Under the pieces are notes generated by a model. The model did not search any database and was not told the origin of the DNA. It was given only the letters and a program-made list of their open reading frames with translations. Below, piece by piece: positions 1 through 64,000 of a DNA stretch of 64,000 nt; position 1 is the first letter of the stretch; the number at the start of each line of letters is the position of its first letter. Source of the stretch: Fimbriimonadaceae bacterium (GTDB lineage Bacteria; Armatimonadota; Fimbriimonadia; Fimbriimonadales; Fimbriimonadaceae). Position numbers and translations under genes: made by a program. Where the stretch lies: NCBI GenBank assembly GCA_026129685.1, contig JAHCHO010000005.1, positions 62,001 to 126,000 on the forward strand, written 5' to 3'.

Positions 1-189
1 CAGGCGGCGCGCCGCCGAGCGGACCGGAGCTTTCGGTTCACCGCCGCCGACCTTGAGTTGCCGGAACGGCTCTATCGCCTGCGCAAGGGGTCGGGCGACC
101 GTTCTCGCTTGCGTCCGATCGGGGAGGCGCTCCTGCGTGGGGACGTGGCCCGGGCGAGGACGCTCCTGAAGACGTTCCGGGCGGGGTAG
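1..189 (+). CDS. C-terminal end of an unidentified protein (5' truncated by window edge)
   Basis: Reading frame 1 is open from the first base and closes with TAG at 187-189, giving the last 62 residues of a protein. The tail is basic and Arg/Leu-rich (for example RLYRLRKGSGDRSRLRPIG). I recognise no family in this fragment. It points toward the minus-strand VOC gene and ends 30 bp from it, so the two are convergent. The high G/C at third codon positions matches the neighbours, which supports real coding sequence. Confidence 0.55.
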   Translation, partial: QAARRRADRSFRFTAADLELPERLYRLRKGSGDRSRLRPIGEALLRGDVARARTLLKTFRAG

Positions 190-219
190 CCGGGTCGGCA
201 AAGGGAAGGTCGGTTGCGC

Positions 220-612
220 CTACGCCAGGGGTTTGCCGATCTCCCAGTGGTGGCCGTAGGGGTCCACGACGCGGCCAAGTCGCCAGCCGTAGTTGTCCTC
301 GACCGGTACTACCACCCGCGCGCCCGCCGCCACCGCCCGATCGAACGCGGCATCGGGATCGGATACGGTGAGGATGAGGCGCACGGTGCCGCCGCCCAGC
401 GACTCCGGGCTGAAGTTGGCGTGCTCGGGCGATTCGTCGGCGACCCAGAAATCGGCGCCCTCTACCGACATTCGGGACACGACGGCACCGTCCGGGTCCT
501 CCACCCGGAAGACCTCGACCGCCCCGAACGCGGCTTTGTAGAAGGAGACGGCTTGTGTACCGCGCCGCACGGAGAGCATGGGGGCCAGACCTGTCGTCGC
601 CACGCCCTTCAC
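220..612 (-). CDS. VOC family (glyoxalase/PhnB-like) protein
   Basis: A 130-residue single-module vicinal-oxygen-chelate protein. Visible features are the opening beta-alpha-beta unit (LAPMLSVRRGTQAVSFYKAAFGA), a central FRVEDPDGAVV strand, and the closing VVDPYGHHWEIGKP motif typical of PhnB/YdeA-like members. This family binds a divalent metal and covers glyoxalases, dioxygenases and resistance proteins, so the substrate cannot be read from sequence. The start is GTG at 612; an internal ATG (MLSVRRG) is an alternative. It lies 10 bp downstream of the aldo-keto reductase on the same strand and is probably co-transcribed with it. Confidence 0.8.
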   Translation of the reverse strand: MKGVATTGLAPMLSVRRGTQAVSFYKAAFGAVEVFRVEDPDGAVVSRMSVEGADFWVADESPEHANFSPESLGGGTVRLILTVSDPDAAFDRAVAAGARVVVPVEDNYGWRLGRVVDPYGHHWEIGKPLA

Positions 613-622
613 CTTAACACGG

Positions 623-1615
<993 letters not shown>

Positions 1616-1625
1616 CCCTCGCTTG

Positions 1626-2255
1626 TTACCCGAGATCGGGCGTTCGGGCGAGGGTCGCGAAGGCGGTTGGGGAGGGTCCTCGTTCGATCCGTTCGAGGAT
1701 GCGCGCGGCGCATTCATCCGGAGGCAAACGCGAGGTGTCCACTTCCAGGTCGTAGGCACCCGGTCGGTGGACCTCGCGTTCCCACGCCAGGATGCGCACC
1801 ATGACGTCGGAGGCCGGATCGTCGTCGGCCGGGTAGCCCGTGAGCCTTCGCCGCTCGAGGATCGTGTTGACCGGGCATCGAACGCCGACCAGCCACGCGG
1901 GCAGTCCCGCCAGCAGGCGGGAGCACTGCGGGAGTATTCCCCTTGGTCGCGAGTAATCGTCGTGGTGACCGAAGTCGGCGACCACGTCCAGACCCCGACG
2001 GGCGTAGGCGGCGATGGACTCGTAGGTCGCGAGGTAGAGGGCCACGACCGTCGGTTCGAGGTCGGGCCGTTCCCCTCCCGGCCGAAGACCGATCCCGGGC
2101 CGAAGGCGAGGGGGCAACGATTCCATCAGGCGGTCCACCCCGAGATTGGTCCAAGTCTCACCCGGCATGGCTTGCATGGCGGAGACGATGCTCGACTTGC
2201 CCGAGCGCGGCGCACCGTTCAGCACGACGATACGTCCCGGTGAGGGGGCGATCAA
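1626..2255 (-). CDS. P-loop kinase, chloramphenicol phosphotransferase-like
   Basis: About 209 residues starting at a TTG codon (2255) that overlaps the TGA of the DUF2779 gene. The Walker A loop GAPRSGKSS sits at residues 14-22, preceded by the hydrophobic strand RIVVLN. The later segment VVADFGHHDD, followed by LVGVRCPVNTILERR, resembles chloramphenicol 3-O-phosphotransferase-like (CPT) proteins, where an Asp in this position helps activate the acceptor hydroxyl. The substrate is unknown and resistance is not implied. An upstream extension reading into the neighbour's sequence is judged spurious. Start-stop overlap with the DUF2779 gene suggests translational coupling. Confidence 0.75.
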   Translation of the reverse strand: MIAPSPGRIVVLNGAPRSGKSSIVSAMQAMPGETWTNLGVDRLMESLPPRLRPGIGLRPGGERPDLEPTVVALYLATYESIAAYARRGLDVVADFGHHDDYSRPRGILPQCSRLLAGLPAWLVGVRCPVNTILERRRLTGYPADDDPASDVMVRILAWEREVHRPGAYDLEVDTSRLPPDECAARILERIERGPSPTAFATLARTPDLG

Positions 2256-3760
2256 TCGCGCTCCCTGGCCTTGGCGAGCACGCGCAACGCCCGGTAGATC
2301 TCGACCATCGCGAGGGTGTCCTGGCGGCAGTAGTCGAGCAGGGCGCGCCGGAGGCGCGCCTCTTCCCGAGGAGGGAGGTCGGGTTCGTGCAGGCGCCGGA
2401 AGGCCAACGCGGCGCCCGCCCCCTCCGCGATCGCCATGCCTTCGTAGCTCATGCTCGGACAGAGGGCGGGGAGGACCACCTTGATGCTCGTGCGCCCGCC
2501 AAACTCCTCGAGACACACGTGGTCGTAGACGATGCGGTGCAGGTCCACGGAGCGCGCTTCGATCGTCGCCAAGAGTTCGGCGGCGAGCGGAATGTCGTCA
2601 TGCTCCATGGCTCGAAGTTGCACGATTTCAAAGTCGGTGTAGTGAACGATGGACGCCGCGTCCTTCACGACCTCCCAGAGGGTGCGGCAGAACGCCTCGC
2701 GAGGATCGCAGGCATCGGGTGCCAGAAACTCGAAGTGCACCGGATCGGCCCCCGGGTGGCTGAGGACGTGCGCCGACCATTGGAAGCAAACCTGGCGGTA
2801 GGGGCGGGTGCCCGCGAAGAGCGGGAACGCCGGGTTCGACGTCTCGTAGTCGACGAACGCGGCCGGGTAGGCCATGGCGTCGAGAGCCTCGGCCAGACCT
2901 TCGCCGACGATGGGCTTGCCTCGGAGGAGCACGTCGCGCTGGCGCCGTTGTGGCTCCGTCAGGGGGAAGTCGTCCGGAATCTGCTCGATGCGCTCCACGC
3001 CGATGTCGCGCAACTCGAGGATCTGCAGGGCTCGGACGCGCGTTAGGAACAGGACGCTGCGCGGCGAGATTCCCCGGTGGCAATGGTCGAAGTAGTCGCA
3101 CCGCTTGCAGTGGACGTTGGTCTCGACCCCGGGTAGTTCGGGATTCGACAGGTTTTCTTGGATGTTCCTCGCAATTTCATCGACTTGGTCGGTCTGTTCG
3201 TCGCACGTCTGCGTCAGTTCGACCGCTCCCAACATTCCGAAGGGGTCGTATTCGCCGCCCGGCCAGACATAGCCGGTGTCCACAAGAATGAGGCGAGCTT
3301 GCGCCACGTCCAAGCCCGCCCGGCGGGCCGTCCGCACCTGAAAGGCGAGCTCCATCACCTTGTCCGGCTTGAGGTCCTCGGGTTCCCGAAGGGAAGAGGA
3401 CTTCACCTCGTCGATCGACCAGCCCGCGTCGTCTCGGCGGAGCACGTCGAGGCGAGCGACGCGTCCTTCCGAGGCGACCGTCGCCTCGAAGAGGCACGTC
3501 CTCCCGTCGGCGATGGCCTCTTCGGTGAGAGCGGCGGCCAGAGCGTGGTCGCCATAGGCGGCCGGCAACCGATGGCCTTCCGGGTAGCGGCGTCGGGCGA
3601 GTTCGCCGACCCGCACACCGGTCTCCATCCGGTCGCGGTCGTATTCGGTCAGCGGTGGCCGGAGTTCGGGTCGGTGGAGGTCGAGCCAAGCTCGGCGGAC
3701 GCAGTCGAGCCCGCGAACGAACTGGGACTTGGTGAGGGTCGGCACACTCCCGGGGATCAC
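2252..3760 (-). CDS. DUF2779 protein: Cas4/RecB-like Fe-S nuclease domain plus DEDD exonuclease-like domain
   Basis: 502 residues with two recognisable halves. The N-terminal half carries a PD-(D/E)xK nuclease core (RLDVL with D105, then EVK at 118-120) and a Cys set C20 plus C218-x2-C221-x5-C227 that matches the 4Fe-4S arrangement of Cas4/AddB-type nucleases. The C-terminal half has DEDD-type signatures: AFVDYET (D304, E306), HYTDFE around 374-378 and YCRQDTLAMVE (D481). The pairing is known as DUF2779; its biological role is not established. GTG at 3760 is taken as start; a TAATCT hexamer lies seven bases upstream, consistent with a leaderless message. The P-loop kinase gene overlaps its stop codon. 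Confidence 0.85.
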   Translation of the reverse strand: MIPGSVPTLTKSQFVRGLDCVRRAWLDLHRPELRPPLTEYDRDRMETGVRVGELARRRYPEGHRLPAAYGDHALAAALTEEAIADGRTCLFEATVASEGRVARLDVLRRDDAGWSIDEVKSSSLREPEDLKPDKVMELAFQVRTARRAGLDVAQARLILVDTGYVWPGGEYDPFGMLGAVELTQTCDEQTDQVDEIARNIQENLSNPELPGVETNVHCKRCDYFDHCHRGISPRSVLFLTRVRALQILELRDIGVERIEQIPDDFPLTEPQRRQRDVLLRGKPIVGEGLAEALDAMAYPAAFVDYETSNPAFPLFAGTRPYRQVCFQWSAHVLSHPGADPVHFEFLAPDACDPREAFCRTLWEVVKDAASIVHYTDFEIVQLRAMEHDDIPLAAELLATIEARSVDLHRIVYDHVCLEEFGGRTSIKVVLPALCPSMSYEGMAIAEGAGAALAFRRLHEPDLPPREEARLRRALLDYCRQDTLAMVEIYRALRVLAKARERD

Positions 3761-3767
3761 GCTCGGC

Positions 3768-3773
3768 AGATTA
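3768..3773 (-). promoter_or_regulatory. candidate -10 element for the DUF2779 operon
   Basis: On the minus strand this reads TAATCT and lies seven bases before the GTG start at 3760, with no Shine-Dalgarno sequence between. The position fits a leaderless transcript. The intergenic space to the divergent MerR gene is only 59 bp, so both promoters overlap. Confidence 0.4.
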
Positions 3774-3819
3774 CCGCCGTACGGCCCTATGTCGCGTGGA
3801 TGTCAAGTAAGCTGAGGAG

Positions 3820-4311
3820 GTGCCAACCGTCGACGACTATGCTTCGCTCGCGCCCTTTTCGCTCGAGGAGTTGGTGGGGGCCGCGAACGCGGTGCTGCGG
3901 GATCGACCCAGCCTTCACGTCCAAGGACGGACGGTGCGCTACTACATTGCGAACGGGTTGTTGCCGCCCCCCTCCGGCGGACCCAAGTTCGCCCGGTACG
4001 GCGTCGAGCATTTGCGGCGCATCGTGGCCATCCGGCAGTGGCTGGACGAGGGATTGTCGCTCCAGGAGGCGCACGCAAGGCTCGGAATGGGGGCGGAGGG
4101 TCGGCCGATCAAGCCGCGCGCGCCGAGGGTTCGGGCGGCGGTTTCGGAGGGGATGGTCGAAGAGGGTCGGGTCGTCCGCCGGATTCCCCTCGGCGATGGG
4201 TGCGTCCTCGAGGTCGAAGCGGGCGGGGACCTGACGGCGCGTCTGGAACGCGCGTTGCGCGCGCTTCGGGAGAGGCTTGAAATCGGGGCTTTCGACACTA
4301 CATCGCAGTAA
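3820..4311 (+). CDS. MerR family transcriptional regulator
   Basis: 163 residues. The N-terminal winged helix is visible at about residues 13-75: FSLEELVGAANAVL, then VRYYIANGLLPPP, then GGPKFARYGVEHLRRIVAIR and a LDEGLSLQEAHARL helix, the standard MerR DNA-binding arrangement. The rest (about 85-150) is an uncharacterised effector region without the Cys pattern of metal-sensing MerR proteins. GTG at 3820 is the only possible start, because an in-frame stop lies at 3808-3810. A TAAGCT hexamer six bases upstream suggests leaderless expression; AGGAGG abuts the start too closely for a normal ribosome site. It probably controls the vWA gene directly downstream. Confidence 0.88.
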   Translation: MPTVDDYASLAPFSLEELVGAANAVLRDRPSLHVQGRTVRYYIANGLLPPPSGGPKFARYGVEHLRRIVAIRQWLDEGLSLQEAHARLGMGAEGRPIKPRAPRVRAAVSEGMVEEGRVVRRIPLGDGCVLEVEAGGDLTARLERALRALRERLEIGAFDTTSQ

Positions 4312-4327
4312 TTGACGTAAAGTGTCG
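4293..4327 (+). promoter_or_regulatory. inverted repeat (possible MerR operator) and promoter region of the vWA gene
   Basis: CGACACT at 4293-4299 and AGTGTCG at 4321-4327 form a perfect 7-bp inverted repeat separated by 21 bases. The interval contains TTGACG (4312-4317), and TATACT follows at 4328-4333. The spacing between TTGACG and TATACT is only 10 bp, so they are not a normal -35/-10 pair, but the palindrome directly precedes a good -10-like hexamer. The left arm lies in the last codons of the MerR gene. Binding by that regulator is inference. Confidence 0.45.
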
Positions 4328-4373
4328 TATACTGTCTCATAGCGGCGCGATCCCGCGCCCGGAGGTGCATCGC

Positions 4374-5840
4374 ATGAATCGTCAGACCACAAGTCTCCCC
4401 GGCGTGGAGGCCGAACTCACCGCCCACCACGACGAGACCCGCTCCCTGCTCATGGTCTCGTTGCGGGCGGAGGAAGCCCCCGACCTGCCCCGCACCCCGA
4501 TGCGCGTCGCGATCGTGCTCGATCGGAGCGGTTCCATGAGCGGCCAGAAGCTGGTGATCGCGCGGCAGGCGGCGGCGCAGTTCGTTCGCTCGCTGTCGCC
4601 CGACGATCGGGTGTCGGTCGTCGCCTACGACAACCAGGTCCATGTCTTGGGCGCGCCCCAACCCCCGAACGAGGCCCTCGCCCGATCGATCGAGGCTCTC
4701 GAGGTGGGCGGCTCGACCGCGCTCTACGAGGGCTGGCTGGTCGGTGCGAAGGCGATCGGTTCGGGCGGGAGGGTGATCCTGCTCTCCGATGGGCAGGCGA
4801 ACTGCGGTCCGTACACCACCGCCGACGAATTGTCGGCCCATGCGGGCCGCACTTACCAGAAGTACGGGGTGACCACCTCGACGATCGGCGTCGGCGCCGA
4901 CTATGACGAGGCGCTGATGGCGGGCATGGCTCGGGCGGGCGGCGGCGCCCACTACTTTGCCCACGAGGCGGACGCGATCATGGACGCCTTCGGCATGGAA
5001 CGCTTCTCGGCCGAAGCGGTCGTCCTGCACCGGGTGAGCGTGCGCTATGGCAACCACACCGAGCAGTTCGGCCACTTCTGGGGCGGCGAGACGAAGCGTC
5101 GCGTGTTCCGGGCGACGGACCTCGGGGGCCTGGCGGCGACCGTCCGCTACACTTGGCGCGGGGATGGGCAGCGGCGGACCGAGTCCCTGGTCGTGCCGTC
5201 GGAGTTCGGGTACTCGGAGGACGTGCGCCTCGAAGCGTTGCTCCAGGAAGCGAGCGCGGTGGAAGGCGACATGATCCACGTGCGCGATCCTCGAACGGCG
5301 ACGGCGATGAAGGATCGGTTGCGCCAGATCGTCCTCGCCCTCCTCGCCCATCCGTCCAGCGACGAACCGGGGGTCCAGGCGATGATCGCTCGCCTGAAGG
5401 ACTCGATCCTCCGCCTCGAACGGCTCGAGCGGAATTACGTGGAATCCGAGGCGACGATGCACCGCAAGCGCAGCTCGCAGTCCAGTCACAACCTTCGCGA
5501 GCGCGCCAAGGCCTTCACCTCGTTTGAGGACGAGCGCGAGGCGACCTTGTCCACGGCCCGGCTGATGGCCGAGGCTCCGGGCGCGCCGATCGAGGTGTCG
5601 CGCGAAGCCTATGAACTCGCGCCCGCCGCCGATTGGGCGCGCTGGCATGCGATTCCCATTTTCGCGGACGAATCCAGGATCATCGTCGCCATGGAAGACC
5701 CGCGCCAAGGGTTCGTCGTCGCCGAGATCGGGCAGACGGTTGGCCGGCGGGTCAGGGCCGTCTACGCGTCCAAGACCCCGGACGAGATTCAGGCGATGCT
5801 CGCCGATGCCAACGCCCGATTCGGAGGCGTCGGCCCTTAG
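4374..5840 (+). CDS. von Willebrand factor type A domain protein
   Basis: 488 residues. The vWA domain occupies roughly residues 40-215, with a complete MIDAS metal site: D50-x-S52-x-S54 (DRSGSMS), T115 (GGSTALY) and D139 (LLSDGQ). The domain is followed by a beta-rich region and a charged helical part (about 300-400). No signal peptide or membrane segment is seen, so the protein is probably cytoplasmic. ATG at 4374 is preferred over an upstream GTG because GGAGGT at 4361-4366 is correctly spaced for it. Bacterial vWA proteins of this kind scaffold complexes; the partner is unknown. The MerR gene lies immediately upstream. Confidence 0.85.
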   Translation: MNRQTTSLPGVEAELTAHHDETRSLLMVSLRAEEAPDLPRTPMRVAIVLDRSGSMSGQKLVIARQAAAQFVRSLSPDDRVSVVAYDNQVHVLGAPQPPNEALARSIEALEVGGSTALYEGWLVGAKAIGSGGRVILLSDGQANCGPYTTADELSAHAGRTYQKYGVTTSTIGVGADYDEALMAGMARAGGGAHYFAHEADAIMDAFGMERFSAEAVVLHRVSVRYGNHTEQFGHFWGGETKRRVFRATDLGGLAATVRYTWRGDGQRRTESLVVPSEFGYSEDVRLEALLQEASAVEGDMIHVRDPRTATAMKDRLRQIVLALLAHPSSDEPGVQAMIARLKDSILRLERLERNYVESEATMHRKRSSQSSHNLRERAKAFTSFEDEREATLSTARLMAEAPGAPIEVSREAYELAPAADWARWHAIPIFADESRIIVAMEDPRQGFVVAEIGQTVGRRVRAVYASKTPDEIQAMLADANARFGGVGP

Positions 5841-5879
5841 GACGCAGGGCGGGAAGGGTGGCCGTCGAACCGTTGTTCG

Positions 5880-7721
5880 ATGCCCCACCCTTTCCGGGCC
5901 ACCGCGATTCTGTGCCTCGCGATCGGTGCGGCCCGGGCATGGTGCCCGACGATGCCGCAGAGCGAACCCGAGTTTTTGCCGGCCGATCTCTACCCTCCGC
6001 CCGAGGCGCTCCGATCGTCGCCCGGCGGAGTCGCCTACTTCGTGAATCCCGGGGCCGGCGACGACGGCAACGATGGTCGGTCCCCGAAGGGTGCGTGGCG
6101 GACGTTTCGCGCGGTGAACCGAACGCGCTTTGGCCCGGGGGACCAGGTGACGATTCTGCCCGGCATCCATCGCGAGACGCTCCGTCCGGTCGCGCAAGGA
6201 TCGAGGTCCCGACCCGTTGTCATCCGGTTCGCGAGGGGGCGTCACGAGTTCCGGGCGGAGTTCGCCGCGAAACTCCGCCGCTTCGTGTCGAACTCGGCGG
6301 ACGCTCCGCACAAGCCTTGGCCCGTTGGCATCCTCGTGCAAGACGCGCGTCACCTGCGCTTCGAGGGGGCGGGTGGGAGCGAACTGTGGCTTGGCGATCG
6401 GATGACCTACTCGATCAACGAACGCTCCGAGGGCGTCGCCTTTGTGGATCTGGCCTTCGACATGGTGCGCCCGACGGTCTCCGAGTTTCGCGTGCTCGAG
6501 TCCGGACCCGGCGACGCGGTCATTCGGGTGGCCGAAGGGTCCACGTACGCGATCGAAGACGGCCGCTTCGCTTGGACGGGCGATCTTGGGCCGGGATGGA
6601 CGATGGTTCAGGAAGCCGATCTCGCGGTGGGACGGTGTTGGCGACGCGGGCCGTGGGACCCCTTCCGAGGGGCCCGGGCCCAGGAACTTGGGGGTCGCAC
6701 GGTGCGGCTGTCCTACCATTCCGGGAGCCCGGGTCTGGCGGCCGGACACCAGTACCAGTTCCGCAACGTCGAGCGAGATACGACGAGCCTGGTGAACGAC
6801 CGTTGTCGCGACGTCCTGTTCCAGGACTGCCGGTTCCACGCTCTTCCCGGCATGGGCATCGTGAGTCAGTTCTGCGAGAACGTGACCTTTCGGCGGGTCC
6901 ACGTCGAGCCCCGCGCGGAATCGACCCGCACCTGCCCCGCTTGGGCCGACTGTTTCCACTTCTCGAACTGCCGGGGACGCGTTCTGGTCGACGGTTGCCG
7001 GTTCTCGGGGAGTCAGGACGACCCGATCAACGTGCACGGGACGCACCTTCGGCTCCTCGAGAAGACGGCGCCGGATCGGGTCGTGATCCGCTACGCGCAC
7101 CCTCAGACCTACGGTTTCGCCCCCTATCAGGCGGGCGATCGGATGGCGTTCGTGAGCCATCGAACCCTGCTCGTGCTCGGCGACGCGAAGGTCCGCGCGG
7201 CCGAACAACGAAGCGACCGGGATTGGGAGATCGTTTTGGACCGACCCGTTCCCCCGTTTGACGAGGGAGACGTGGCGGACAACGCCACGTGGCACCCGGA
7301 CGTGACGGTGCGCGGTTGCCGCTTCGCGATGGACTCGTGTCGGGGGTTGCTCGTGACGTCCTCGGGAAAGGTGCTCGTGGAGGACAACGACTTTGTCGGA
7401 ACGACGATGAGCGCGATCGACATCGCCGACGACGCGAACTCATGGTACGAGTCGGGCGCGGTGCAAGACGTCACGATCCGCCGCAATCGGTTCCTCGGGT
7501 GCGGTGAGCCGGTCGTGTTCATCCACCCGGAGGCGCCGACGCCGAAAGGTCCGGTCCACCGCAATATCCGTATCGTCGACAACTTGTTGACGACGGGCGG
7601 GATTTCGGCGCGGAGCGTGGGCGGCCTGGTCGTCCGGGGGAACCGCTTTGGCGCATGGCCCCCGCCGATCGAGACGAAGGACTGCCCGGGGGCTTTGGTC
7701 GAGAGGAACGGGCGGTCGTGA
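5880..7721 (+). CDS. secreted parallel beta-helix glycosidase, GH110 (alpha-1,3-galactosidase)-like
   Basis: 613 residues with a short signal peptide (about residues 1-20, ending AARA). After the N-terminal motif YFVNPGAGDDGNDG, typical of right-handed beta-helix polysaccharide-active enzymes, come repeated short beta-helix coils. The segments WADCFHFSNC (D357) and QDDPINVHGTHL (D380, D381) resemble the catalytic-Asp region of GH110 exo-alpha-1,3-galactosidases. GH110 assignment is by motif memory; the substrate could be another alpha-galactoside. The stop codon overlaps the GTG start of the dehydrogenase gene (GTGA), so the two are probably translated together. Confidence 0.7.
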   Translation: MPHPFRATAILCLAIGAARAWCPTMPQSEPEFLPADLYPPPEALRSSPGGVAYFVNPGAGDDGNDGRSPKGAWRTFRAVNRTRFGPGDQVTILPGIHRETLRPVAQGSRSRPVVIRFARGRHEFRAEFAAKLRRFVSNSADAPHKPWPVGILVQDARHLRFEGAGGSELWLGDRMTYSINERSEGVAFVDLAFDMVRPTVSEFRVLESGPGDAVIRVAEGSTYAIEDGRFAWTGDLGPGWTMVQEADLAVGRCWRRGPWDPFRGARAQELGGRTVRLSYHSGSPGLAAGHQYQFRNVERDTTSLVNDRCRDVLFQDCRFHALPGMGIVSQFCENVTFRRVHVEPRAESTRTCPAWADCFHFSNCRGRVLVDGCRFSGSQDDPINVHGTHLRLLEKTAPDRVVIRYAHPQTYGFAPYQAGDRMAFVSHRTLLVLGDAKVRAAEQRSDRDWEIVLDRPVPPFDEGDVADNATWHPDVTVRGCRFAMDSCRGLLVTSSGKVLVEDNDFVGTTMSAIDIADDANSWYESGAVQDVTIRRNRFLGCGEPVVFIHPEAPTPKGPVHRNIRIVDNLLTTGGISARSVGGLVVRGNRFGAWPPPIETKDCPGALVERNGRS

Positions 7722-8698
7722 AGTGCGCGCTGATCGGTGACGCCGAGCAGATTCGGCGGGTGTTTGGAGAGGATGGGATGGCGAAGATCGCCGCCCGGAC
7801 CGACCTTCTCGACCATGTTGTTCGCGGCGATCGGGTGGACGAGTTCCTGCCGTCGCTTCGGGACACCGAGGCGCTCGTCTCCACCTGGGGTATGCCCTGC
7901 CTGACGGAGGCGCAACTCGACGCGATGCCCGCCCTCCGCGTCGTGTTCTACGCCGCTGGCGACGTCCGGGACTTTGCCCGCCCGCTCGTTCGAAGGGGCA
8001 TCCAGGTGGTCAGCGCCTGGCGGGCCAACGCCGTCCCGGTCGCCGAGTTCGCCCTGGCCCAGATCTTGTTGGCGGGAAAGGGCTACTTCCGGAACGTCCG
8101 GGAGTACCGAGCGGGACGCACCTTCGGGGGTTGCCACCAGGGTCCCGGGAATCGGGACGAAACGGTGGCCGTCCTAGGAGCGGGGGCGATCGGGAGGCTC
8201 TTGATCGGGTTGCTGGCGCCCTTCGATCTCGGCGTCGTCGTTTTCGATCCGTTTCTCACCGAGTCGGAGGCCGCCGCACTGAGGGTGGTGAAGGTCACCA
8301 TGGAGGAGGCGTTCGCCCGTTCTCTGGTGGTGACGAACCACCTCGCCGATCACGAGGAGACGCACGGGCTAATCACGGGAAGATTGCTCGCCTCGATGCG
8401 GCAAGGGGCGACGTTCGTCAACACCGGGCGCGGACGGACGGTCGTGGCCGACGAGTTCGTCGAGGTGATGCGGGACCGCCCCGACCTCACGGCGCTGCTC
8501 GACGTGACGGACCCCGAGCCCCTCCCGCCAGACTCGCCGATCTGGGATCTGCCCAACGTGCTCGTCAGCACCCACATCGCCGGGTCCTTGGGGAACGAGC
8601 TTGGCCGCATGGCCGAACTGTGCCTCGAGGAACTCGATCGATACCTGCGGGGCGAGCCCCTGCTTCACGTCATCTCCCCCGCGTCCCTTCGGTCCTAA
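7718..8698 (+). CDS. D-isomer-specific 2-hydroxyacid dehydrogenase
   Basis: 326 residues. The Rossmann dinucleotide loop is GAGAIG at 154-159 with an acidic residue at D177. The catalytic triad is visible as R238 (NTGRGR), E267 (DVTDPEP) and H286 (VSTHIAGS). The family oxidises D-2-hydroxyacids with NAD(P)+, or the reverse. GTG at 7718 is chosen because it forms a GTGA overlap with the upstream stop and begins directly with the MKCALIGDAE strand; a longer in-frame start lies inside the glycosidase gene. Coupling to a GH110-like gene suggests a sugar-acid substrate, but that is inference. Confidence 0.88.
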   Translation: MKCALIGDAEQIRRVFGEDGMAKIAARTDLLDHVVRGDRVDEFLPSLRDTEALVSTWGMPCLTEAQLDAMPALRVVFYAAGDVRDFARPLVRRGIQVVSAWRANAVPVAEFALAQILLAGKGYFRNVREYRAGRTFGGCHQGPGNRDETVAVLGAGAIGRLLIGLLAPFDLGVVVFDPFLTESEAAALRVVKVTMEEAFARSLVVTNHLADHEETHGLITGRLLASMRQGATFVNTGRGRTVVADEFVEVMRDRPDLTALLDVTDPEPLPPDSPIWDLPNVLVSTHIAGSLGNELGRMAELCLEELDRYLRGEPLLHVISPASLRS

Positions 8699-8752
8699 GG
8701 GCTCACCGTGGAGGCGCGTAACCTGCAGATCGCCCCATCGGAGGTTCGTCGC

Positions 8753-9586
8753 ATGAGTCGCATTGTTTTGACGTTCTCTCTTGCCCTCGCCGCACCCGTC
8801 TGGGCCGGCCTCGGTTGCTCGTCGTCGCACGCGACTTCGGAGGCAGTTTTGGCCTCGAGCCAGACTCCTCCGGGCGCCGGCCTCACGGTGGATCACGCGA
8901 ACTACCGTGGGATCGAGTCCGCGTCCTCAGAGGTTCTGGGGAAGGTGGCGGGGTTGCGGGTGTTCTTCGCGCACGCTTCGGTGGGGGGCAACATCGTCGG
9001 CGGGCTGCGGTCCCTCCACGAGAAGGACCCGGCCCGATACCGCCTTGCGGTGCAATCGGCGGGGGAGCGGCCCGGACGGACGAGTCCCGGCACGTTCTAC
9101 GAATTCGATCGCGGGAACCCGGGCGCCCAAGCCAAGATCGACCTCTTTGCCCGCTACGCGGCGGGCGGATGGGCCAAGCCGAACGTCGACGCGATCCTCG
9201 ACAAGTTCTGCTACATCGACCCGGATGCCGACTTCGGGCGCTACACCGCGTCGATGGAGGGGATCGAGCGGTCGCACTCGGGAACGGTGGTCCTTTACGC
9301 GACGATACCGGTCTGTACGCAAGCCGACGAGGCGAACGACCGTCGCGAAGCCTTCAACGAGCGCCTCCGCACCTGGGCGAAAGCGAACAAGAAGCCGCTC
9401 TTGGACATCGCCGACATCGAATCCCACGACCCCTCGGGCCGGGCCAACACCTACGCGCGCGCGGGTAGGACGTACCGGACGCTGTTCGCGGGCTACACCG
9501 AGGACGGCGGCCACCTGAACGCGGCCGGTTCCGAGGCGGTGGCGAAGGGGGTGTACTCGTTGCTCGCGAAGATCGTCGCGAGGTAG
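8753..9586 (+). CDS. SGNH/GDSL-like hydrolase lipoprotein
   Basis: 277 residues beginning with a lipoprotein signal: hydrophobic core VLTFSLALAAPVWA, then lipobox LGC with C22. The mature part has RVFFAHASVGGNIVGGL early, KFCYIDPDADF in the middle and a closing EDGGHLN motif that supplies the Asp-x-x-His pair typical of SGNH hydrolases. This subgroup has a HASVG block where classical members have GDS, so the nucleophile is tentatively the Ser there. GGAGG at 8740-8744 fits ATG 8753; an upstream GTG is less likely. Probably membrane-anchored on the outer face; substrate unknown. Confidence 0.72.
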   Translation: MSRIVLTFSLALAAPVWAGLGCSSSHATSEAVLASSQTPPGAGLTVDHANYRGIESASSEVLGKVAGLRVFFAHASVGGNIVGGLRSLHEKDPARYRLAVQSAGERPGRTSPGTFYEFDRGNPGAQAKIDLFARYAAGGWAKPNVDAILDKFCYIDPDADFGRYTASMEGIERSHSGTVVLYATIPVCTQADEANDRREAFNERLRTWAKANKKPLLDIADIESHDPSGRANTYARAGRTYRTLFAGYTEDGGHLNAAGSEAVAKGVYSLLAKIVAR

Positions 9587-9619
9587 GAAGCCGGGGAGGG
9601 CGGCGGCGAGACGCCTCCG

Positions 9620-9766
9620 TCAGACCTTGTTCTTGTGGGTCTTCGAGTGGCTCTTGTTGCCGCTCGGCTTGCCCATCTCGTGGATTTCGGGAGCGTGACC
9701 GCCCGCCGGCTTGTCCTTCAGTTTCTCGACGGCGGCTTTGATGTCTTTCTTGGACGGGCGCTTCAT
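9620..9766 (-). CDS. small basic Lys/His-rich protein, 48 aa
   Basis: A short gene from ATG at 9766 to TGA at 9620-9622. It begins MKRPSKKDIKAAVEKLKDKP and ends HSKTHKNKV, with 12 lysines in 48 residues and no Cys or membrane segment. Codon use is as GC-biased at third positions as in neighbouring genes. A TAGATT hexamer (minus strand, 9773-9778) lies exactly six bases before the ATG, the same arrangement seen before many starts here. The function is not recognisable; a nucleic-acid or ribosome-associated role would fit the charge but is speculative. Confidence 0.6.
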   Translation of the reverse strand: MKRPSKKDIKAAVEKLKDKPAGGHAPEIHEMGKPSGNKSHSKTHKNKV

Positions 9767-9772
9767 ACGTCC

Positions 9773-9778
9773 AATCTA
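9773..9778 (-). promoter_or_regulatory. candidate -10 element (TAGATT) for the 48-aa gene
   Basis: Minus-strand TAGATT is followed by six bases and then the ATG at 9766. There is no Shine-Dalgarno sequence in the gap, which suggests a leaderless transcript. Confidence 0.4.
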
Positions 9779-9927
9779 CACCAACTTGGGCGCGGCAACG
9801 GTCCCTTGGTCGCATTTCGGTTCGTTCCGTGCGATTCCGAGGCCAAGGGGAGGAAGCCAACTTCGGAACAAGACGGCGCCGATGCCGACACCGGGCAGCG
9901 TCGGGTAGGGTCGCCCCAGGGCTCGCG

Positions 9928-10521
9928 TCAGTCCACCGAGGAAACGCGGGCGGACTGGGACGCGAGGTCGAGCCGCTTGCCCTTGAGCAACTTGTCGATG
10001 GTGACGTCGCTCAAGGTCCGGGTGATGTTCGGCTTGTCCCAAATCTTGAAGTAGCCGAGGCCGCCTCGGCCGAGCGAGGCGGGCATCGCCACGGTGTAGG
10101 ACTGTCCGTCCACCACTTTGGCGCCACCGTCGGTGGCGACGGAGACCAAGCGCTTGCCGGAAGCGGCCGACTTGGAGAAGGTGGCGGTGAAGCCGGAAAG
10201 CTGCAGGAAGCTCGAATAGGGCTGCGGGTAGAGGGAGACGCTGCGCTCGAGGGCCGCCCGGATTTGGTTTCCGGTCAGGGTGACGATCACGATCTCGTCG
10301 GTCGGATACTGGAACATCGAGCTCGCGTCGCTCGCGTCGTACTTCTCCTTGAGGAGGCCGGCGGCGAGGAACGCACCGTCGGTACCGGCGGTTTCGCGAA
10401 TAAGGTCGGCGGCGGCCTGCGCGGGGAGGTGCGAGCCGAGGGCAGGATCGTCGGCGGCGCCCGCCGCAAAGGCGGCGACCCCGAGCGTGAAGGCACAAAT
10501 CCAGACAACCGAACGTTTCAT
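9928..10521 (-). CDS. stand-alone 5'-nucleotidase C-terminal domain protein, exported
   Basis: 197 residues with a signal peptide (MKRSVVWICAFTLGVAAFAAGA). The mature part matches the C-terminal substrate-binding domain of UshA/5'-nucleotidases: IVIVTLTGNQIRAALERSV, then PQPYSSFLQLSGFTATF, VDGQSYTVAMPASLGRGGLGY. In full-length enzymes this domain binds the nucleotide base and is preceded by a metallophosphatase domain, which is absent here, so hydrolysis on its own is unlikely. It could bind nucleosides or be a remnant. It is preceded by a long structured leader and by the rplK gene on the same strand. Confidence 0.8.
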   Translation of the reverse strand: MKRSVVWICAFTLGVAAFAAGAADDPALGSHLPAQAAADLIRETAGTDGAFLAAGLLKEKYDASDASSMFQYPTDEIVIVTLTGNQIRAALERSVSLYPQPYSSFLQLSGFTATFSKSAASGKRLVSVATDGGAKVVDGQSYTVAMPASLGRGGLGYFKIWDKPNITRTLSDVTIDKLLKGKRLDLASQSARVSSVD

Positions 10522-10528
10522 TTTCGAC

Positions 10529-10547
10529 GCGACGGCCTTGCCGTCGC
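10529..10547 (-). promoter_or_regulatory. hairpin just upstream of the 5'-nucleotidase-domain start
   Basis: A perfect 8-bp stem (GCGACGGC / GCCGTCGC) with a 3-nt loop ends seven bases before the ATG codon at 10519-10521. No Shine-Dalgarno sequence is present between the hairpin and the start, so the structure would cover the ribosome-binding region. A regulatory role is inference. Confidence 0.5.
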
Positions 10548-10608
10548 CCCTAACCCATCCATTCGACTCGCGAACCGTGGCGAAGTTTCACCATCGGATA
10601 CGTCGAAC

Positions 10609-10688
10609 GCTCGGGCATCGTGCCAAAGACCTACCGGAATCCTCGGCGATTCCTTCCAGGACTGCAGGTCCGATCAGGTTACCCGAGC
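10609..10688 (-). ncRNA. candidate structured RNA/leader between rplK and the 5'-nucleotidase-domain gene
   Basis: On the minus strand three nested stems can be drawn: an outer perfect 7-bp stem (10682-10688 with 10609-10615), a middle 7-bp stem with one G-U pair (10664-10670 with 10628-10634), and an apical 6-bp stem (10648-10653 with 10636-10641) closed by a 6-nt loop. The result is an ~80-nt extended hairpin. The 5' side carries AACCTGATC and the internal part GGAAGGA, which faintly recall TPP-riboswitch and SRP-RNA motifs, but neither consensus is complete. It has no T-tract, so it is not a simple terminator. Family unknown. Confidence 0.35.
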
Positions 10689-10719
10689 CGGATCGCGTTC
10701 CTCGGGGCGCAGCCGAGGC

Positions 10720-11145
10720 CTAATCCTCGACTCGGACGCCCATCGAACGAGCGGAGCCGGCGACGATTCGCATCGCCATGTCCACGTCTTTCGTGTTGAA
10801 GTCGGCCATCTTCTGCTCGGCGATCGCGCGCAGTTTGTCCTTTGGCAGGACGCCGGCTTTGTCGGTCTTGGGGTTGGCCGCGCCTCGCTCGATGCCCGCC
10901 GCCCGCTTGATCAGGTCGGTGACCAGCGGTTGCTTGACCTTGTAGCTGTAGGAGCGATCCTCGAAGACGGTGATCTCGACGGGCATGACGTAGCCCATCT
11001 GGGGCGCCGTCTGCTCGTTGAACTTCTTGAGGAACTCCATCATGTTGATGCCGGCTTGACCCAGCGCGGGGCCGACCGGGGGAGCGGGCGTTCCTTTGCC
11101 CGCCGGGATGTTGAGCTTGATGACGCTCGTGATCTTCTTCGCCAT
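10720..11145 (-). CDS. rplK: 50S ribosomal protein L11
   Basis: 141 residues, the usual L11 length. The N-terminal domain begins MAKKITSVIKLNIPAGKGTP and contains PAPPVGPALGQAGINMMEF; the C-terminal rRNA-binding domain ends with RIVAGSARSMGVRVED, the classic L11 tail. L11 binds the GTPase-associated region of 23S rRNA and is needed for factor-dependent GTP hydrolysis and stringent-factor activation. ATG at 11145 is the family start. In most bacteria rplK sits between nusG and rplA; here neither neighbour is present, and the next gene downstream encodes an exported 5'-nucleotidase domain. Confidence 0.97.
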   Translation of the reverse strand: MAKKITSVIKLNIPAGKGTPAPPVGPALGQAGINMMEFLKKFNEQTAPQMGYVMPVEITVFEDRSYSYKVKQPLVTDLIKRAAGIERGAANPKTDKAGVLPKDKLRAIAEQKMADFNTKDVDMAMRIVAGSARSMGVRVED

Positions 11146-11249
11146 GATCCTAAATCCGTGGGAGGCCACCGAGCAACGGGGTGGAAGCGTCAACCGACGC
11201 CCGGGCCTTCCTAACCGAGGGCAGAGTGTACCTTGAGCGGGCGGGCCGA

Positions 11250-11876
11250 CTAGCGCTTGCGCTTGGGCCGATGCCGATCGCACCACTCGCGGCTCGACCG
11301 GGACGTCGGCGACACGAACGCGGCGACGTGCACCTCGATCCCGTTCGGCGACTGCTCCTCTTCGACCGAGTTCAGCGCCTCGATCAGGATGGCGCGCACG
11401 CGCTCGATCTGCTCGGCGGCGAGGTGCACGTAGGTGTGGCGGAACATCTGAAACGAGCCGATGGCGTCCTGCGCGGTGACCGCCTCTTGGGCGTCCTCGT
11501 ACTCCCGGGCCATCGTGCGAGCGATCGCCGAGAAGCCCTTGGCCATGCTCCGTCGGTATTCGGGGTCACCCTGAGCGCCTAGGCTGACGAGCGTCCGCGC
11601 GACATGGACGTAGGTCGTTTCCGGCTTGGTGCGGACCGGACGGACCCCTGCCGCGAGCAGAAGCCCGACCGTGAGAAGGTGCTCCACGTGGTAGTGGACA
11701 GTCTGCGGCGGTCTCCCGATCTCCTTGGCGACCTCCCTCACGGAGCGAGCGCGATCGGACTGGAACGCCCAGAAGACCTGCGCCCGTGGAACGGAGGCGA
11801 GCGCGTCCACGTGCTCGCGGGTGAAGGTGAGGCGTTCCAACTGGCCGGGATACGTCGTCACGTGCAGACGGACCAT
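11250..11876 (-). CDS. winged-helix (ArsR-like) transcriptional regulator
   Basis: 208 residues from ATG 11876. The DNA-binding winged helix lies at about residues 25-85: RAQVFWAFQSDRARSVREVA, IGRPPQTVHYHVEHLL as recognition region, then VRPVRTKPETTYVHVA as wing. The C-terminal half is helical (about 100-190) and may be a dimerisation or ligand domain. The tail is strongly basic (RHRPKRKR). It is divergent from the APH(6)-like kinase gene, a common arrangement for local regulators, but the target is unknown. Confidence 0.72.
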   Translation of the reverse strand: MVRLHVTTYPGQLERLTFTREHVDALASVPRAQVFWAFQSDRARSVREVAKEIGRPPQTVHYHVEHLLTVGLLLAAGVRPVRTKPETTYVHVARTLVSLGAQGDPEYRRSMAKGFSAIARTMAREYEDAQEAVTAQDAIGSFQMFRHTYVHLAAEQIERVRAILIEALNSVEEEQSPNGIEVHVAAFVSPTSRSSREWCDRHRPKRKR

Positions 11877-12014
11877 ACCGCACGGGTCACGCTCCGGGCG
11901 CGCCGAGCGGCACTTAATGTTCAGTAGAACCAGGAATTCCGAATAAAGTTCGTGGGTGGGCGTCCTCGGCCGGTGGGCACGGCTCGTCCTTGGGCCGGCG
12001 GTATCGTTGGGGAC

Positions 12015-12746
12015 GTGGTGCACCCGGACGACGTTCCGATCTTGGACCGGATGGGGTTCGTCCCCACCGAGGCGCTTCCAAGCGGGCACTGTTGCCGGGT
12101 CTACGCGAACGAGGGATTCCTGTTGCGGGTCCCGTTTCAGGGGGAAGAGGCGACCTCGGGACGGGTGGCGGCGCGGATGCTGTCGGGCGGGGTCGGGCCG
12201 AGGGTGTTGGCGGAGGACGACGCGTCCGGTTCGCTGGTGATGGAGCGGTTGCGGCCGGGCGGGTCGCTCGGGGCGTCGGCTTCGGACGAAGAGGCGCTGG
12301 CGGTCACGATCGGTCTCGCCCGGCGGTTGCCGATCGGGCCCTGCGACGGGCTGATGACGTTGCGGGAGTTCCTACCCCCGATCTGCCCGTTGGGCGAACG
12401 GTTGCACGGCACGTCGCGCGCATCGAGGTTCCTCCACGGGGACCTGCACCCGTTCAACGTGCTAAGGTCGGGGTCGGCTTGGGTGGCGATCGATCCGAAG
12501 GGGTTGTGGGGCGACTCGCACTACGAGGCGGCGGCGTTCCTTCGCAACCGCACGGAGGCGTTCGAGACGGGTGAGGCGCTACGGGAGGCGTGCTTGCGGC
12601 GGGTCCGGCGGTTCGCGCGCGAACTTGGCCTCGATCCGTGGCGCATCGCGGCTTGGTCGGTGGTCGACCTGCACGACGCGGAGGGGGAATGGGCTCGAGT
12701 TCGGGGCGCGATGTCCCAGGCGATGGACATCCTGACGGCGTCCTAG
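12015..12746 (+). CDS. aminoglycoside phosphotransferase-like kinase, APH(6)/hydroxyurea phosphotransferase type
   Basis: About 243 residues. The catalytic loop FLHGDLHPFNVL (HGDLHPFN at about 141-148) and the metal-binding WVAIDPKGLWGD (D160) match the APH(6)/Hur branch of protein-kinase-like phosphotransferases. The N-lobe is shorter than usual for APH(6) (about 270 aa). GTG at 12015 is preferred: TATCGT lies seven bases upstream, and more upstream codons look non-homologous. Actual resistance activity cannot be inferred; many chromosomal members phosphorylate unknown small molecules. It ends seven bases from the convergent neighbour. Confidence 0.75.
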   Translation: MVHPDDVPILDRMGFVPTEALPSGHCCRVYANEGFLLRVPFQGEEATSGRVAARMLSGGVGPRVLAEDDASGSLVMERLRPGGSLGASASDEEALAVTIGLARRLPIGPCDGLMTLREFLPPICPLGERLHGTSRASRFLHGDLHPFNVLRSGSAWVAIDPKGLWGDSHYEAAAFLRNRTEAFETGEALREACLRRVRRFARELGLDPWRIAAWSVVDLHDAEGEWARVRGAMSQAMDILTAS

Positions 12747-12753
12747 GAACGGG

Positions 12754-13749
12754 TTAGAGGACGGTTGCTTCCCGGAGGGCCTCCATGGCTCGCGCATCGT
12801 GTTGCCTTGCGGCGCAGAGGGTGTGCAAAAGACGGTCGCGACCGGACGGGCCAAAGGTGTGACCGTCCTTCTCGGCCCAGGCGGGGGCGACGAGGGAGAC
12901 TGCGCACGCGCCCCCGGGATGGACGACGGCGCTGAACTGGCCGAGGGCTTCGATCGCCCCATCGATCGCGCGGCGACGGGCGGGGAACCAGTCTCGTCGG
13001 CGGCGCAGGAAGGCCTCGGCGGCGGCACGGCCCTCCATCAGTTGGTCGACGATCCAGAAGCAACCGTGCCGGTCGCCGTCGAGGCTGTGGTCGTCCACCC
13101 ATTGAACGAGGAACTCCCAAGCGGCGCGACCAAGGAGATAGTGGCCGACGGGCGCCGAATCCCACATGGCGACGGCGGACTCGAGGGAACGGAGGAAGGC
13201 GGCCCGCTTGTGGACGGGTACGACGCGGGGCCGAACGACCTCGACATCGAAGGGGGACTCGGCGTCGTTGACGAAAGGCTCGACGGACCAGGTGTAGGGG
13301 TGGACGCGGATCCAGGACTCGCCCCCGTTTTCGTAGCCGACGACCAGCCCGGACTCGAAGTGGTGCCAGAGGGCGGGACGACCCTGCTCGATCGCCTCCT
13401 TGACGCGGGCCCTTGTATCGGCGAGCGATTCCGGGCGCACGGGATGTCCATCGAGGGCGACGGGAAGGACCTCCCGAAGAAGAGGCGCGGTCTGGTAGCC
13501 GACGTTGCTGTGGGGCGAACTGGGACAGAGTTGGTCGTGGACCTGGATACGGAACGCTTGGCCCGAGTAGCCGAGGAGGTCTTGGTAGTCGGTCGGGAAG
13601 CCGACCGCGCGGCAGGCGACCGAAGCGGCGGCCACCATCGAGTTTCCCATCTCGGAGAGCAACCAGCCTTGCAGGCCTTGTAGGTAGGCGCGTCCGCCGT
13701 CCCGGACGACGGGAAGCGGAACGAACGAAGGGCTCGCGACCGATGCCAT
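12754..13749 (-). CDS. conserved protein of unknown function (possible C39/BtrH-like fold)
   Basis: 331 residues, no signal peptide. The N-terminal half has SEMGNSMVAAASVACRAVGF and, further on, EQGRPALWHHFESGLVVGYE followed by SWIRVHPYTW, an order reminiscent of C39-like or BtrH-type papain-fold proteins, but I cannot place it firmly. The C-terminal half is helical (AAEAFLRRRRDWFPARRRAI). AGGAGGT upstream (minus strand, near 13755-13761) supports ATG 13749. It is divergent from the ATP-grasp gene, with a shared promoter region of about 106 bp. Confidence 0.6.
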   Translation of the reverse strand: MASVASPSFVPLPVVRDGGRAYLQGLQGWLLSEMGNSMVAAASVACRAVGFPTDYQDLLGYSGQAFRIQVHDQLCPSSPHSNVGYQTAPLLREVLPVALDGHPVRPESLADTRARVKEAIEQGRPALWHHFESGLVVGYENGGESWIRVHPYTWSVEPFVNDAESPFDVEVVRPRVVPVHKRAAFLRSLESAVAMWDSAPVGHYLLGRAAWEFLVQWVDDHSLDGDRHGCFWIVDQLMEGRAAAEAFLRRRRDWFPARRRAIDGAIEALGQFSAVVHPGGACAVSLVAPAWAEKDGHTFGPSGRDRLLHTLCAARQHDARAMEALREATVL

Positions 13750-13855
13750 GCGGCACCTCCTGCCCTCACGTTACCACCTGCCGACGCGGACGCGAATCGG
13801 CATGGGTCTCCCGGCTTCGATTGCTGTCGATCGTGGGCGGGTAGCCTCTTCGCCC

Positions 13856-14686
13856 GTGAAGGTCGCCCTCGCCACGTGTCTCGTGTTGCCGGAACCGGAC
13901 CCGGACGAGGCGATCACGCTCGAGGCGTTCCGGCGAAGGGGCCACCACGTCGAGCTGTTGGCCTGGGACGACCCGACGGCGCACCCAGAGGCCTTCGACG
14001 TCGTCGCGATTCGCTCGACTTGGGACTATCCCGGGCGGGCAAGGGAGTTCGCGGCGTGGGTGCGGCGGACGGCGGCGCTCACGCGGCTGCTGAACCCGGC
14101 GGAGGTGGTGCTGGGGAACCTGGACAAGCGGTATCTGGCCGAGCTAGAGGGGCGCGGACTGCCGGTCGTCACGAGTCGGTGGGTTTCGCCGGACGATCTG
14201 GCGTCGGCGGGGGACTTGCTCGAGCGGCGGTTCGTCGTGAAGCCCTCGATCGGGGCGGGCTCTATGGACACGCGCTTCTTCGATCCGTCCCAGGTCGAGG
14301 AGGCGCGGCGGTGGTTGGCGACGATGGACCCGGGGAGGACGTTCATGGTCCAGCCGTACTACGACTCGGTGGACACGGTGGGCGAGCAGTCCATCGTCGT
14401 GATCGAGGGGCGGGCGACGCACCGCGTCCACAAGCGCCCGCGGTTCGACGGACAGGAGGAGCGGGTGGAGGGGCCACACCCGGTCGCGGGCGAGTGGGAA
14501 GACCTGGCGCTTCGAGCGTTGGCTCCGTACGCAGGGTTGCTCTACGCGCGGGTGGACCTGATGGCGGACGACACGGGGAAGTGGCGAATCTCGGAGTTGG
14601 AACTCATCGAACCCTCGCTGTTCTTCCTCCAGAACCCGGTGGCATTGGAGGCTTTCGTGGACGCGGTCGAGCGGATGGCGCGGTGA
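13856..14686 (+). CDS. ATP-grasp ligase, DcsG/RimK-like
   Basis: 276 residues from GTG 13856. Features are the N-terminal pre-ATP-grasp fold (KVALATCLVLPEPDPDEAI, then VVAIRSTWDYP), the lysine of the ATP site in RRFVVKPSIGAGSMDT, and the metal-binding end WRISELELIEPSLFF. The IRSTWDY motif is shared with DcsG-type ATP-grasp proteins (O-ureidoserine cyclisation in cycloserine biosynthesis) and relatives. Carboxylate-amine ligation is expected, substrate unknown. An ATG at 13802 would add 18 residues; a TAGCCT hexamer eight bases before 13856 favours the GTG. Its 3' end overlaps the convergent CapA gene by 83 bp. Confidence 0.8.
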   Translation: MKVALATCLVLPEPDPDEAITLEAFRRRGHHVELLAWDDPTAHPEAFDVVAIRSTWDYPGRAREFAAWVRRTAALTRLLNPAEVVLGNLDKRYLAELEGRGLPVVTSRWVSPDDLASAGDLLERRFVVKPSIGAGSMDTRFFDPSQVEEARRWLATMDPGRTFMVQPYYDSVDTVGEQSIVVIEGRATHRVHKRPRFDGQEERVEGPHPVAGEWEDLALRALAPYAGLLYARVDLMADDTGKWRISELELIEPSLFFLQNPVALEAFVDAVERMAR

Positions 14687-15536
14687 GGGGAAGGGGTCGG
14701 CCTTGGCGAATGCGGAAGGGGACCGTCGCGTAGCTTTGGACGCCGTTCTTCGCGAGGGTCGCGCGGAGGACGAGGGTCTGTCGTTCGGCGGGTCTGGTCG
14801 CGTCGAAGACGAAGTTTCCGAGGGAGTAGGCCACGAGGCAGCGGCGTCCGTCCTTGGCGGGCAGCCATTCGATCGGCTGGAGGACGTGAGGATGGTGACC
14901 GAGCACGAGGTCCGCGCCGGCGTCGGCGGCGAGGCGGGCGAGGCGACGTTGGCGGTCGGAGGGAAGGTGACTTCCCTCGGTGCCCCAGTGCCAGGAGACC
15001 ACGACGACGTCGGCCCGGCGGCGGGCGTCGGCGATGTCGCCTGCGAGGGTGGATTCGTCGGTCTGGCGAACAAGGCCGGGCGGGTCGACCGGGAAGTCGG
15101 TGATGGCGAGAAAGGCGACTCGCAGTCCCTTCCTCACGACGACGGTCGGTTCGGCGCGATGGCCGACGGGATTCACGCCGTCATCCTCAAGGGCCCTCAG
15201 GGTTTGGCGCAGACCCGGCTCTCCCGCGTCGACGGCGTGGTTGTTGGCGACGGAGAGGACGTCGAAACCGGCTTTGGCGAGGGCGGACGCCGAGGCGGGG
15301 TCGCCCCGCAGGAGGAAGCGCTTGGGCCGGGCGAAGGGGGCGTCGCCGAGGACGCATTCGAGGTTGCCGAAGGTGAGATCGGCGTCAAGGGCGGGGCGCG
15401 CGGCGTCGAACAGGGCGTGTGCCCCTTCCCGGGCGATTCGGCGGGCGACGTAGCGGCCGAGCATGATGTCGCCGACCGCCGCCAAGTCTACGGTCGTGAC
15501 GCCGATCGCCCCGGCTAGGAGGGCGGCGACGATCAT
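14604..15536 (-). CDS. CapA family (poly-gamma-glutamate synthesis-type) metallophosphatase-like protein
   Basis: 310 residues. A short hydrophobic N-terminus (MIVAALLAGAIGVTTVDLAA) may be a signal. The CapA/PgsA core is visible: AAVGDIMLGRYVAR, LTFGNLECVLGD, VLSVANNHAVDAGEPGL, VVVSWHWGTEGSHLPS, VLGHHPHVLQPIEW and YSLGNFVFD. ATG at 15536 overlaps the DUF3160 stop (ATGA), indicating translational coupling. The proline/arginine-rich C-terminus runs 83 bp into the convergent ATP-grasp gene. CapA proteins take part in surface polymer handling; the polymer here is unknown. Confidence 0.88.
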   Translation of the reverse strand: MIVAALLAGAIGVTTVDLAAVGDIMLGRYVARRIAREGAHALFDAARPALDADLTFGNLECVLGDAPFARPKRFLLRGDPASASALAKAGFDVLSVANNHAVDAGEPGLRQTLRALEDDGVNPVGHRAEPTVVVRKGLRVAFLAITDFPVDPPGLVRQTDESTLAGDIADARRRADVVVVSWHWGTEGSHLPSDRQRRLARLAADAGADLVLGHHPHVLQPIEWLPAKDGRRCLVAYSLGNFVFDATRPAERQTLVLRATLAKNGVQSYATVPFRIRQGRPLPLTAPSARPRPRKPPMPPGSGGRTARVR

Positions 15537-17575
15537 TCGTCGCGGCCTTTGAGGGGAACCGGGACGTGGAACGAGGCGACCCAATGGGGGCGGGCGGGCG
15601 CCTTCCCCTCCGCGAGGCGCTTTTTCCAGGCCTCGTCGGTCAAGCGATCCGAGATGGGTTGGTAGAACTCGTAGAACGAGAGGGCGCTCCCACGGGCGAG
15701 CACGAGTTGACCCTCGATCGGCACGATGGCGATCAGGTGATCGGCACGGCCTTGGCCGACGGTGAGGGCGGCGCCGTTCGCGGTGTGGACGTCGGCGACG
15801 AGAGCGATGTCGAGATCGTCCTCGGTGAGGATTTGGTACCCGGTCGCGATCTGCTGGATCGTGTTGTGAAGCGACTCGATCTCGCCCTCGATCCGGCGGA
15901 TGCGCAGATGCTCCGCCGCCTTCAGGCGACGGTTTGCCAGTTCACGCTCGCTGACGGAGATGAGGAAGTCGAGGAAGGCGACGAAGGCGTCCAGTTGTTT
16001 TGTGGAGCGCGTCCCGATGTCGCCCTTCAGGTAGCCCGCCGAGGCAAGGGCGTCGCGAAGCTGAACGATGAGGGCACGTTCCCGGCGGTAGACGGGGAGA
16101 TTGGGTTCGACGTAACCCTTTAGCCGCGAGGTCTCCTCGTCGTCGCCGCCCATTTCGGACACGGTCTGCTCGCCGTAGAGGATCGTATCGTGCCGGAGGG
16201 CGGCCCACGAGGCGAGGGAGGCGTTGAGGGCGTGGTCGTTCCAAGCTTCGGTGCGCATGAAGCTCGGGTAACCGGCAGGGACGGGAGCCAGGTTCTTGCG
16301 GAGGCAGTCGAGCCAGGACCAGTAGAGGTCTTGGCGCCAGGAGGCTTCGTTGAGCGAGGCGAGGCGGGCGATTTGTTCTCGACGCCGGGTCGGGTACTCG
16401 CTCCATGCCTTCGGGTTGTAACGGGCGGGGTTGGCATCGAGGATGGCGGTGGCTCGGGCGGAACCCAGCGTCGCCATCACGTCGAGCCCGGTCGGCATCG
16501 GCCGCATGTCGGGGTCGGTGACGTTCTGGAACACGACCGAATCGGGAATGGCGCGCTGGCCCATGAAGCGGAACTGGACGGCGCCCGCGCGCGCGCCACG
16601 CTGCCTTTGGGAGACGATCGCCGGTTTGAAGGTCCGCTTGGCGAGGTCGGCGAATCGACGGACGAGGGTTTCGTCCTCGTAGGAGGCGATGGGGGCGCGC
16701 TTGCCAAAGACGGATTCGGAGACGGTCAGCCAAGCGGCGGGGGTGGCCTGGTTGGCCTTGCCGGCGTAGAGGGAGGTCAGGCCGTAGACGCGGCGCCAGC
16801 GCACGTCCGCGCCGGAGTCGGCGAGATCGCGGCAGATCAGGAGGGACTGTCGGATCTGTTCGACGAGAAGTTCGTTGCCTCGGTCGGCGGTTCGCTCGAC
16901 GGGGAAGGGGACGAGGCCGTACCACATCATCGCCCGGAAATAGCGGCCGAGTTTGGGGGTCTTGGTGTAGTGCCCTCGCACGATGAACTGGGAGTAGTCG
17001 AGGTCGTAGGGGAGGACGGCGCTTAGCGCGAAGTCCTGGTGCGCATCGATCCGTTGCAGTTCCTTGCGGACCATGTCCGCCGCGGCAGGGGCGATCGCGT
17101 CGTTCAGGCCGAGCAACCGGGCGGCGACGCCGAAGTAGGCGACGTTCCTGAGGGCGGCGGTCGCGAGGGGGCCCTTGCCGACGCTTGCGAGGCGCCGGTT
17201 GGCCTGGCCGAGCATGGCGCGCGTCATCGCGGCCACGTCGTTCGAAAGATCGTGTTCCTCGATTCGGCGGAGGGTGGACTCAAAGAACACGTGGCCGATT
17301 TGGAGCACGTTGTCGGAGGTGACGAGGGACGGCACCTCTGCGTAGTCGTTGCGCCCATAGACCCAGTAGAGTGCGGTGTCGTCCGAGGGGCAGGTCAGAA
17401 AGAGGTTGCGGCTCAGGGCGGCCAGGTGGGCGGGCTGCAGGGGCAGGGCCTTGCGGAAGGCGGCCAGGTTCGACACTTCGCGCAGGGAAGGAGAGACGGT
17501 GTACGGCCGGTTGGCGGGGGTCTGGATCGAACCAATCCCGGAGAGAAGGAGCGAGGCGCAGACGACGAGATTCAT
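15533..17575 (-). CDS. DUF3160 domain secreted protein
   Basis: 680 residues with a signal peptide (MNLVVCASLLLSGIGSIQT). The LFLTCPSDDTALYWVYGRNDYAEVPSLVTSDNVLQI... opening, with a long helical body and a final ERALIVQLRDALASAGYL/HTANGAALTVGQGRADHLI section, matches the DUF3160 family, which is abundant in this and related phyla and has no assigned function. It sits in the middle of three genes joined by 4-bp start-stop overlaps: FG-GAP-like protein, this gene, CapA. The tight coupling suggests a shared surface role. Confidence 0.8.
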   Translation of the reverse strand: MNLVVCASLLLSGIGSIQTPANRPYTVSPSLREVSNLAAFRKALPLQPAHLAALSRNLFLTCPSDDTALYWVYGRNDYAEVPSLVTSDNVLQIGHVFFESTLRRIEEHDLSNDVAAMTRAMLGQANRRLASVGKGPLATAALRNVAYFGVAARLLGLNDAIAPAAADMVRKELQRIDAHQDFALSAVLPYDLDYSQFIVRGHYTKTPKLGRYFRAMMWYGLVPFPVERTADRGNELLVEQIRQSLLICRDLADSGADVRWRRVYGLTSLYAGKANQATPAAWLTVSESVFGKRAPIASYEDETLVRRFADLAKRTFKPAIVSQRQRGARAGAVQFRFMGQRAIPDSVVFQNVTDPDMRPMPTGLDVMATLGSARATAILDANPARYNPKAWSEYPTRRREQIARLASLNEASWRQDLYWSWLDCLRKNLAPVPAGYPSFMRTEAWNDHALNASLASWAALRHDTILYGEQTVSEMGGDDEETSRLKGYVEPNLPVYRRERALIVQLRDALASAGYLKGDIGTRSTKQLDAFVAFLDFLISVSERELANRRLKAAEHLRIRRIEGEIESLHNTIQQIATGYQILTEDDLDIALVADVHTANGAALTVGQGRADHLIAIVPIEGQLVLARGSALSFYEFYQPISDRLTDEAWKKRLAEGKAPARPHWVASFHVPVPLKGRDE

Positions 17576-18135
17576 GGGGAACTCCGGAGGGGGAGATCGA
17601 GGGTTCGGCCGTCGGCGTCGAGGGTAACCCGTTCGTTCCGGACCCGGAGATCGGACGCGGCGGACCAGCGGCCGTGCTCGGCGAGTTTACGGAATCCGAA
17701 CCCGGACCAAAGGTAGCGGCTGAGGACGACCTTGCCGTCAAGGTCGGTCTCAAGGGTGAAGAGGGACTGCGTGTTGGCGGCGAGGGCGGGGCCGAAGACG
17801 TAGTCGACGAGCGGTCGGCCCATCGAAGAGCCGAGCCACTTCTTGGCGATGCGTTCGCCGTCGAACGCGTAAACGAAGAGCGTTCGGTGGTCGAAAGGGA
17901 GGTTACGGGTGGGCTTTTCGACGCCGATCGCGAGGTCTTGCCGGCCGTCGCCGTCCACATCTGCGACTTCGAGACGCCAGGGTCTCCAGGCACGTTTGGC
18001 CTCGTCGGCGATCAAGACCCCACCCCGCCAGACCTGGAGGGGGCGGGCGGCGGCAGGGTCCAGCACCGCGCGAAAGTCCGAAGCGTCGTGTCGGAATCCG
18101 ACCTCCCACACCGTCGCCAGAAGCGCGAGGATCAT
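17572..18135 (-). CDS. FG-GAP/VCBS-like repeat protein
   Basis: 187 residues from ATG 18135. Residues near 50-65 read LEVADVDGDGRQDLAIG, a calcium-binding FG-GAP loop (DxDxDGxxD). The N-terminus (MILALLATVWEVGF) is short and hydrophobic, perhaps a minimal signal peptide. Its TGA stop overlaps the DUF3160 start (ATGA). Only one repeat is clear, so this is not a complete beta-propeller. Function unknown; probably exported with its operon partners. Confidence 0.65.
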   Translation of the reverse strand: MILALLATVWEVGFRHDASDFRAVLDPAAARPLQVWRGGVLIADEAKRAWRPWRLEVADVDGDGRQDLAIGVEKPTRNLPFDHRTLFVYAFDGERIAKKWLGSSMGRPLVDYVFGPALAANTQSLFTLETDLDGKVVLSRYLWSGFGFRKLAEHGRWSAASDLRVRNERVTLDADGRTLDLPLRSSP

Positions 18136-18218
18136 GAGCGCTCCCAGCTTACCGTCGGTTCGCTCAGGGTCGGCGTGACACGTCGCGGACCCCGCGACGG
18201 CGCAGGGAGAGAATGCTC

Positions 18219-18247
18219 TTGACAAAGGTGGAAGCCCCTGCTATAGT
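18219..18247 (+). promoter_or_regulatory. strong sigma70-type promoter
   Basis: TTGACA at 18219-18224, a 17-bp spacer, and TATAGT at 18242-18247: near-consensus on both boxes. A ribosome site GAGGAG follows at 18272-18277 and an ATG at 18289. It drives the two-gene secreted-protein operon and is divergent from the CapA/DUF3160 operon. Confidence 0.85.
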
Positions 18248-18288
18248 GGCTTCCAAGGGTTCCGCCCTATTGAGGAGAAACTCATCCA

Positions 18289-18887
18289 ATGTGCAACACG
18301 CTTTTGGTCGCGGCCTTGGCTCTCGCCCCCCCCCTCTAACTTCTGGCTTCGTGAACGGGACGTACGGTAGGGAGGCGCCTCTCGTCGGACGTTCTCTGCC
18401 GGTCGCGCTCGACGATTGGACGGTGGAGTCCCAGAACAGCGACATGATCGTGACCTCGGGCGAGGCGACGGTGTACGGCGTTTCGTCGGTGGGTCCTCAA
18501 GGGTACACGATCGAACCCTATACGGGGTCCTTGACGAGCAAGAAATTTGGCAAATGGGTTCGTCAAACGATCCTCGGGGGAAGCGACCCGATCGAGTCGC
18601 CGGAGCCGACCTGGTCCACGCCGTACACTCCGCTTCAGGATGACCGATCCGCCTACGCCTATCACGGGCCGAAGGCGGAGACGGGACAGTCCCTCTTCCT
18701 TCCGGAGGGTTGGACGTTCGATCACAAGATCTACTATTCGGAGACGGTCGGTCTCTACAAGACGATGGCCCGGACGTCGCCCGCGGCGCGAGTCAAACGG
18801 ATGTACGACGACCGCTGGAAGACGGACGAGAAGTGGACGGCACGACCGCCTCAGGAGGATCCGGGTGAAGGAGGCGGCGGATCGTGA
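18289..18887 (+). CDS. secreted protein gene interrupted by a frameshift in a nine-C tract
   Basis: A strong promoter and ribosome site precede ATG 18289, which starts a signal peptide MCNTLLVAALALAPP. As written, the frame ends at TAA 18337-18339, just after a run of nine C (18326-18334). With one extra base in the run it continues as PPPLTSGFVNGTYGREAP for a total of about 200 residues to TGA 18885-18887. The downstream frame is well coding (rich in Tyr, Thr and Trp; ends PGEGGGGS). Either the assembly lost a C or the gene is switched by slipped-strand mispairing. The stop overlaps the next gene's GTG start (GTGA). Function unknown. Confidence 0.7.
18326..18334 (+). repeat. poly-C tract (9 C) inside a signal-peptide coding region
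   Basis: Nine consecutive C bases located at the end of the signal-peptide codons of the gene starting at 18289. Length change by +1 or -2 restores the full-length frame. Confidence 0.9.
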
Positions 18888-19873
18888 ACCCGGTCTTCCT
18901 CCTCGGATGGAGCCTCTTGTTGCTCGGCTCCAGGCAAGACGCTTCGCACCTCCCAGTGGCGATCCTTGCGCCGGAGTCGGACGCGAATTCGGTTCGCGCT
19001 CTACTGAAATGCGAAACGCCCGAAGCCTTGCGGGCGGCCGCAAGCGAACGCGGGTACGAAGTTCTAGACGGCCAGTACCCTTACCGATTGGTCCACGAGG
19101 ACTTTCTCGAGAACAGCCAGTATGTATTGGCGCAGGACCTGATGGCGCTACTGAAGGGGTTCGACCCCAACAAAGCGATTCAGGTTGAAGACCTGCCGTC
19201 AGACCTGCGTCGTCGGCTTGAGCCGTTACTCCGGAAGCGGGCGGGCCGCGAGAGCGACAGCCGTCCGCTGTTCTTCTCGCTCGAGCCCTATCCCAACATC
19301 GGTGTCGAGAACCCTAAGGTGACCGGCAGGCTGAACCCGCCACCCGACATCAGGACGCTTGTGCCTTCGTGGCGTTCGCCGGCAATGCACCCACTGAGCC
19401 CGGGCTATTCGCCGCGCCGCGATGCTTCCACCGTTCCCAACGCGAACTATCGCCCGCGTGTGCGCCCCGAACGGCACAATGTGGATCGGACGATCCTGGC
19501 GTTCGGCAACCCTCAGAACGACCAGATGCGTGTCCGATGGGCGCAGAGCCTGTGGAAGGCGGTGGCGGAGCGGACGGAATCGCAGCGCCAAGCTTACGTG
19601 GTGGCGATGCGGGCAGAGTCGTATCGCATCTTGAACGAATATGGCGCACTACAGGGCTTCTTGGACGGGAAGGCGCCCCTGTCGGCGGTGTCACCGACGA
19701 TGCGCCAATACGCAGAAGAACGGTTGTGGGGTCTTGGGATCGCAATCCGAGAGGATCTCGGGCTCGTCCTGCAGGGCGGCGAACTGGCGGTCGTCTTCGA
19801 AGATGCGCCCCATACGTACACGAGCGTCGGCTTGGGGGGAATACTTGGCTTGGACGGGGGCTTCCCGCGCTGA
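18884..19873 (+). CDS. exported protein of unknown function
   Basis: 329 residues from GTG 18884, with a signal peptide (MNPVFLLGWSLLLLGSRQDA). The body has a Pro/Arg-rich central stretch (about 150-200) and a helical end (RQAYVVAMRAESYRILNEYG). No domain is recognised. The 4-bp GTGA overlap with the frameshifted gene means its translation probably depends on ribosomes completing that gene, so a frameshift upstream could switch both off. It belongs to the operon driven by the promoter at 18219-18247. Confidence 0.65.
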   Translation: MNPVFLLGWSLLLLGSRQDASHLPVAILAPESDANSVRALLKCETPEALRAAASERGYEVLDGQYPYRLVHEDFLENSQYVLAQDLMALLKGFDPNKAIQVEDLPSDLRRRLEPLLRKRAGRESDSRPLFFSLEPYPNIGVENPKVTGRLNPPPDIRTLVPSWRSPAMHPLSPGYSPRRDASTVPNANYRPRVRPERHNVDRTILAFGNPQNDQMRVRWAQSLWKAVAERTESQRQAYVVAMRAESYRILNEYGALQGFLDGKAPLSAVSPTMRQYAEERLWGLGIAIREDLGLVLQGGELAVVFEDAPHTYTSVGLGGILGLDGGFPR

Positions 19874-19903
19874 AGGTCGCAGACGGTTGGGCACAATGAC
19901 GGG

Positions 19904-20272
19904 ATGGACCCGAGCGAAGCGCTGGCCAAAGCGCGGGCGAGCTGTCTCGCCCACGAACGCGCTTACGAGAAGCTGAGCCACGGAAGCCCGTGCTTCTTCA
20001 TCGAGAAAGGACGGCAGTTCGCGGCGTTTCTCGACGACCATCACGGGGACGGGCGGCTCGCGCTTTGGTTGCCCGCCGCGCCGGGGGTGCAGGAAGCGCT
20101 GATTCAGGAAGACCCGGCAGTCTACTTCCGCCCCCCTTACGTAGGGCCGAGCGGGTGGATCGGGCGGCGCCTGGACCGGGGGCTGCCCTGGGACACGGTT
20201 GACGACCTGATCGCGGAAGCCTACGAGCTGATGGCGGCCAAGTCGCGAACGAACCGTCGTCCGAAGGCGTGA
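19904..20272 (+). CDS. MmcQ/YjbR family protein
   Basis: 122 residues. The small YjbR double-wing-like fold is indicated by YEKLSHGSPCFFIEKGRQFAAF near the start, LALWLPAAPGVQEALIQEDP, then YFRPPYVGPSGWIGRRLD and the final DLIAEAYELMA helix. The family binds DNA weakly in some members and has no firm function. CACAAT ends six bases before ATG 19904, consistent with a leaderless message. It ends close to the hypB start. Confidence 0.85.
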   Translation: MDPSEALAKARASCLAHERAYEKLSHGSPCFFIEKGRQFAAFLDDHHGDGRLALWLPAAPGVQEALIQEDPAVYFRPPYVGPSGWIGRRLDRGLPWDTVDDLIAEAYELMAAKSRTNRRPKA

Positions 20273-20289
20273 CCCGCTCGGGAGCTATC

Positions 20290-20964
20290 ATGGAAGGCAT
20301 GGACGCACCGGAACGCAGGGTCGTGGACATCGGACGGGCGGTGTTGGAGAAGAACCAGGGCTTGGCGGACCGTTTGCGGGAGGAGTTCCGGGCGCGGGGG
20401 ATTTTCGTCGTCAACGTGGTGTCCTCGCCCGGTTCGGGCAAGACGGAGCTCTTGGCGCGGACCCTCGAACGGATTGCGGGCGAGATTCCGACGGGGGTGA
20501 TCGTGGGCGACCTTGCCACCGATCATGACGCCCGGAGGCTTTCGGGTAAGGGCGCGCCGGTGGTCCAAGTGAACACGGACGGCTACTGCCACCTGGAGGC
20601 GAACATGGTGCGGGTGGCGACGGAGAGCCTGGGCTTGGAGGGAATGCGCCTGCTCATCATCGAGAACGTGGGAAACCTGGTCTGCCCGTCGAGTCACGAC
20701 CTGGGAGAAAGCCTGCGGGTCACCTTCCTTTCGGTGACGGAGGGCGAGGATAAGCCGCTCAAGTACCCGACGTTGTTCAAGTCCTCGCAGGCGGCGGTGG
20801 TGACGAAGTGCGATCTGGCGGCGGCGGTGGAGTTCGACCGGGAGACGGCGCTCGCGAACATCTCGGCGGTCGCGCCGCAAGCCCGCATTTTCGAGACGTC
20901 GGCGAAGACGGGCGAGGGGCTGGACGTTTGGTGCGACTACCTTCGCTCAAGTTGCGCGTCTTGA
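20290..20964 (+). CDS. hypB: HypB-type GTPase (hydrogenase/urease nickel incorporation)
   Basis: 224 residues from ATG 20290 (alternatives GTG 20269 and ATG 20299). Walker A SSPGSGKT lies at about 45-52, followed by IVGDLATDHD and the metal-site residues C100-H101 (DGYCHLE) and C132 (NVGNLVCPSSHD). HypB uses GTP to deliver nickel to hydrogenase precursors. The N-terminal CxxCGC nickel motif and His-rich stretch of some HypB proteins are missing. No hypA, hypC-F, hydrogenase or urease gene is in the window, so its client is elsewhere or it serves another metal pathway. Confidence 0.85.
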   Translation: MEGMDAPERRVVDIGRAVLEKNQGLADRLREEFRARGIFVVNVVSSPGSGKTELLARTLERIAGEIPTGVIVGDLATDHDARRLSGKGAPVVQVNTDGYCHLEANMVRVATESLGLEGMRLLIIENVGNLVCPSSHDLGESLRVTFLSVTEGEDKPLKYPTLFKSSQAAVVTKCDLAAAVEFDRETALANISAVAPQARIFETSAKTGEGLDVWCDYLRSSCAS

Positions 20965-20997
20965 CGCGGGGCGGGGCCTGACGGGCAGAATGTCGGG

Positions 20998-21405
20998 ATG
21001 CGTTCGATCGCTTTCCTGCCGCTCCTCGTAGTGTCCGCTCTCTGCCTGACCGGATGCGCCGGCGAATCGGGCAAGGCGTTCCGCTTTGCCGGGGTCTATT
21101 CGGGGACGTGGGTTCAGGTCGGCGATCCGACCGACGCGGGAACCTCGAACTGGACGGTGCGTTGGGACGGGCAGGTCGAAGGCACCGATCTGGACCCGGG
21201 TCGGGGCACCACCTTCGCGGTGGCGGGCAAGATCAGCGAGGGTGGCGACCTCGTCACGGTGAGCACACCGAGCGACGGCAGCGGGGCGGCGGGTCTGACG
21301 GGCCGGATGGCCTTCGACGCCGACGGCAAGTTGACGGGCATCCTCACGTGGCAGGTGACGCCGCCGCTGCAGTACCGCTACACCTTCACGCGCACCGCCC
21401 GCTGA
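20998..21405 (+). CDS. small lipoprotein of unknown function
   Basis: 135 residues with a clear lipoprotein signal: MRSIAFLPLLVVSALCLTGC, lipobox LTGC with C20. The mature part is beta-rich (YSGTWVQVGD, WTVRWDGQVEGT, TFAVAGKIS, LTGRMAFDADGKLTGILTW), like a small beta-barrel or lipocalin-like unit; no family is assigned. CAGAAT ends six bases before the ATG, with no Shine-Dalgarno site. It precedes, but is separated by 71 bp from, the rhodanese gene. Confidence 0.65.
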   Translation: MRSIAFLPLLVVSALCLTGCAGESGKAFRFAGVYSGTWVQVGDPTDAGTSNWTVRWDGQVEGTDLDPGRGTTFAVAGKISEGGDLVTVSTPSDGSGAAGLTGRMAFDADGKLTGILTWQVTPPLQYRYTFTRTAR

Positions 21406-21476
21406 CTTCGGGCGAATCCTCGGCGTGGCCGGTCGCCTCCTATCGTTGGCGCCGGACCGGTCCGGCGTCCGACGCT

Positions 21477-22022
21477 ATGAAGACCATCACCGTCCCCGAA
21501 CTGAAGGACCGTCTGGAGCGCCACGAAAACCTTCAAATGATCGACGTGCGCAGCCCGAGCGAGTTCGCCGCGGGCCATATTCCCGGCGCGGCCAACATGC
21601 CGATGCAGGAGGCGGAAAGCCGGCTGGACGACCTCAACCGTCGCGTCCCGGTCGTGCTGGTGTGCCAGAGCGGAACGCGCGCCTCGATGACCTGCTCGTT
21701 CCTGGCCGACCGCCATCCGGACTTGATCGTTTTGGAGGGCGGCACCTCGGCCTGGATGAACGCCGGGTTGCCGGTGGTGGCGACGATGCGCACCCGGTGG
21801 TCCTTGGAGCGTCAGGTTCGCCTGATGGTGGGGGCGATGGTGCTGACGGGGACGATCCTGAGCCTGACGGTCGCCCCGGGCTGGGCGTACCTGGCGATGG
21901 CGATGGGCGGCGGGCTGGTGTTCGCCTCGCTCACCGACAGCTGCCCGATGACGGCGCTTTTCGCCCTGATGCCTTGGAACAAGGGAGTGTCCTGTTCGCC
22001 GACCGCCGAGGCCTCGCGGTAA
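21477..22022 (+). CDS. rhodanese domain protein with C-terminal membrane segments (YgaP-like)
   Basis: 181 residues. The rhodanese domain occupies about 1-105 with the active loop VLVCQSGTRAS (C63). Residues about 115-165 form two hydrophobic helices of the DUF2892 type (LMVGAMVLTGTILSLTVAPG, YLAMAMGGGLVFASL). The architecture is that of YgaP, a membrane-bound thiosulfate sulfurtransferase. The next gene, 29 bp downstream, encodes a persulfide dioxygenase-rhodanese fusion, so the two probably handle sulfane sulfur together at the membrane. Confidence 0.88.
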   Translation: MKTITVPELKDRLERHENLQMIDVRSPSEFAAGHIPGAANMPMQEAESRLDDLNRRVPVVLVCQSGTRASMTCSFLADRHPDLIVLEGGTSAWMNAGLPVVATMRTRWSLERQVRLMVGAMVLTGTILSLTVAPGWAYLAMAMGGGLVFASLTDSCPMTALFALMPWNKGVSCSPTAEASR

Positions 22023-22051
22023 CCTTACGGTCCGGCAGACGGAGTCCCCCG

Positions 22052-23464
22052 ATGATTCTCAAGCGGTTCTACGAAACTCGACTGGCCCAGGCGAGCTACC
22101 TGGTCGCGTGCGCGGCGACCGGAGAGGCGATCGTGATCGACCCGAACCGGGGCTTCGACACCTATCTGGAGGCGGCGGAAGAGGAGGGCGTGCGCATCGT
22201 CGCGGTGACGGAGACGCACATCCACGCCGACTTCCTCTCCGGAAGTCGCGAATTGGCAAAGTTAACGGGCGCGACTCTGTACCTATCCGACGAGGGAGAC
22301 GCGGAGTGGAAGTACGGCTTCGGGGAAAACGTCCGACTCGTCCACGACGGCGACGCGTTCATGATCGGGAACCTGAAGTTCGAGGTGGTCCATACGCCGG
22401 GGCACACGCCCGAGCACATCGCGTTCCTGGTGACCGACACGCCGGCGGGCGAGACGGTGCAGAGCGCGTTCACGGGCGACTTCGTGTTCGTGGGGGATGT
22501 GGGCCGTCCGGACCTGCTGGAGCGGGCGGCGGGTTACGAAGGGACAATGGAAGCGGGCGCCCGGCGGCTGTTCCGATCTCTGGAAAAGTTCAAGTCCCTG
22601 CCTGACGGATTGCTGATTTGGCCGGCCCACGGGGCGGGTTCGGCTTGCGGGAAGGCCCTCGGCGGCGTGCCCGTTTCGACGCTGGGGTACGAGAAGCGGG
22701 TCAACTGGGCGTTGCGGATCGAGGACGAGCAAGTCTTCGTGAACGAGGTGCTGGCGGGGCAGCCGGAGCCGCCGAGGTATTTCGCGCAGATGAAGGTGCG
22801 GAACAAAGTCGGCCCGGCCCTCCGGTCCGACCGTCCGGCACCGAGCCATCTCGGGGCGCATCGGCTGACGGAACTGGTGGAACAGGGCGCGATCGTGGTG
22901 GACGCGCGTCCTTCCGCCGAGTTCGCGGCGGGCCACGTTCCGGGGACGCTGAGCATCCCCTTGGGCAAGGGCTTCACGAACTGGGCGGGTTGGTTCGTCC
23001 CGTACGACACCCCGTTCTATCTGATCGCGATGGGAGAGGCGGAGGCGCACGAGGCGACGAACGCCCTGGCGATGATCGGTTTGGACGAGGTCGCGGGATG
23101 GTTCGCGCCGACGGCGGTTCGGGCGTGGGCCGAGGAGACCGGTCGGCCCCTCCGCGTGGTTACGCAGATCGACTGTCACGACCTGATGGCCGAGGCGGAT
23201 CGGGTGCAGGTGATCGACGTGCGGGGCCAGACGGAGTGGGACGACGGTCGGCTGCCGTTCGCACAACATCGCTTCCTGGGGACGCTCGGGAAGAACCTCG
23301 ACGACCTGGATCGGGAGCGGCCGGTGGTGGTGCAGTGTCACTCCGGTGGTCGGTCGGCGGTCGGGTGCAGCCTGTTGCTGAACGCGGGTTTTCGGGACGT
23401 CCGCAACCTGGCGGGAGGGATCACGGCCTACCGGGAAGCGGGTTACCCGGTGACGGGTCCTTAG
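22052..23464 (+). CDS. persulfide dioxygenase-rhodanese fusion (CstB/Blh-type MBL-fold protein)
   Basis: 470 residues. The N-terminal metallo-beta-lactamase domain has the iron-site residues of ETHE1-type persulfide dioxygenases: H56-x-H58-x-D60 (THIHAD), H118 (HTPGHTPEH), D143 (FTGDF) and H193 (PAHG). Two rhodanese modules follow: about 265-362, where the active Cys is lacking (FYLIAMGEAEAHEA), and about 373-470 with an intact loop CHSGGRS (C429). This MBL/pseudo-rhodanese/rhodanese order matches CstB. It oxidises persulfides to sulfite and can form thiosulfate. The last 4 bp overlap the convergent TrkA gene's stop. Confidence 0.9.
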   Translation: MILKRFYETRLAQASYLVACAATGEAIVIDPNRGFDTYLEAAEEEGVRIVAVTETHIHADFLSGSRELAKLTGATLYLSDEGDAEWKYGFGENVRLVHDGDAFMIGNLKFEVVHTPGHTPEHIAFLVTDTPAGETVQSAFTGDFVFVGDVGRPDLLERAAGYEGTMEAGARRLFRSLEKFKSLPDGLLIWPAHGAGSACGKALGGVPVSTLGYEKRVNWALRIEDEQVFVNEVLAGQPEPPRYFAQMKVRNKVGPALRSDRPAPSHLGAHRLTELVEQGAIVVDARPSAEFAAGHVPGTLSIPLGKGFTNWAGWFVPYDTPFYLIAMGEAEAHEATNALAMIGLDEVAGWFAPTAVRAWAEETGRPLRVVTQIDCHDLMAEADRVQVIDVRGQTEWDDGRLPFAQHRFLGTLGKNLDDLDRERPVVVQCHSGGRSAVGCSLLLNAGFRDVRNLAGGITAYREAGYPVTGP

Positions 23465-24123
23465 CGGTTCCCGAAGAGGGTCCGGAGTTGTTCGGCGCCG
23501 TCGCGGGGGACGAGGGCCACCACGGTATCGCCCGCTTCGAGGATCGTGTCGCCCTCGACCATTTGGCCGTGCTCATGGCGAAGGAGCCAGACGATGTTCG
23601 TCTGGCCGGGCATGGGGAGGTCGCGGACCCGCTTGCCCACTACCGGGGACCGGGCGGTCAGTTTCGTCTCGACCACTTCGACGTTCCCCCGGGCCAAGGC
23701 GCCGACGGGGAGCAGACTGTCGGGCATGACCTGCTGCTCGAGGAGACTGTAGATGATGCCGGTCGCGCTGACGGTGTTGTCGATCCCGACCTGCAGGAAG
23801 AGCTTTTCGTGGTCGGGGTCGTTGACGCGGGCGAGGACGCGGTCGACGTGCCACACGTACTTGGCCATTTGGCAGACAACGAGGTTGTCCTCGTCCTCGC
23901 CGGTGACGGCGATCACGACGTCGGCGCGCCCGAATCCGGCGCGGCGTTGCACGAGCATCTCGCACCCGTCGCCCAGCATGACGTTTTCCTCACCGAGGAG
24001 GCGGGCGAGCCGTCCGGCGTTGGGGACGTCCTTTTCCAGGAGCAGGACCTCGTTGCCGACCATGAGGAGTCGGCGCGCCAACTGGACGCCGACGTTGCCA
24101 CCACCGACGAGGATCATGTACAT
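23461..24123 (-). CDS. TrkA-type K+ channel/transporter regulatory subunit (RCK-N plus RCK-C)
   Basis: 220 residues. RCK-N: VGGGNVGVQLARRL nucleotide loop, acidic end of strand 2 (LLLEKD), DGCEMLVQRRAGF and VVIAVTGEDEDNLVVCQMAK. RCK-C (about 135-215): VEVVETKLTARSPVVGKRVRD and VEGDTILEAGDTVVALV. These proteins bind NAD(H)/ATP or cyclic dinucleotides and gate potassium uptake through a membrane partner (TrkH/KtrB), which is not encoded here. Start ATG 24123 lies 3 bp after its paralogue's stop, so the pair is one operon like ceoBC. Confidence 0.9.
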   Translation of the reverse strand: MYMILVGGGNVGVQLARRLLMVGNEVLLLEKDVPNAGRLARLLGEENVMLGDGCEMLVQRRAGFGRADVVIAVTGEDEDNLVVCQMAKYVWHVDRVLARVNDPDHEKLFLQVGIDNTVSATGIIYSLLEQQVMPDSLLPVGALARGNVEVVETKLTARSPVVGKRVRDLPMPGQTNIVWLLRHEHGQMVEGDTILEAGDTVVALVPRDGAEQLRTLFGNR

Positions 24124-24126
24124 CGG

Positions 24127-24579
24127 TTACACCTTAAGGCTGTCGAGCAGCACGTTGTAGACGTCGATCGTCTCGTAGGGGGTGCCGAGCAGCCAGTCGC
24201 GCATGAGACCCGCCGTGAGGAGGCTCGGGGTGACGCACAGGTAGCCCATTTTGCGGTAGGCCTCGGCGCGCAGCGGGTCGGCGCACTTGATGCAGATTTT
24301 CGGGACGTTGTACTTGAGCTTGACGACCTGGCCCGCCATGAGATTGGAGTTATCGCCGCGGGTGGCGGCGAAAAACACGTCGGCTTCGCGAATCCCGGCG
24401 GACTCGAGGACGTGGTCTTCCAGTCCGCTGCCGATGACGACCTCGCATCCGTGGTTTTCACCGAGCCGGACGAGCGCGTTGGGGTTCTGTTCGATGACGG
24501 TGATCTGGTGACCGAGTCGCGCGAGTTCTAACGCGAGCGTCGATCCGGTGCGCCCGCAACCAAAGATCACGACCTTCAT
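24127..24579 (-). CDS. TrkA-N domain protein (short RCK subunit)
   Basis: 150 residues covering one RCK-N domain: MKVVIFGCGRTGSTLALELA, strand-2 acid in ITVIEQNP, GSGLEDHVLESAGI and VFFAATRGDNSNLMAGQVVK, then ICIKCADPLRAEAYRKMG. No RCK-C domain, so it is shorter than the neighbour at 23461-24123. A good minus-strand -10 (TATAGT, 24592-24597) lies 12 bases upstream. The two probably form a hetero-oligomeric regulator of a K+ uptake system located elsewhere. Confidence 0.88.
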   Translation of the reverse strand: MKVVIFGCGRTGSTLALELARLGHQITVIEQNPNALVRLGENHGCEVVIGSGLEDHVLESAGIREADVFFAATRGDNSNLMAGQVVKLKYNVPKICIKCADPLRAEAYRKMGYLCVTPSLLTAGLMRDWLLGTPYETIDVYNVLLDSLKV

Positions 24580-24591
24580 GGAGCGAACGAA

Positions 24592-24597
24592 ACTATA
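24592..24597 (-). promoter_or_regulatory. candidate -10 element (TATAGT) for the TrkA gene pair
   Basis: Minus-strand TATAGT lies 12 bases before ATG 24579 and overlaps the last codons and stop of glnD. It would allow expression of the TrkA pair independent of glnD readthrough. Confidence 0.4.
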
Positions 24598-26968
24598 CCC
24601 GTCCCCGGAAGACCACCTCGACCTCCGTTCGGGGGACAGGACTTCCGTCGGAACGCACGATGTAGAAGGCGGCGGCGCCGCGCCCGGCCCACTGGCCGAC
24701 CCGGGCGGCGACGATGTCCCAGCCCGATTGCGTGATCAGTCGGGAGAACCGGTACGCCATGCCCCGACCGCGAGGGGTCTGAAGTTCGAGGACGCCGGGA
24801 TCGCCCTCGGTGTAGCGGTAGGAATAGAGCCGTTGGGCACGGTCGGGGTCCTTGCCGTGCTTCCGGAGGGCCTCCTCGACGGTGGTGCCGCCGGAAAGGA
24901 CTTGCCGAAGGGTCTGCACGAAGTGACGCGCGGTGGCGTCGGGCACCGGCCGGTCGTTGAAGCTGATGTGGAAGGTGTCGATCGCCACCGGCGGGCTGGA
25001 CTTGGTGGTGCCGGCCCGGATGGAGTGGACGCGAAGGTCGTAGGCGTAGACGGTGCCGAGGATTTCGCTTAACAGCCCGCGCCGGTCCGGGGTGCACACG
25101 GTCAGCTCGTTGCCGGCGAGTTGGGCGTGGGTCGAGAGGTCCACCGTCGACTCGCCTTCGGTGGCCTTCTTGGTCATCCCGAAGTGGACTTTGACGGTTT
25201 CGATGGGGACGGACATGAGGTAGATGGGCGGCATTGCATCGAGGAAGCGTTGGACGTCCTCCTCGGGAACCTCTTGGCGCTTGAGGTCGCGCATCAGGCG
25301 TCGGCGGAAGGGGTCGGCGCTGGGTTCGATGGGGGCTTCCTCTTGCAGGAGGGCGGTCGTCCGATCGTAGAGCTCGCGTAGAAAGGTCTCAAGGACCGGA
25401 CTCCAGGCCTCTTCGGAGACGGCGCGGATGTCGGCCCAAGTGAGGAGGGTGAGGGCGTCGAGTCGCTCCTGGGTGCCGACGATCTCGGCGAACTCCTTGG
25501 CGGTGAACGGGTTCATCACGTCGCGAATCCGGACGACCTTCGTCATCTCGAGGTGGTGGCGCACCAGCCAGACGACGTTCTCGGTCAGTTCCTCGCCAAG
25601 GTCCCAGCGTTGGCACACCGCCCGCGCGATCTCGGCGCCGAACTCCTCGTGAACGGCGCCGGGGTCGAACTTACCGACATCGTGGAGGAGGGCGGCCAGG
25701 TAGAGGGCGGCGTCGTTCTGGACCCCCTCCTTGACGTTGCCGAGGAACGTCCCGGGGGTCAGCCCATCGAGCAGCCGGACGAGGCGCAGGGTGTGCTCGA
25801 ACACGGTGTAGGTGTGCATCGTGTCGCGCGGGATGAGGGCCCGGCACCGGGTCAGCTCGGGCAGGAGCATGGTGAGGATGCCGCAACGATCGAGGTTCCG
25901 GAGCACCGGTTCGCCGGCGGTCAGGGCGTACACGGCCTCGGAGCCGTCCACCCCGGTCATCGGCGGAGCTTCGAGGCTGAGGACGCGCAATCCTAGCTTG
26001 GTGGCGACCCCGATGCCGACGGCGGCCCGGCTCAGCCCGGTGGCGCCGAAGAACCGGACCTCGCCCCGGGAGGCGACGACGCCCTCGGCAAGGGGGAACC
26101 GGGTTTCGTGGAGACGTTCGAGGGCGGCCTGGTACTCCAGATGGAGCTCGCGGGTGGCGAGCACGACCTCGGCGAGGGCGTCGAAGGGATCGCGGAGAAG
26201 GAGGTCGGCGAGTTCGGCCTGGCGAGTGCGGGTCAGCAGATCGAGCTTCTTGCCCGCTACCGCGTGGAGAAGATTGCGCTCCTTGAGAACCCGGTCGTAT
26301 CCTCGCGTCGGGCGGGAGGGCCGACCGCCGACCGCCATGTCCAGCCAGTTCGAGCAGTGCCAGCAGCGAAGGCCGCCCGCACCCTCTTTGAGGTGAGGCT
26401 CGACGACGAGGGGGGTGTCGTGGTGCTTTTCGAACATCCGACGACGCTCGAGGATCTTCTCAAGGACGAACTCGCCCACCGGCAGGGAGTCCCAGAAGGC
26501 TTCCATCAGGAGTTCGTAGGGCTCGCGGTGCCCGGCGACGAAGCGCGCGTCGAGGAGGCCGGTTCGCGAGCGGGGGTCAAGGCCCGGCACGTCACCGACA
26601 AGACGGTAGGCGTAGCCGACCTCGATGCCGAGCGCGGTCTGGAAGGCCTGGACGAGGAGGCGGTACATGGTGCGAACCCCCGCGTCAAAGTCCGGGTGGG
26701 ACTCGTCAAGGGGCACGATGGCGATGTCGACGTCCGAGTAGGGGGCGAGCTCGTTCCTGCCGTATCCGCCGGTCGCGACGACGCAGTAGGGCGGCATCGT
26801 CGGGTGGCGGCGCTCGACCTCCTCGGCGACGAGGCGCATGCCGGCGTCGGCGATCTCGGTGTGCGCCCGACACCAGTCCAGCCCGCTGGGAGCGGCAAGG
26901 AGGCGCTCGATCAGGGCGCGGCGCTGTTCGACCAGTTCGTGGAGGCGGGACTCAAAGGCTTCCGGCAC
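24593..26968 (-). CDS. glnD: [protein-PII] uridylyltransferase/uridylyl-removing enzyme
   Basis: 791 residues in GlnD order: nucleotidyltransferase domain with GGYGRNELAPYSDVDIAIV (D79, D81), a helical linker, an HD hydrolase domain (YLAALLHDVGKFDPGA, then WLVRHHLEM), and two C-terminal ACT domains (about 610-680 and 715-790; TVCTPDRRGLLSEILG and LELQTPRGRGMAYRF). GlnD senses glutamine and controls PII by uridylylation. It is about 100 residues shorter than the E. coli enzyme. TACACT lies seven bases before the GTG start. Neither glnB nor glnA is in the window. Confidence 0.9.
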   Translation of the reverse strand: MPEAFESRLHELVEQRRALIERLLAAPSGLDWCRAHTEIADAGMRLVAEEVERRHPTMPPYCVVATGGYGRNELAPYSDVDIAIVPLDESHPDFDAGVRTMYRLLVQAFQTALGIEVGYAYRLVGDVPGLDPRSRTGLLDARFVAGHREPYELLMEAFWDSLPVGEFVLEKILERRRMFEKHHDTPLVVEPHLKEGAGGLRCWHCSNWLDMAVGGRPSRPTRGYDRVLKERNLLHAVAGKKLDLLTRTRQAELADLLLRDPFDALAEVVLATRELHLEYQAALERLHETRFPLAEGVVASRGEVRFFGATGLSRAAVGIGVATKLGLRVLSLEAPPMTGVDGSEAVYALTAGEPVLRNLDRCGILTMLLPELTRCRALIPRDTMHTYTVFEHTLRLVRLLDGLTPGTFLGNVKEGVQNDAALYLAALLHDVGKFDPGAVHEEFGAEIARAVCQRWDLGEELTENVVWLVRHHLEMTKVVRIRDVMNPFTAKEFAEIVGTQERLDALTLLTWADIRAVSEEAWSPVLETFLRELYDRTTALLQEEAPIEPSADPFRRRLMRDLKRQEVPEEDVQRFLDAMPPIYLMSVPIETVKVHFGMTKKATEGESTVDLSTHAQLAGNELTVCTPDRRGLLSEILGTVYAYDLRVHSIRAGTTKSSPPVAIDTFHISFNDRPVPDATARHFVQTLRQVLSGGTTVEEALRKHGKDPDRAQRLYSYRYTEGDPGVLELQTPRGRGMAYRFSRLITQSGWDIVAARVGQWAGRGAAAFYIVRSDGSPVPRTEVEVVFRGRV

Positions 26969-26989
26969 GCCCCTCAGTGTAGACCCTGG

Positions 26990-28246
26990 CTAGGCTTGGG
27001 TCCGCTTCTGAACGACCTCGACCGCTTTTTGGAGTTGGTTGTCCGACTTGAGATCGCCGAGGATGGGGCTCTTCTCCATGTCGAGTTCGACCTCGAAGTC
27101 GGGCTTGAGGCCGCCGCTCAGGTACTGGCCGTCGGGGTCCACCTTGCGTCCGATGTCTTCGCCCTTGGGGAGGTAGTAGCGCGCGATGGTGACCTTAAGG
27201 CTGGACTCATCGCGTAACGGGAACACGTTCTGGACGGACGCCTTGCCATAGCTGTGGGTCCCGACGAGCGTTGCCAGACCGTAATCGCGCAGGACGCCGG
27301 CGAAAATCTCGGCGGCGCTGGCAGAGGACTCGTCGAGAAGGAGGGCGAGCGGGTACGCCTTCTTTCGCAGACGGCCGGTCCGGGTCTTCTCGACCTCTTG
27401 GTTGCCCTCGCGCATCTTCATCGTTACGACGGTCTTGCCCGCGACGAACTCGGAGAGCATGTCGGAGGCGGTGTTGAGGAGGCCCCCGGGGTTGCCGCGC
27501 AGGTCGATCACGAGGCCCTCGACGGCGGCGAGGTCCAAGCGGTCGAGGGCGGCGGTGAACTGCTGAACGGTCGGTTCGGAGAAGGAGGTGACGGCGATGT
27601 AGCCGACGCGGGTTCCCTCAAGGACGCGCGACTCGACGCTGGGGACGGTGATCGGGCGGCGGACGATGCGGATCTCGAGGTTGGCGGCGCTGGACGCCCG
27701 CACGACGGTGAGGCGGACGGGGGTGCCCTCTTCGCCCCGGATACGCTTCACGATCTCGTCGGTCGAGGACCCGACGACGGTCTTGCCGTCCACGGCGGTG
27801 ATGATGTCGCCGGGTCGGAGTCCGGAAGCGTAGGCCGGTCCGTCCTCGAACACGACGACCGCCTTTGCTCCCAGCGGGTCGGGGGAGAGACGCGCGCCGA
27901 CGCCGACGAAGTTGCCGGTGGTCTCGAGAGCGAACTCCTGAGCCATCTTGGGCTCCATGAACATCGTGTGCGGGTCCCCCAGGGAAGCCACCAGGCCCGC
28001 CACACCGGCGTAACGCAGTTTCTCGGTTTCAACCGGTTTGTAATAGTCCGCCTGGATTTTGTTCAACGCATCGGCGAACACCCGGGTGGGCGCGACGGTG
28101 GGGCGCGGCGCGGGCCGGCCGAACAGGGAATCCAGAGCTCGGCGGGAAACGGGCCGTCCGTTCTGGATGTCCCTCAGGGCGAAGCCGAGGGCGAAGAAGG
28201 CGGCGAGACCAATGGCAATGGCCAAGGTTCGAAGAAGGAACTTCAT
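26990..28246 (-). CDS. S41 family C-terminal processing peptidase
   Basis: 418 residues. An N-terminal membrane anchor (FLLRTLAIAIGLAAFFALGF) is followed by a PDZ domain (about 105-195; GIG-type GVGARLSPD and LRPGDIITAVDGKTV) and the S41 protease core: RGNPGGLL, then LLLDESSASAAEI with catalytic S308 and HSYGKASVQ with K335. Ser-Lys dyad complete. Such enzymes degrade or mature periplasmic proteins. ATG 28246 overlaps the stop of the upstream paralogue by 4 bp (ATGA), so the two are co-translated. Confidence 0.93.
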   Translation of the reverse strand: MKFLLRTLAIAIGLAAFFALGFALRDIQNGRPVSRRALDSLFGRPAPRPTVAPTRVFADALNKIQADYYKPVETEKLRYAGVAGLVASLGDPHTMFMEPKMAQEFALETTGNFVGVGARLSPDPLGAKAVVVFEDGPAYASGLRPGDIITAVDGKTVVGSSTDEIVKRIRGEEGTPVRLTVVRASSAANLEIRIVRRPITVPSVESRVLEGTRVGYIAVTSFSEPTVQQFTAALDRLDLAAVEGLVIDLRGNPGGLLNTASDMLSEFVAGKTVVTMKMREGNQEVEKTRTGRLRKKAYPLALLLDESSASAAEIFAGVLRDYGLATLVGTHSYGKASVQNVFPLRDESSLKVTIARYYLPKGEDIGRKVDPDGQYLSGGLKPDFEVELDMEKSPILGDLKSDNQLQKAVEVVQKRTQA

Positions 28247-29568
28247 CGAATCGCCACCGCCTGGGTGTTCGGCTGGAAGAGTCCACGGGTGAGGGTGTAG
28301 CCGCTCCCGTCGGGCAGGGGAACCGCTTCGACGACCTTCAGGCGCTGGCTCGTCAACGTGCCGTCCAGTTTGGCCACGCCCGAGGCGACGAGGGCCTTGG
28401 CGAAGATGGCGGCGACGCCCTGGGTGCCCTCGTCCACCAGAATCGTGACGCGGAGCGGCGACGTTCGGCCGTCGGCGACCCGAATGGGGATGGGCCGGTG
28501 GGCGCTCTCGGCCTCGCGTTCGGTGACGATCTCGCCGTAGTCGCCGGAGGGGCCGACGGCGGCGAGGGCTTCCTGCATCGCGCCGAAGTCACCGACGGCC
28601 ACCCCGCGAAGGTCGAGAACGACCGCGTCCAGATCCCCGATTTCTTGTTGCAGCTTTCGGCCGATTCCCGTAACAAATCGGAAACGAACGCCCTCGCCGG
28701 TGCGCTCGATCTCGGGGAGCGAGAAGGACGACTTCTCGATGGCGGCGGACATCCGCTTCGCCCCGCGCAGCCACGTCACGGCGGTTTGGCCGTCTTTGCC
28801 GGTGACCAGGGCGGTCATCGCCTTGGTGGGCAACATGCCGTGCTTCATGCGATCGACGATGCGCTTGCGCTCCTGAAGGAAAGCGCGTTGGGCGTCCGCC
28901 TTGGCTCCGGCGGAAAGCTTGGGGTCGCGCGCGGCCTCCTGTAGCTTGCGGACCGACTCGATGTCGGCGGCGTTGACCACCCACTTCCCGTCGAGTTCGG
29001 CGATCGTGTCACCGGGGAGCATGCCCGCTTTGGCGGCGGGTCCGCCGGGGGCCACGGCGGCCACCGTCAGCTTGGGAATCGGCAACGGTCGACCGCGATC
29101 GTCGGCGGCGTCGGCCTCGGTTTGGATTTCGGGGGCGCCATCTTTGGGCACGGGTCCGTCGAGGACGAAGCGGAAGTCCGCCCCGATTCCCTCGTACTGG
29201 CCGCGCGCCCTCGCTTGGTATGCGGCGAACTCTCCCGGTTCGAAGAAGAGCGAATCGAGGTCGCCCAGGCTGGCGACCATGCCGCGCACCGCGCCCGGCC
29301 CTAGTTGGTCCTCGCCCTTGATCGGCTCGACGTAGGTTCGGTCGAGGACTTCGATGATTTGGGCCAGGTAGCGGGAGTCGCGGGCGTCCACCTCACCGGT
29401 GCGCGAGGCCAAGAGGTCCGGGGACACGGTGAGGGCGGCGGGACCGTTGGACGCGACCCGGGCGGCGCCCAGATCGGCCCCATCGCGCACGACCATTCCG
29501 CCGAGAAAGGCGAGGGACGCGCCGACGACGGCTCCGGCGGCAAGGACGCTCTTGGTCGAGTCGGTCAT
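28243..29568 (-). CDS. S41-like/PDZ protein lacking the catalytic dyad (pseudopeptidase)
   Basis: 441 residues with an N-terminal membrane segment (VLAAGAVVGASLAFLGGMVV), a CTP-type N-terminal region (MVASLGDLDSLFFEPGEF), a PDZ domain (about 100-190; GGPAAKAGMLPGDTIAELDG) and an S41-like core ending DGSGYTLTRG. Aligned with the downstream protease, the nucleophile block DESSASAAEIF becomes DEGTQGVAAIF (Ser to Thr) and the Lys block HSYGKASVQ becomes LTSQRLKVV (Lys to Arg). It is therefore probably inactive and may regulate or recruit substrates for its partner, with which it overlaps by 4 bp. ATG 29568 begins the anchor; longer starts look spurious. Confidence 0.8.
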   Translation of the reverse strand: MTDSTKSVLAAGAVVGASLAFLGGMVVRDGADLGAARVASNGPAALTVSPDLLASRTGEVDARDSRYLAQIIEVLDRTYVEPIKGEDQLGPGAVRGMVASLGDLDSLFFEPGEFAAYQARARGQYEGIGADFRFVLDGPVPKDGAPEIQTEADAADDRGRPLPIPKLTVAAVAPGGPAAKAGMLPGDTIAELDGKWVVNAADIESVRKLQEAARDPKLSAGAKADAQRAFLQERKRIVDRMKHGMLPTKAMTALVTGKDGQTAVTWLRGAKRMSAAIEKSSFSLPEIERTGEGVRFRFVTGIGRKLQQEIGDLDAVVLDLRGVAVGDFGAMQEALAAVGPSGDYGEIVTEREAESAHRPIPIRVADGRTSPLRVTILVDEGTQGVAAIFAKALVASGVAKLDGTLTSQRLKVVEAVPLPDGSGYTLTRGLFQPNTQAVAIR

Positions 29569-29644
29569 AGGGTTGCTTACTCTACGTTGACGGAAGGGGC
29601 GGCATCCCCGGTTCCCGAGCGACCATACCCTTTCGGTCTCGCGT

Positions 29645-30889
29645 TCAGCTTTGCTCCGGGAAGGTGACGGATCGGCACGAGCGCCAGAGGGCCAGGTCGT
29701 AGACGATCTTGAGTCCACCCCCGATCACGAACGGCAGACCAAGGGAGGGGACGGCGAAGGCGAGGCCGGTGAAGAGGGGGGCCAGAGTCGTACCGACGCT
29801 TCGGGCGACGTTGGCCAGGCCGCCCGCGGCGGAGCGCTCGTCGGGGGCCACCACCGCGATCATGAAGGCCTGCCTCGTCGGCACGTCCATCTGGGACAGG
29901 CAGAACCGGAGGACGAGGACGGCAAGAGCGAGCTCGAGGTTGGGCATGAAGGGAACGAGCACGAGCAGAACGTTGGAGGGAAGGTGAGAGAACACCATCG
30001 TGGCCACCAGTCCGAACCGCTTCGCGATACGGGCGGCGAGGAGGGCGGAGGCGCCGGCGCACAGGTTGCTCGCGAACATCATTCCCCCGAGTTGGGCTTC
30101 GTTCGCCCCCCAGCGCACATGGAACCAGTAGGCAATAAGACTCTGCATGACGAAGCCGCCCGCGAACGCGTCCAGCGAGAAGAGGGCGCAGAGTCTGAGC
30201 ACGGTGTTCCGGCTCTCGTGCAATCCGAGCCAGAGGCGGCGCGTCTCCTTTGCGGCCCGGGCCTCGATCGCGGGCGAGAGGCAGGCGTAGGCGATCGCGA
30301 GGGCGATTCCGACGGTGCCGTGCGCGACGATGACGGCACGGAAACTCGCCAGATCGCTCCACCCGAGCGCTTGGAGCCGGTGGGTCCCAAGACCGCCGAC
30401 GAGGGCGCCGAGGGCGGTGGCAAGGTAGCCGGTGAGGTTGTACCAGGCGATCACGCCGATGCGCCGATCGGGGGAAACGACCTCGGCGAACGAGGCCTGC
30501 TCGACGGGCAGAAACGGACCGACCTCGTTGCCGGATGGGCTGAGGATGCCGATGGTCGCGGCGACGAGCAGGGGCCAGAAGGCGTCGGAGAGGGCGAAGG
30601 CGACCGAAGACCCGAGCATCAGCATGGCGCCGACGACCAAGGTTCGGCGACGGCCAAAGCGGTCGGCGCGGGTCGTCAGCCACATGGAGACGATCAGGTC
30701 GCCGAACATGGTGAGGGCGAAGAGAAGTCCGATCTGGGTTCGGCTCAGGCCGACGCGCTCGAGGAAGAGGGCGAGGACGACGGCGAGCATGCCGTAGGCG
30801 AACATCCGCAGCGCGCGGGTCGCGAACAGGAGGGGCAGGTCGAGGGGGGCGGGACTCGGGCCCTGGGCGGGGCGAGGCGATTCCGACAC
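29645..30889 (-). CDS. MFS transporter
   Basis: 414 residues with about 12 hydrophobic segments. The loop 2-3 signature is visible as ADRFGRRRTLVVGAM, and a second copy is degenerate after helix 8 (ARIAKRFGLVATMV). Residues RFCLSQMDVPTRQAFMIAVV and PDERSAAGGLANVARSVGTTLAPLFTG match the drug/sugar-efflux-like subgroup. Substrate cannot be inferred. GTG start at 30889 gives MSESPRPAQG before helix 1. The gene is divergent from the aspartase-type gene, with 72 bp between them. Confidence 0.88.
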   Translation of the reverse strand: MSESPRPAQGPSPAPLDLPLLFATRALRMFAYGMLAVVLALFLERVGLSRTQIGLLFALTMFGDLIVSMWLTTRADRFGRRRTLVVGAMLMLGSSVAFALSDAFWPLLVAATIGILSPSGNEVGPFLPVEQASFAEVVSPDRRIGVIAWYNLTGYLATALGALVGGLGTHRLQALGWSDLASFRAVIVAHGTVGIALAIAYACLSPAIEARAAKETRRLWLGLHESRNTVLRLCALFSLDAFAGGFVMQSLIAYWFHVRWGANEAQLGGMMFASNLCAGASALLAARIAKRFGLVATMVFSHLPSNVLLVLVPFMPNLELALAVLVLRFCLSQMDVPTRQAFMIAVVAPDERSAAGGLANVARSVGTTLAPLFTGLAFAVPSLGLPFVIGGGLKIVYDLALWRSCRSVTFPEQS

Positions 30890-30961
30890 GCGTTAGCATT
30901 CGACCCGGTCCGACGACGTCCTTCGGCGGGTCCCGCCGACGGTTGGTAAACTGCGGCGACC

Positions 30962-32359
30962 ATGGAGTTCCGAATCGAGAAGGACAGCCTCGGCGACGTG
31001 CAGGTGCCGGCCGCCGCGTACTGGGGCAGCCAAGCGGAGCGGAGCCGGAAGCTGTTCCAGATCACCGGCCTGACCGAGCATCCCAAGATGATCGAGGCGT
31101 TCGTCCTGCTGAAGAAGGCTTGCGCGGAGGTCAACACCCAGTTGGGGCTTCTCGATCCCAGGGTGGGCGGGGCGATCGTCCAGGCGGCGGACGAGGTTCT
31201 GGCGGGCAAGTTGCGCGATCAGTTCCCGGTGGACGCGTTTCACATGGGGGCGGGCACGTCCCTGAACATGAACGTGAACGAGGTTCTCGCCAACCGCGCC
31301 GAAGAGATTCTGGGCGGGAAGAAGGGCGAGTACAAGAAGGTCAACCCGAACGACCACGTGAACTACGGGCAGTCCACGAACGACACGTTCCCGACGGCGA
31401 TGCGGATGGCCTCCCGCATGATGCTGGAGGAGTTGTTCGACGCGGTGGTCGAGCTTTCGGACGCCTTCGACGAGAAGGCGGAGCAGTTCGACGGGGTCCT
31501 CAAGTCGGGCCGGACCCACCTGCAGGACGCGGTGCCGATCCGGCTGGGACAGGAGTTCAAGGCCTACGCCATCTCGATGCGCAAGAGTTGGCGATGGCTG
31601 GAACACGCCACCTTCGAACTCGAGAGCCTCGGCATCGGGGGGAGCGCGGCCGGGACGGGGCTCAACACCCATCCCGAATACCGGCGCGCGGTCGTCGAGA
31701 AGCTCAAGGAGTACACGGGCCTTGAGTTCCGGAACTCGTCGCACTTGCCGGAGGCGATGCAGAGCCAGTTGCCGATGTCGGCGCTTGCGGCGGGGATGCG
31801 CATTCTGTGCCTCGAGCTTACGCGCGTCGCGAACGACCTACGGCTGTTGTGTTCGGGACCGCTGACGGGCCTCGCGGAGATCACGCTTCCTCCGGTGCAG
31901 CCGGGTTCGAGCATCATGCCGGGCAAGGTGAACCCGTCGATGGCGGAGAACCTGAACATGGTTCTGTACCAGGTGCTGGGGCAGTGCCACGCGATCGACC
32001 TGTGCGTTCAGGCGGGCCAGCTGGAGCTGAACGTGATGATGCCGGGGATGGCGTTCAGCGCCCAGTTCTCGCTACAGATGTTGACGAACGTGCTCAAGAC
32101 CTTCACCGAGAACTGCGTGTGGGGCATCACCGCCAACGAGGAAACGTGCCGACGGTACGCGGAAACCTCGCCCTCGCTGGCGACGGCCCTCAACGCGCAC
32201 ATCGGCTACAAGGCGGCGGCGGACGTGGTGAAGGCGGCGTTGCGAGAGGAGAAGACGATCCCGGAGGTGGTGCGCGAAAAGGGCCTCCTCGATGAGGAGA
32301 CCCTTCGCAAAGTGCTCGACCCGGCGGGTCTGACGGAACCGGGCATTCCCGGCAAGTGA
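30962..32359 (+). CDS. aspA: aspartate ammonia-lyase (aspartase/fumarase superfamily)
   Basis: 465 residues. The superfamily signature GSSIMPGKVNP lies at about 316-326. Features favouring aspartase over class II fumarase are DQFPVDAFHMGAGTSLNMN (fumarases have GSGTQSNMN), QSTNDTFPT, QAGQLELNVMMP and GITANEETCRRYAETS. Aspartase converts L-aspartate to fumarate and ammonia. Some features (the MPGK motif, the N-terminal VPAAAYWGSQ) also fit fumarase, so fumC remains possible. TAAACT lies nine bases before ATG 30962, with no Shine-Dalgarno site. It ends 4 bp from the convergent SdpI-like gene. Confidence 0.75.
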   Translation: MEFRIEKDSLGDVQVPAAAYWGSQAERSRKLFQITGLTEHPKMIEAFVLLKKACAEVNTQLGLLDPRVGGAIVQAADEVLAGKLRDQFPVDAFHMGAGTSLNMNVNEVLANRAEEILGGKKGEYKKVNPNDHVNYGQSTNDTFPTAMRMASRMMLEELFDAVVELSDAFDEKAEQFDGVLKSGRTHLQDAVPIRLGQEFKAYAISMRKSWRWLEHATFELESLGIGGSAAGTGLNTHPEYRRAVVEKLKEYTGLEFRNSSHLPEAMQSQLPMSALAAGMRILCLELTRVANDLRLLCSGPLTGLAEITLPPVQPGSSIMPGKVNPSMAENLNMVLYQVLGQCHAIDLCVQAGQLELNVMMPGMAFSAQFSLQMLTNVLKTFTENCVWGITANEETCRRYAETSPSLATALNAHIGYKAAADVVKAALREEKTIPEVVREKGLLDEETLRKVLDPAGLTEPGIPGK

Positions 32360-32363
32360 TCGT

Positions 32364-33014
32364 TCAGAGCTTGCCCGCCGCCTGAAGTCGCTTGTACACG
32401 ATGAGTGAGTGCAGGACCGGGTAGAGCATCGCGGCGAGCAACACGAAGAAGACGGGGGCGACCGGGAGGCCGACGGCGACCGCGATGGCCCCGAGGACGC
32501 CCGCGCCGACCATCAGCTTGGCGCCGAGACGGTGGGTCTGCGTCCAGACCTCCTCGCTGGCGAGGGTCCACGGGGTTCGGAACCCCGCCCAAAAGTTCGG
32601 ACGGACTTTGCTCATCACGTTTCCGATCAGCCCGAGAAAGGCGAGGATCGTCACGATGATCGCGCGACCCGCGTCCCAGTCCGGGTGAAGTGCGGCCTGG
32701 AGCATGATCACCTGGATGACGGCGAACATCGCGATCATGACGGTGAACAGGTAGTTCCAGACGCCTCGGAATCGCTCCACCTCGTACCCCTTGGGGGAGA
32801 GCCACTGGCCACCGACCAGGAAGGCCAACAACAGCAGGGGCATGCCAAGGCCGAAGACCGTCGCCTCGATCGGGCTCATGGTTCCGTTCACGCGGCCGTT
32901 GATGTCCCAGTGGCTGGGCACGCGCTCGGGCAGTCTCGGAAAGACGATCGCGGTGTAGACGCAGAGGGCGCCGTAGATCGCGAGTGAAAGGGCGAGGGCG
33001 TTTCGGGTCTTCAT
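32364..33014 (-). CDS. SdpI/DUF1648 family membrane protein
   Basis: 216 residues with about six hydrophobic helices. The DUF1648 motif is RLPERVPSHWDINGRVNGTM near residues 26-46, and the SdpI part is GNVMSKVRPNFWAGFRTPWTL near 131-152, with the usual WxxTHRLGAKL follow-up. In Bacillus SdpI gives immunity to the SdpC toxin and relays a signal to the SdpR repressor. ATG 33014 overlaps the stop of the ArsR-type gene by 4 bp (ATGA), reproducing the SdpR-SdpI arrangement. No SdpC-like toxin gene is nearby. Confidence 0.9.
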   Translation of the reverse strand: MKTRNALALSLAIYGALCVYTAIVFPRLPERVPSHWDINGRVNGTMSPIEATVFGLGMPLLLLAFLVGGQWLSPKGYEVERFRGVWNYLFTVMIAMFAVIQVIMLQAALHPDWDAGRAIIVTILAFLGLIGNVMSKVRPNFWAGFRTPWTLASEEVWTQTHRLGAKLMVGAGVLGAIAVAVGLPVAPVFFVLLAAMLYPVLHSLIVYKRLQAAGKL

Positions 33015-33298
33015 TCTTGGACCTCCTTGCGGGGCTCCGTCCCGAAGATGTCAAGGAGCGACCGCACGATGTCCTGGAACACGGTCGTGTTCAGCTTGTA
33101 CACGATCTGCTGCCCCTTGCGGGTCCCCTCGATCAGGTCGGCGTCCTTCAGGATGCGGAAGTGGTGGGACATGGAGGGGGCGGTGATCTGGAACTTGGCG
33201 GCCAGATCGCCCGCCGTCATGTCCCCCGTGGACAGCATCCGAAGAATCTCCCGACGGGTCGGGTCGGAGAGGGCGCGGAACATCTCGTTGGTCGCCAT
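33011..33298 (-). CDS. ArsR/SdpR family repressor
   Basis: 95 residues forming a single winged helix: LSDPTRREILRMLSTGDMTA, then LAAKFQITAPSMSHHFRIL as recognition helix, LIEGTRKGQQIVYKLN as wing. No metal-binding Cys pair, consistent with SdpR-type autorepressors rather than arsenic sensors. It heads the two-gene operon with the SdpI-like protein and probably represses its own promoter in the 33299-33436 interval, which it shares with the divergent OPT-like gene. Confidence 0.92.
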   Translation of the reverse strand: MATNEMFRALSDPTRREILRMLSTGDMTAGDLAAKFQITAPSMSHHFRILKDADLIEGTRKGQQIVYKLNTTVFQDIVRSLLDIFGTEPRKEVQE

Positions 33299-33322
33299 TG
33301 GCTTCTTCGGGTCGGCGTCTCG

Positions 33323-33346
33323 TTAGAGATTTCGACGGTGTTCTAA
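33323..33346 (-). promoter_or_regulatory. short inverted repeat upstream of the ArsR/SdpI operon (possible operator)
   Basis: TTAGA at 33323-33327 and TCTAA at 33342-33346 form a 5-bp palindrome with 14 bases between, located 25-48 bp upstream of the repressor's start. Arms are short, so support is limited to position and symmetry. Confidence 0.3.
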
Positions 33347-33436
33347 GTATACGGTACGGGACGAAGCGGCGGGGTCTTTGGTCGGATCGGCGAAGGGGGA
33401 AGGAACCCGCGACCCGGCGGCGAAAAGGGACGACAC

Positions 33437-35410
33437 GTGGCCGTTGCCGACGCGCTCAAGCCCGACTCCTCCCCGCCGGAACCTCAGAAGTTCGAAGAGG
33501 GCTTCACCGTAAGGACGGCGATCGGCGCGTTGTTCATCGCCCTCTTCATGCTCCCGGGCGGGATGTACCTGGGTCTCGTGGCGGGCCAGGGCGTCGGCGA
33601 AGCGGCGGAGTGGGTCACGATCGTGCTGTTCGCCGAAGTGGCGCGGCGCAGTTTCGCGCCGTTGCGCAGGCAGGAGATCTACATCCTGTTCTACTTGGCG
33701 GCGGCGCTCACCTCGGTCGTGAACGTGGAGAGGGGCTTGGGGGGCGGGCCGTTCTCGAACCTCGTCTGGAACGCCTACTTCATCAACTCGCCGTCGTCGC
33801 AACCGATCGTGAACCAGATTCCGATGTGGGCGGTGCCGAGACCGGGGAGCATGGCGGTGTTGCATCGGGAGCTTTGGCACCCGGACTGGTTGCGCCCGAT
33901 CCTGCTTCTCGTGTTGGGGGACTTCTGCGGACGGCTCAGTTGGATGGGGCTGGGTTACGCGCTGTTCCGGACGACGAGCGACGTCGAGCGGCTGCCTTTT
34001 CCTTACGCGCCGGTCGCGGCGAGCGGCGCGACGGCCCTGGCGGAGGCGGGGACGGAAAGTTGGCGCTGGAGCATGTTCTCGACGGGCGCGGTCATCGGGA
34101 TGCTGTTCGGGGTGGTGTACATCGGGGTGCCCGTCATCACGGGCACGATCTTCGGGGAGTCGTTCCAGATCTTCCCGATCCCGTTCGCGGACTACACGAC
34201 GGGGGTGGAGAACTTGTTGCCGGCGGCGATCGTGGGCGTCAGTTTCAGCTTGGGGAACGTGCTGACCGGCTTCGTGCTGCCGTTCCACATCGTGGTCGGG
34301 GCGGCGGTGGCGTCGGTGCTGGGGATGGTGCTGATCAACCCGGTGCTGTACCACGCGGGGCTCCTGCCGAACTACCGGTTCGGGTCGTCGGCGTTCATGA
34401 CGAAGCTGACGGTGGACATGGACTTCTGGCTGTCGGTCGGCATCGGGATGAACCTGGCGATCGCGATCCTTGGGATCGTGCTGGTGCTGAAGGCGGTGGC
34501 CCAGGCCAAGCGGCATCGAGAAGAGAAGCGGTACAGCCTTGCCCCGCCGCCCGGGCGCGGCGACGTGCCGATCTGGGCGGCGATCTCGGCGTGGGCGTTC
34601 GCGACGATCGTGCTCATCGTGGTCAGCCACCTGCTGATCCCCGACTTTCCGCTTTGGATCATGATCTTCTTCGGGTTGGTCTGGAGCCCGTTGAACAGCT
34701 ACATCTCGGCGCGCATGATGGGTCTGACCGGTCGCGGCATCTCCTTCCCGTACCTCAAGGAGGCGAGTGTGGTGGCGTCGGGTTACCAGAAGATCGACGT
34801 CTGGTACGCCCCGATCCCGCTGGCGGACCACGGTTGGGCGGCGCAACGTTTTCGCGAGGTCGAACTGACGGGGACGCGGTTCACGTCCGTACTGAAGGCG
34901 GAAGCGTTCATGTTCCCGCTGGTGATGGTGGCGAGTTTCGCGTTCTGGTCCTTCTTCTGGAACTCGAACCCGGTGCCGAGCGGCCAGTTCCCCTACGCCC
35001 AGCGGTTCTGGCCGGTGCAGGCGACGATGCAGTCGGTCATCCAGCAGATCAACGTGCCCAGGGTGGGCGGCGACGTGGGTTGGTTCGCGAAGGCGCTCAA
35101 GCCGGACCTGATCGGCTACGGCACGCTGGGGGGCCTCGCGATCTACGGAATATTCTCGGTGCTGAAATTGCCGCTGCTCTTTTTCTACGGGTTCGCGGGA
35201 GGGCTGGGCCTCTATCCGGCGAACACGATCCCACAATTGCTGGGGGCCATCCTGGGTCGGCGCTATTTCGCCCGTCGTTACGGCGAGGAGCAGTGGGGCC
35301 GGTACGCTCCCGTGTTGCTGGCGGGCTTCAGTTGCGGCACGGGCCTAGTGGCGATGACGGCGATCGCGTTGGCGCTGGTCGCGCGGGCGGTCGCGCAGTT
35401 GCCGTACTAG
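33437..35410 (+). CDS. large polytopic membrane protein, OPT/DUF6785-like
   Basis: 657 residues with at least 12 hydrophobic segments. The start FTVRTAIGALFIALFMLPGG, the internal LLLVLGDFCGRLSWMGLGY, IFPIPFADYTTGVENLLPAA and the later SGYQKIDVWYAPIPLADHG fit proteins annotated as OPT-like or DUF6785 transporters, common in Armatimonadota and Planctomycetota. OPT members carry oligopeptides or metal-siderophores; the substrate here is unknown. GTG 33437 is chosen; GGGA lies seven bases upstream. It precedes galT, with a small hairpin between. Confidence 0.65.
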   Translation: MAVADALKPDSSPPEPQKFEEGFTVRTAIGALFIALFMLPGGMYLGLVAGQGVGEAAEWVTIVLFAEVARRSFAPLRRQEIYILFYLAAALTSVVNVERGLGGGPFSNLVWNAYFINSPSSQPIVNQIPMWAVPRPGSMAVLHRELWHPDWLRPILLLVLGDFCGRLSWMGLGYALFRTTSDVERLPFPYAPVAASGATALAEAGTESWRWSMFSTGAVIGMLFGVVYIGVPVITGTIFGESFQIFPIPFADYTTGVENLLPAAIVGVSFSLGNVLTGFVLPFHIVVGAAVASVLGMVLINPVLYHAGLLPNYRFGSSAFMTKLTVDMDFWLSVGIGMNLAIAILGIVLVLKAVAQAKRHREEKRYSLAPPPGRGDVPIWAAISAWAFATIVLIVVSHLLIPDFPLWIMIFFGLVWSPLNSYISARMMGLTGRGISFPYLKEASVVASGYQKIDVWYAPIPLADHGWAAQRFREVELTGTRFTSVLKAEAFMFPLVMVASFAFWSFFWNSNPVPSGQFPYAQRFWPVQATMQSVIQQINVPRVGGDVGWFAKALKPDLIGYGTLGGLAIYGIFSVLKLPLLFFYGFAGGLGLYPANTIPQLLGAILGRRYFARRYGEEQWGRYAPVLLAGFSCGTGLVAMTAIALALVARAVAQLPY

Positions 35411-35431
35411 AGGGGGAGGGGAGGAAGCGGT

Positions 35432-35448
35432 CGGCGGTTAGGCCGCCG
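35432..35448 (+). terminator. weak hairpin after the OPT-like gene
   Basis: CGGCGG/CCGCCG stem of 6 bp with a 5-nt loop, 21 bp after the stop codon. There is no T-tract, so termination is uncertain. Confidence 0.25.
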
Positions 35449-35513
35449 TACCCCATGCTCATCGTCTTCGTTCCCGCCTCAGCGCCACGGCTCAGAGCTA
35501 AACTCGGGGGCGG

Positions 35514-36515
35514 ATGTCGGAACTGCGCTACCATCCGTTTCTCGACGAGTGGGTGATCACCGCGACCCATCGTCAGGATCGCACCTTCCTTCCCCCCGAC
35601 GACTATTGCCCCCTGTGTCCGACGAAGCCGGACGGCTTTCCGACGGAGATTCCCTTCGAAAGCTACGACATCGTGGTGTTCGAGAACAAGTTCCCCTCGC
35701 TGAAGCCCGTGCCGGACGCACCGGTGGTCGAGGGGTCGGCGCTTTGCCCGGTCCGCCCAAGCCGCGGGGTTTGCGAGGTGGTGTGCTACTCCGACGCGCA
35801 CGACTCGACGTTCGCGCGGATGCCGTTTTCCCAAGTTCGGAAGCTGACCCGGGTGTGGCGTGACCGGTACGCGGCGCTCAGCGCCCTCCCCGAGATCGAG
35901 TACGTGTTCGTCTTCGAGAACAAGGGCAAGGAGATCGGCGTGACCCTCGACCACCCACATGGTCAGATCTACGCGTACCCGTTCATCCCGCCGACGGTGC
36001 GCACCGAGCTGGAAAGCGAGCGGCGGCACTTCGAGCGAGCGGGCAATCCGTTGCTCCTCGACTGGTTGGCCCAAGAAGCGAACGACGTTGGGGACGACGG
36101 TCGGCCCAAGCGGGTGTTCTGGGAGAACGAGACCTTTGCGGCGGTCGTGCCGTTCTTCGCGCGCTACCCGTACGAAACCTACGTCGCGCCGAAGCGCCAC
36201 CTCGCCTCGCTCGCCGAGATGGGTCCGAGGGAGTTGGACGATCTGGCGGAGGCGCTGCTGGTGGTGGCGCGGAAGTTCGACCTGCTCTTCGGCTTCTCGT
36301 TGCCCTACATCATGGTGATGCACCAGGAGCCGGCGGTTCCGGGGTACGAGTTCACGTGCTTTCACGTCGAGTTTTATCCGCCGTACCGGACGGCGCGGAA
36401 GCTGAAGTACCTGGCGGGGAGCGAGGCCGGGGCGGGCGCGTTCATCAACGACACCCTCCCCGAACTCACGGCACGGGCGCTTCGGGAACTCGAAGTCCTC
36501 GACGTCCGATCCTGA
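35514..36515 (+). CDS. galT: galactose-1-phosphate uridylyltransferase
   Basis: 333 residues with the HIT-superfamily active site LDHPHGQIYAYP at about 145-156 (HPH, the second His being the nucleophile) and a zinc-type CPLC pair near residue 32. The N-terminal LRYHPFLDEWVITATHRQDR (residues 4-23) and C-terminal FHVEFYPPYRTARKLKYLAG are family blocks. It exchanges UMP between UDP-glucose and galactose-1-P in the Leloir pathway. No galK or galE adjoins it. TAAACT lies nine bases before the ATG. A GH110-like galactosidase is encoded elsewhere in the window (5880-7721). Confidence 0.93.
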   Translation: MSELRYHPFLDEWVITATHRQDRTFLPPDDYCPLCPTKPDGFPTEIPFESYDIVVFENKFPSLKPVPDAPVVEGSALCPVRPSRGVCEVVCYSDAHDSTFARMPFSQVRKLTRVWRDRYAALSALPEIEYVFVFENKGKEIGVTLDHPHGQIYAYPFIPPTVRTELESERRHFERAGNPLLLDWLAQEANDVGDDGRPKRVFWENETFAAVVPFFARYPYETYVAPKRHLASLAEMGPRELDDLAEALLVVARKFDLLFGFSLPYIMVMHQEPAVPGYEFTCFHVEFYPPYRTARKLKYLAGSEAGAGAFINDTLPELTARALRELEVLDVRS

Positions 36516-36519
36516 TGGG

Positions 36520-37170
36520 TCAGCCGTGGGTCACGTCGCCCGATCCGGCGATCGCTTTCGTCAGCTTGGGCGATCCCTTGTAGCGGACCGAACCGCTTCC
36601 GGCGATCGAGACGTCCAGCGTGCTCTCCGCGCGGACCTCGACGTCGCCCGAACCGGAGATCGACGCGCGGCCCTTCTTGGCGACGAGACCGTACCCGTGG
36701 ACGGAGCCGGAGCCGACGATGGACGCGTCGAAAGCGTCGGCGCGGCCCTCGACCTTCGCGTCGCCCGATCCGCTGATCACGACGGAGAATGTGGGAGACG
36801 CGATCCCCTTGACCACGGCGGAGCCGGAACCGGTGATGGAGAGGCCGTCGAGGTGGGGCACCGTCACGATCGCCTTGACGCCGCGATGGGTGGTGTAGGA
36901 ACCCTCCGTCTTGATGACGAGGCGTCCGTGCTCCACGACGGTTTTAACCAGGGGGAGGATGTTGTCGTCGGCGACGACCTGGACGGAGAGGGTCTTACCC
37001 GCGACGACGTCGAGGTCGCAGGCGCCGGCGACCTCGATGCGGCGGAAGTCCGCGGTCTTGCGGGTTTCCGACTTGACCTTGCCGGAGCCGCGAACCTGAG
37101 CGATCACCGACGAGCAACCGACGAGAAGGGCGGCGACGCCCAAGGACAGGAACAGCCATGCGTTCTTCAT
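36520..37170 (-). CDS. DUF2807 (head GIN) beta-solenoid lipoprotein
   Basis: 216 residues beginning with a lipoprotein signal (MKNAWLFLSLGVAALLVGC; lipobox LVGC). The mature part has FRRIEVAGACDLDVVAGK, VVADDNILPLVKTVV, then repeated GSGS/GSGD turns (TGSGSAVVKG, SGSGDAKVEG, VGSGSVHGYG, SGSGDVEVRA, AGSGSVRYKG), a regular beta-solenoid of the DUF2807 family. Function unknown, cell-surface location expected. Its stop lies 4 bp from the convergent galT stop. The leader region is shared with the divergently oriented tRNA gene. Confidence 0.88.
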   Translation of the reverse strand: MKNAWLFLSLGVAALLVGCSSVIAQVRGSGKVKSETRKTADFRRIEVAGACDLDVVAGKTLSVQVVADDNILPLVKTVVEHGRLVIKTEGSYTTHRGVKAIVTVPHLDGLSITGSGSAVVKGIASPTFSVVISGSGDAKVEGRADAFDASIVGSGSVHGYGLVAKKGRASISGSGDVEVRAESTLDVSIAGSGSVRYKGSPKLTKAIAGSGDVTHG

Positions 37171-37294
37171 CTGCGAACCTTCGGAAACAGGATACGAAGG
37201 AGCCGGTCGGCGAGGGTTCCAAGGTCCCATCGGTCTTGCCGCAGGGGGAGACGATCGGGAAGGCGCGGGGCGTCTAGTACAATGCGATTCGCCC

Positions 37295-37370
37295 GCCCCC
37301 GTAGCTCAGCGGATAGAGCAACCGCCTTCTAAGCGGTTGGTCGTGGGTTCGATTCCCGCCGGGGGCGCCA
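37295..37370 (+). tRNA. tRNA-Arg (anticodon UCU)
   Basis: 76 nt folding into a full cloverleaf: acceptor stem GCCCCCG/CGGGGGC, D arm GCTC...GAGC, anticodon arm ACCGC-CTTCTAA-GCGGT with anticodon TCT at 37328-37330, variable loop, T arm GTGGG-TTCGATT-CCCGC, discriminator G and an encoded CCA (37368-37370). It reads AGA codons. A TACAAT hexamer at 37278-37283 is a plausible -10. The 16-bp repeat linked to the segment downstream begins within the terminal CCA. Confidence 0.97.
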
Positions 37371-37384
37371 CCCCTTTTCTGCAA
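37369..37384 (+). repeat. left copy of a 16-bp direct repeat at the tRNA-Arg 3' end (att-like)
   Basis: CACCCCTTTTCTGCAA, identical to 38364-38379. The first two bases are the CA of the tRNA's encoded CCA, a position where many site-specific integrases recombine. Confidence 0.75.
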
Positions 37385-37626
37385 GGAGACCAGCCCTTTG
37401 AACCATGGACACCAAATCGAATCAGGCATCCACGCTCTGCGAGACTCTGCTGTGGTAACCGCGATCATGCTCGTTGAGCTGATGATGATAGGCCGCCGCC
37501 AGCCTACCGTATACGTTGCCGCGGCTCTGGACGACCTTTGAGGACTGGATCTAGGAGTTTCGAGGGGTCGCCAGCCTCATCGAGTCGTGCTTCGGGTTCT
37601 TCGTCGAACTGGACGAAGCTGTTGGT

Positions 37627-37669
37627 GGAATGCTGGTTGTCTCTCTCCCTCGTTAGGCGCCAGCATTCC
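37627..37669. terminator. perfect 10-bp inverted repeat downstream of the gene at 37687-38292
   Basis: GGAATGCTGG (37627-37636) and CCAGCATTCC (37660-37669) with a 23-nt loop. It begins 18 bp past the stop of the minus-strand gene, so it may terminate that transcript, although no T-tract follows; a recombination or protein site is an alternative. Confidence 0.4.
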
Positions 37670-37686
37670 CAGCCTGTCCCACCATA

Positions 37687-38292
37687 CTATGGTGTGTCTG
37701 TCTTCTCGACCCGAACCTCCCCCCCGACAACGAGGCTCACGCCGCCTGGCGTGAGCCAGGTGGCGTCCCCATTACGGGTCCTTCTGGACGCTCCGAGCTT
37801 GGCTTCTGCATCGCGAAGTACATCGGACACGGCTTGTGGATCACGCAAGCTCAGATAAATGACCTCCACGGTTGGGGAAGAAGACGGCGACAGTGTGACC
37901 GTGACAGTCTTGAAGGGGCCGTCTGACTGATCAAACCAGACGTACTTGCCGCCCTCGGATCGGGTACCCAAGCGTAGCTTCTTGACATCATCGTAGGACA
38001 TCCCGATTCTGAGGTCACCGATGGCTCGCGGGTAGGGATCGCCGGGACGAAAAACGTCTCGATATTTGGTGGGGCCCGGAGTCCGAATCAGCGCCTCGGC
38101 TGGTGGCGGCGTTGGGCTCGCCCCCCAGGAATCGGACTGTCCTCCAGCTTCGGCCTCCGGCGTTGCTTCCCCCTTGGCACACTGGGGAGAAACGGCCGTG
38201 ATGAGGGCAGCGGCCACCACGCCGGCAGCGGTGATGAGGGCAACCAGGACCTGAGTTTGCATGCCGCCCTGCTTCTGGCCGCCTTTGCCCAT
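37687..38292 (-). CDS. membrane-anchored protein of unknown function inside the tRNA-linked segment
   Basis: 201 residues from ATG 38292. After a short Gly/Lys/Gln-rich tip there is one membrane helix (TQVLVALITAAGVVAAALIT), a Pro/Ala/Glu-rich linker, and a C-terminal domain starting IGDLRIGMSYDDVKKLRLG, a SmpA/OmlA-like opening, with YVWFDQSDGPFKTVTVTLS and a final LVVGGEVRVEK. The start is well supported: consensus TATAAT (38299-38304) lies exactly six bases upstream and TTGCCC 17 bp before that. Base composition is lower in GC than the flanks, suggesting transfer. Function unknown. Confidence 0.75.
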   Translation of the reverse strand: MGKGGQKQGGMQTQVLVALITAAGVVAAALITAVSPQCAKGEATPEAEAGGQSDSWGASPTPPPAEALIRTPGPTKYRDVFRPGDPYPRAIGDLRIGMSYDDVKKLRLGTRSEGGKYVWFDQSDGPFKTVTVTLSPSSSPTVEVIYLSLRDPQAVSDVLRDAEAKLGASRRTRNGDATWLTPGGVSLVVGGEVRVEKTDTP

Positions 38293-38298
38293 GCCAGG

Positions 38299-38327
38299 AT
38301 TATACGCCCCTCCCGCACCAAGGGCAA
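38299..38327 (-). promoter_or_regulatory. consensus promoter (TTGCCC-17-TATAAT) for a leaderless transcript
   Basis: Minus-strand -35 TTGCCC (38322-38327), 17-bp spacer, -10 TATAAT (38299-38304), then six bases to ATG 38292. Transcription should begin at or within a base or two of the start codon, with no room for a ribosome-binding site. Confidence 0.8.
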
Positions 38328-38363
38328 ACGAGCCGTTCGTGGGCGGCTGTTCCGGCTGACAGT

Positions 38364-38379
38364 CACCCCTTTTCTGCAA
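38364..38379 (+). repeat. right copy of the 16-bp direct repeat
   Basis: CACCCCTTTTCTGCAA, identical to 37369-37384, about 995 bp away. Chance occurrence at this spacing is negligible. Confidence 0.75.
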
Positions 38380-38476
38380 CAAAGTTCAACCACCGGACAG
38401 GCGAATACGTCGAATCCGTTGTATGATGGAGGGTCGAAGGCCTGTCGTCAGGCCACGTCCCTCGAGGAATCCGTAC

Positions 38477-39379
38477 ATGGGCACGCACAATCATCGAACG
38501 CGCAAAGCGTTCACCCTGATCGAACTGCTCGTCGTCATCGCGATCATCGCGATTTTGGCGGCGATTCTCTTCCCCGTCTTCGCGCAGGCCAAGCAGGCCG
38601 CGAAGAAGACCGCCGACCTTTCGAACATCAAGCAGACCATGTTGGGCGTGCTGATGTACAACAACGACTACGACGACCAGTTCGTCATGCTCCGCAACAG
38701 CGCCCCGCGTTGGGGCTGCAACGGCGCGGCGATCGTGAACTGCGAGCAGGTGAACAGCGGCCACAACATGACCGCGCCGTACATCAAGAGCCGTGACATC
38801 TGGGCTTCGCCGCAGGACGGCCTGCAGCGGAACGACTGCCCCGACGTGGGTCCGAACACTCCGGGCGGCACCGTCAGCTACGTGTACACGCGCTACCATC
38901 CGAACCACCTGACGAACGCGTCCTTCCGCGGCTCCTTCGGCGTGGCGGGTTGGGACAGCACCCCGGCGGCGGGCGGCTTCAACGCCAACTGGAACAACTC
39001 GCTGAACGGTTCCGCGCTCGGTGCGCCCGCTTCGACGATCTTCCTGCACCCGCTGTACTGCACCTGGACGTACTGGAACGGCCTGATGCAGCACCGCAAC
39101 GACACCCGCTGGGTGATCTTCAACGCGGCGCAGATGGGCACGACCCTCGCCATTAGCGAGTACCCGGTCGTGGACAGCTACGCGGGCGCGTGGTGCGGAC
39201 CGGGCGACGCGATGTCGGTCGGCGCCTACAACGGCACCGTCAACTACGGGTTCGTGGACGGTCACGCGAAGGGCATGAAGCGCGCGCAGGTCGCCGACAT
39301 CCAGTGGGCGACGGACATGGCGGGCGCGGAAGCGAACAACAAGCGCAACCTAATGCACTACGACGAGCGGTATCACTAA
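38477..39379 (+). CDS. type IV prepilin-like/pseudopilin protein with H-X9-DG-type C-terminus
   Basis: 300 residues. The class III signal is HRTRKA followed by [20 protein letters not shown] and the amphipathic [14 protein letters not shown] helix; prepilin peptidase should cut before the Phe. The residue at -1 is Ala rather than the usual Gly. The globular part has Cys residues (WGCNG, NCEQV, RNDCPD, LYCTW, AWCGP) and the ending NYGFVDGHAKGM typical of DUF1559/H-X9-DG prepilin-like proteins. GAGGA at 38463-38467 supports ATG 38477, and TATGAT at 38422-38427 is a likely -10. It is co-transcribed with the next small gene and followed by a terminator. Confidence 0.92.
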   Translation: MGTHNHRTRKAFTLIELLVVIAIIAILAAILFPVFAQAKQAAKKTADLSNIKQTMLGVLMYNNDYDDQFVMLRNSAPRWGCNGAAIVNCEQVNSGHNMTAPYIKSRDIWASPQDGLQRNDCPDVGPNTPGGTVSYVYTRYHPNHLTNASFRGSFGVAGWDSTPAAGGFNANWNNSLNGSALGAPASTIFLHPLYCTWTYWNGLMQHRNDTRWVIFNAAQMGTTLAISEYPVVDSYAGAWCGPGDAMSVGAYNGTVNYGFVDGHAKGMKRAQVADIQWATDMAGAEANNKRNLMHYDERYH

Positions 39380-39382
39380 GGC

Positions 39383-39619
39383 ATGAACGAGACCGCGAAG
39401 AAAGCCCTCTTGATCGCGATCGCCGTGGCGGCGGTCGCGGTGGCGGTGGTGGTCGGATACCGGACCTTGACGGCGGATCAGATTCGTCCGGGCCTGAACA
39501 ACGACCTGCCTCCCGGCTCGAAGACGGGCAAGCAGCGCGAGATGGAAGCCATGCGGGGCGGTGGCGGCGGCGCGAAAGAGGAGAAGGACCTCGGCGGCGA
39601 CGCGGCGGCCGGCGGCTAG
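39383..39619 (+). CDS. small single-pass membrane protein, 78 aa, pilin-operon partner
   Basis: Begins 3 bp after the prepilin stop. Residues 8-25 form one membrane helix (ALLIAIAVAAVAVAVVVG), followed by TLTADQIRPGLNNDLPPG and a Gly/Lys/Glu-rich tail. No family is recognised. The position between the prepilin and the terminator at 39641-39679 indicates a bicistronic unit; an accessory or membrane-anchoring role is inference. Confidence 0.72.
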   Translation: MNETAKKALLIAIAVAAVAVAVVVGYRTLTADQIRPGLNNDLPPGSKTGKQREMEAMRGGGGGAKEEKDLGGDAAAGG

Positions 39620-39640
39620 TTTCGGTTCGCGTCTGGTAAG

Positions 39641-39679
39641 AGCCGACTTCGGCGCTTCGGCGTCGTGGTCGGCTTTTTT
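39641..39679 (+). terminator. rho-independent terminator of the prepilin operon
   Basis: Stem AGCCGAC (39641-39647) / GTCGGCT (39668-39674), with a further GC-rich hairpin possible in the loop, followed by six T (39674-39679). Confidence 0.85.
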
Positions 39680-39691
39680 CATGCCGGGGCG

Positions 39692-39988
39692 TCAGTCGCC
39701 GCCCGTGAACGTCCGGACGACGAGCACGACCGCGTACACCAAGGCCGGACCCAAGATTGCGCCAAGGAAGAGAACGGCGACGAGGTTCCAGACCCGGGAG
39801 TTGACGAAGAAGCCGGTGGGGCCGAGGTAGATGGAGCCGAAGGAACCGGGAGTCTGGTGCACGTTCGACTCGAAGGGGCGGTCGCGGTAGCACTCCGGGC
39901 ACGCGTCCTGGTTCGTCACGGTGCCGCAACCGGGGCAAATCCACGGGGTACCGATGGGTTCGGGCTCGTTCTCGGGAGCGGAACTCAC
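39692..39988 (-). CDS. zinc-ribbon plus membrane helix protein, paralogue A
   Basis: 98 residues from GTG 39988 (MSSAPENEPEPIG). A zinc ribbon ICPGCGTVTNQDACPECYRD (Cx2C...Cx2C) is followed by SNVHQTPGSFGSIYLGPTGF and one long hydrophobic helix (LVAVLFLGAILGPALVYAVV) ending in a short polar tail. GTG 39988 is chosen over an in-frame TTG at 40003 because TATGAT (39995-40000, minus) lies six bases before the GTG. Homologous along its length to the tandem neighbour at 40042-40332. Function unknown; a membrane-tethered metal-binding adaptor is the structural reading. Confidence 0.75.
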   Translation of the reverse strand: MSSAPENEPEPIGTPWICPGCGTVTNQDACPECYRDRPFESNVHQTPGSFGSIYLGPTGFFVNSRVWNLVAVLFLGAILGPALVYAVVLVVRTFTGGD

Positions 39989-40006
39989 GCTTCCATCATA
40001 CAACTC
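39967..40006. repeat. 40-bp repeat, copy 1 (promoter and first codons of paralogue A)
   Basis: Forty bases identical to 40311-40350. The copy covers the -10-like TATGAT, the GTG start and the first six or so codons on the minus strand. The conservation stops abruptly inside the coding sequence. Confidence 0.9.
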
Positions 40007-40041
40007 GTCGAGGGTGCTGAGCGGGTCGTCCGGACGAGATG

Positions 40042-40332
40042 CTACCGGCCGAGCAGGAACCGGACGAGAAGCACCAACCCAATAACTACGCTAGGCACGA
40101 AGACGATGCCCAGGAAGACCAGGGGATTGTACATCGGCCGCCCGCTCGCTCTCGGAACCATCGGACCGCCGACGATTCCCAGGTAGGAACCCGGGTTCTC
40201 GAACTGCCCGAAGTCGGGAGGTCGCTCCCTCAAACACTCGGTGCAGTGGGAGCGGTTCGTGGCCGTCCCGCAGTCCGGGCAAACCCAGGGCTCGCCGGTG
40301 GGCTCGGGCGCGTTCTCGGGAGCGGAACTCAC
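40042..40332 (-). CDS. zinc-ribbon plus membrane helix protein, paralogue B
   Basis: 96 residues from GTG 40332 (MSSAPENAPEPTG). The zinc ribbon is VCPDCGTATNRSHCTECLRE, followed by FENPGSYLGIVGGPM and a C-terminal helix (LVFLGIVFVPSVVIGLVLLV). TATGAT lies six bases before the GTG, identical to paralogue A. The ribbon cysteines and overall layout are kept while the linker has diverged, so the duplication is not brand new although the promoter/start block is identical. Function unknown. Confidence 0.75.
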   Translation of the reverse strand: MSSAPENAPEPTGEPWVCPDCGTATNRSHCTECLRERPPDFGQFENPGSYLGIVGGPMVPRASGRPMYNPLVFLGIVFVPSVVIGLVLLVRFLLGR

Positions 40333-40350
40333 GCTTCCATCATACAACTC
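40311..40350. repeat. 40-bp repeat, copy 2 (promoter and first codons of paralogue B)
   Basis: Identical to 39967-40006, 344 bp apart. It includes the candidate -10 TATGAT at 40339-40344 (minus strand). Confidence 0.9.
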
Positions 40351-40380
40351 CTATCGGACCGATCGGTCGGATCAGGCGGA

Positions 40381-41490
40381 TCAGACGCAGTCAACCGTGG
40401 CCTCGCCCCAGCCGCACCGTGCCGCCATCCGCGCGGCGGCCTGTTCCAGCGCGCGCATCGGTAGGCGGATCGGCGTATGGCGCTCGACGCGAAACTCGCA
40501 GCGCTTGGCTTTGCGCTCCACCCGGTAGGTGGCGGCGACGCGACCGCGCACCAGGACCGCCGCCTCGACCTGCCCGGCGATGCGGAACACGAAGGCGCGC
40601 TCGGACTCCGCCAGGTAGAGGGACTTGTCCCGGTGGGCGAGCACCATCGGATCGAACTTGGCGAGGAGGTTGACGGTCGCGGGCTCGGGGAGATCGCGTT
40701 GAATCGTCTCGAACCCGGCGTGGGTGAGGAAGACGGGTTCGCGGCGGCCCTTCATCGCCAGGGGCACGATGTCGTCGCGTTTCGCCAGGAACGCCCGGTC
40801 CACGGCGACTTTCGGCATGCCGGTCCAGTAGGCGAAGTCGCGCTTGGTCGCGGGGCCGTACGCGTCCAGGTAGCGAAGGAGGAGGTCGGCGGCCGCCTCG
40901 GTCTCACTTCCGTCGTGAGCGGAGGTGGCCGTCCAGTCGGCGCGCAGGGCGAACCGAGGCGAGGTTCCGTCCGGATCCACCATCAGCAGTTCGCCGAGGT
41001 ACGCGAGGCCCATCACGTCCACTCCCCATCCGGTCATCGCCATCGTTCGGAACGTGGGGACGCGGTCGTGGATGGTGCGGCGGCTCTGCGGTCCGTCGCG
41101 CAGGACCTCGCGCACCGCTTCGAGCAGACGGTCCGCCTCGGCGTCCGTCATCCCGCGCTTGCGCGTCATCCAATGGCGGTACCGGGCGTAAAGGCGGGGG
41201 CCGACGGCGGCGACGAGGAGGCCGTGGTCGGCCGGGTCGAAGGCGTGGAGCGTGTGGCGGATCGTCCAGCACTTCAGGACGGAGCGCTCCTGGGCGACCG
41301 CCCGTTCGGCCCAACCGGGGACGACCTTGGCGCGGGCCGCGACGGCGGTCTGGAGGCTACCGGCGTACTGAACCTGAACGGCGACGAGGCGACGCACGAC
41401 CTCGGCGGGACTCGGCAGGGGCGCGGAGAGGCCTTGCCGCGCGAGCAGGAAAGCGCGGGCGCGTTCGGGCGTGATTGGTAAGGGAGTCAC
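40381..41490 (-). CDS. AlkZ/YcaQ-like winged-helix DNA glycosylase family protein
   Basis: 369 residues from GTG 41490. HTH_42 family features: ERARAFLLARQGL start, VQVQYAGSLQTAVAAR containing the QxQ motif that is catalytic in AlkZ, VLKCWTIRHTLHAF, a wHTH at about 190-240 (YLDAYGPATKRDFAYWTGMP), and FDPMVLAHRDKSLYL in the C-terminal third. AlkZ unhooks interstrand crosslinks in Streptomyces; YcaQ acts on bulky alkyl adducts. Family placement is good, activity inferred. It is divergent from the HMG-CoA lyase gene. Confidence 0.82.
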   Translation of the reverse strand: MTPLPITPERARAFLLARQGLSAPLPSPAEVVRRLVAVQVQYAGSLQTAVAARAKVVPGWAERAVAQERSVLKCWTIRHTLHAFDPADHGLLVAAVGPRLYARYRHWMTRKRGMTDAEADRLLEAVREVLRDGPQSRRTIHDRVPTFRTMAMTGWGVDVMGLAYLGELLMVDPDGTSPRFALRADWTATSAHDGSETEAAADLLLRYLDAYGPATKRDFAYWTGMPKVAVDRAFLAKRDDIVPLAMKGRREPVFLTHAGFETIQRDLPEPATVNLLAKFDPMVLAHRDKSLYLAESERAFVFRIAGQVEAAVLVRGRVAATYRVERKAKRCEFRVERHTPIRLPMRALEQAAARMAARCGWGEATVDCV

Positions 41491-41563
41491 GCCGCCGTCT
41501 CCATGCGCCGCCTTGGGTTCATGAGCGGATTCTAGCCGCCAACCGGGTCGGCGCGGTGACAGG

Positions 41564-41569
41564 TACAAC
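41564..41569 (+). promoter_or_regulatory. candidate -10 element (TACAAC) for HMG-CoA lyase
   Basis: TACAAC ends six bases before ATG 41576, with no Shine-Dalgarno site in between. Same geometry as other leaderless candidates in the window. Confidence 0.35.
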
Positions 41570-41575
41570 CGGACG

Positions 41576-42466
41576 ATGGTGCGCATCGTCGAGGTGGGTC
41601 CGCGCGACGGACTTCAGAACGAATCGGTCCCGATTCCGACGGAGACGAAGCGATCGTTCGTCGAGGCGCTCTTGTCGGCGGGGCTTTTCGAGATTGAGGC
41701 GACGAGTTTCGTCTCGCCGAAGTGGGTGCCGCAGCTCGCCGACGCCTCGGAACTGCTGGCGAGCCTCGGGTCGCCCGAGGGCGCGCGGTTCAGCGCGCTC
41801 GTGCCGAATCGGACGGGCCTCGAACGCGCGTTGGCGTCGGGGGTCGGGCGGATCGCGGTGTTCACGGCGGCGAGCGACGCCTTTACCGTCAAGAACATCG
41901 GGATGACGGTCAAGGCGTCGCTGGCCACGTTCGCCGAGGTGGTGGCCGCGTTTCGGGCGGCGCGACCGGACGGTTGGGTGCGCGGCTACGTGAGTACGGC
42001 GTTCGAGTGTCCCTATGCGGGTCGGGTCGAACCGGCCGTGGTCGTTGGGGTGTGCACGCGGTTGCTGGAACTCGGGGTGGACGAGATCAGCCTGGGCGAC
42101 ACGATCGGGGTCGCCGCCCCTCGCGAGGTGCGGGCGCTGACGGCGGCGGTGCTCGGTTCGGTGCCGACTGGGATGTTGGCGTACCACTTCCACGACACGC
42201 GGGGGACGGCGATCGCGAACGTGGCCGAAGCCTTGGAGCATGGGGTGACGGCCTTCGACGCGAGCGCGGCGGGGCTGGGCGGTTGCCCTTACGCCCCGGG
42301 GGCGGGGGGCAACCTGGCAACCGAGGACCTCGTGTACTTCCTCGAGCGAAGCGGCGTGCCCACCGGGGTCGATCCGGTCGCCTTGGCGCGGGCGAGCCTG
42401 CCGGTCTTGGGCGTCTTGGGCCGCTCGCCCGGTTCGAAGGTCCAGCGGGCCGTCCTGGGCGCTTAG
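41576..42466 (+). CDS. hydroxymethylglutaryl-CoA lyase
   Basis: 296 residues with HMGL-like TIM-barrel signatures: VEVGPRDGLQNE near the start (metal-binding Asp), VSPKWVPQLADA, YVSTAFECPYAGRV, EISLGDTIGVAAPREV, YHFHDTRGTAIANV (metal-binding His pair) and GCPYAPGAGGNLATEDLVY, which carries the active Cys at about residue 240. It splits HMG-CoA into acetyl-CoA and acetoacetate in leucine breakdown. No other leucine-degradation gene adjoins. Its last 4 bp overlap the stop of the convergent gene. Confidence 0.93.
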   Translation: MVRIVEVGPRDGLQNESVPIPTETKRSFVEALLSAGLFEIEATSFVSPKWVPQLADASELLASLGSPEGARFSALVPNRTGLERALASGVGRIAVFTAASDAFTVKNIGMTVKASLATFAEVVAAFRAARPDGWVRGYVSTAFECPYAGRVEPAVVVGVCTRLLELGVDEISLGDTIGVAAPREVRALTAAVLGSVPTGMLAYHFHDTRGTAIANVAEALEHGVTAFDASAAGLGGCPYAPGAGGNLATEDLVYFLERSGVPTGVDPVALARASLPVLGVLGRSPGSKVQRAVLGA

Positions 42467-44007
42467 CCGAACCGCGCGGTGAGGACCCGGATCGCCCATT
42501 CCTCGACCGGGTGGTGACGAACCCAGACGTCGAGCGGCCCGATCCGGGCGACCTGCTCGGCGGCGTGGGCCTCCATGCGGGTACCGACCAGGTAGCAGGC
42601 GGCGAGGAGACGGCGAAGACGCCGGTTGTCGTCGAACCGAAGCAATTCCTCCAGCAGGCGGGCGGCTTGGTCGAAGAGGCCGTGCTCGATGTAGACGCAG
42701 GCGGCCTCGACCGCAGCCGGGGGATCTTCGGCAAGATCGCGGAGCAGCGGGCTGGGTTCCGAGCCTTCGGCCACGGGTTGGGCGAGGAAACTCTCGGCGC
42801 GCAGGGCCGGTTCGAAGGGGGCCAAAAAGTGGGCGTTGAGGAGGGCCGGACTCTCTTCGTCGCGGCCTTGCAGACGGTGGGCGACGGCCTGACCCCACCA
42901 GGCGAGGGGATCCTCCGCGTTGTGCAGAAGGGCGCATTCGAACCGGGCTTCGGCTTCCGCAAAGTCGCCGTCGCGCATCGCCTGGACCGCCGCGAGGGTA
43001 TGGGAGGCGGCGCGTAGCGGGAAGCAGGCTTCGGCGCGGTCGATCTCGTCGTCGACACGCTCAAGGGCTTCGAAACCGGCGGCGGCGGCGAAGAACCGGC
43101 GCTCGGCGTCGCCTAAGGTCCCTTCGGGTGACGGCTCGGCCCTCGGCGAGGCGGGGGGGGCGTCTCGTTCCCAGGCCAGCTTGAGGCGTCCGTCGGGGCC
43201 GACGAGAGCCAATTTCCGGGGTTCGGATAGGCCGTTCAGGTCGACTTGCAGAGCGCGCTCGGCATAGAGATAGGCGGGCAGGGTGTAGGTCCGGCCATCC
43301 TCGGCGAGGAGGTCGAGCCGATGGTCGGGGAGGGTGCGGTGGGCTTGGACGATCAAGGTTTCGCCGATGGAGAGGGTCACGTCCTCGTCAAACGCCTCGA
43401 CGCTCGGAAGCCCACTGACGGGGGCGAGGGCGAACCGCCAGGTTTCCGTCTCGCGGGGGTAGAAGACCTTGGAGGGCCGAGGGACGCTGAGCCAACCGTC
43501 GTCGAACCCGGCCGGGCTCAGGTCGCACGCGCGGCCGAACAAGGCGAGGCCGGTCTGGCCTTTGGGAACGTGGGCGCAGATTCCCCGGCCTTCGTGGGTT
43601 CGGAGCAGCCCGCCGGGGCCGCCGAGGTCCGCCTCGATGCCCAGACGTCCCCAGCCGGGGCGGGTCGCGAGGCGGCTGAACAGGCGGGCCTCGACGGCCA
43701 CTCGAGCCAAGCCGGGAACGACCTCGTACCGGATCAGGAAGGAGAAACCGTCGGGCAACAGACCGCCGACGAGGAGCGATGCCGGCTCGTGCTCTTCGGA
43801 AGGCTCGTTCGGCGCGAACCGGACCTTGCCGCGCGGGGACGGGCCGGTGAACCGTAGCAGACCTCCGAGCGTCTCCCGATTCGTTCGCTTGTCGAAGAGG
43901 CCGACCATCCGGCCGTCTTCGTCGAAGTCCGCGCGCAGGAGGGGGTTCTCGAGTCGCCAAGCCGGGGTGGCGGTTTCGGCGCGGAGGTCGGTCACACGGG
44001 CGGCCAT
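42463..44007 (-). CDS. beta-sandwich (GH38 C-terminal-like) plus TPR-like protein
   Basis: 514 residues. The first part (RLENPLLRADFDEDGRMVGL, then FDKRTNRETLGG) resembles the beta-sandwich that follows the catalytic domain in GH38 mannosidases or that opens DUF5107 proteins. The C-terminal ~200 residues are helical TPR-like repeats (AVQAMRDGDFAEAEARFECA, NAEDPLAWWGQAVAHRL, AACVYIEHGLFDQAARLLEE). No signal peptide is seen. No catalytic residues can be assigned. An eight-G tract (8 C on the coding strand, 43153-43160) lies inside the gene, and the frame there is intact. Confidence 0.6.
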   Translation of the reverse strand: MAARVTDLRAETATPAWRLENPLLRADFDEDGRMVGLFDKRTNRETLGGLLRFTGPSPRGKVRFAPNEPSEEHEPASLLVGGLLPDGFSFLIRYEVVPGLARVAVEARLFSRLATRPGWGRLGIEADLGGPGGLLRTHEGRGICAHVPKGQTGLALFGRACDLSPAGFDDGWLSVPRPSKVFYPRETETWRFALAPVSGLPSVEAFDEDVTLSIGETLIVQAHRTLPDHRLDLLAEDGRTYTLPAYLYAERALQVDLNGLSEPRKLALVGPDGRLKLAWERDAPPASPRAEPSPEGTLGDAERRFFAAAAGFEALERVDDEIDRAEACFPLRAASHTLAAVQAMRDGDFAEAEARFECALLHNAEDPLAWWGQAVAHRLQGRDEESPALLNAHFLAPFEPALRAESFLAQPVAEGSEPSPLLRDLAEDPPAAVEAACVYIEHGLFDQAARLLEELLRFDDNRRLRRLLAACYLVGTRMEAHAAEQVARIGPLDVWVRHHPVEEWAIRVLTARFG

Positions 44008-44072
44008 AGGGGACCGCAGGTTACCAGCCCACCCGGAGGATGGGGAAAACTCGCCGCGATCGCCCGCTTCGT

Positions 44073-44100
44073 TTGAAGGTTCGCTCCCGTCCCTTACGAT
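44073..44100 (+). promoter_or_regulatory. candidate ftsZ promoter
   Basis: TTGAAG (44073-44078), 16-bp spacer, TACGAT (44095-44100). The ATG is 56 bp further on, leaving a leader of roughly 50 nt. Confidence 0.5.
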
Positions 44101-44156
44101 AGGCGCAGAGGCCCGATCCGCGCACCCCCGTGATTCTTGGTTAGGAACCCTCGTCC

Positions 44157-45302
44157 ATGATTGCAGCCAATCTCTTCGACACTCTCGCCCACATCAAGGT
44201 GATCGGCGTCGGCGGCGCCGGCACGAACGCGGTGAACCGGATGATCCTCGAGGGCGTCGAGGGCGTGGAGTTCATCGCCATGAACACGGACGCCCAAGCG
44301 CTCGCGCACGCGCGGGCGGGCACCCGGCTCCAACTCGGGGCGGGGCTGACCAAGGGGCTCGGCGCGGGCGGAGATCCCGGCGTCGGCGAGGCGGCGGCGA
44401 AAGAGAGCGCGAAGGCGATCGAGGAAGCGCTCGGCGACGCGGACATGGTGTTCGTCACCGCCGGCATGGGGGGCGGAACGGGCACGGGGGCGGCGGCGGT
44501 CGTCGCGGAGATCGCCAAGGCGCGCGGGATTCTTACGGTGGGAGTCGTGACCAAGCCGTTCACCTTCGAGGGCCCGAAGCGCCGACGGCTGGCCGAGGTC
44601 GGCGCGGAAGAGTTGAAGCACCGGGTGGACACTTTGATCACGGTGCCGAACGACAAGTTGCTCGGACTGGTCGAAAAGCGGACCTCGATGCAGCAGGCGT
44701 TCGCGGTCGCGGACGACGTGTTGCGTCAGGGCGTTCAGGGCGTGAGCGACATCGTTCTCCAGCCGGGCGTCATCAACGTGGACTTCGCGGACGTGCGTTC
44801 GGTCATGAGCAACGCGGGGGTGGCGCTCATGGGGTTGGGCCGCGGCTCCGGTCCCCGGCGGGCGCGGATGGCGGCCGAGAACGCCGCGAACAGCCCGCTT
44901 CTCGAGACGCGGATCGACGGTGCGAAGCGCATGCTCGTGAACATCAGCGCGGGCGCGGACTTCACGATCGGCGAAGCCCACGAGGCGATGGAGCACATCC
45001 TCCAGTTCACGGACGAGGAGGACGTCGAGATCATCATGGGGCACGTCCTGCGCGAGCACCCCGAGGGTGAGGTTCGGATCACGATCCTGGCGGCGGGGAT
45101 GGACCCGAGCTACCAGCGGATCGAGAAGGCGAAGGACGTGTTCGTCCGGCGCGAAGAGCCCGCCCGACCCGTCAAGCGCGAACCCGCGCCCGAACCCGTC
45201 GCGGTCGCGCCCGCCCGTCGGCAAGACACGACGCCGATCGAACTGGACGAACTCGATCTCGATATCCCGACTTTCCTGCGCCGTCAAAGACTCGGCGGTT
45301 GA
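44157..45302 (+). CDS. ftsZ: cell division protein FtsZ
   Basis: 381 residues. The GTP-binding tubulin signature GGGTGTG lies at 105-111 and the N-terminal loop [13 protein letters not shown] at 18-30; the T7 loop region reads [20 protein letters not shown]. The C-terminal linker is Pro/Arg/Val-rich and ends in the conserved membrane-tether binding peptide DIPTFLRR. FtsZ polymerises into the division ring. ftsA and the dcw cluster are not adjacent, so ftsZ appears as a single-gene unit behind its own promoter. Confidence 0.98.
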
Positions 45303-45406
45303 CGGAGACCTTCCCTAACCGGCGCGGCCACCCATCTTCGCTCCCTGGGGTGCGCCGCGTCGGTGCCGGGCCACTTTTTGGCTGAATCCGAGAACTTCGG
45401 ATCGTC

Positions 45407-45412
45407 TATTCT
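45407..45412 (+). promoter_or_regulatory. candidate -10 element (TATTCT) for the YCII-repeat gene
   Basis: TATTCT ends six bases before ATG 45419, again without a Shine-Dalgarno site. Confidence 0.35.
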
Positions 45413-45418
45413 TGCGCG

Positions 45419-46123
45419 ATGCACGCTCACTTCCTGCTCTTCCCGGTTCTATGCGTCGCGCTCGCGGGGCTTTCTCTCGCGGAGAGTGGCGACACGAAGG
45501 ACTACCGTTTCGTCCTGCTGGTCGCGGGTAAGAACCGCAAGGAGTTGCCGACGGAGGAGGCGACCAAGCTCCAAGAGGGCCATATGGGGAACCTGAATCG
45601 CCTCTTTGGGATGGGCAAGCTCGTCGGCGCGGGGCCGATGGCGGACGCGGGACGCATCCGAGGGATCGGGATCATGGTGACCGACACCCTTGACGAGGCG
45701 CGGAAGCTGATGAACGAAGACCCGGCGGTGATGGCGGGTCAGCTGGATATCGAGGTTCTGGATTGGCGGGGTCCGGCGAACTTCCTGGGCAAGACCTTCA
45801 AGGAGCCGATGGAGCTGACGAACACCACCCTCGCGTTCTGCAACCGTGGACCGAAGTTCGACACGTTGCTCCCGGCGGACTCCGAGCGCCTCCGGAAGGA
45901 ACACGTCGCGTACCTCGAGGGCATTCGAGGCGAGATCGTCGCTGAGGGGTCGTTCTTGACCGACCACCATCGGCAGACCATGACGATCCTCATGAAGAAC
46001 GATTTGGGCCTTGCGGAGAAGCTGATTTCGGAGAGTCCGGCGGTGAAGGGCGGACTCTACTCGGTCGAGGTCTACCGGTGGTGGTACGCGAAAGGGCTGC
46101 TTCCGGCGAAAGACGGCGGCTAG
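45419..46123 (+). CDS. exported protein with two YCII-related domains
   Basis: 234 residues with a signal peptide (MHAHFLLFPVLCVALAGLSLAE). Two YciI-like modules follow: about 27-115 (EEATKLQEGHMGNLNRLFGM, GAGPMADAGRIRGIGIMVTD, EDPAVMAGQLDIEVLDW) and about 125-225 (LRKEHVAYLEGIRG, VAEGSFLTDHHRQTMTILMK, ESPAVKGGLYSVEVYRW). The His in each HM/HV block is the usual conserved YCII residue. Function unknown in exported members. The stop shares 4 bp with the convergent kinase gene's stop. Confidence 0.82.
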   Translation: MHAHFLLFPVLCVALAGLSLAESGDTKDYRFVLLVAGKNRKELPTEEATKLQEGHMGNLNRLFGMGKLVGAGPMADAGRIRGIGIMVTDTLDEARKLMNEDPAVMAGQLDIEVLDWRGPANFLGKTFKEPMELTNTTLAFCNRGPKFDTLLPADSERLRKEHVAYLEGIRGEIVAEGSFLTDHHRQTMTILMKNDLGLAEKLISESPAVKGGLYSVEVYRWWYAKGLLPAKDGG

Positions 46124-46680
46124 CCGGCGACGATCAGGTCGGCGCGGGCGCGCGGCTCGTAGGCGGCGAAGTAGTCCAGGTCGTTCGGACCCCAAACTTC
46201 GGTCCACCGAGCGTCATGGTCGACGCCGTACTCCTTGCGGTCCCGTTCCATGCCTCGCGCAAGGGCCACCTCGAAAGGGGTGTCGAGCCAGACCGTCAGG
46301 TCGAAGAGCCCGTTCAGACCGGGGTGGAACAGTCCGATGCCCTCCACGATTAGGGTAGCCCCCGTTTGGACTGGCACGGCCTCGCCCAGGACCCCCGTGA
46401 CGAAATCGGCCGGACGGTAGCGGACCGGGCGGCCGCCTAGGGCGGGCATCAACACTTCTTCGCGCAACCGGTCCCGGTCGATCGCGCCCCAGTCCGCGCA
46501 ACGAACGTCGCGATCCGGGCGCCAGAAAGCGTCGGCACCGACCACGACCGCATTTCCGATCTCGTCCGCCAAGGTCCGGGCGAAGGTGGACTTGCCGGCC
46601 CCCCCGAAGCCGGAGATGCCGAGGATGGGTGGGCGACCGAGCGGAGGGAGTCGCTCCAACCGATCGAGGACCCGGCTCAC
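46120..46680 (-). CDS. uridine kinase-like P-loop NTPase
   Basis: 186 residues. Walker A is GFGGAGKSTFA at about 24-34; VVVGADAFWRP and TLIVEGIGLFHPGL follow, then LTVWLDTPFEVALARGMERD with the lid arginines. The order fits uridine kinase/phosphoribulokinase-type nucleoside kinases; the substrate is not certain. GTG at 46680 is the start; it is 4 bp downstream of the DppA gene stop on the same strand, suggesting an operon. Confidence 0.85.
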   Translation of the reverse strand: MSRVLDRLERLPPLGRPPILGISGFGGAGKSTFARTLADEIGNAVVVGADAFWRPDRDVRCADWGAIDRDRLREEVLMPALGGRPVRYRPADFVTGVLGEAVPVQTGATLIVEGIGLFHPGLNGLFDLTVWLDTPFEVALARGMERDRKEYGVDHDARWTEVWGPNDLDYFAAYEPRARADLIVAG

Positions 46681-46684
46681 GTTT

Positions 46685-47527
46685 TTAGCCGTTCCCGGAC
46701 CCGAGGGAGGCCATCGCGATCATCTGCCGGGCGGCTTGGTGGGCCTCGTGGTAGGAGGGTGCGACGTACTCGAGGGTGAAGGCGTCGAGCCGAACCATGC
46801 CGATTCCGCGGCCCGCGACGTCCGCCTCCTCCGATCGGTTGAACTCGATCTTCACCGAAACGGGCGGGGCGGGAAGCCACGGCCGAATCCGGGCACGATT
46901 CTCCAAGCCCGTCCGCACGGCGCGCTCGATGAGGGGGGCGGTCTCGTGCGGGTGGAGCACCCGCCCCATGTATCGCCCGAAGCCGTCTTTCACCGGAGCG
47001 ACGCCAATGTCGTCGCCCAGCAAAGCCTGGGCCTCGCGGCATCCGGCGGCGTCGCTGCTGATCGCGACCACGGGCACACCGTAGTGCCCGGCGATGCCCG
47101 TGCTCATGGCGATCTCGCCCGCCGGCATTCCGTTGAACCACAGGCGGTGGACCTGGCCGGAAATCGTGTGCTCCATGATGCCGTGGAGGGTGCCCGCCAT
47201 CGCGTGGTAGCCGATGAGAAGCGCGGCGTCGAACGTCGCGTCCACCCCGATCATCATGCCGTCGTTGAGGCTGCCCGTTCCCGTGACGAGCGAAACGCCC
47301 GGCTCGAGGTCGGAGACGATCAGGTTTTTCGAGTTGCCGTGAGAGTCCTTGATGACGATGTCTTCCGCGCCGGCGCTACGGCACGCTCGGATGGCGGCGT
47401 TCACGTCGTGGGTCATCATTTCGCGCGCCCATCGGAAGTCGTAGTGGTCTCCGCTGGGACGTCCGCACTGGGACCACGTCACAAGGCCGGTGATGCCTTC
47501 GATATCGGCGGAGATGTAGACGCGCAT
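46685..47527 (-). CDS. M55 family D-aminopeptidase (DppA-like)
   Basis: 280 residues. M55 signatures: ISADIEGITGLV at 5-16 (the metal-binding SxDxEG), VIKDSHGNSKNLI around 59-71, LIGYHAMAGT around 104-113 with the metal-binding His, and VAISSDAAGCREAQ. DppA is a zinc D-aminopeptidase forming a decameric barrel that digests D-Ala-containing peptides. It is followed by a nucleoside-kinase-like gene. No dppBCDE transport genes adjoin it. Confidence 0.92.
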   Translation of the reverse strand: MRVYISADIEGITGLVTWSQCGRPSGDHYDFRWAREMMTHDVNAAIRACRSAGAEDIVIKDSHGNSKNLIVSDLEPGVSLVTGTGSLNDGMMIGVDATFDAALLIGYHAMAGTLHGIMEHTISGQVHRLWFNGMPAGEIAMSTGIAGHYGVPVVAISSDAAGCREAQALLGDDIGVAPVKDGFGRYMGRVLHPHETAPLIERAVRTGLENRARIRPWLPAPPVSVKIEFNRSEEADVAGRGIGMVRLDAFTLEYVAPSYHEAHQAARQMIAMASLGSGNG

Positions 47528-47781
47528 GATTCCGCTCTATTCGCGGCGGTTTCCGGCGATCCCTGCCGGGGATGGTACGGCGAGGGAGGGGGGGAAAGTT
47601 CGGCAAATGGCGGGCACCCGGGACCTTTGAGGCCGAGGCCCTTCGTAATCAATGGTGACCGTACCGATCGGACGCGTTCCGGGTTCCTAGTTCCGAGGCA
47701 ATTCTGATTCGTGGTCATCCGAGGGACCCCCCGGCGAAGGACGATCGCGCGGTCTCGCTACCATTGGAGGAACACAACCTA

Positions 47782-48702
47782 ATGAAGATCCGACGTGGTT
47801 TCACGTTGATCGAACTGCTCGTCGTTATCGCGATCATCGCGATCCTCGCCGCCATCCTCTTCCCCGTCTTCGCGCAGGCCAAGGAGTCCGCCAAGAAGAC
47901 GAGCAGCCTGAGCAACGTCAAGCAGATGGGCACGGCGATGGCGATCTACTCCGCGGACTGCGACGACCTGATGGCGCTCGGCTACACGACGCGCGCCGAC
48001 GGAACGGTGCGCTGGAACACGATCCACCCGATTCCGGTGAACTGGAAGACGCTCGATACCTGGGCCGACCCGGTCGTGCAGGGTCAGAACCGGACGTACT
48101 GGGCCAACGCGATGATCGCCTACATGAAGAGCTGGGACATCATGGACAACAGCGGCTTCGCGAAGGTGACCTCGACGGCCGACGCCGCCGACTTCGCGGT
48201 GGCGAACAAGCCGGCGCCGCCCGCGAGCCAGAACTTCACGTTCAACGGACTCCTCTCCGCGATGAGCAACTCGGAGGTCGCGATGCCCTCGAAGCTCGTC
48301 ATGTTCTGGCAGGGGCACGGGAACTCGGCGTGGTACGGCCGTTCGCTGACCAACCCTACGTTGCGGTGCGACGCGACGACGGGTGGACCTTGCCGGTTCA
48401 CGCCGGGCGGCCCTCCGCAGGCCGGCGCGAGCGGCGGCTACGCTTGGTTCTGGCCGAGCACCACCACGAAAGCCTGGGTCTACGGCGACGGGATGAACGC
48501 GTCTCGCACCGACACGTCGGCGAAGTTCTTCAAGGTCGGCCCGAAGGGCACGACGGTGAACCTCAACACCGACTACTACGGCACTCCGTTCGCGGCGATC
48601 GACGACACGGGCACGCTCGTCTCCATGTGGGGGTGCACGCGTTCCGGCGCCACCGCCTCCTACTCCTGCTTCTTCCGCCCCGACCAGGACCTGCTCCGCT
48701 AA
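47782..48702 (+). CDS. type IV prepilin-like/pseudopilin protein
   Basis: 306 residues. Short leader MKIRRG, then [20 protein letters not shown] and [19 protein letters not shown]; cleavage after Gly-6. The C-terminal part has two Cys pairs ([27 protein letters not shown]) and Trp/Gly-rich turns ([20 protein letters not shown]). GGAGGAA at 47766-47772 sets ATG 47782 as start. It is monocistronic and followed by a strong hairpin. The 254 bp upstream, back to the DppA start, hold no recognisable gene; I see only an A/T-enriched stretch near 47648-47710. Confidence 0.92.
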
Positions 48703-48722
48703 CGGACGCAGCCGGACGACCC

Positions 48723-48756
48723 AACGGCCCTCCGATCTCGCGATCGGGGGGCCGTT
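48723..48756 (+). terminator. long hairpin after the prepilin gene
   Basis: A 15-bp stem (48723-48737 with 48742-48756, one G-U pair) around a 4-nt loop, 20 bp after the stop codon. The T-tract is poor (CCTATT), so it may act with Rho or as an mRNA-end stabiliser. Confidence 0.6.
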
Positions 48757-48824
48757 CCTATTCCGGGTATCCTTGGCGGAACCCTGTTCCTCGTGCGCGA
48801 GGAACCGCAACGACCGTAGGGCCT

Positions 48825-49112
48825 ATGAGAAAGTACGAAGTCATTTTCATCGTCCGCGCCGACATGCCGGACGCCGACATCCAGAAGATCGCCGATCGCT
48901 ACAAGGCCGCCGCCGAGGAAAAGGGCGCGGTGGTCGAGAAAGCGGAGAAGTGGGAGAAGCGCAAGCTCGCCTACGAGATCGACAACCACAAAGAGGGCAA
49001 CTACGTCATTCTGTTGCTCGAGGGCGACGCCACCGTGCCCGCCCACCTGAACCGTCTTCTGCGCATCAACGACGACGTCATCCGTCACCGCATCTTCAGC
49101 CTCGAGGACTAG
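48825..49112 (+). CDS. rpsF: 30S ribosomal protein S6
   Basis: 95 residues, normal length for S6. Signature blocks are MRKYEVIFIVRADMPDADI and WEKRKLAYEIDNHKEGNYVI, ending NRLLRINDDVIRHRIFSLED. S6 binds the central domain of 16S rRNA with S18. GTAGGG lies just upstream of the ATG. It starts the classical rpsF-ssb pair, but rpsR and rplI do not follow. Confidence 0.97.
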   Translation: MRKYEVIFIVRADMPDADIQKIADRYKAAAEEKGAVVEKAEKWEKRKLAYEIDNHKEGNYVILLLEGDATVPAHLNRLLRINDDVIRHRIFSLED

Positions 49113-49114
49113 CC

Positions 49115-49540
49115 ATGCTCAATCGGGTCATCCTGATCGGCCGTTTGACTCGCGACCCCGAACTCCGGAACACGACCACCGGAAAGAGCGTCGTCGAGTT
49201 TTCCATCGCCGTGGACAAGCGGTTCAAGCCGAAAGACGGGTCTGCCGCGGCGGACTTCTTCAAGGTCAAGGCGTGGGGGCAGACCGCCGAGTTCGTCAAC
49301 AACTACCTGACCAAGGGCCGTTTGGTCGCGGTGGACGGCCGGCTCGAAACGCGCAAGTATCAGGCCCAGGACGGGACAAATCGCGAGGTCGTCGAGGTCG
49401 TCGCCGACGACGTCCGAGGATTGGACCGTCCGCGGGACGACCAAGGCGGGGGTTCGTCGCCACGGACGCACGAGAGCGGTGGGGCGGGCGGCTCAGCCGT
49501 CCCGGACGCGGACGAGTACGATCCGTTCGCGGACGAATAA
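49115..49540 (+). CDS. ssb: single-stranded DNA-binding protein
   Basis: 141 residues, starting 2 bp after rpsF. The OB-fold blocks are MLNRVILIGRLTRDPELRN, VVEFSIAVDKRFK, ADFFKVKAWGQTAEFVNNYL and GRLVAVDGRLETRKY, then a Gly/Ser-rich tail. The acidic tip is DADEYDPFADE: the DPF element of the SSB interaction tip sits three residues from the C-terminus instead of at the very end. SSB coats single-stranded DNA and recruits repair proteins through this tip. Confidence 0.96.
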   Translation: MLNRVILIGRLTRDPELRNTTTGKSVVEFSIAVDKRFKPKDGSAAADFFKVKAWGQTAEFVNNYLTKGRLVAVDGRLETRKYQAQDGTNREVVEVVADDVRGLDRPRDDQGGGSSPRTHESGGAGGSAVPDADEYDPFADE

Positions 49541-49543
49541 CCC

Positions 49544-50605
49544 ATGCACTCTCTTGACGACCGTTCCTTCGTCGAGCGCCTCGACCCCAAGGGGATGCTC
49601 CGGCTCACCGAAGCGTTTCCCGACCAGTGTCGGCGCGCACTTTCCATCGCGTCGGCGGCGGACCTTCGGTCGCCCGCGACGCCGATCCAGAACGTGGTCC
49701 TCGCGGGGCTCGGAGGCTCGGCGGCGGGCGGCGACTTCACGAAGGCCCTGTTCGACGCGGAGGGAAAGGTCCCGTTCCAGGTCGTGCGCGACTATGGCTT
49801 GCCCGGCTTTGTCGGTCCGAACACCCTGGTGATCTGTTCGAGCTACTCGGGCAACACCGAGGAGACGCTCGCCTCGTTCGCGGATGCCCACGCGCGAGGC
49901 GCGCACATCGTGGCGGTCACGAGCGGCGGCAAGCTCGCGGAGGCGTGCCGCGCACACGGTTATTCGGTTGTCCAGATTCCCGGTGGGCAACCGCCCCGCA
50001 CGGCTCTTGGCTTCATGCTCGTTCCGAGCATCGTCGTGTGCGAGCGGCTGGGTCTTCTTCCGAAACACGATTTCGAAGCCGCGATCCAGTACCTGGAGGC
50101 GACGCGCGCCCTGTTCGGCATGGACAACCTTTTCGACGAGAACGAGGCGAAGCAGACGGCGGCGCTCTTGCAGGGCGCGGTGTCGGTGTTGTACGGCCTC
50201 GGAGGATGGCAAGCGGCGGTGGCAAACCGCTGGAAGGGCCAGATCAACGAGAACGCGAAGAACATGACCTTCGCGAACGCCTTCCCCGAACTCAACCACA
50301 ACGAGATTCTGGGTTGGGTCAAGGCCAATGAACAGGGGGTGGGCCGGTGGGTCGCCCTGGTGCTGAACGACGGCGAGGAGTCGGCCAAGATGCGGACCCG
50401 CGCCCGGGTGACGGAAGGACTGATCGGCGACCTGGCGACGGTGCGCTACTTCGAGGCGGGCGGTCGGAACCTCCTCGAGAAGATTCTGAACCTGGTGTAC
50501 GCGGGCGACTTCGTCTCGCTGTACCTGGCGGCGCTGAACGGGGTGGACCCGGAGAACATCGACTCGATCAACATCCTCAAGGCCGAGTTGGCGAGCGTCG
50601 GCTAG
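49544..50605 (+). CDS. bifunctional phosphoglucose/phosphomannose isomerase
   Basis: 353 residues with two SIS domains: VVLAGLGGSAAGGDF and ICSSYSGNTEETLASF in the first, and LGGWQAAVANRWKGQINENA followed by FPELNHNEILGW in the second. The compact length and SYSGNTEET motif match the bacterial/archaeal PGI/PMI family that interconverts F6P with G6P or M6P. It begins 3 bp after ssb, so it belongs to the rpsF-ssb unit. Confidence 0.93.
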   Translation: MHSLDDRSFVERLDPKGMLRLTEAFPDQCRRALSIASAADLRSPATPIQNVVLAGLGGSAAGGDFTKALFDAEGKVPFQVVRDYGLPGFVGPNTLVICSSYSGNTEETLASFADAHARGAHIVAVTSGGKLAEACRAHGYSVVQIPGGQPPRTALGFMLVPSIVVCERLGLLPKHDFEAAIQYLEATRALFGMDNLFDENEAKQTAALLQGAVSVLYGLGGWQAAVANRWKGQINENAKNMTFANAFPELNHNEILGWVKANEQGVGRWVALVLNDGEESAKMRTRARVTEGLIGDLATVRYFEAGGRNLLEKILNLVYAGDFVSLYLAALNGVDPENIDSINILKAELASVG

Positions 50606-50654
50606 GTCCGGGCCCGTCGCTCTGCCTAGGTGACAGAACCGTTATTAAACGAAT

Positions 50655-50678
50655 CGCCGCTATCCTTGAATAGCGGCG
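50655..50678. terminator. hairpin between the PGI/PMI gene and the fic remnant
   Basis: CGCCGCTAT/ATAGCGGCG, a perfect 9-bp stem with a 6-nt loop, 50 bp past the PGI/PMI stop. It is flanked by the direct octamer TATTAAAC at 50643-50650 and 50684-50691. No T-tract follows, so either a weak terminator or a leftover of the element that brought the fic fragment. Confidence 0.5.
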
Positions 50679-50724
50679 TCGGCTATTAAACCGTGGGTCG
50701 AGGCCCGGCGGCGATGAATCCAGG

Positions 50725-50898
50725 ACACGCCGGCTCCTCCCATTCACGGCGAACGTCTCGTATCCTACGGCGAGCAAGGCGATGGGCGCCCTCGTGAGGC
50801 TTGGCATCGCGCGCGAGGTCACGGGTCGTCGCCGAGACCGCGTGTTCGCCTACGACCGGTACCTCGCGGTACTCAACGAGGGTGCCGAGCCTCTCTGA
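50725..50898 (+). pseudogene. decayed 3' end of a fic (Fic/DOC AMPylator) gene
   Basis: The plus-strand frame read to TGA 50896-50898 gives a typical C-terminal winged helix of Fic-family proteins: SYPTASKAMGALVRLGI, then REVTGRRRDRVFAYDRYLAV and LNEGAEPL. The catalytic Fic domain (HxFxxGNGRxxR) is absent upstream, and no start codon gives a full protein. Codon bias is still good, so loss is probably recent. The 435-bp interval 50606-51040 otherwise has only the hairpin and the ribosome site of the next gene. Confidence 0.75.
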
Positions 50899-51040
50899 AT
50901 ACTGGCCACCGTTTCGCCTTGAGTCCAACTCCCGTCTTGGTCCAGTCGTCCACATCGTTGTCAGCAGACCGGATGTGATCGGCGACCTTGGGGAAGGTCG
51001 GACGGCGTCGTCCCGCTTCGAAGCGGGCGGAGCACACAAG

Positions 51041-52081
51041 ATGGGTCCTTACCTCGCCTTGTTGACGGCTTGGAGTCTCGCGACTCCGCCGGCCGGATGC
51101 CTTGCTTACCTCGCCACAGGCGCCGGGGAGTCCGGTCGTCTGATCGTCCGGGACGTCTCGGCGGACGGCGAGTCGAGCGAACGGGCGTCGGTCGCGGTGG
51201 CCGGCACGATTGGGGAACTCGCCCTCGCGTCGACCGGGGACCGTCTGGCCTACACCGTCGGACCCGGGGCGGCGGGGTCGGTCGATCACCCGGACGCGGG
51301 ATTCCAGGTCGGTCTGCTGGACCTATTGAGCGGCAAGACCTCGACGGTGACCAAGGGCGAGGGTGGCTGGCTCGGCCTCTCCTGGTCCCCGGACGGCTTG
51401 AGCCTCGGGGCGATCTTTGGGGCGGACCGGGCGCGCGACGGGTCGCCGCCGGAGTCCTGGCTCCACCGAATTTCCCGGACGGGAACGGTGTCGCGGTTGC
51501 GGCGGATTGAAGGTGAGGTGCCCCGCCGGACGGCGGTCCTCACCGACGGGCGAATCGTCTACCGCTCGGAGAAGGGACGTTGGGTGGCGACGAGCGACGG
51601 GGATCCCTCGGAGACCCTTTTGACCGACCCCCAAATCGGCGCGAGCGATTGGCGCCTCTCCGCCGACGGGAAGACGGCCCTCGACGCGGACACCTTCGTG
51701 CTGCGAGCGGTGGGCGGTTCAAGTGGCATCGTGTGGGAACTGCCCTCCGGGCATCGCTTTGACCTCGGGCGGGGTGGATCGAACCTGGCCGTCTCGGCGA
51801 ACGGAGAGCGATACCTAGCCTGGGCGCGCGACCTGACGGGGCGCAAGACCATCGTCGGAAGCGGCCCGTTCGCGAAACGGACGGTGATCACCATCATGTT
51901 GGAGGGCCGGTGGGAGCCGATCGGGGTCTCGAACGATGGCGACTGGATGGTCGCGAAGCCGGGAACCTCGATCGAGAGTTCGGCGGCCGTGGCCGTTCAT
52001 CTGGCCACGGGCAAGGTGGTTCCTTACCTTCGAGGGACCGATTTGGTCGCACGCGCCACCTGGATGGAATCCCCCCGGTAG
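51041..52081 (+). CDS. secreted beta-propeller-like (TolB/WD40-type) protein
   Basis: 346 residues with a probable signal peptide (MGPYLALLTAWSLATPPAG). The mature part shows repeated strand-turn units with LALASTGDRLAYTVG, LGLSWSPDGLSLGAIFG, WRLSADGKTALDADT and LAVSANGERYLAWARD, the SxDG/SWSPDG turns of TolB/WD40 propellers. GGAG eight bases before ATG 51041 supports this start. Function unknown; probably periplasmic or surface-exposed. It precedes the diguanylate cyclase gene by 108 bp. Confidence 0.7.
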   Translation: MGPYLALLTAWSLATPPAGCLAYLATGAGESGRLIVRDVSADGESSERASVAVAGTIGELALASTGDRLAYTVGPGAAGSVDHPDAGFQVGLLDLLSGKTSTVTKGEGGWLGLSWSPDGLSLGAIFGADRARDGSPPESWLHRISRTGTVSRLRRIEGEVPRRTAVLTDGRIVYRSEKGRWVATSDGDPSETLLTDPQIGASDWRLSADGKTALDADTFVLRAVGGSSGIVWELPSGHRFDLGRGGSNLAVSANGERYLAWARDLTGRKTIVGSGPFAKRTVITIMLEGRWEPIGVSNDGDWMVAKPGTSIESSAAVAVHLATGKVVPYLRGTDLVARATWMESPR

Positions 52082-52189
52082 GATTGCCCGCGCATCCCGA
52101 CCGGTTTTGCCGTCGCCGCCGATCACCGCCTCGCCTCGCGCCGAAGATGTTGGTAGGCCGAGGCGTTCTGACTTCGGCCACCGACGGCG

Positions 52190-54403
52190 ATGGGCGAGCA
52201 GTTCAAGACCATAGCGACCTTAGCGCGCGCGCTGCGCGCGATCGTCGTCGTGTTGCTTGGGCTTCTCCTTTCGGCTCCATCGGGGGCGCAGACGGTTCGC
52301 GACGGGAGGGCCGACTTGTCCGGGCACGACTTCGCGCGGGGGCCAGTGGTTGCCCTGGACGGGGAATGGCGGTTCGTCCCCGGCGCGGATTCGAGCACGG
52401 TGGACGACCTTGGCGGCTCGATCCGTCCGATCCGGGTTCCGGGCCTCTGGGGTAGCCACGGGGTTCGCTTCCAGCCCTCGATCGGTCGCGGCACCTACCT
52501 TCTCCAACTGCGCGTTCCAGCAGGGGCGGGTCGGCTCGGGTTGGCGTTGCCCTGGATCAACGGCGCGTTCGAGTTGCGCGCGAACGGGGTGCGGATCGGG
52601 GGGCAAGGTCGGGTGGGCGACGCGCGCACCGAGATCGCTCGGTCGAGGCCGACGGTGTACGCTTTGCCCGAATCGCCGACCGGTCGGTACGAGGTCAGGC
52701 TCGCCGTGTCGAACCACGTTCACGCCGAGGGTGGATTGCGCGGGTCAATCACGCTCGGGCGGTACGAGTCGTTGTCGAGGGAGGCGGAGCGGCAGGACAT
52801 CTTTGGTTGGGTGATCTTGGGCGCGGCGCTCGCGATCACCGCGCACTACCTCGTCACGTTTGCGGTGTCACGGGACGTGGGCTACGGGCTGTTCGCCGGC
52901 CTGGCGGCGTCCTTGGGTCTCTACCTCTTCGTCGATCGGGGCCTCCACTACCGCGTTCTCCCATGGATGACGGAGGGTCCGAGTCTGCGCGTCGCCTACC
53001 TCCTGCTCGCGGGGATCGTGCCCCTGACCTTCGGGTTTCTGCACCGGCTGTTCCCGAACGAGGTCAACACGCGGACGGTCCGCGCGGTCTGCCTTGTCGC
53101 CGGGTGCTTCGTCGCCGTCGTGGTGGGTACGGAACCGCTCTTGTTCACTCGGCTCCGCGACGCGCTCATCGTCTTTGTGGTGGGATCGTACGGGGTGGCG
53201 GGTTGGCTGACGCTAAGGGCCTGGCGGCACCGCCGGGATGGGGCGACGCTCGTCGTCCTAACGTTCCTTGTGGCTTTGCTCGCCGCCTTCCACGAGGCGC
53301 TTCTATTCTTCGGGGCTCACCAGGGACCCTCGATGATCGGTCTGGCACTCGTCGTCTTCTCGCTCGGAAACGCGGCCGCCCTGGGCGACGCGGTCCAGCG
53401 AACCCAACGCGCGGTCCTCAGCCTGGGCGAGGACTTGGCGCGTCTCAACGCGACGCTCGAGGAGCGCATCGCCGACCGCACGCACGCCTTGGCGCAGAGC
53501 GAGCGGCGTTTCCGCGACGTTTCCGAAGCCGTCGGCGAGTTCATTTGGGAGACGGACGCGCGCGGGGTGTTCGTTTACTTGAGCGGCCGGGTGCGCGACG
53601 TGCTGCGATACGGCCCGGAGGACCTTCTTGGCCGGTCGCTCTTCTCGCTGATGACGGAGGACGTGCGGGCCCAATCGGCGGGACTGATGGACGCGAACGA
53701 GAGCCCCGACGGATTCCGGGGGGCCGAGATCGAGGCGCTCGACCGGCGCGGCGGCGTGGTGGTGTTGCAGGTCAGCGGGATTCCGATCTACGAGGAAACG
53801 GGCGCGCTCGCCGGTTGGCGGGGGGCGGCCCTCGATGTCACGGAGCGCAAGCGGGCGGAGGCGCGCCTCCACGAACTGGCGCAGACCGACCCTCTCACGG
53901 GTTTGGCGAACCGACGGAGTTTCCTCGATATGGTGAACGAGGTGATCGCCCGGTGCCGCCGCGAGGACCGGCCGGCGGCGATGCTCCTCCTCGACATCGA
54001 CCATTTCAAGCGGGTGAACGACACGTATGGGCACGAGGCCGGCGATGCGGTGATCGAAGCGGTGGCGGCGTCGCTCAAGCGCCTGTTGCGCGACGAGGAC
54101 GTGGTGGCGCGCTACGGGGGAGAGGAGTTCGCGCTGTTCTTGCCCAACACCGCGAAGGCGACCGCCTACCGGATCGGTGAGCGCGTGCGGAGATCGCTGG
54201 CCGAGGAGACGATCGAGTTCGGAGCCGAGCCCCTCACGATTACCGCCAGCATCGGACTCTCGGCGGCGGAAGCCGACGACTTGGACGCTCGGCGGCTGTT
54301 GCGCGAGGCGGACCAAGCCCTCTATGCGGCCAAGCGAGGCGGTCGCAACCAGACCGTGACCTACGAGATCGCCGTCGCCGTCGCGGGTTCGGACGCGGCC
54401 TAA
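52190..54403 (+). CDS. membrane-bound diguanylate cyclase (7TMR-DISM, PAS, GGDEF)
   Basis: 737 residues. A signal/anchor helix (AIVVVLLGLLLSA) leads to an extracytoplasmic carbohydrate-binding-like DISM domain (about 50-200), seven membrane helices (about 205-400), a short coiled coil, a PAS domain (about 435-555; RRFRDVSEAVGEFIWETDA, ending DVTERKRAEARL) and a GGDEF domain (about 560-720). The active motif is GGEEF at about 642-646; the inhibitory site RxxD (RDED) lies five residues before it. It should make c-di-GMP and respond to an external ligand. Its stop shares 4 bp with the convergent GH51 gene. Confidence 0.93.
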   Translation: MGEQFKTIATLARALRAIVVVLLGLLLSAPSGAQTVRDGRADLSGHDFARGPVVALDGEWRFVPGADSSTVDDLGGSIRPIRVPGLWGSHGVRFQPSIGRGTYLLQLRVPAGAGRLGLALPWINGAFELRANGVRIGGQGRVGDARTEIARSRPTVYALPESPTGRYEVRLAVSNHVHAEGGLRGSITLGRYESLSREAERQDIFGWVILGAALAITAHYLVTFAVSRDVGYGLFAGLAASLGLYLFVDRGLHYRVLPWMTEGPSLRVAYLLLAGIVPLTFGFLHRLFPNEVNTRTVRAVCLVAGCFVAVVVGTEPLLFTRLRDALIVFVVGSYGVAGWLTLRAWRHRRDGATLVVLTFLVALLAAFHEALLFFGAHQGPSMIGLALVVFSLGNAAALGDAVQRTQRAVLSLGEDLARLNATLEERIADRTHALAQSERRFRDVSEAVGEFIWETDARGVFVYLSGRVRDVLRYGPEDLLGRSLFSLMTEDVRAQSAGLMDANESPDGFRGAEIEALDRRGGVVVLQVSGIPIYEETGALAGWRGAALDVTERKRAEARLHELAQTDPLTGLANRRSFLDMVNEVIARCRREDRPAAMLLLDIDHFKRVNDTYGHEAGDAVIEAVAASLKRLLRDEDVVARYGGEEFALFLPNTAKATAYRIGERVRRSLAEETIEFGAEPLTITASIGLSAAEADDLDARRLLREADQALYAAKRGGRNQTVTYEIAVAVAGSDAA

Positions 54404-56712
54404 GGGCGCAAGGCCACCTTGATCACCGTGACCGCGTAAGGCTCGACGGAGATCGAGGACCCGTCCCACTGGAAGGGCGATTCGCGGACCACGATCCGGT
54501 CGGGGGATTCGGGGTCGTTGTAGGCCTGCGGATCGGGATCGCCGATCGTCCAACGGGTTCCTTCGAACGCGGGCGCGAGGCCCTTCAACTCCATGCGAAG
54601 GGTCTGGGGCAGCGCGGTCGGGTTCACGATGCCAAGGGTCAGCGCCTTGCGGTCGGCGGTGAGGGCGGCGGCCACGTCGAGCGGTTCGGGCGCACCGCCG
54701 ACCAAGCAGGGGATCGTGCCCCAAACCTTACGGTACAGCTTCAGCACCAGGCCGGTCGTCTCGAAAGCCGATTTCGTCGGCGTCGTCTTGATGCAGCCGA
54801 TGACGTTGACGGTTTGGGCGTATTGCGCCATCTCGTAGACGTCGGTGTTCCGGTAGAACTCGTGGAGGCCGGCGGCGATGCCAAGGCCGTCCTTGACGAA
54901 GTACCGCGTTCCCAGTTCGCCGAACACGTGGGGGCCGTACCAGTAGTTCCACTCGTCCATCGCGATCTTGATGTTCTTGCCCTGGAGGCTGGGAAGCGTC
55001 TTGCGGAGTTCACGGTGGAGGTCGGCTTTGCGTTTGATGGCGGCGGGCACCTGGGCGACGTGAGCGGGCACGCTCGGGCGCTCTTGAACGTAGAAATGTT
55101 CGCTGAGGAGTTCCATCGCGTCGGCACAACGCGTCAGCATCCCCTGCGACCAGCCGCCCCACGCCACTTCGCCGACCGCGATGATGCGGATCTTGGGGTC
55201 CACCTTGCGCATGCGGGCGGCGAAATCGTTGTGCTTGACGACGTACTGGTCGAGGCTCATGTGGCCGAGTTGCCAGTTGCCGTACATCTCGTTGCCGATT
55301 CCCCACCAGGCGACGTTCCAAGGGTCTCGGCGCCCGTTCTTGGCGCGCTCGCGGCCCATCGGGGTGTTTGGCGCTCCGTTGACGTATTCCAGCCACTGAG
55401 CCGCCGAGTACGAGTCGCCGAAGCCGGCGTTGACGACGATCAACGGTTCGGTGCCGATTGCCTCGCAGAAGGCGAGGAACTCGTGGGTCCCGAAGTCGTT
55501 GTGCTCGACGCCGGTCCAAGCCGGGTTGCGTCGGGGCGGCCGACGATCGGGGTCGCCGAGGCCGTCGCGCCACTCATAGCCGCTGACGAAGTTGCCGCCG
55601 GGCCAACGGTAGAGGGGGGCGTCCAGCTGCTTGAGGAGGGCGAGGACGTCGGCTCGCATGCCCTTGACGTTGTCGGCGGGCATGAGGGAGACCGTTCCGA
55701 CGGTGAAGGGGCCGGGTCCGCTGATCTCGAGGCGACCGGTCTTGGTATCCAAAGGGGAGCGGAATCGGAATCGCGAGAGCGCATAGCCGCCGCCGGCGGC
55801 CACGTTGACCGTCTCCCGCTCGCCGGGTTCGTTCCCCCAGATCAGGCTGACCTTGGCGGGACCTCGGCCCTTGAGCCAGATTCGCCCGACGTACTCCTTG
55901 TCTCGCACGAGATGCAAGCCCGCCTGGGAGAACCCGCCGCCGGTCGCAACCGGGGAGTGTTCGCCGACGAAGGCGTCCTTCGCGGCCATCGTCACCGTCG
56001 CGCCGGGCAGGGCCTTCCAAGGGGATCGATCGTCGCCAACGGGGTAGAAGAACTTGCGGTCTTCGAGCATTTCCGCCCAGATGCCGCCGTAAATGCAGCG
56101 CCCGAGGTGCTCGATGAACTGGCTGTAAAGGTACTTGCTGATCGGTGGCCCAGTCTGTGCGGCGTCCACGACGACCCGGGGGGCGATCTCGCGCTGGCCG
56201 AGGAGTTCCAGGCGAAGGTCGTCGAACCAAGCCTTGCCCTTGGCCGTTCCGTGGTATCCGATCAGGCAGTTGATCTCCACGAGATCGTCGGCCGTCGTGT
56301 CGAAGGTGGTCTCGACCCTCGTCCAGTCATGGGTGCCTTGGATCGGGGGGGTGCGCTCGTCCCGCGAGTGGAGGTTCAGGAGCGCGCCCCGATCCCCTTC
56401 GGCGACAATGTTCTCGGTCTTGATCCAGCCGGTGAGCCGGTAGCGGGCATAGGGAAGCACCTGCGCGCGCACGGACCAGCCCGCGTCCGCCCCGCCATCG
56501 GAGGCGACGGAGACGCAACGCTCGCCGTCTCGGGCGCCCTTGGTTTCGACGGCGAAGACGGCTTGGCCCGCCCAAGTGTTGCGCCGCCAGCCGACCGGGT
56601 TGCCTTCCGCCACCGTTTCGAACGAGCCGTTCGGCGGGAGATTCTGGACGTCCGAGACCGGTTCGGGCGAGACGAGCCAGGCGACCGCGCATAGGACGGA
56701 GATCGAGACCAT
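54400..56712 (-). CDS. exported alpha-L-arabinofuranosidase, GH51, with N-terminal carbohydrate-binding module
   Basis: 770 residues from ATG 56712, with a signal peptide (MVSISVLCAVAWLVS). A CBM4/9-like beta-sandwich (about 25-165; NGSFETVAEGNPVGWRR) precedes the GH51 barrel: FIEHLGRCIYGGIWAEML, YRWPGGNFVSGYEWRDGLG, the acid/base Glu in WGIGNEMYGNW (about 475) and the nucleophile Glu in MDEWNYWYG (about 586), then a C-terminal beta-sandwich. It removes arabinofuranosyl side chains from plant-type polysaccharides. TATGAC lies six bases before the ATG. Longer upstream frames are not homologous. Confidence 0.93.
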   Translation of the reverse strand: MVSISVLCAVAWLVSPEPVSDVQNLPPNGSFETVAEGNPVGWRRNTWAGQAVFAVETKGARDGERCVSVASDGGADAGWSVRAQVLPYARYRLTGWIKTENIVAEGDRGALLNLHSRDERTPPIQGTHDWTRVETTFDTTADDLVEINCLIGYHGTAKGKAWFDDLRLELLGQREIAPRVVVDAAQTGPPISKYLYSQFIEHLGRCIYGGIWAEMLEDRKFFYPVGDDRSPWKALPGATVTMAAKDAFVGEHSPVATGGGFSQAGLHLVRDKEYVGRIWLKGRGPAKVSLIWGNEPGERETVNVAAGGGYALSRFRFRSPLDTKTGRLEISGPGPFTVGTVSLMPADNVKGMRADVLALLKQLDAPLYRWPGGNFVSGYEWRDGLGDPDRRPPRRNPAWTGVEHNDFGTHEFLAFCEAIGTEPLIVVNAGFGDSYSAAQWLEYVNGAPNTPMGRERAKNGRRDPWNVAWWGIGNEMYGNWQLGHMSLDQYVVKHNDFAARMRKVDPKIRIIAVGEVAWGGWSQGMLTRCADAMELLSEHFYVQERPSVPAHVAQVPAAIKRKADLHRELRKTLPSLQGKNIKIAMDEWNYWYGPHVFGELGTRYFVKDGLGIAAGLHEFYRNTDVYEMAQYAQTVNVIGCIKTTPTKSAFETTGLVLKLYRKVWGTIPCLVGGAPEPLDVAAALTADRKALTLGIVNPTALPQTLRMELKGLAPAFEGTRWTIGDPDPQAYNDPESPDRIVVRESPFQWDGSSISVEPYAVTVIKVALRP

Positions 56713-56829
56713 GTTCCGGTCATACCCCTTTGGGGGCGCGAGGGTGTTGGGTCCCCCCGTTTCGGCGCAATCCGGCGACTCCGACGGCGCGCCGGGGCGT
56801 AAACTGTCGAAGCGAGACCGTCGTCGTTC

Positions 56830-57774
56830 ATGGACCCATCCCCTACCGCCACCCCGCAGGAGCTTCGTGAGCAGGCCCTTGAGCGCATCCATCAGGAGGC
56901 GTTCGAGGACGCCCTCTCGGTGGCCGATCGATTGGTGGAGGTCGAGCCGGAAGGATCGTCCGGCCATATGCTTCGGGGGATCGCGCTCTCGCAACTTGAT
57001 CGCGCCCGCGAGGCGGAGGAGGCGTTCGCGGAGGCGTTGCGGCTCGACCCGGAAAACCACCGAACCCTGTACAACCTCGCGGTTCACCACGCAAGGGCGG
57101 GCGAGGTGGACAAGGTGTCGGCCCTCGCGAAGCGGGCGCTCGCCGCCGACCCGTACCATCAGCCGACGCACGACCTGATCGCCTGGGCGCGCGAGGCGAG
57201 CTTCCCCTCCGACGGGGCTCCGATTCGCGAGGTCCGTCCCGAAGGAGACCTTCCCGGCGAGACTCAGGAGGGCTTGTCGGCCCCGATCTCAACGGATCCG
57301 GATGCGGACCTCTGGCCGCCCGCGAGCGAGGCGGCGAGGACCGAGACAACCAGGTCGTTTTCTCCGGCGCCCCCGGTCATCGCGCGGCGGTCGGGTCTCG
57401 GACCGAGCTGGACCGTCCTAGGGTGGGGTCTCGTCGTCCTTGGATTCGCGCTCCAGGTGGCGACCTACGCTCCCCTGATGCGGCTCGCCCGCGAGGTGGC
57501 GGGGGACGAGAAGGAGGCCTCGTTCGCGGAGATCTACTCGAAGGCGCAGAGGATGGCGGATCAGGTGCCCGACTGGGTCTCGGTCGGGATGTTGGGCCTG
57601 ATCTTCCTCGCGTTCGTGTCCTTCGCCTATGTGGCGATCGACGTCCGGGACCGCAAGGGTTCGGTCGGCTGGACCGTCGCGTTGGGTCTGTGCGCGCTGG
57701 TTTCCTGCCTCTGCGGATTCGGATCGTGGTTGGCCCTTCCGGCCTACCTGTTGTTCGGCCGAGGGCGACGCTAG
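56830..57774 (+). CDS. TPR protein with C-terminal membrane helices
   Basis: 314 residues. Residues 10-115 form about three TPR repeats (REQALERIHQEAFEDALSVA, MLRGIALSQLDRAREAEEAF, LYNLAVHHARAGEVDKVSAL). A linker of about 70 residues is followed by three or four hydrophobic segments (VLGWGLVVLGFALQVATYA, VGMLGLIFLAFVSFAYVAI, WTVALGLCALVSCLCGFGSW). Cytoplasmic TPR on a membrane anchor suggests a protein-assembly role; the partner is unknown. Confidence 0.72.
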   Translation: MDPSPTATPQELREQALERIHQEAFEDALSVADRLVEVEPEGSSGHMLRGIALSQLDRAREAEEAFAEALRLDPENHRTLYNLAVHHARAGEVDKVSALAKRALAADPYHQPTHDLIAWAREASFPSDGAPIREVRPEGDLPGETQEGLSAPISTDPDADLWPPASEAARTETTRSFSPAPPVIARRSGLGPSWTVLGWGLVVLGFALQVATYAPLMRLAREVAGDEKEASFAEIYSKAQRMADQVPDWVSVGMLGLIFLAFVSFAYVAIDVRDRKGSVGWTVALGLCALVSCLCGFGSWLALPAYLLFGRGRR

Positions 57775-57794
57775 CGTGTTAGAATAGCCGCATC

Positions 57795-58664
57795 GTGAAC
57801 CCGTCTCCGTCCGCCGACCACGGCCCGTCCCCCGACGATGTCGCGTTTTACCGCCGCGAGGGTTACCTGCTGGTGCGCGGTCTTTTCTCGGAAGCGGAGT
57901 GTGCCCACTTGCGGGGGTATTTCACCGAGATGGTCGAGCGCGGCGGCGATGGTTGGGCGGAAGGCGGCGTGCATCCGGAGAGCGACGATCCCCTGAAACG
58001 GTACCCCCGACTGCTGCAGCCTCATCGCGGGGACGAGGTCGCTTTCCGTTACATGGTGGACGAACGGATTCGCGTGCGTCTGACCGCCTTCTACGATCGG
58101 GAACCGCTGGCCGTCCAGACGATGGTGTACTTCAAGCCGCCGGGCGCCCGGGGCCAGGCGCTTCACCAGGATCAGCGTTACCTGCGGGCGGAGCCGGGCA
58201 CCTGCATGGCGGCTTGGCTCGCCTTGGAGGACATCGACGCGGAGAACGGGTGCCTGGAGATCGTGCCCGGCACGCAGGACATCCCGATGCTCTGCCCGGG
58301 CGACTCCGACACCGACCGCAGCTTCACGCGGGACCAGGTGCCGGTGCCGCGCGGGTCGGAGCCGCAACGCGTCGAAATGAGGACGGGCGACGTGCTGTTC
58401 TTCAACGGTTCGCTCGTGCACGGCTCGGGCCCGAACCTATCGAAGGACCGGTTCCGACGGATCATCGTCGGCCACTACATCGAGGGGGAGGCCGAGAAGG
58501 TTGCCCACTACTACTTCCCGGTGTACCGGTTCGACGGTTCGATCGTCGAGGGCCTGGAGGAGAACCCATGGGGCGGCGGCCCGTGCGGGGTTCTGGTGGA
58601 CCGGGACGGGGAGCAGGTGATCGAGATGACGGGCGACATGGCGGCGGCCACGGCCGCGCACTGA
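57795..58664 (+). CDS. phytanoyl-CoA dioxygenase (PhyH) family protein
   Basis: 289 residues, GTG start at 57795. The PhyH jelly-roll has the Fe(II) facial triad: HxD in ALHQDQRYL (H and D at about 122-124) and the distal His in LVHGSGPN (about 207), with a C-terminal Arg in RRIIVGHY as candidate 2-oxoglutarate ligand. LALEDIDAENGCLEIVPGTQ is a family block. These enzymes hydroxylate diverse small molecules; the substrate is unknown. TAGAAT lies nine bases before the GTG. The 187-bp gap downstream shows no gene. Confidence 0.9.
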   Translation: MNPSPSADHGPSPDDVAFYRREGYLLVRGLFSEAECAHLRGYFTEMVERGGDGWAEGGVHPESDDPLKRYPRLLQPHRGDEVAFRYMVDERIRVRLTAFYDREPLAVQTMVYFKPPGARGQALHQDQRYLRAEPGTCMAAWLALEDIDAENGCLEIVPGTQDIPMLCPGDSDTDRSFTRDQVPVPRGSEPQRVEMRTGDVLFFNGSLVHGSGPNLSKDRFRRIIVGHYIEGEAEKVAHYYFPVYRFDGSIVEGLEENPWGGGPCGVLVDRDGEQVIEMTGDMAAATAAH

Positions 58665-58851
58665 ACCCCGGCGGGGTCGGGACGGTCCTACGCCCGGGCG
58701 CGTCCGCGCGTGTATCGTCGTGATCCCGCCGAACCACGCCCGGTCGATGGCGTCGGAGATGAACCCGCCTTAACGTGGGAATCGTCCGGGCGGGGTCGAA
58801 CGTGATAAAAGTAGAGGCGACGGTCGAGGCCTTGGGCGGCCATCCGGATCC

Positions 58852-60474
58852 ATGACAAGAATCCAGCAGGATTTCTCCCTGTTCCTCGAGGTGCTTCCTT
58901 CCGCGATGCGGGAACGCCTGGAGACCGGCCCGGAGCTCGGTTCGCTCGTCGAGGCCGTGCTCGACTACGGCCGACCCGCCGAGGCGCGCTACTACGGCGG
59001 GGTCAGCCGTTTCGCCGACCTGGTGGTCACCGAGCGGGACATCGAGTTCGTCATCAAGTCGATCGGCGAGTTCGGCAGCGACAACCGCGCGGGAATCGAG
59101 CGCACGCTTCACCGCATTTCGTGCATCCGCAATCGCCAAGGCAAGATTATCGGGTTGACCTGCCGGGTCGGGCGCGCGCTCGAAGGCACGATCGACATCA
59201 TCGACGACATCATGCGGTCGGGCAAGTCCATCTTGCTCTTGGGCAAGCCGGGAACGGGGAAGACGACGAAGCTCCGCGAAGTGGCGCGGGTGCTCGCCGA
59301 CGAGGTTCAGAAGCGGGTCGTTATCGTGGACACCTCGAACGAAATCGCGGGCGACGGCGACGTGCCCCACCCGGGGATCGGGGCGGCGCGACGGATGCAG
59401 GTGAGGCACGCGAGCGAACAGCACCAGGTGATGATCGAGGCGGTCGAAAACCACATGCCGGAGGTCATCGTGATCGACGAGATCGGCAACGAGATGGAGG
59501 CCCTGGCGGCCCGGACGATCGCGGAGCGCGGCGTCCAGCTGATCGGCACCGCGCACGGGCAGACCCTCGAAAACCTGATGCTGAACCCGACCCTGGCCGA
59601 CCTCATCGGGGGAATCCAGGCGGTCACGCTTTCGGACGACGAGGCGAGGCGACGCGGCACCCAAAAGACGGTGCTCGAGCGGAAGGCGCCGCCGACGTTC
59701 GACGTCGTGATCGAACTCGTAGATTTCGAGCGGCTCGCCGTCCACCACAACGTGCAGAAGACGGTGGACCTGATTCTGCGCGGCCTGACGCCGAGGCCGG
59801 AGATACGCGTGCGGAACGAGGAAGGGCGTTTCGAGGTCGTTCAGGAGGAGCTGAACGAGCCGATGCCGCCGATGTTCGCCCGACCCCTTTTCGAGAGCGG
59901 ATCGGGCAAGGGCGCTCGGCCGGTGACCCCCAACACGCCGGTGCGCGAACCCGTGCGCGACGACGAACCCCGGCCCTATGCCCCGGACGAAGGGGACGGA
60001 GACGCCACGTCGGTGCGCATCTACCCGTACGGGATCGCCCGGACGCGGCTGGAACGGGCGATACGCGAGAAGCGGGCCAACGCGACGATCACGGGAGACA
60101 TCGGTTCGGCCGACGTCGTGCTGGCGATGCGTACCGGCTTGCAGACGAAGCCGAGGAAGCTGCGCGACCTGGCCGGCCGACCGATCCCGACGGTCTCCGT
60201 CAAGTCCAACGCGTTCACGCAGATTCTCACCGGCCTGGACGAGATTCTCCGGCGATCCAACGAGACGGGCGATTCGGAGTCCACCGCGATGGAGGAAGTG
60301 CTGGCGGCGATCGAAATCGTGGCTCAGAGCGGCAAGGCGTACGATCTGTCGCCGCAACCCTTCTCGATTCGCAAGATGCAGAGCGAAGTGGTGAGCGCGC
60401 GGCGAATGGCGAGCGAAAGCGTGGGCCAAGAGCCGAACCGACGGTTGCGCCTGTTGCCGACGCGGGTCGCGTAA
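58852..60474 (+). CDS. Ycf45/SpoIIIAA-like AAA ATPase with C-terminal R3H-like domain
   Basis: 540 residues. Walker [10 protein letters not shown] at 131-139, Walker [12 protein letters not shown] at about 200-210, and [17 protein letters not shown] as the sensor block place it with the Ycf45/SpoIIIAA ATPases of cyanobacteria and related phyla. After a charged linker (about 350-390) there is a DUF-type domain ([37 protein letters not shown]) and a C-terminal R3H-like region ([20 protein letters not shown]). Single-stranded nucleic-acid binding is suggested. It is followed convergently by livG. Confidence 0.85.
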
Positions 60475-60481
60475 GCCCGCC

Positions 60482-61246
60482 TTAGACGGCTTCGCCGAGG
60501 TACGCCTCGATGACCTTCGGGTGGTTGCGGATCGTCTCCGGGGGTCCTTGGGCGATCTCGATCCCGTGGTCCAGCACCACGATCTTTTCGCAGAGGTTCA
60601 TCACGAAGCGCATGTCGTGCTCGATGAGCAACACCGTCATCGCGAAGTTCTCGCGAATCTGGCGCACCGTGAGGAGGAGGTCGTCCGATTCCTGGGGATT
60701 CATTCCGGCGGCGGGTTCGTCGAGCAGAAGCAGTTCGGGCTTGGTCGCCATCGCGCGCGCGATCTCGAGTCGACGCTGCATCCCGTAGGGGAGGTCGGCG
60801 CTCCGCACCTGGGCGCGTCGGTCCAGGTCGAGAACCTCCAAGAGCCGCATCGCCTCCGCCTTGAGGCGCTCGGTCTCCGCGATGGCGCTCGGAAGGTAGA
60901 GGAGGGCGCTGGGCAAGGCGACGCGGTGACGAAGGTAAGCGGCGACCACCACGTTTTCCAGAACCGTCAGGGATTGGAAGAGGCGGATGTTCTGGAAGGT
61001 GCGCGCGATGCCGAGCTGAGCGACCTTATTGGGAGGGGTGCCGCTGAGTTCCGACCCACGGAACTTGATCGAGCCGGACGTCGGCTTGTAGACGCCGGTG
61101 ATCAGGTTGAAGCAGGTCGTCTTGCCCGCGCCGTTCGGTCCGATGAGCCCAAAGAGGTCGCCCTTTTCGACGGAGAACGAAACGTTGTTCACCGCGACGA
61201 GGCCACCAAAGCGAATGGTGGCGCCTTCGAGTTGGAGGAGGCTCAC
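60482..61246 (-). CDS. livG: branched-chain amino-acid ABC transporter ATP-binding protein
   Basis: 254 residues from GTG 61246, which overlaps the livM stop (GTGA). Walker A is GPNGAGKTTCF at about 37-47, the signature region is unusual (ADLPYGMQRRLEIARAMA in place of LSGGQ), and Walker B is LLLLDEPAAGMN. The LivG-specific C-terminus ends VIEAYLGEAV. LivG and LivF normally power the transporter together; livF is not next to it within the window. Longer upstream frames overlap livM and are rejected. Confidence 0.93.
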   Translation of the reverse strand: MSLLQLEGATIRFGGLVAVNNVSFSVEKGDLFGLIGPNGAGKTTCFNLITGVYKPTSGSIKFRGSELSGTPPNKVAQLGIARTFQNIRLFQSLTVLENVVVAAYLRHRVALPSALLYLPSAIAETERLKAEAMRLLEVLDLDRRAQVRSADLPYGMQRRLEIARAMATKPELLLLDEPAAGMNPQESDDLLLTVRQIRENFAMTVLLIEHDMRFVMNLCEKIVVLDHGIEIAQGPPETIRNHPKVIEAYLGEAV

Positions 61247-62421
61247 GCTTCCACCGCCTTGCGCTTTCGCAGGAGGCTCTTCACCCAGTCCAGACTGAAC
61301 TCGTTCGTGCCCAGGATGCCCTGAGGCCGGATGAGCATGAGGATGATGAGAACGCCGGCGAAGATCACCATTCTCAACTTCTCGGCCTCGAAGCTCTGGG
61401 AGGCGAGTTTTGGGATCATGCCGAAGCCGGCGCCAAGGGCGAGGGACAGCACGATCCCGGCGACGACGCTTCCGATGTAGCGGGTGGCCGCCCCGATCTT
61501 CGGACCGTGGAAGCGATCCACCGTGCGTTTGACGAGCACGACGGCGACGATCGTCCCGATCAGCCCGCCGAGAAGAGCGGCTCCGGTCACGGGTGGGGCG
61601 TCGCGCAACCGTTCGGGCAGGTAGAAGAGGGCCACGGCGGCGATGGTCGCGCCCGTGATGGAGCCGGTCCCGCCCAGGACGACCATCGTCAGGATGATGA
61701 AGGACTGCTCCATCTTGAACATCTGCGGCGAGATGAAGCCCTCGTAGTGGGCGAGGAGGGCCCCCGCGACGCCCGCGAACGCGGAGCCGATCAGGAAGGC
61801 GGTGACCTTGACCTGGGTCACGTTGACGCCCATCGCGCCGGCGGCCACCTCGTCCTCGCGCACGGCAAGGAAGGGAAGTCCATGGGCGGTGCGCAACAGG
61901 TTGCGGCACACCGCGATGCAGACGATCGCCATCAGCCAGACGAGCCATACGGTTTGGAACTTGGGCTGGACGTTCATGCCGTAGGCTTCGCCGAGGGGCT
62001 TCTGGTTCTGGACGACGATGCGGATGATCTCGCCGAAGCCAAGGGTGACGATGGCGAGGTAGTCGCCCCGCAGACGCAGGGAGGGGAGTCCAACGATCAG
62101 GCCGGCGACGGCGGCCATCAGCGCGCCGAGCGCCATCATGAGGATCATCCAGGGGAGCCCATCGATGCCCCACTTACCGTGGAAGGTGACGCTCAGGTAG
62201 CCGGCGGTGTAAGCGCCGACCTGCCAGAAGGCGGCGTGCCCGATCGAGAACTGGCCCGTGATGCCGTTGATCAGGTTCAGGCTCACGCTGAGGATCACCC
62301 AGATTCCGGCGAGGACGATGAGACGTCGGGCGTAGTCGTCCACCCCCCGGGCGAGCGCGTCGAGGAGGAAGCAACCCCCGACGGCGGCGAGGATGGAAGC
62401 AAGGCGTACGGGCCAGTACAT
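61243..62421 (-). CDS. livM: branched-chain amino-acid ABC transporter permease LivM
   Basis: 392 residues with about nine hydrophobic segments. LivM blocks: NLINGITGQFSIGHAAFWQVG, LRLRGDYLAIVTLGFGEIIR, and HYEGFISPQMFKMEQSFIIL with VVLGGTGSITGATIAA. The C-terminal part is longer than typical and adds membrane helices and a KRKAVEA tail. ATG 62421 shares a base with the livH stop (TGATG). Forms the membrane channel together with LivH. Confidence 0.93.
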   Translation of the reverse strand: MYWPVRLASILAAVGGCFLLDALARGVDDYARRLIVLAGIWVILSVSLNLINGITGQFSIGHAAFWQVGAYTAGYLSVTFHGKWGIDGLPWMILMMALGALMAAVAGLIVGLPSLRLRGDYLAIVTLGFGEIIRIVVQNQKPLGEAYGMNVQPKFQTVWLVWLMAIVCIAVCRNLLRTAHGLPFLAVREDEVAAGAMGVNVTQVKVTAFLIGSAFAGVAGALLAHYEGFISPQMFKMEQSFIILTMVVLGGTGSITGATIAAVALFYLPERLRDAPPVTGAALLGGLIGTIVAVVLVKRTVDRFHGPKIGAATRYIGSVVAGIVLSLALGAGFGMIPKLASQSFEAEKLRMVIFAGVLIILMLIRPQGILGTNEFSLDWVKSLLRKRKAVEA

Positions 62422-63605
62422 CAGACCTTCTCCACCTTGGCGCTTCCGAGCAGACCGCCGGGTCGGAACAAGAGGACGAGAATGAGGATGACGAAGGCGA
62501 TGGCGTCCTTGTAGTCGCCGTAGCCCACCCAGACGACGAGGGTCTCGGCGATGCCCATCAGCAGTCCGCCGAGCACCGCGCCCGGGATGTTGCCGATACC
62601 GCCCAGCACGGCCGCGACGAACGCCTTGACGCCGGGCTGCATCCCGAAGAAGGTCGTAAGCGGCGTGCCGAGGAAGGTGGCGTTCATCATGGCGCCCGCT
62701 CCCGCGAGGGCGGAACCGATGGCGAAAGTGAGGGTGATGATGCGACCGACGTTGACCCCCATCAGGGACGCCGAGTCGTAATCGAGAGAGACCGCGCGCA
62801 TCGCGCGGCCGGGAGCGGTGTTCATCACGACGTGGCGCAGGATCAGCATCAGGCCGATCGAGGTCAGGAACATGATGAGCTGGCCGTAGGGAATCCGCAG
62901 GGAGAGGCCGCTCTGGTCGTACGCGTTTTGGGTGACCGTCGCTTTGGTGCGGGCGGCGTTGCGCGCGTCTCGGACCTTCTTGCCTTCGGGCGAAAGGTCG
63001 AACTCGCTCTTGATCCCTTCGGCGGCGACGGTGTCTTTAAGGGTGCGTTCGGCTTCGTCCAGCGCGACCTGGGCCTGCTTGGTTTGGGCGAGAAGATCGG
63101 CGCTCTTGGGTTTCAGCGGCACGTCGAGGACGTTCGCCCGGTAGGGGTTGACTTCTTCGCGGATCGGCACGGGAGGGCTGTTGGGCAGGAACAGGGCGCC
63201 CGCGTACTGCAACAGCAACGAGACGCCGATCGCGGTGATGAGGGACGCGATGCGCGGTTGGTTGCGCATCGGCCGGTAAGCGAAGAACTCGATGAACATG
63301 CCGACGGCGGCGCAGACCCCCATGCTCGCCACGAGCATGATGACCAAGTTCACCCAGTTCGACGTCTGGTCCGGCGAGACGGGACCGGGCCCGAACCCCA
63401 GCCCCCAGGCCACGAACAGCGAGACGTACGCCCCAAGCATGAACACCTCGCCGTGGGCGAAGTTGATCAGGCGCAGAACGCCATAGACCATCGTGTAGCC
63501 GAGCGCGATCAGGGCGTAGATCGAACCCAGCAGGATTCCGTTGACGACCTGCTGGGGGAGCAGACCGAAGTCCACCGCCCCCAGCAAGGAATGAGTCAAG
63601 TCCAT
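62421..63605 (-). CDS. livH: branched-chain amino-acid ABC transporter permease LivH with an extra coiled-coil-like insertion
   Basis: 394 residues; typical LivH is about 290-310. Blocks GYTMVYGVLRLINFAHGEVF and SLITAIGVSLLLQYAGALFL fix the family, and FLGTPLTTFFGMQPGVKAFV with AAVLGGIGNIPGAVLGGLLM marks the C-terminal half. An insertion of about 70-90 residues lies at 150-235 (QTKQAQVALDEAERTLKDTV, KKVRDARNAARTKATVTQNA), rich in Ala/Lys/Glu/Arg and likely a helical hairpin or coiled coil in the loop between membrane helices. It lies between livM and the binding-protein gene. Confidence 0.93.
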   Translation of the reverse strand: MDLTHSLLGAVDFGLLPQQVVNGILLGSIYALIALGYTMVYGVLRLINFAHGEVFMLGAYVSLFVAWGLGFGPGPVSPDQTSNWVNLVIMLVASMGVCAAVGMFIEFFAYRPMRNQPRIASLITAIGVSLLLQYAGALFLPNSPPVPIREEVNPYRANVLDVPLKPKSADLLAQTKQAQVALDEAERTLKDTVAAEGIKSEFDLSPEGKKVRDARNAARTKATVTQNAYDQSGLSLRIPYGQLIMFLTSIGLMLILRHVVMNTAPGRAMRAVSLDYDSASLMGVNVGRIITLTFAIGSALAGAGAMMNATFLGTPLTTFFGMQPGVKAFVAAVLGGIGNIPGAVLGGLLMGIAETLVVWVGYGDYKDAIAFVILILVLLFRPGGLLGSAKVEKV

Positions 63606-63615
63606 GCGTGGGTTC

Positions 63616-64000
63616 TTAGAGGTCGGGGAAGTCCGTGACCTCGTAGGCCTTGCGGAAAACCTGACCGTCTTTTGTCAACTCGACGACGAGGGCGCGCTTC
63701 GGCGGGTTGCCGCCGTGGCCCTTGAAGGTGATGTCGCCCGACACGCCCCGGAATCCGTCCGTTTCGTGCAGGGCGGCGGCGAGGGTCTTGGACGAAACGT
63801 CGTCCGACGGGCATCGCTTGAGCGCGTCGATCACGACGGCGGCGGCGTCGAAGGCGAGGGCGCCCATCGTCGTGCCGGGGAGCCCGCCGTGCATGGCCTG
63901 GAACTTCTCGAGGAAGCTCTTGACCTCGGGGCGATCCTCCTTGTCGTTGTAGTGGTTGCAGAAGAAGCTGCCCTCGATGGCCTTGCCGCCGGTGGCGAGA
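63616..64000 (-). CDS. livK: branched-chain amino-acid ABC transporter substrate-binding protein (C-terminal part)
   Basis: Truncated by the window edge: the frame is open from base 64000 and ends at 63616. About 127 residues remain (GSFFCNHYNDKEDRPEVKSF, GALAFDAAAVVIDALKRC, GVSGDITFKGHGGNPPKRAL), which match the C-terminal lobe of LivJ/LivK-type periplasmic proteins. It is the first gene of the livKHMG run on this strand, 10 bp upstream of livH. Confidence 0.88.
   Translation of the reverse strand, partial: LATGGKAIEGSFFCNHYNDKEDRPEVKSFLEKFQAMHGGLPGTTMGALAFDAAAVVIDALKRCPSDDVSSKTLAAALHETDGFRGVSGDITFKGHGGNPPKRALVVELTKDGQVFRKAYEVTDFPDL

Follow-up and report, generated by a model that had tools for sequence, protein, structure and literature searches.

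A one-gene, integrase-free segment between 16-bp direct repeats at the 3' end of tRNA-Arg(UCU), a candidate for insertion in trans

How did a foreign gene come to lie between two copies of a direct repeat at the 3' end of a tRNA gene with no integrase beside it? The question arises in the window, a stretch of 64,000 nucleotides from the genome of a Fimbriimonadaceae bacterium (G000), whose relevant features are collected in Table 1. The segment was described in an earlier note as about 1 kb long; from repeat to repeat it measures 995 bp.

Table 1. Features at the tRNA-Arg(UCU) locus of the window, followed by small units at tRNA genes of relatives
Feature	Position or size	Strand	Remarks
tRNA-Arg(UCU)	37295..37370	+	CCA encoded; presumed insertion target; ARAGORN, Rfam tRNA 71 bits
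Left 16-bp repeat copy	37369..37384	+	attL-like; CA of CCA + 14 nt
Non-coding part	37385..37686	.	GC 0.576; no remnant detected of an integrase or of any other protein
TTTGAACC motif	37397..37404	+	27 nt past CCA; without the usual T[A/G] extension
Hairpin	37627..37669	.	perfect 10-bp inverted repeat (37627-37636 / 37660-37669), 3' of orphan gene; possible terminator
Orphan gene	37687..38292	-	201 aa; by inspection, a transmembrane helix at the N terminus and a soluble domain at the C terminus
Sigma-70-like promoter	38327-38299	-	TTGCCC-17-TATAAT
Right 16-bp repeat copy	38364..38379	+	attR-like; tRNA fragment not recognisable on its left side
Flanking chromosomal gene	38423..39379	+	type IV prepilin-like N-methylation signal
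L186 (G021), tRNA-Arg(UCU)	1.66 kb		37-bp att; two orphan genes; no integrase detected
L224 mini-unit	1.22 kb		no integrase detected
L231 mini-unit	1.39 kb		Fic; no integrase detected
L234 (G007 C2) mini-unit, tRNA-Arg(CCU) fragments	1.39 kb		DUF1275; no integrase detected
L239 (G078 C1) mini-unit, tRNA-Arg(CCU) fragments	0.79 kb		methyltransferase; no integrase detected
L228 (G021 C19) mini-unit, tRNA-Arg(CCU) fragments	2.09 kb		esterase and second hydrolase-like gene; no integrase detected
L227 (G062 C2) tandem array, tRNA-Arg(CCU)	~1.36, 1.45, 3.2, 5.0 kb		PIN (~1.36 kb); small gene + PIN (1.45 kb)

The exact 16-bp direct repeat CACCCCTTTTCTGCAA that had been reported at 37369-37384 and 38364-38379 is present at both coordinates in identical copies. 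The tRNA gene ends in CGCCA, and the repeat starts inside the encoded CCA as claimed, covering the last two tRNA bases (CA) and 14 nt of trailer. The sequence is not a common one: in the 3.94-Mb genome, CACCCCTTTTCTGCAA has no further copy that is exact or carries a single mismatch, which removes the objection that the 16-mer might occur genome-wide. Two copies with two mismatches are found, and about two are estimated by chance. Both lie within 5 kb of integrases (contigs C1 and C16), and we weighed them as possible donor att sites. We rejected them: they are on the side of the tRNA away from the element, appear to be coding and match the chance expectation in number. A composition-based estimate predicts ~7e-5 repeats of at least 16 bp in the 1.5 kb below tRNA-Arg(UCU), and ~0.003 across 44 tRNAs. 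When the tRNA 3' ends of the genome are compared with up to 20 kb downstream, only tRNA-Arg(UCU) and tRNA-Arg(CCU) show a repeat of at least 14 bp, the latter with 46 bp. To the left of the right repeat, no significant tRNA-like sequence is detected. The shared TCGTGGG reaches a score matched by 35% of random stretches and was discarded as an ancestral tRNA fragment. Beyond this genome, the core has 13 viral matches in IMG/VR and 46 in GTDB, about the chance number by estimate; none is within 1.5 kb of a tRNA, and no parent element with this core is among them. A recombinase with an att site matching the 16-mer, which the earlier note had proposed to look for, was not found.

The interior has a GC content of 0.611 compared with 0.667 for the window, placing it in the lowest 1.2% of equal-sized stretches. 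Its single gene is indeed the membrane-anchored orphan of lower GC that had been described, with the helix assigned by inspection and no homologue found. In codon usage the gene scores -0.29 bits per codon, compared with +0.33 to +0.57 for nine neighbouring genes, and GC3 is 0.67 versus 0.83-0.92. Because both values differ from those of the neighbours, we consider that the gene was not shaped in this genome. Homologues of the protein number zero in 291 genomes of the phylum, in GTDB contigs and in IMG/VR viral contigs, and Pfam, NCBIfam, PHROGs, PADLOC and PDB return no match. Three weak matches in phylum genomes (E~0.002) were rejected: all three are short and interrupted by a stop, and they fall in or beside the linker. 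A single-sequence AlphaFold model is uninformative (mean pLDDT 37.5). The promoter deserves the description near-consensus, with 10 of 12 positions matching, and the predicted +1 falls at or beside the first ATG, so that the transcript would be leaderless or translation would start at the second ATG. DNA searches reveal no copy of the interior elsewhere in the genome or in 40 relatives, and no match to phage or plasmid DNA. We conclude from the low GC, the non-host codon usage and the lack of relatives of the gene in 291 phylum genomes that the interior is foreign.

The remaining gene-free ~300 bp contain the perfect 10-bp inverted repeat seen before, which folds into a hairpin directly after the orphan gene with a weak z of -1.8. 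One GTTRRRY-like heptamer lies beside it; its partner box was not seen in a check, made by eye only, for the paired R''/R' boxes of an attC site as found 3' of the gene in integron cassettes. No integrase remnant is detected in this part by blastx, Pfam or PHROGs. The segment itself holds no integrase, in agreement with the earlier note, and none is encoded within 20 kb downstream. Terminal inverted repeats are likewise lacking, the best end-to-end match being equalled by 80% of random pairs.

Relatives with both repeats and the same interior at a fixed position had been named as the observation that would speak against integration; neither repeats nor interior is kept in any relative searched. 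The two genomes of the same genus, G001 and G002, yield no syntenic empty site because the tRNA sits in other surroundings there, and no such site was found elsewhere. In G002, the orthologue of the flanking prepilin-like gene does not adjoin a tRNA. Further along the window, an exact 40-bp repeat at 39967-40006 and 40311-40350 spans the beginnings of two paralogues (MYDGSVSSAPEN...) and reflects a gene that was duplicated locally and recently.

This genome actively hosts tDNA islands. It encodes 11 tyrosine recombinases, five of which adjoin tRNAs (Val, Ala and three Thr). The tRNA-Val island spans 58.7 kb with an integrase and a 46-bp att, and the tRNA-Arg(CCU) island spans 14.6 kb, also with a 46-bp att (L098:328-15007; C6:76975-91654). 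PF00589 finds no integrase in the latter stretch; its cargo includes an RHS-repeat protein, a glycosyltransferase/TPR protein and the end of a transposase-like gene. Both islands have the 3' half of their tRNA as core, in line with tDNA islands described in the literature (PMC4383910). Relative to the end of the CCA, the att blocks of the other islands start at -48 to -25 and end at 0 to +9. The att block of the window segment extends from -1 to +14, which places its core in the trailer.

An integrase follows each of the three tRNA-Thr genes (C11:65780, C4:89215 and C1:496010; L064, L075 and L068). Paired TTGAAGTCATTTTGAAGTCA direct repeats lie directly after the CCA in two of these three loci and in diverged form in the third. 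At a distance of about 17 kb from the integrase at tRNA-Thr(CGU), a Cas1 within a 506-aa ORF (C11:47529-48341; L169, L064) sits beside a RAMP protein. Another Cas1 gene (C2:87600-88421; L168) adjoins a CRISPR array with the repeat GTTGCAACCCCCCCTCACCCCGCAAGGGGATTGAAAC.

A short motif, TTTGAACC, recurs at tRNA 3' ends. Within 60 bp of five tRNAs of the genome it occurs six times, against an expectation of 0.037: at Ala (with integrase), Val (with integrase, inverted), twice at Arg(CCU), at Asp, and at Arg(UCU) at 37397. We searched 113 genomes of the order for the pattern T-arm...CCA-N0-30-TTTGAACC, alongside a reversed control. About 100 sites are found in 50 of the 113 genomes, and none in the control. 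In 40 sampled loci (L220-L259) the motif nearly always reads TTTGAACCT[A/G], and an integrase starts less than 2 kb from the tRNA in 12 of them. It marks integrase-bearing islands and integrase-free units alike. In nine of ten single elements with both junctions known, the motif is missing from the flank past the far tRNA fragment, so it is part of the element rather than of the target. The motif is complementary to GGTTC of the tRNA T-arm and may be an integrase site. Its usual position is 2-8 nt inside the element. The copy in the window carries limited weight because it lies deeper, at 27 nt, and is followed by A. The estimated chance of the match is ~2e-4 for this one tRNA, while about one or two such matches are expected order-wide. 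The right end of the segment has no known motif. In relatives, some units, both small and large, have in common a GTAGAYTCAAnTCAGA...TTTCAACCTATTTTTCTTCA-like sequence at their right ends.

Small units without an integrase are not restricted to this genome. With a profile built from its integrases, we observe in relatives units of 0.8-3.3 kb that are bounded by tRNA fragments, lack a detectable integrase and have as cargo a single gene or a pair (Fic, PIN, methyltransferase, esterase). Displaced 3' fragments of tRNA-Arg(CCU), in arrays or pairs, bound units of 0.8-19 kb in L227, L228, L234, L239 and L254/L255 (G094 C1); in several of the small ones the cargo is one or two genes (PIN, DUF1275, methyltransferase, esterase) and an integrase is not detected. 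At another tRNA-Arg(UCU) (L178:300-1290; G037 C11), a nearly complete second copy with an altered 5' end follows 0.87 kb on, with two small ORFs between the copies. For the small units of relatives, movement in trans is a serious reading beside decay of each one, and both have to be reckoned with.

Taken together, there is good support for site-specific insertion at the tRNA 3' end with no integrase inside the segment. The unique repeat, the foreign interior, the anchoring to the tRNA and the integrase-free units of the order all speak for this part of the earlier proposal. The part that does not stand is the classic form, since nearly all of the repeat is outside the tRNA.

From this anatomy and its comparative context we infer the route of entry. 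The reading we favour, with moderate confidence and ahead of a deleted larger island, is a 995-bp circle inserted by an integrase supplied in trans. The 16-bp core in the circular form of the element would recombine with the same 16 bp at the 3' end and trailer of tRNA-Arg(UCU). Insertion would leave one copy of the core on each side and the tRNA intact, and would bring in one foreign gene with its promoter and no integrase. The agent would most likely be a tDNA-type tyrosine integrase from another island, as suggested by the end motif TTTGAACC, which the segment shares with integrase-bearing islands of the order. The empty site would then read ...GGGGGCGCCACCCCTTTTCTGCAACAAAGTTC..., and the circle junction ...GGCTGACAGTCACCCCTTTTCTGCAAGGAGACC... 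Several observations weigh against insertion in trans: an att block unlike that of the other islands, a motif that is deep and lacks T[A/G], and a right end without motif. Given the difference in att block, a different crossover position or a different enzyme would be needed. Neither an empty site nor an excised circle nor a cognate integrase was found in support.

The main rival is a CIME-like remnant, which we regard as a real possibility though a less likely one. An integrase-bearing island at tRNA-Arg(UCU) would have lost its integrase and nearly all cargo through an internal deletion, with the two att repeats, a single gene and a stub of non-coding DNA left behind. The empty 300 bp lie exactly where the islands of this genome have their integrase, next to the tRNA; the 14.6-kb tRNA-Arg(CCU) island is likewise without a detectable integrase, and decay of this kind is what defines CIMEs (PMC5704250). 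However, the non-coding part contains no remnant of an integrase or any other protein, and the orphan gene, which has a promoter of its own, is intact. Moreover, integrase-free units with intact genes recur in relatives, an outcome that decay alone would not favour. Improbable, in our view, is a chance repeat, or a fill-in duplication at a staggered break that captured foreign DNA, with the position at the tRNA a coincidence. This would agree with the single locus and the lack of an identified cognate recombinase, but it has to contend with the ~7e-5 expectation for tRNA-Arg(UCU), with the fact that no other non-island tRNA reaches 14 bp, and with the combination of exact tRNA-end position, foreign interior and motif at 37397. 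Least of all do we expect that a transposase-like integrase, for instance a casposase, duplicated its target site here: casposases can target tRNA 3' regions with TSDs of ~14-15 bp, for example at tRNA-Leu, and repeat length and position resemble such sites (PMC10359463) in a genome with four Cas1 genes, but the missing terminal inverted repeats argue strongly against it, the segment contains no Cas1, and of the two Cas1 genes examined one lies by a CRISPR array and one by a RAMP gene, the other two being near contig ends.

If small units of this kind are moved in trans, one resident integrase could feed many small accessory genes (toxins, Fic, methyltransferases, orphans) into a genome, and tRNA ends would be sites of gene capture comparable to integrons. 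We tentatively extend this, with considerable doubt, to the whole order: tRNA 3' ends may be cassette platforms at which small integrase-free units with one or two genes, tipped with TTTGAACCT[A/G] and delimited by tRNA ends (as tandem arrays in several genomes), are inserted in trans by tDNA integrases in an integron-like capture, the window unit being a variant with its core moved into the trailer. The common end motif offers a handle for searches and a testable hypothesis for the integrase binding site.

Among known systems, the segment resembles CIMEs in having att-like repeats on both sides, no genes for integration or transfer, and a small cargo (PMC5704250). Both att sites are retained, as two exact 16-bp copies that we presume to be recombinase sites. 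CIMEs, in contrast, are traced to a parent ICE or IME with the same att by gene loss, whereas this 995-bp, one-gene segment has no known parent; no remnant is detected in its non-coding part, and no parent with this core is among the IMG/VR and GTDB matches. With Islander tDNA islands (PMC4383910) it shares the insertion at a tRNA 3' end and the downstream direct repeat in the orientation of the tRNA. It departs from their definition in three respects, as the far end has no displaced 3' tDNA fragment (only 2 nt of tDNA are repeated), no integrase lies within, and it is below the 2-kb limit; the architecture is otherwise the same. Islander islands cross over in the anticodon loop, the T loop or the T/acceptor junction; the crossover of the segment would lie in the trailer. 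Since Islander drops units that lack an integrase or are shorter than 2 kb (PMC4383910), finders of this type systematically miss one-gene mini-islands at tRNAs.

Compared with the TTTGAACC elements of the order, whose att block takes in the tRNA's 3' half (from about -48/-25 to 0/+9) and whose end reads TTTGAACCT[A/G], the segment has its block at -1 to +14 and TTTGAACC at +27, then A. The casposon and mini-casposon arrangement of TIRs inside TSDs is not seen. The additive islands of Ca. Methylopumilus also vary widely in unit size and carry mostly unknown genes in association with repeated tRNA ends (330 bp-42 kb, 1-63 CDS, 20-bp tRNA-Lys ends; PMC10872708), but their repeats are true tRNA ends and that of the segment is trailer. 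In the ssrA arrays of Dehalococcoides, tandem units are bounded by 20-bp repeats of the 3' end of an RNA gene, and 16 islands carry the integration module (PMC3146451); these islands differ in being larger and in using a CcrB-like serine recombinase at tmRNA. The principle of units bounded by RNA-gene ends, some without integrase, is thus already covered by CIMEs, ssrA arrays and Methylopumilus islands. New are the one-gene scale combined with a core in the trailer, an end motif that integrase-bearing and integrase-free units share across the order, and the arrays of mini-units at tRNA-Arg(CCU).
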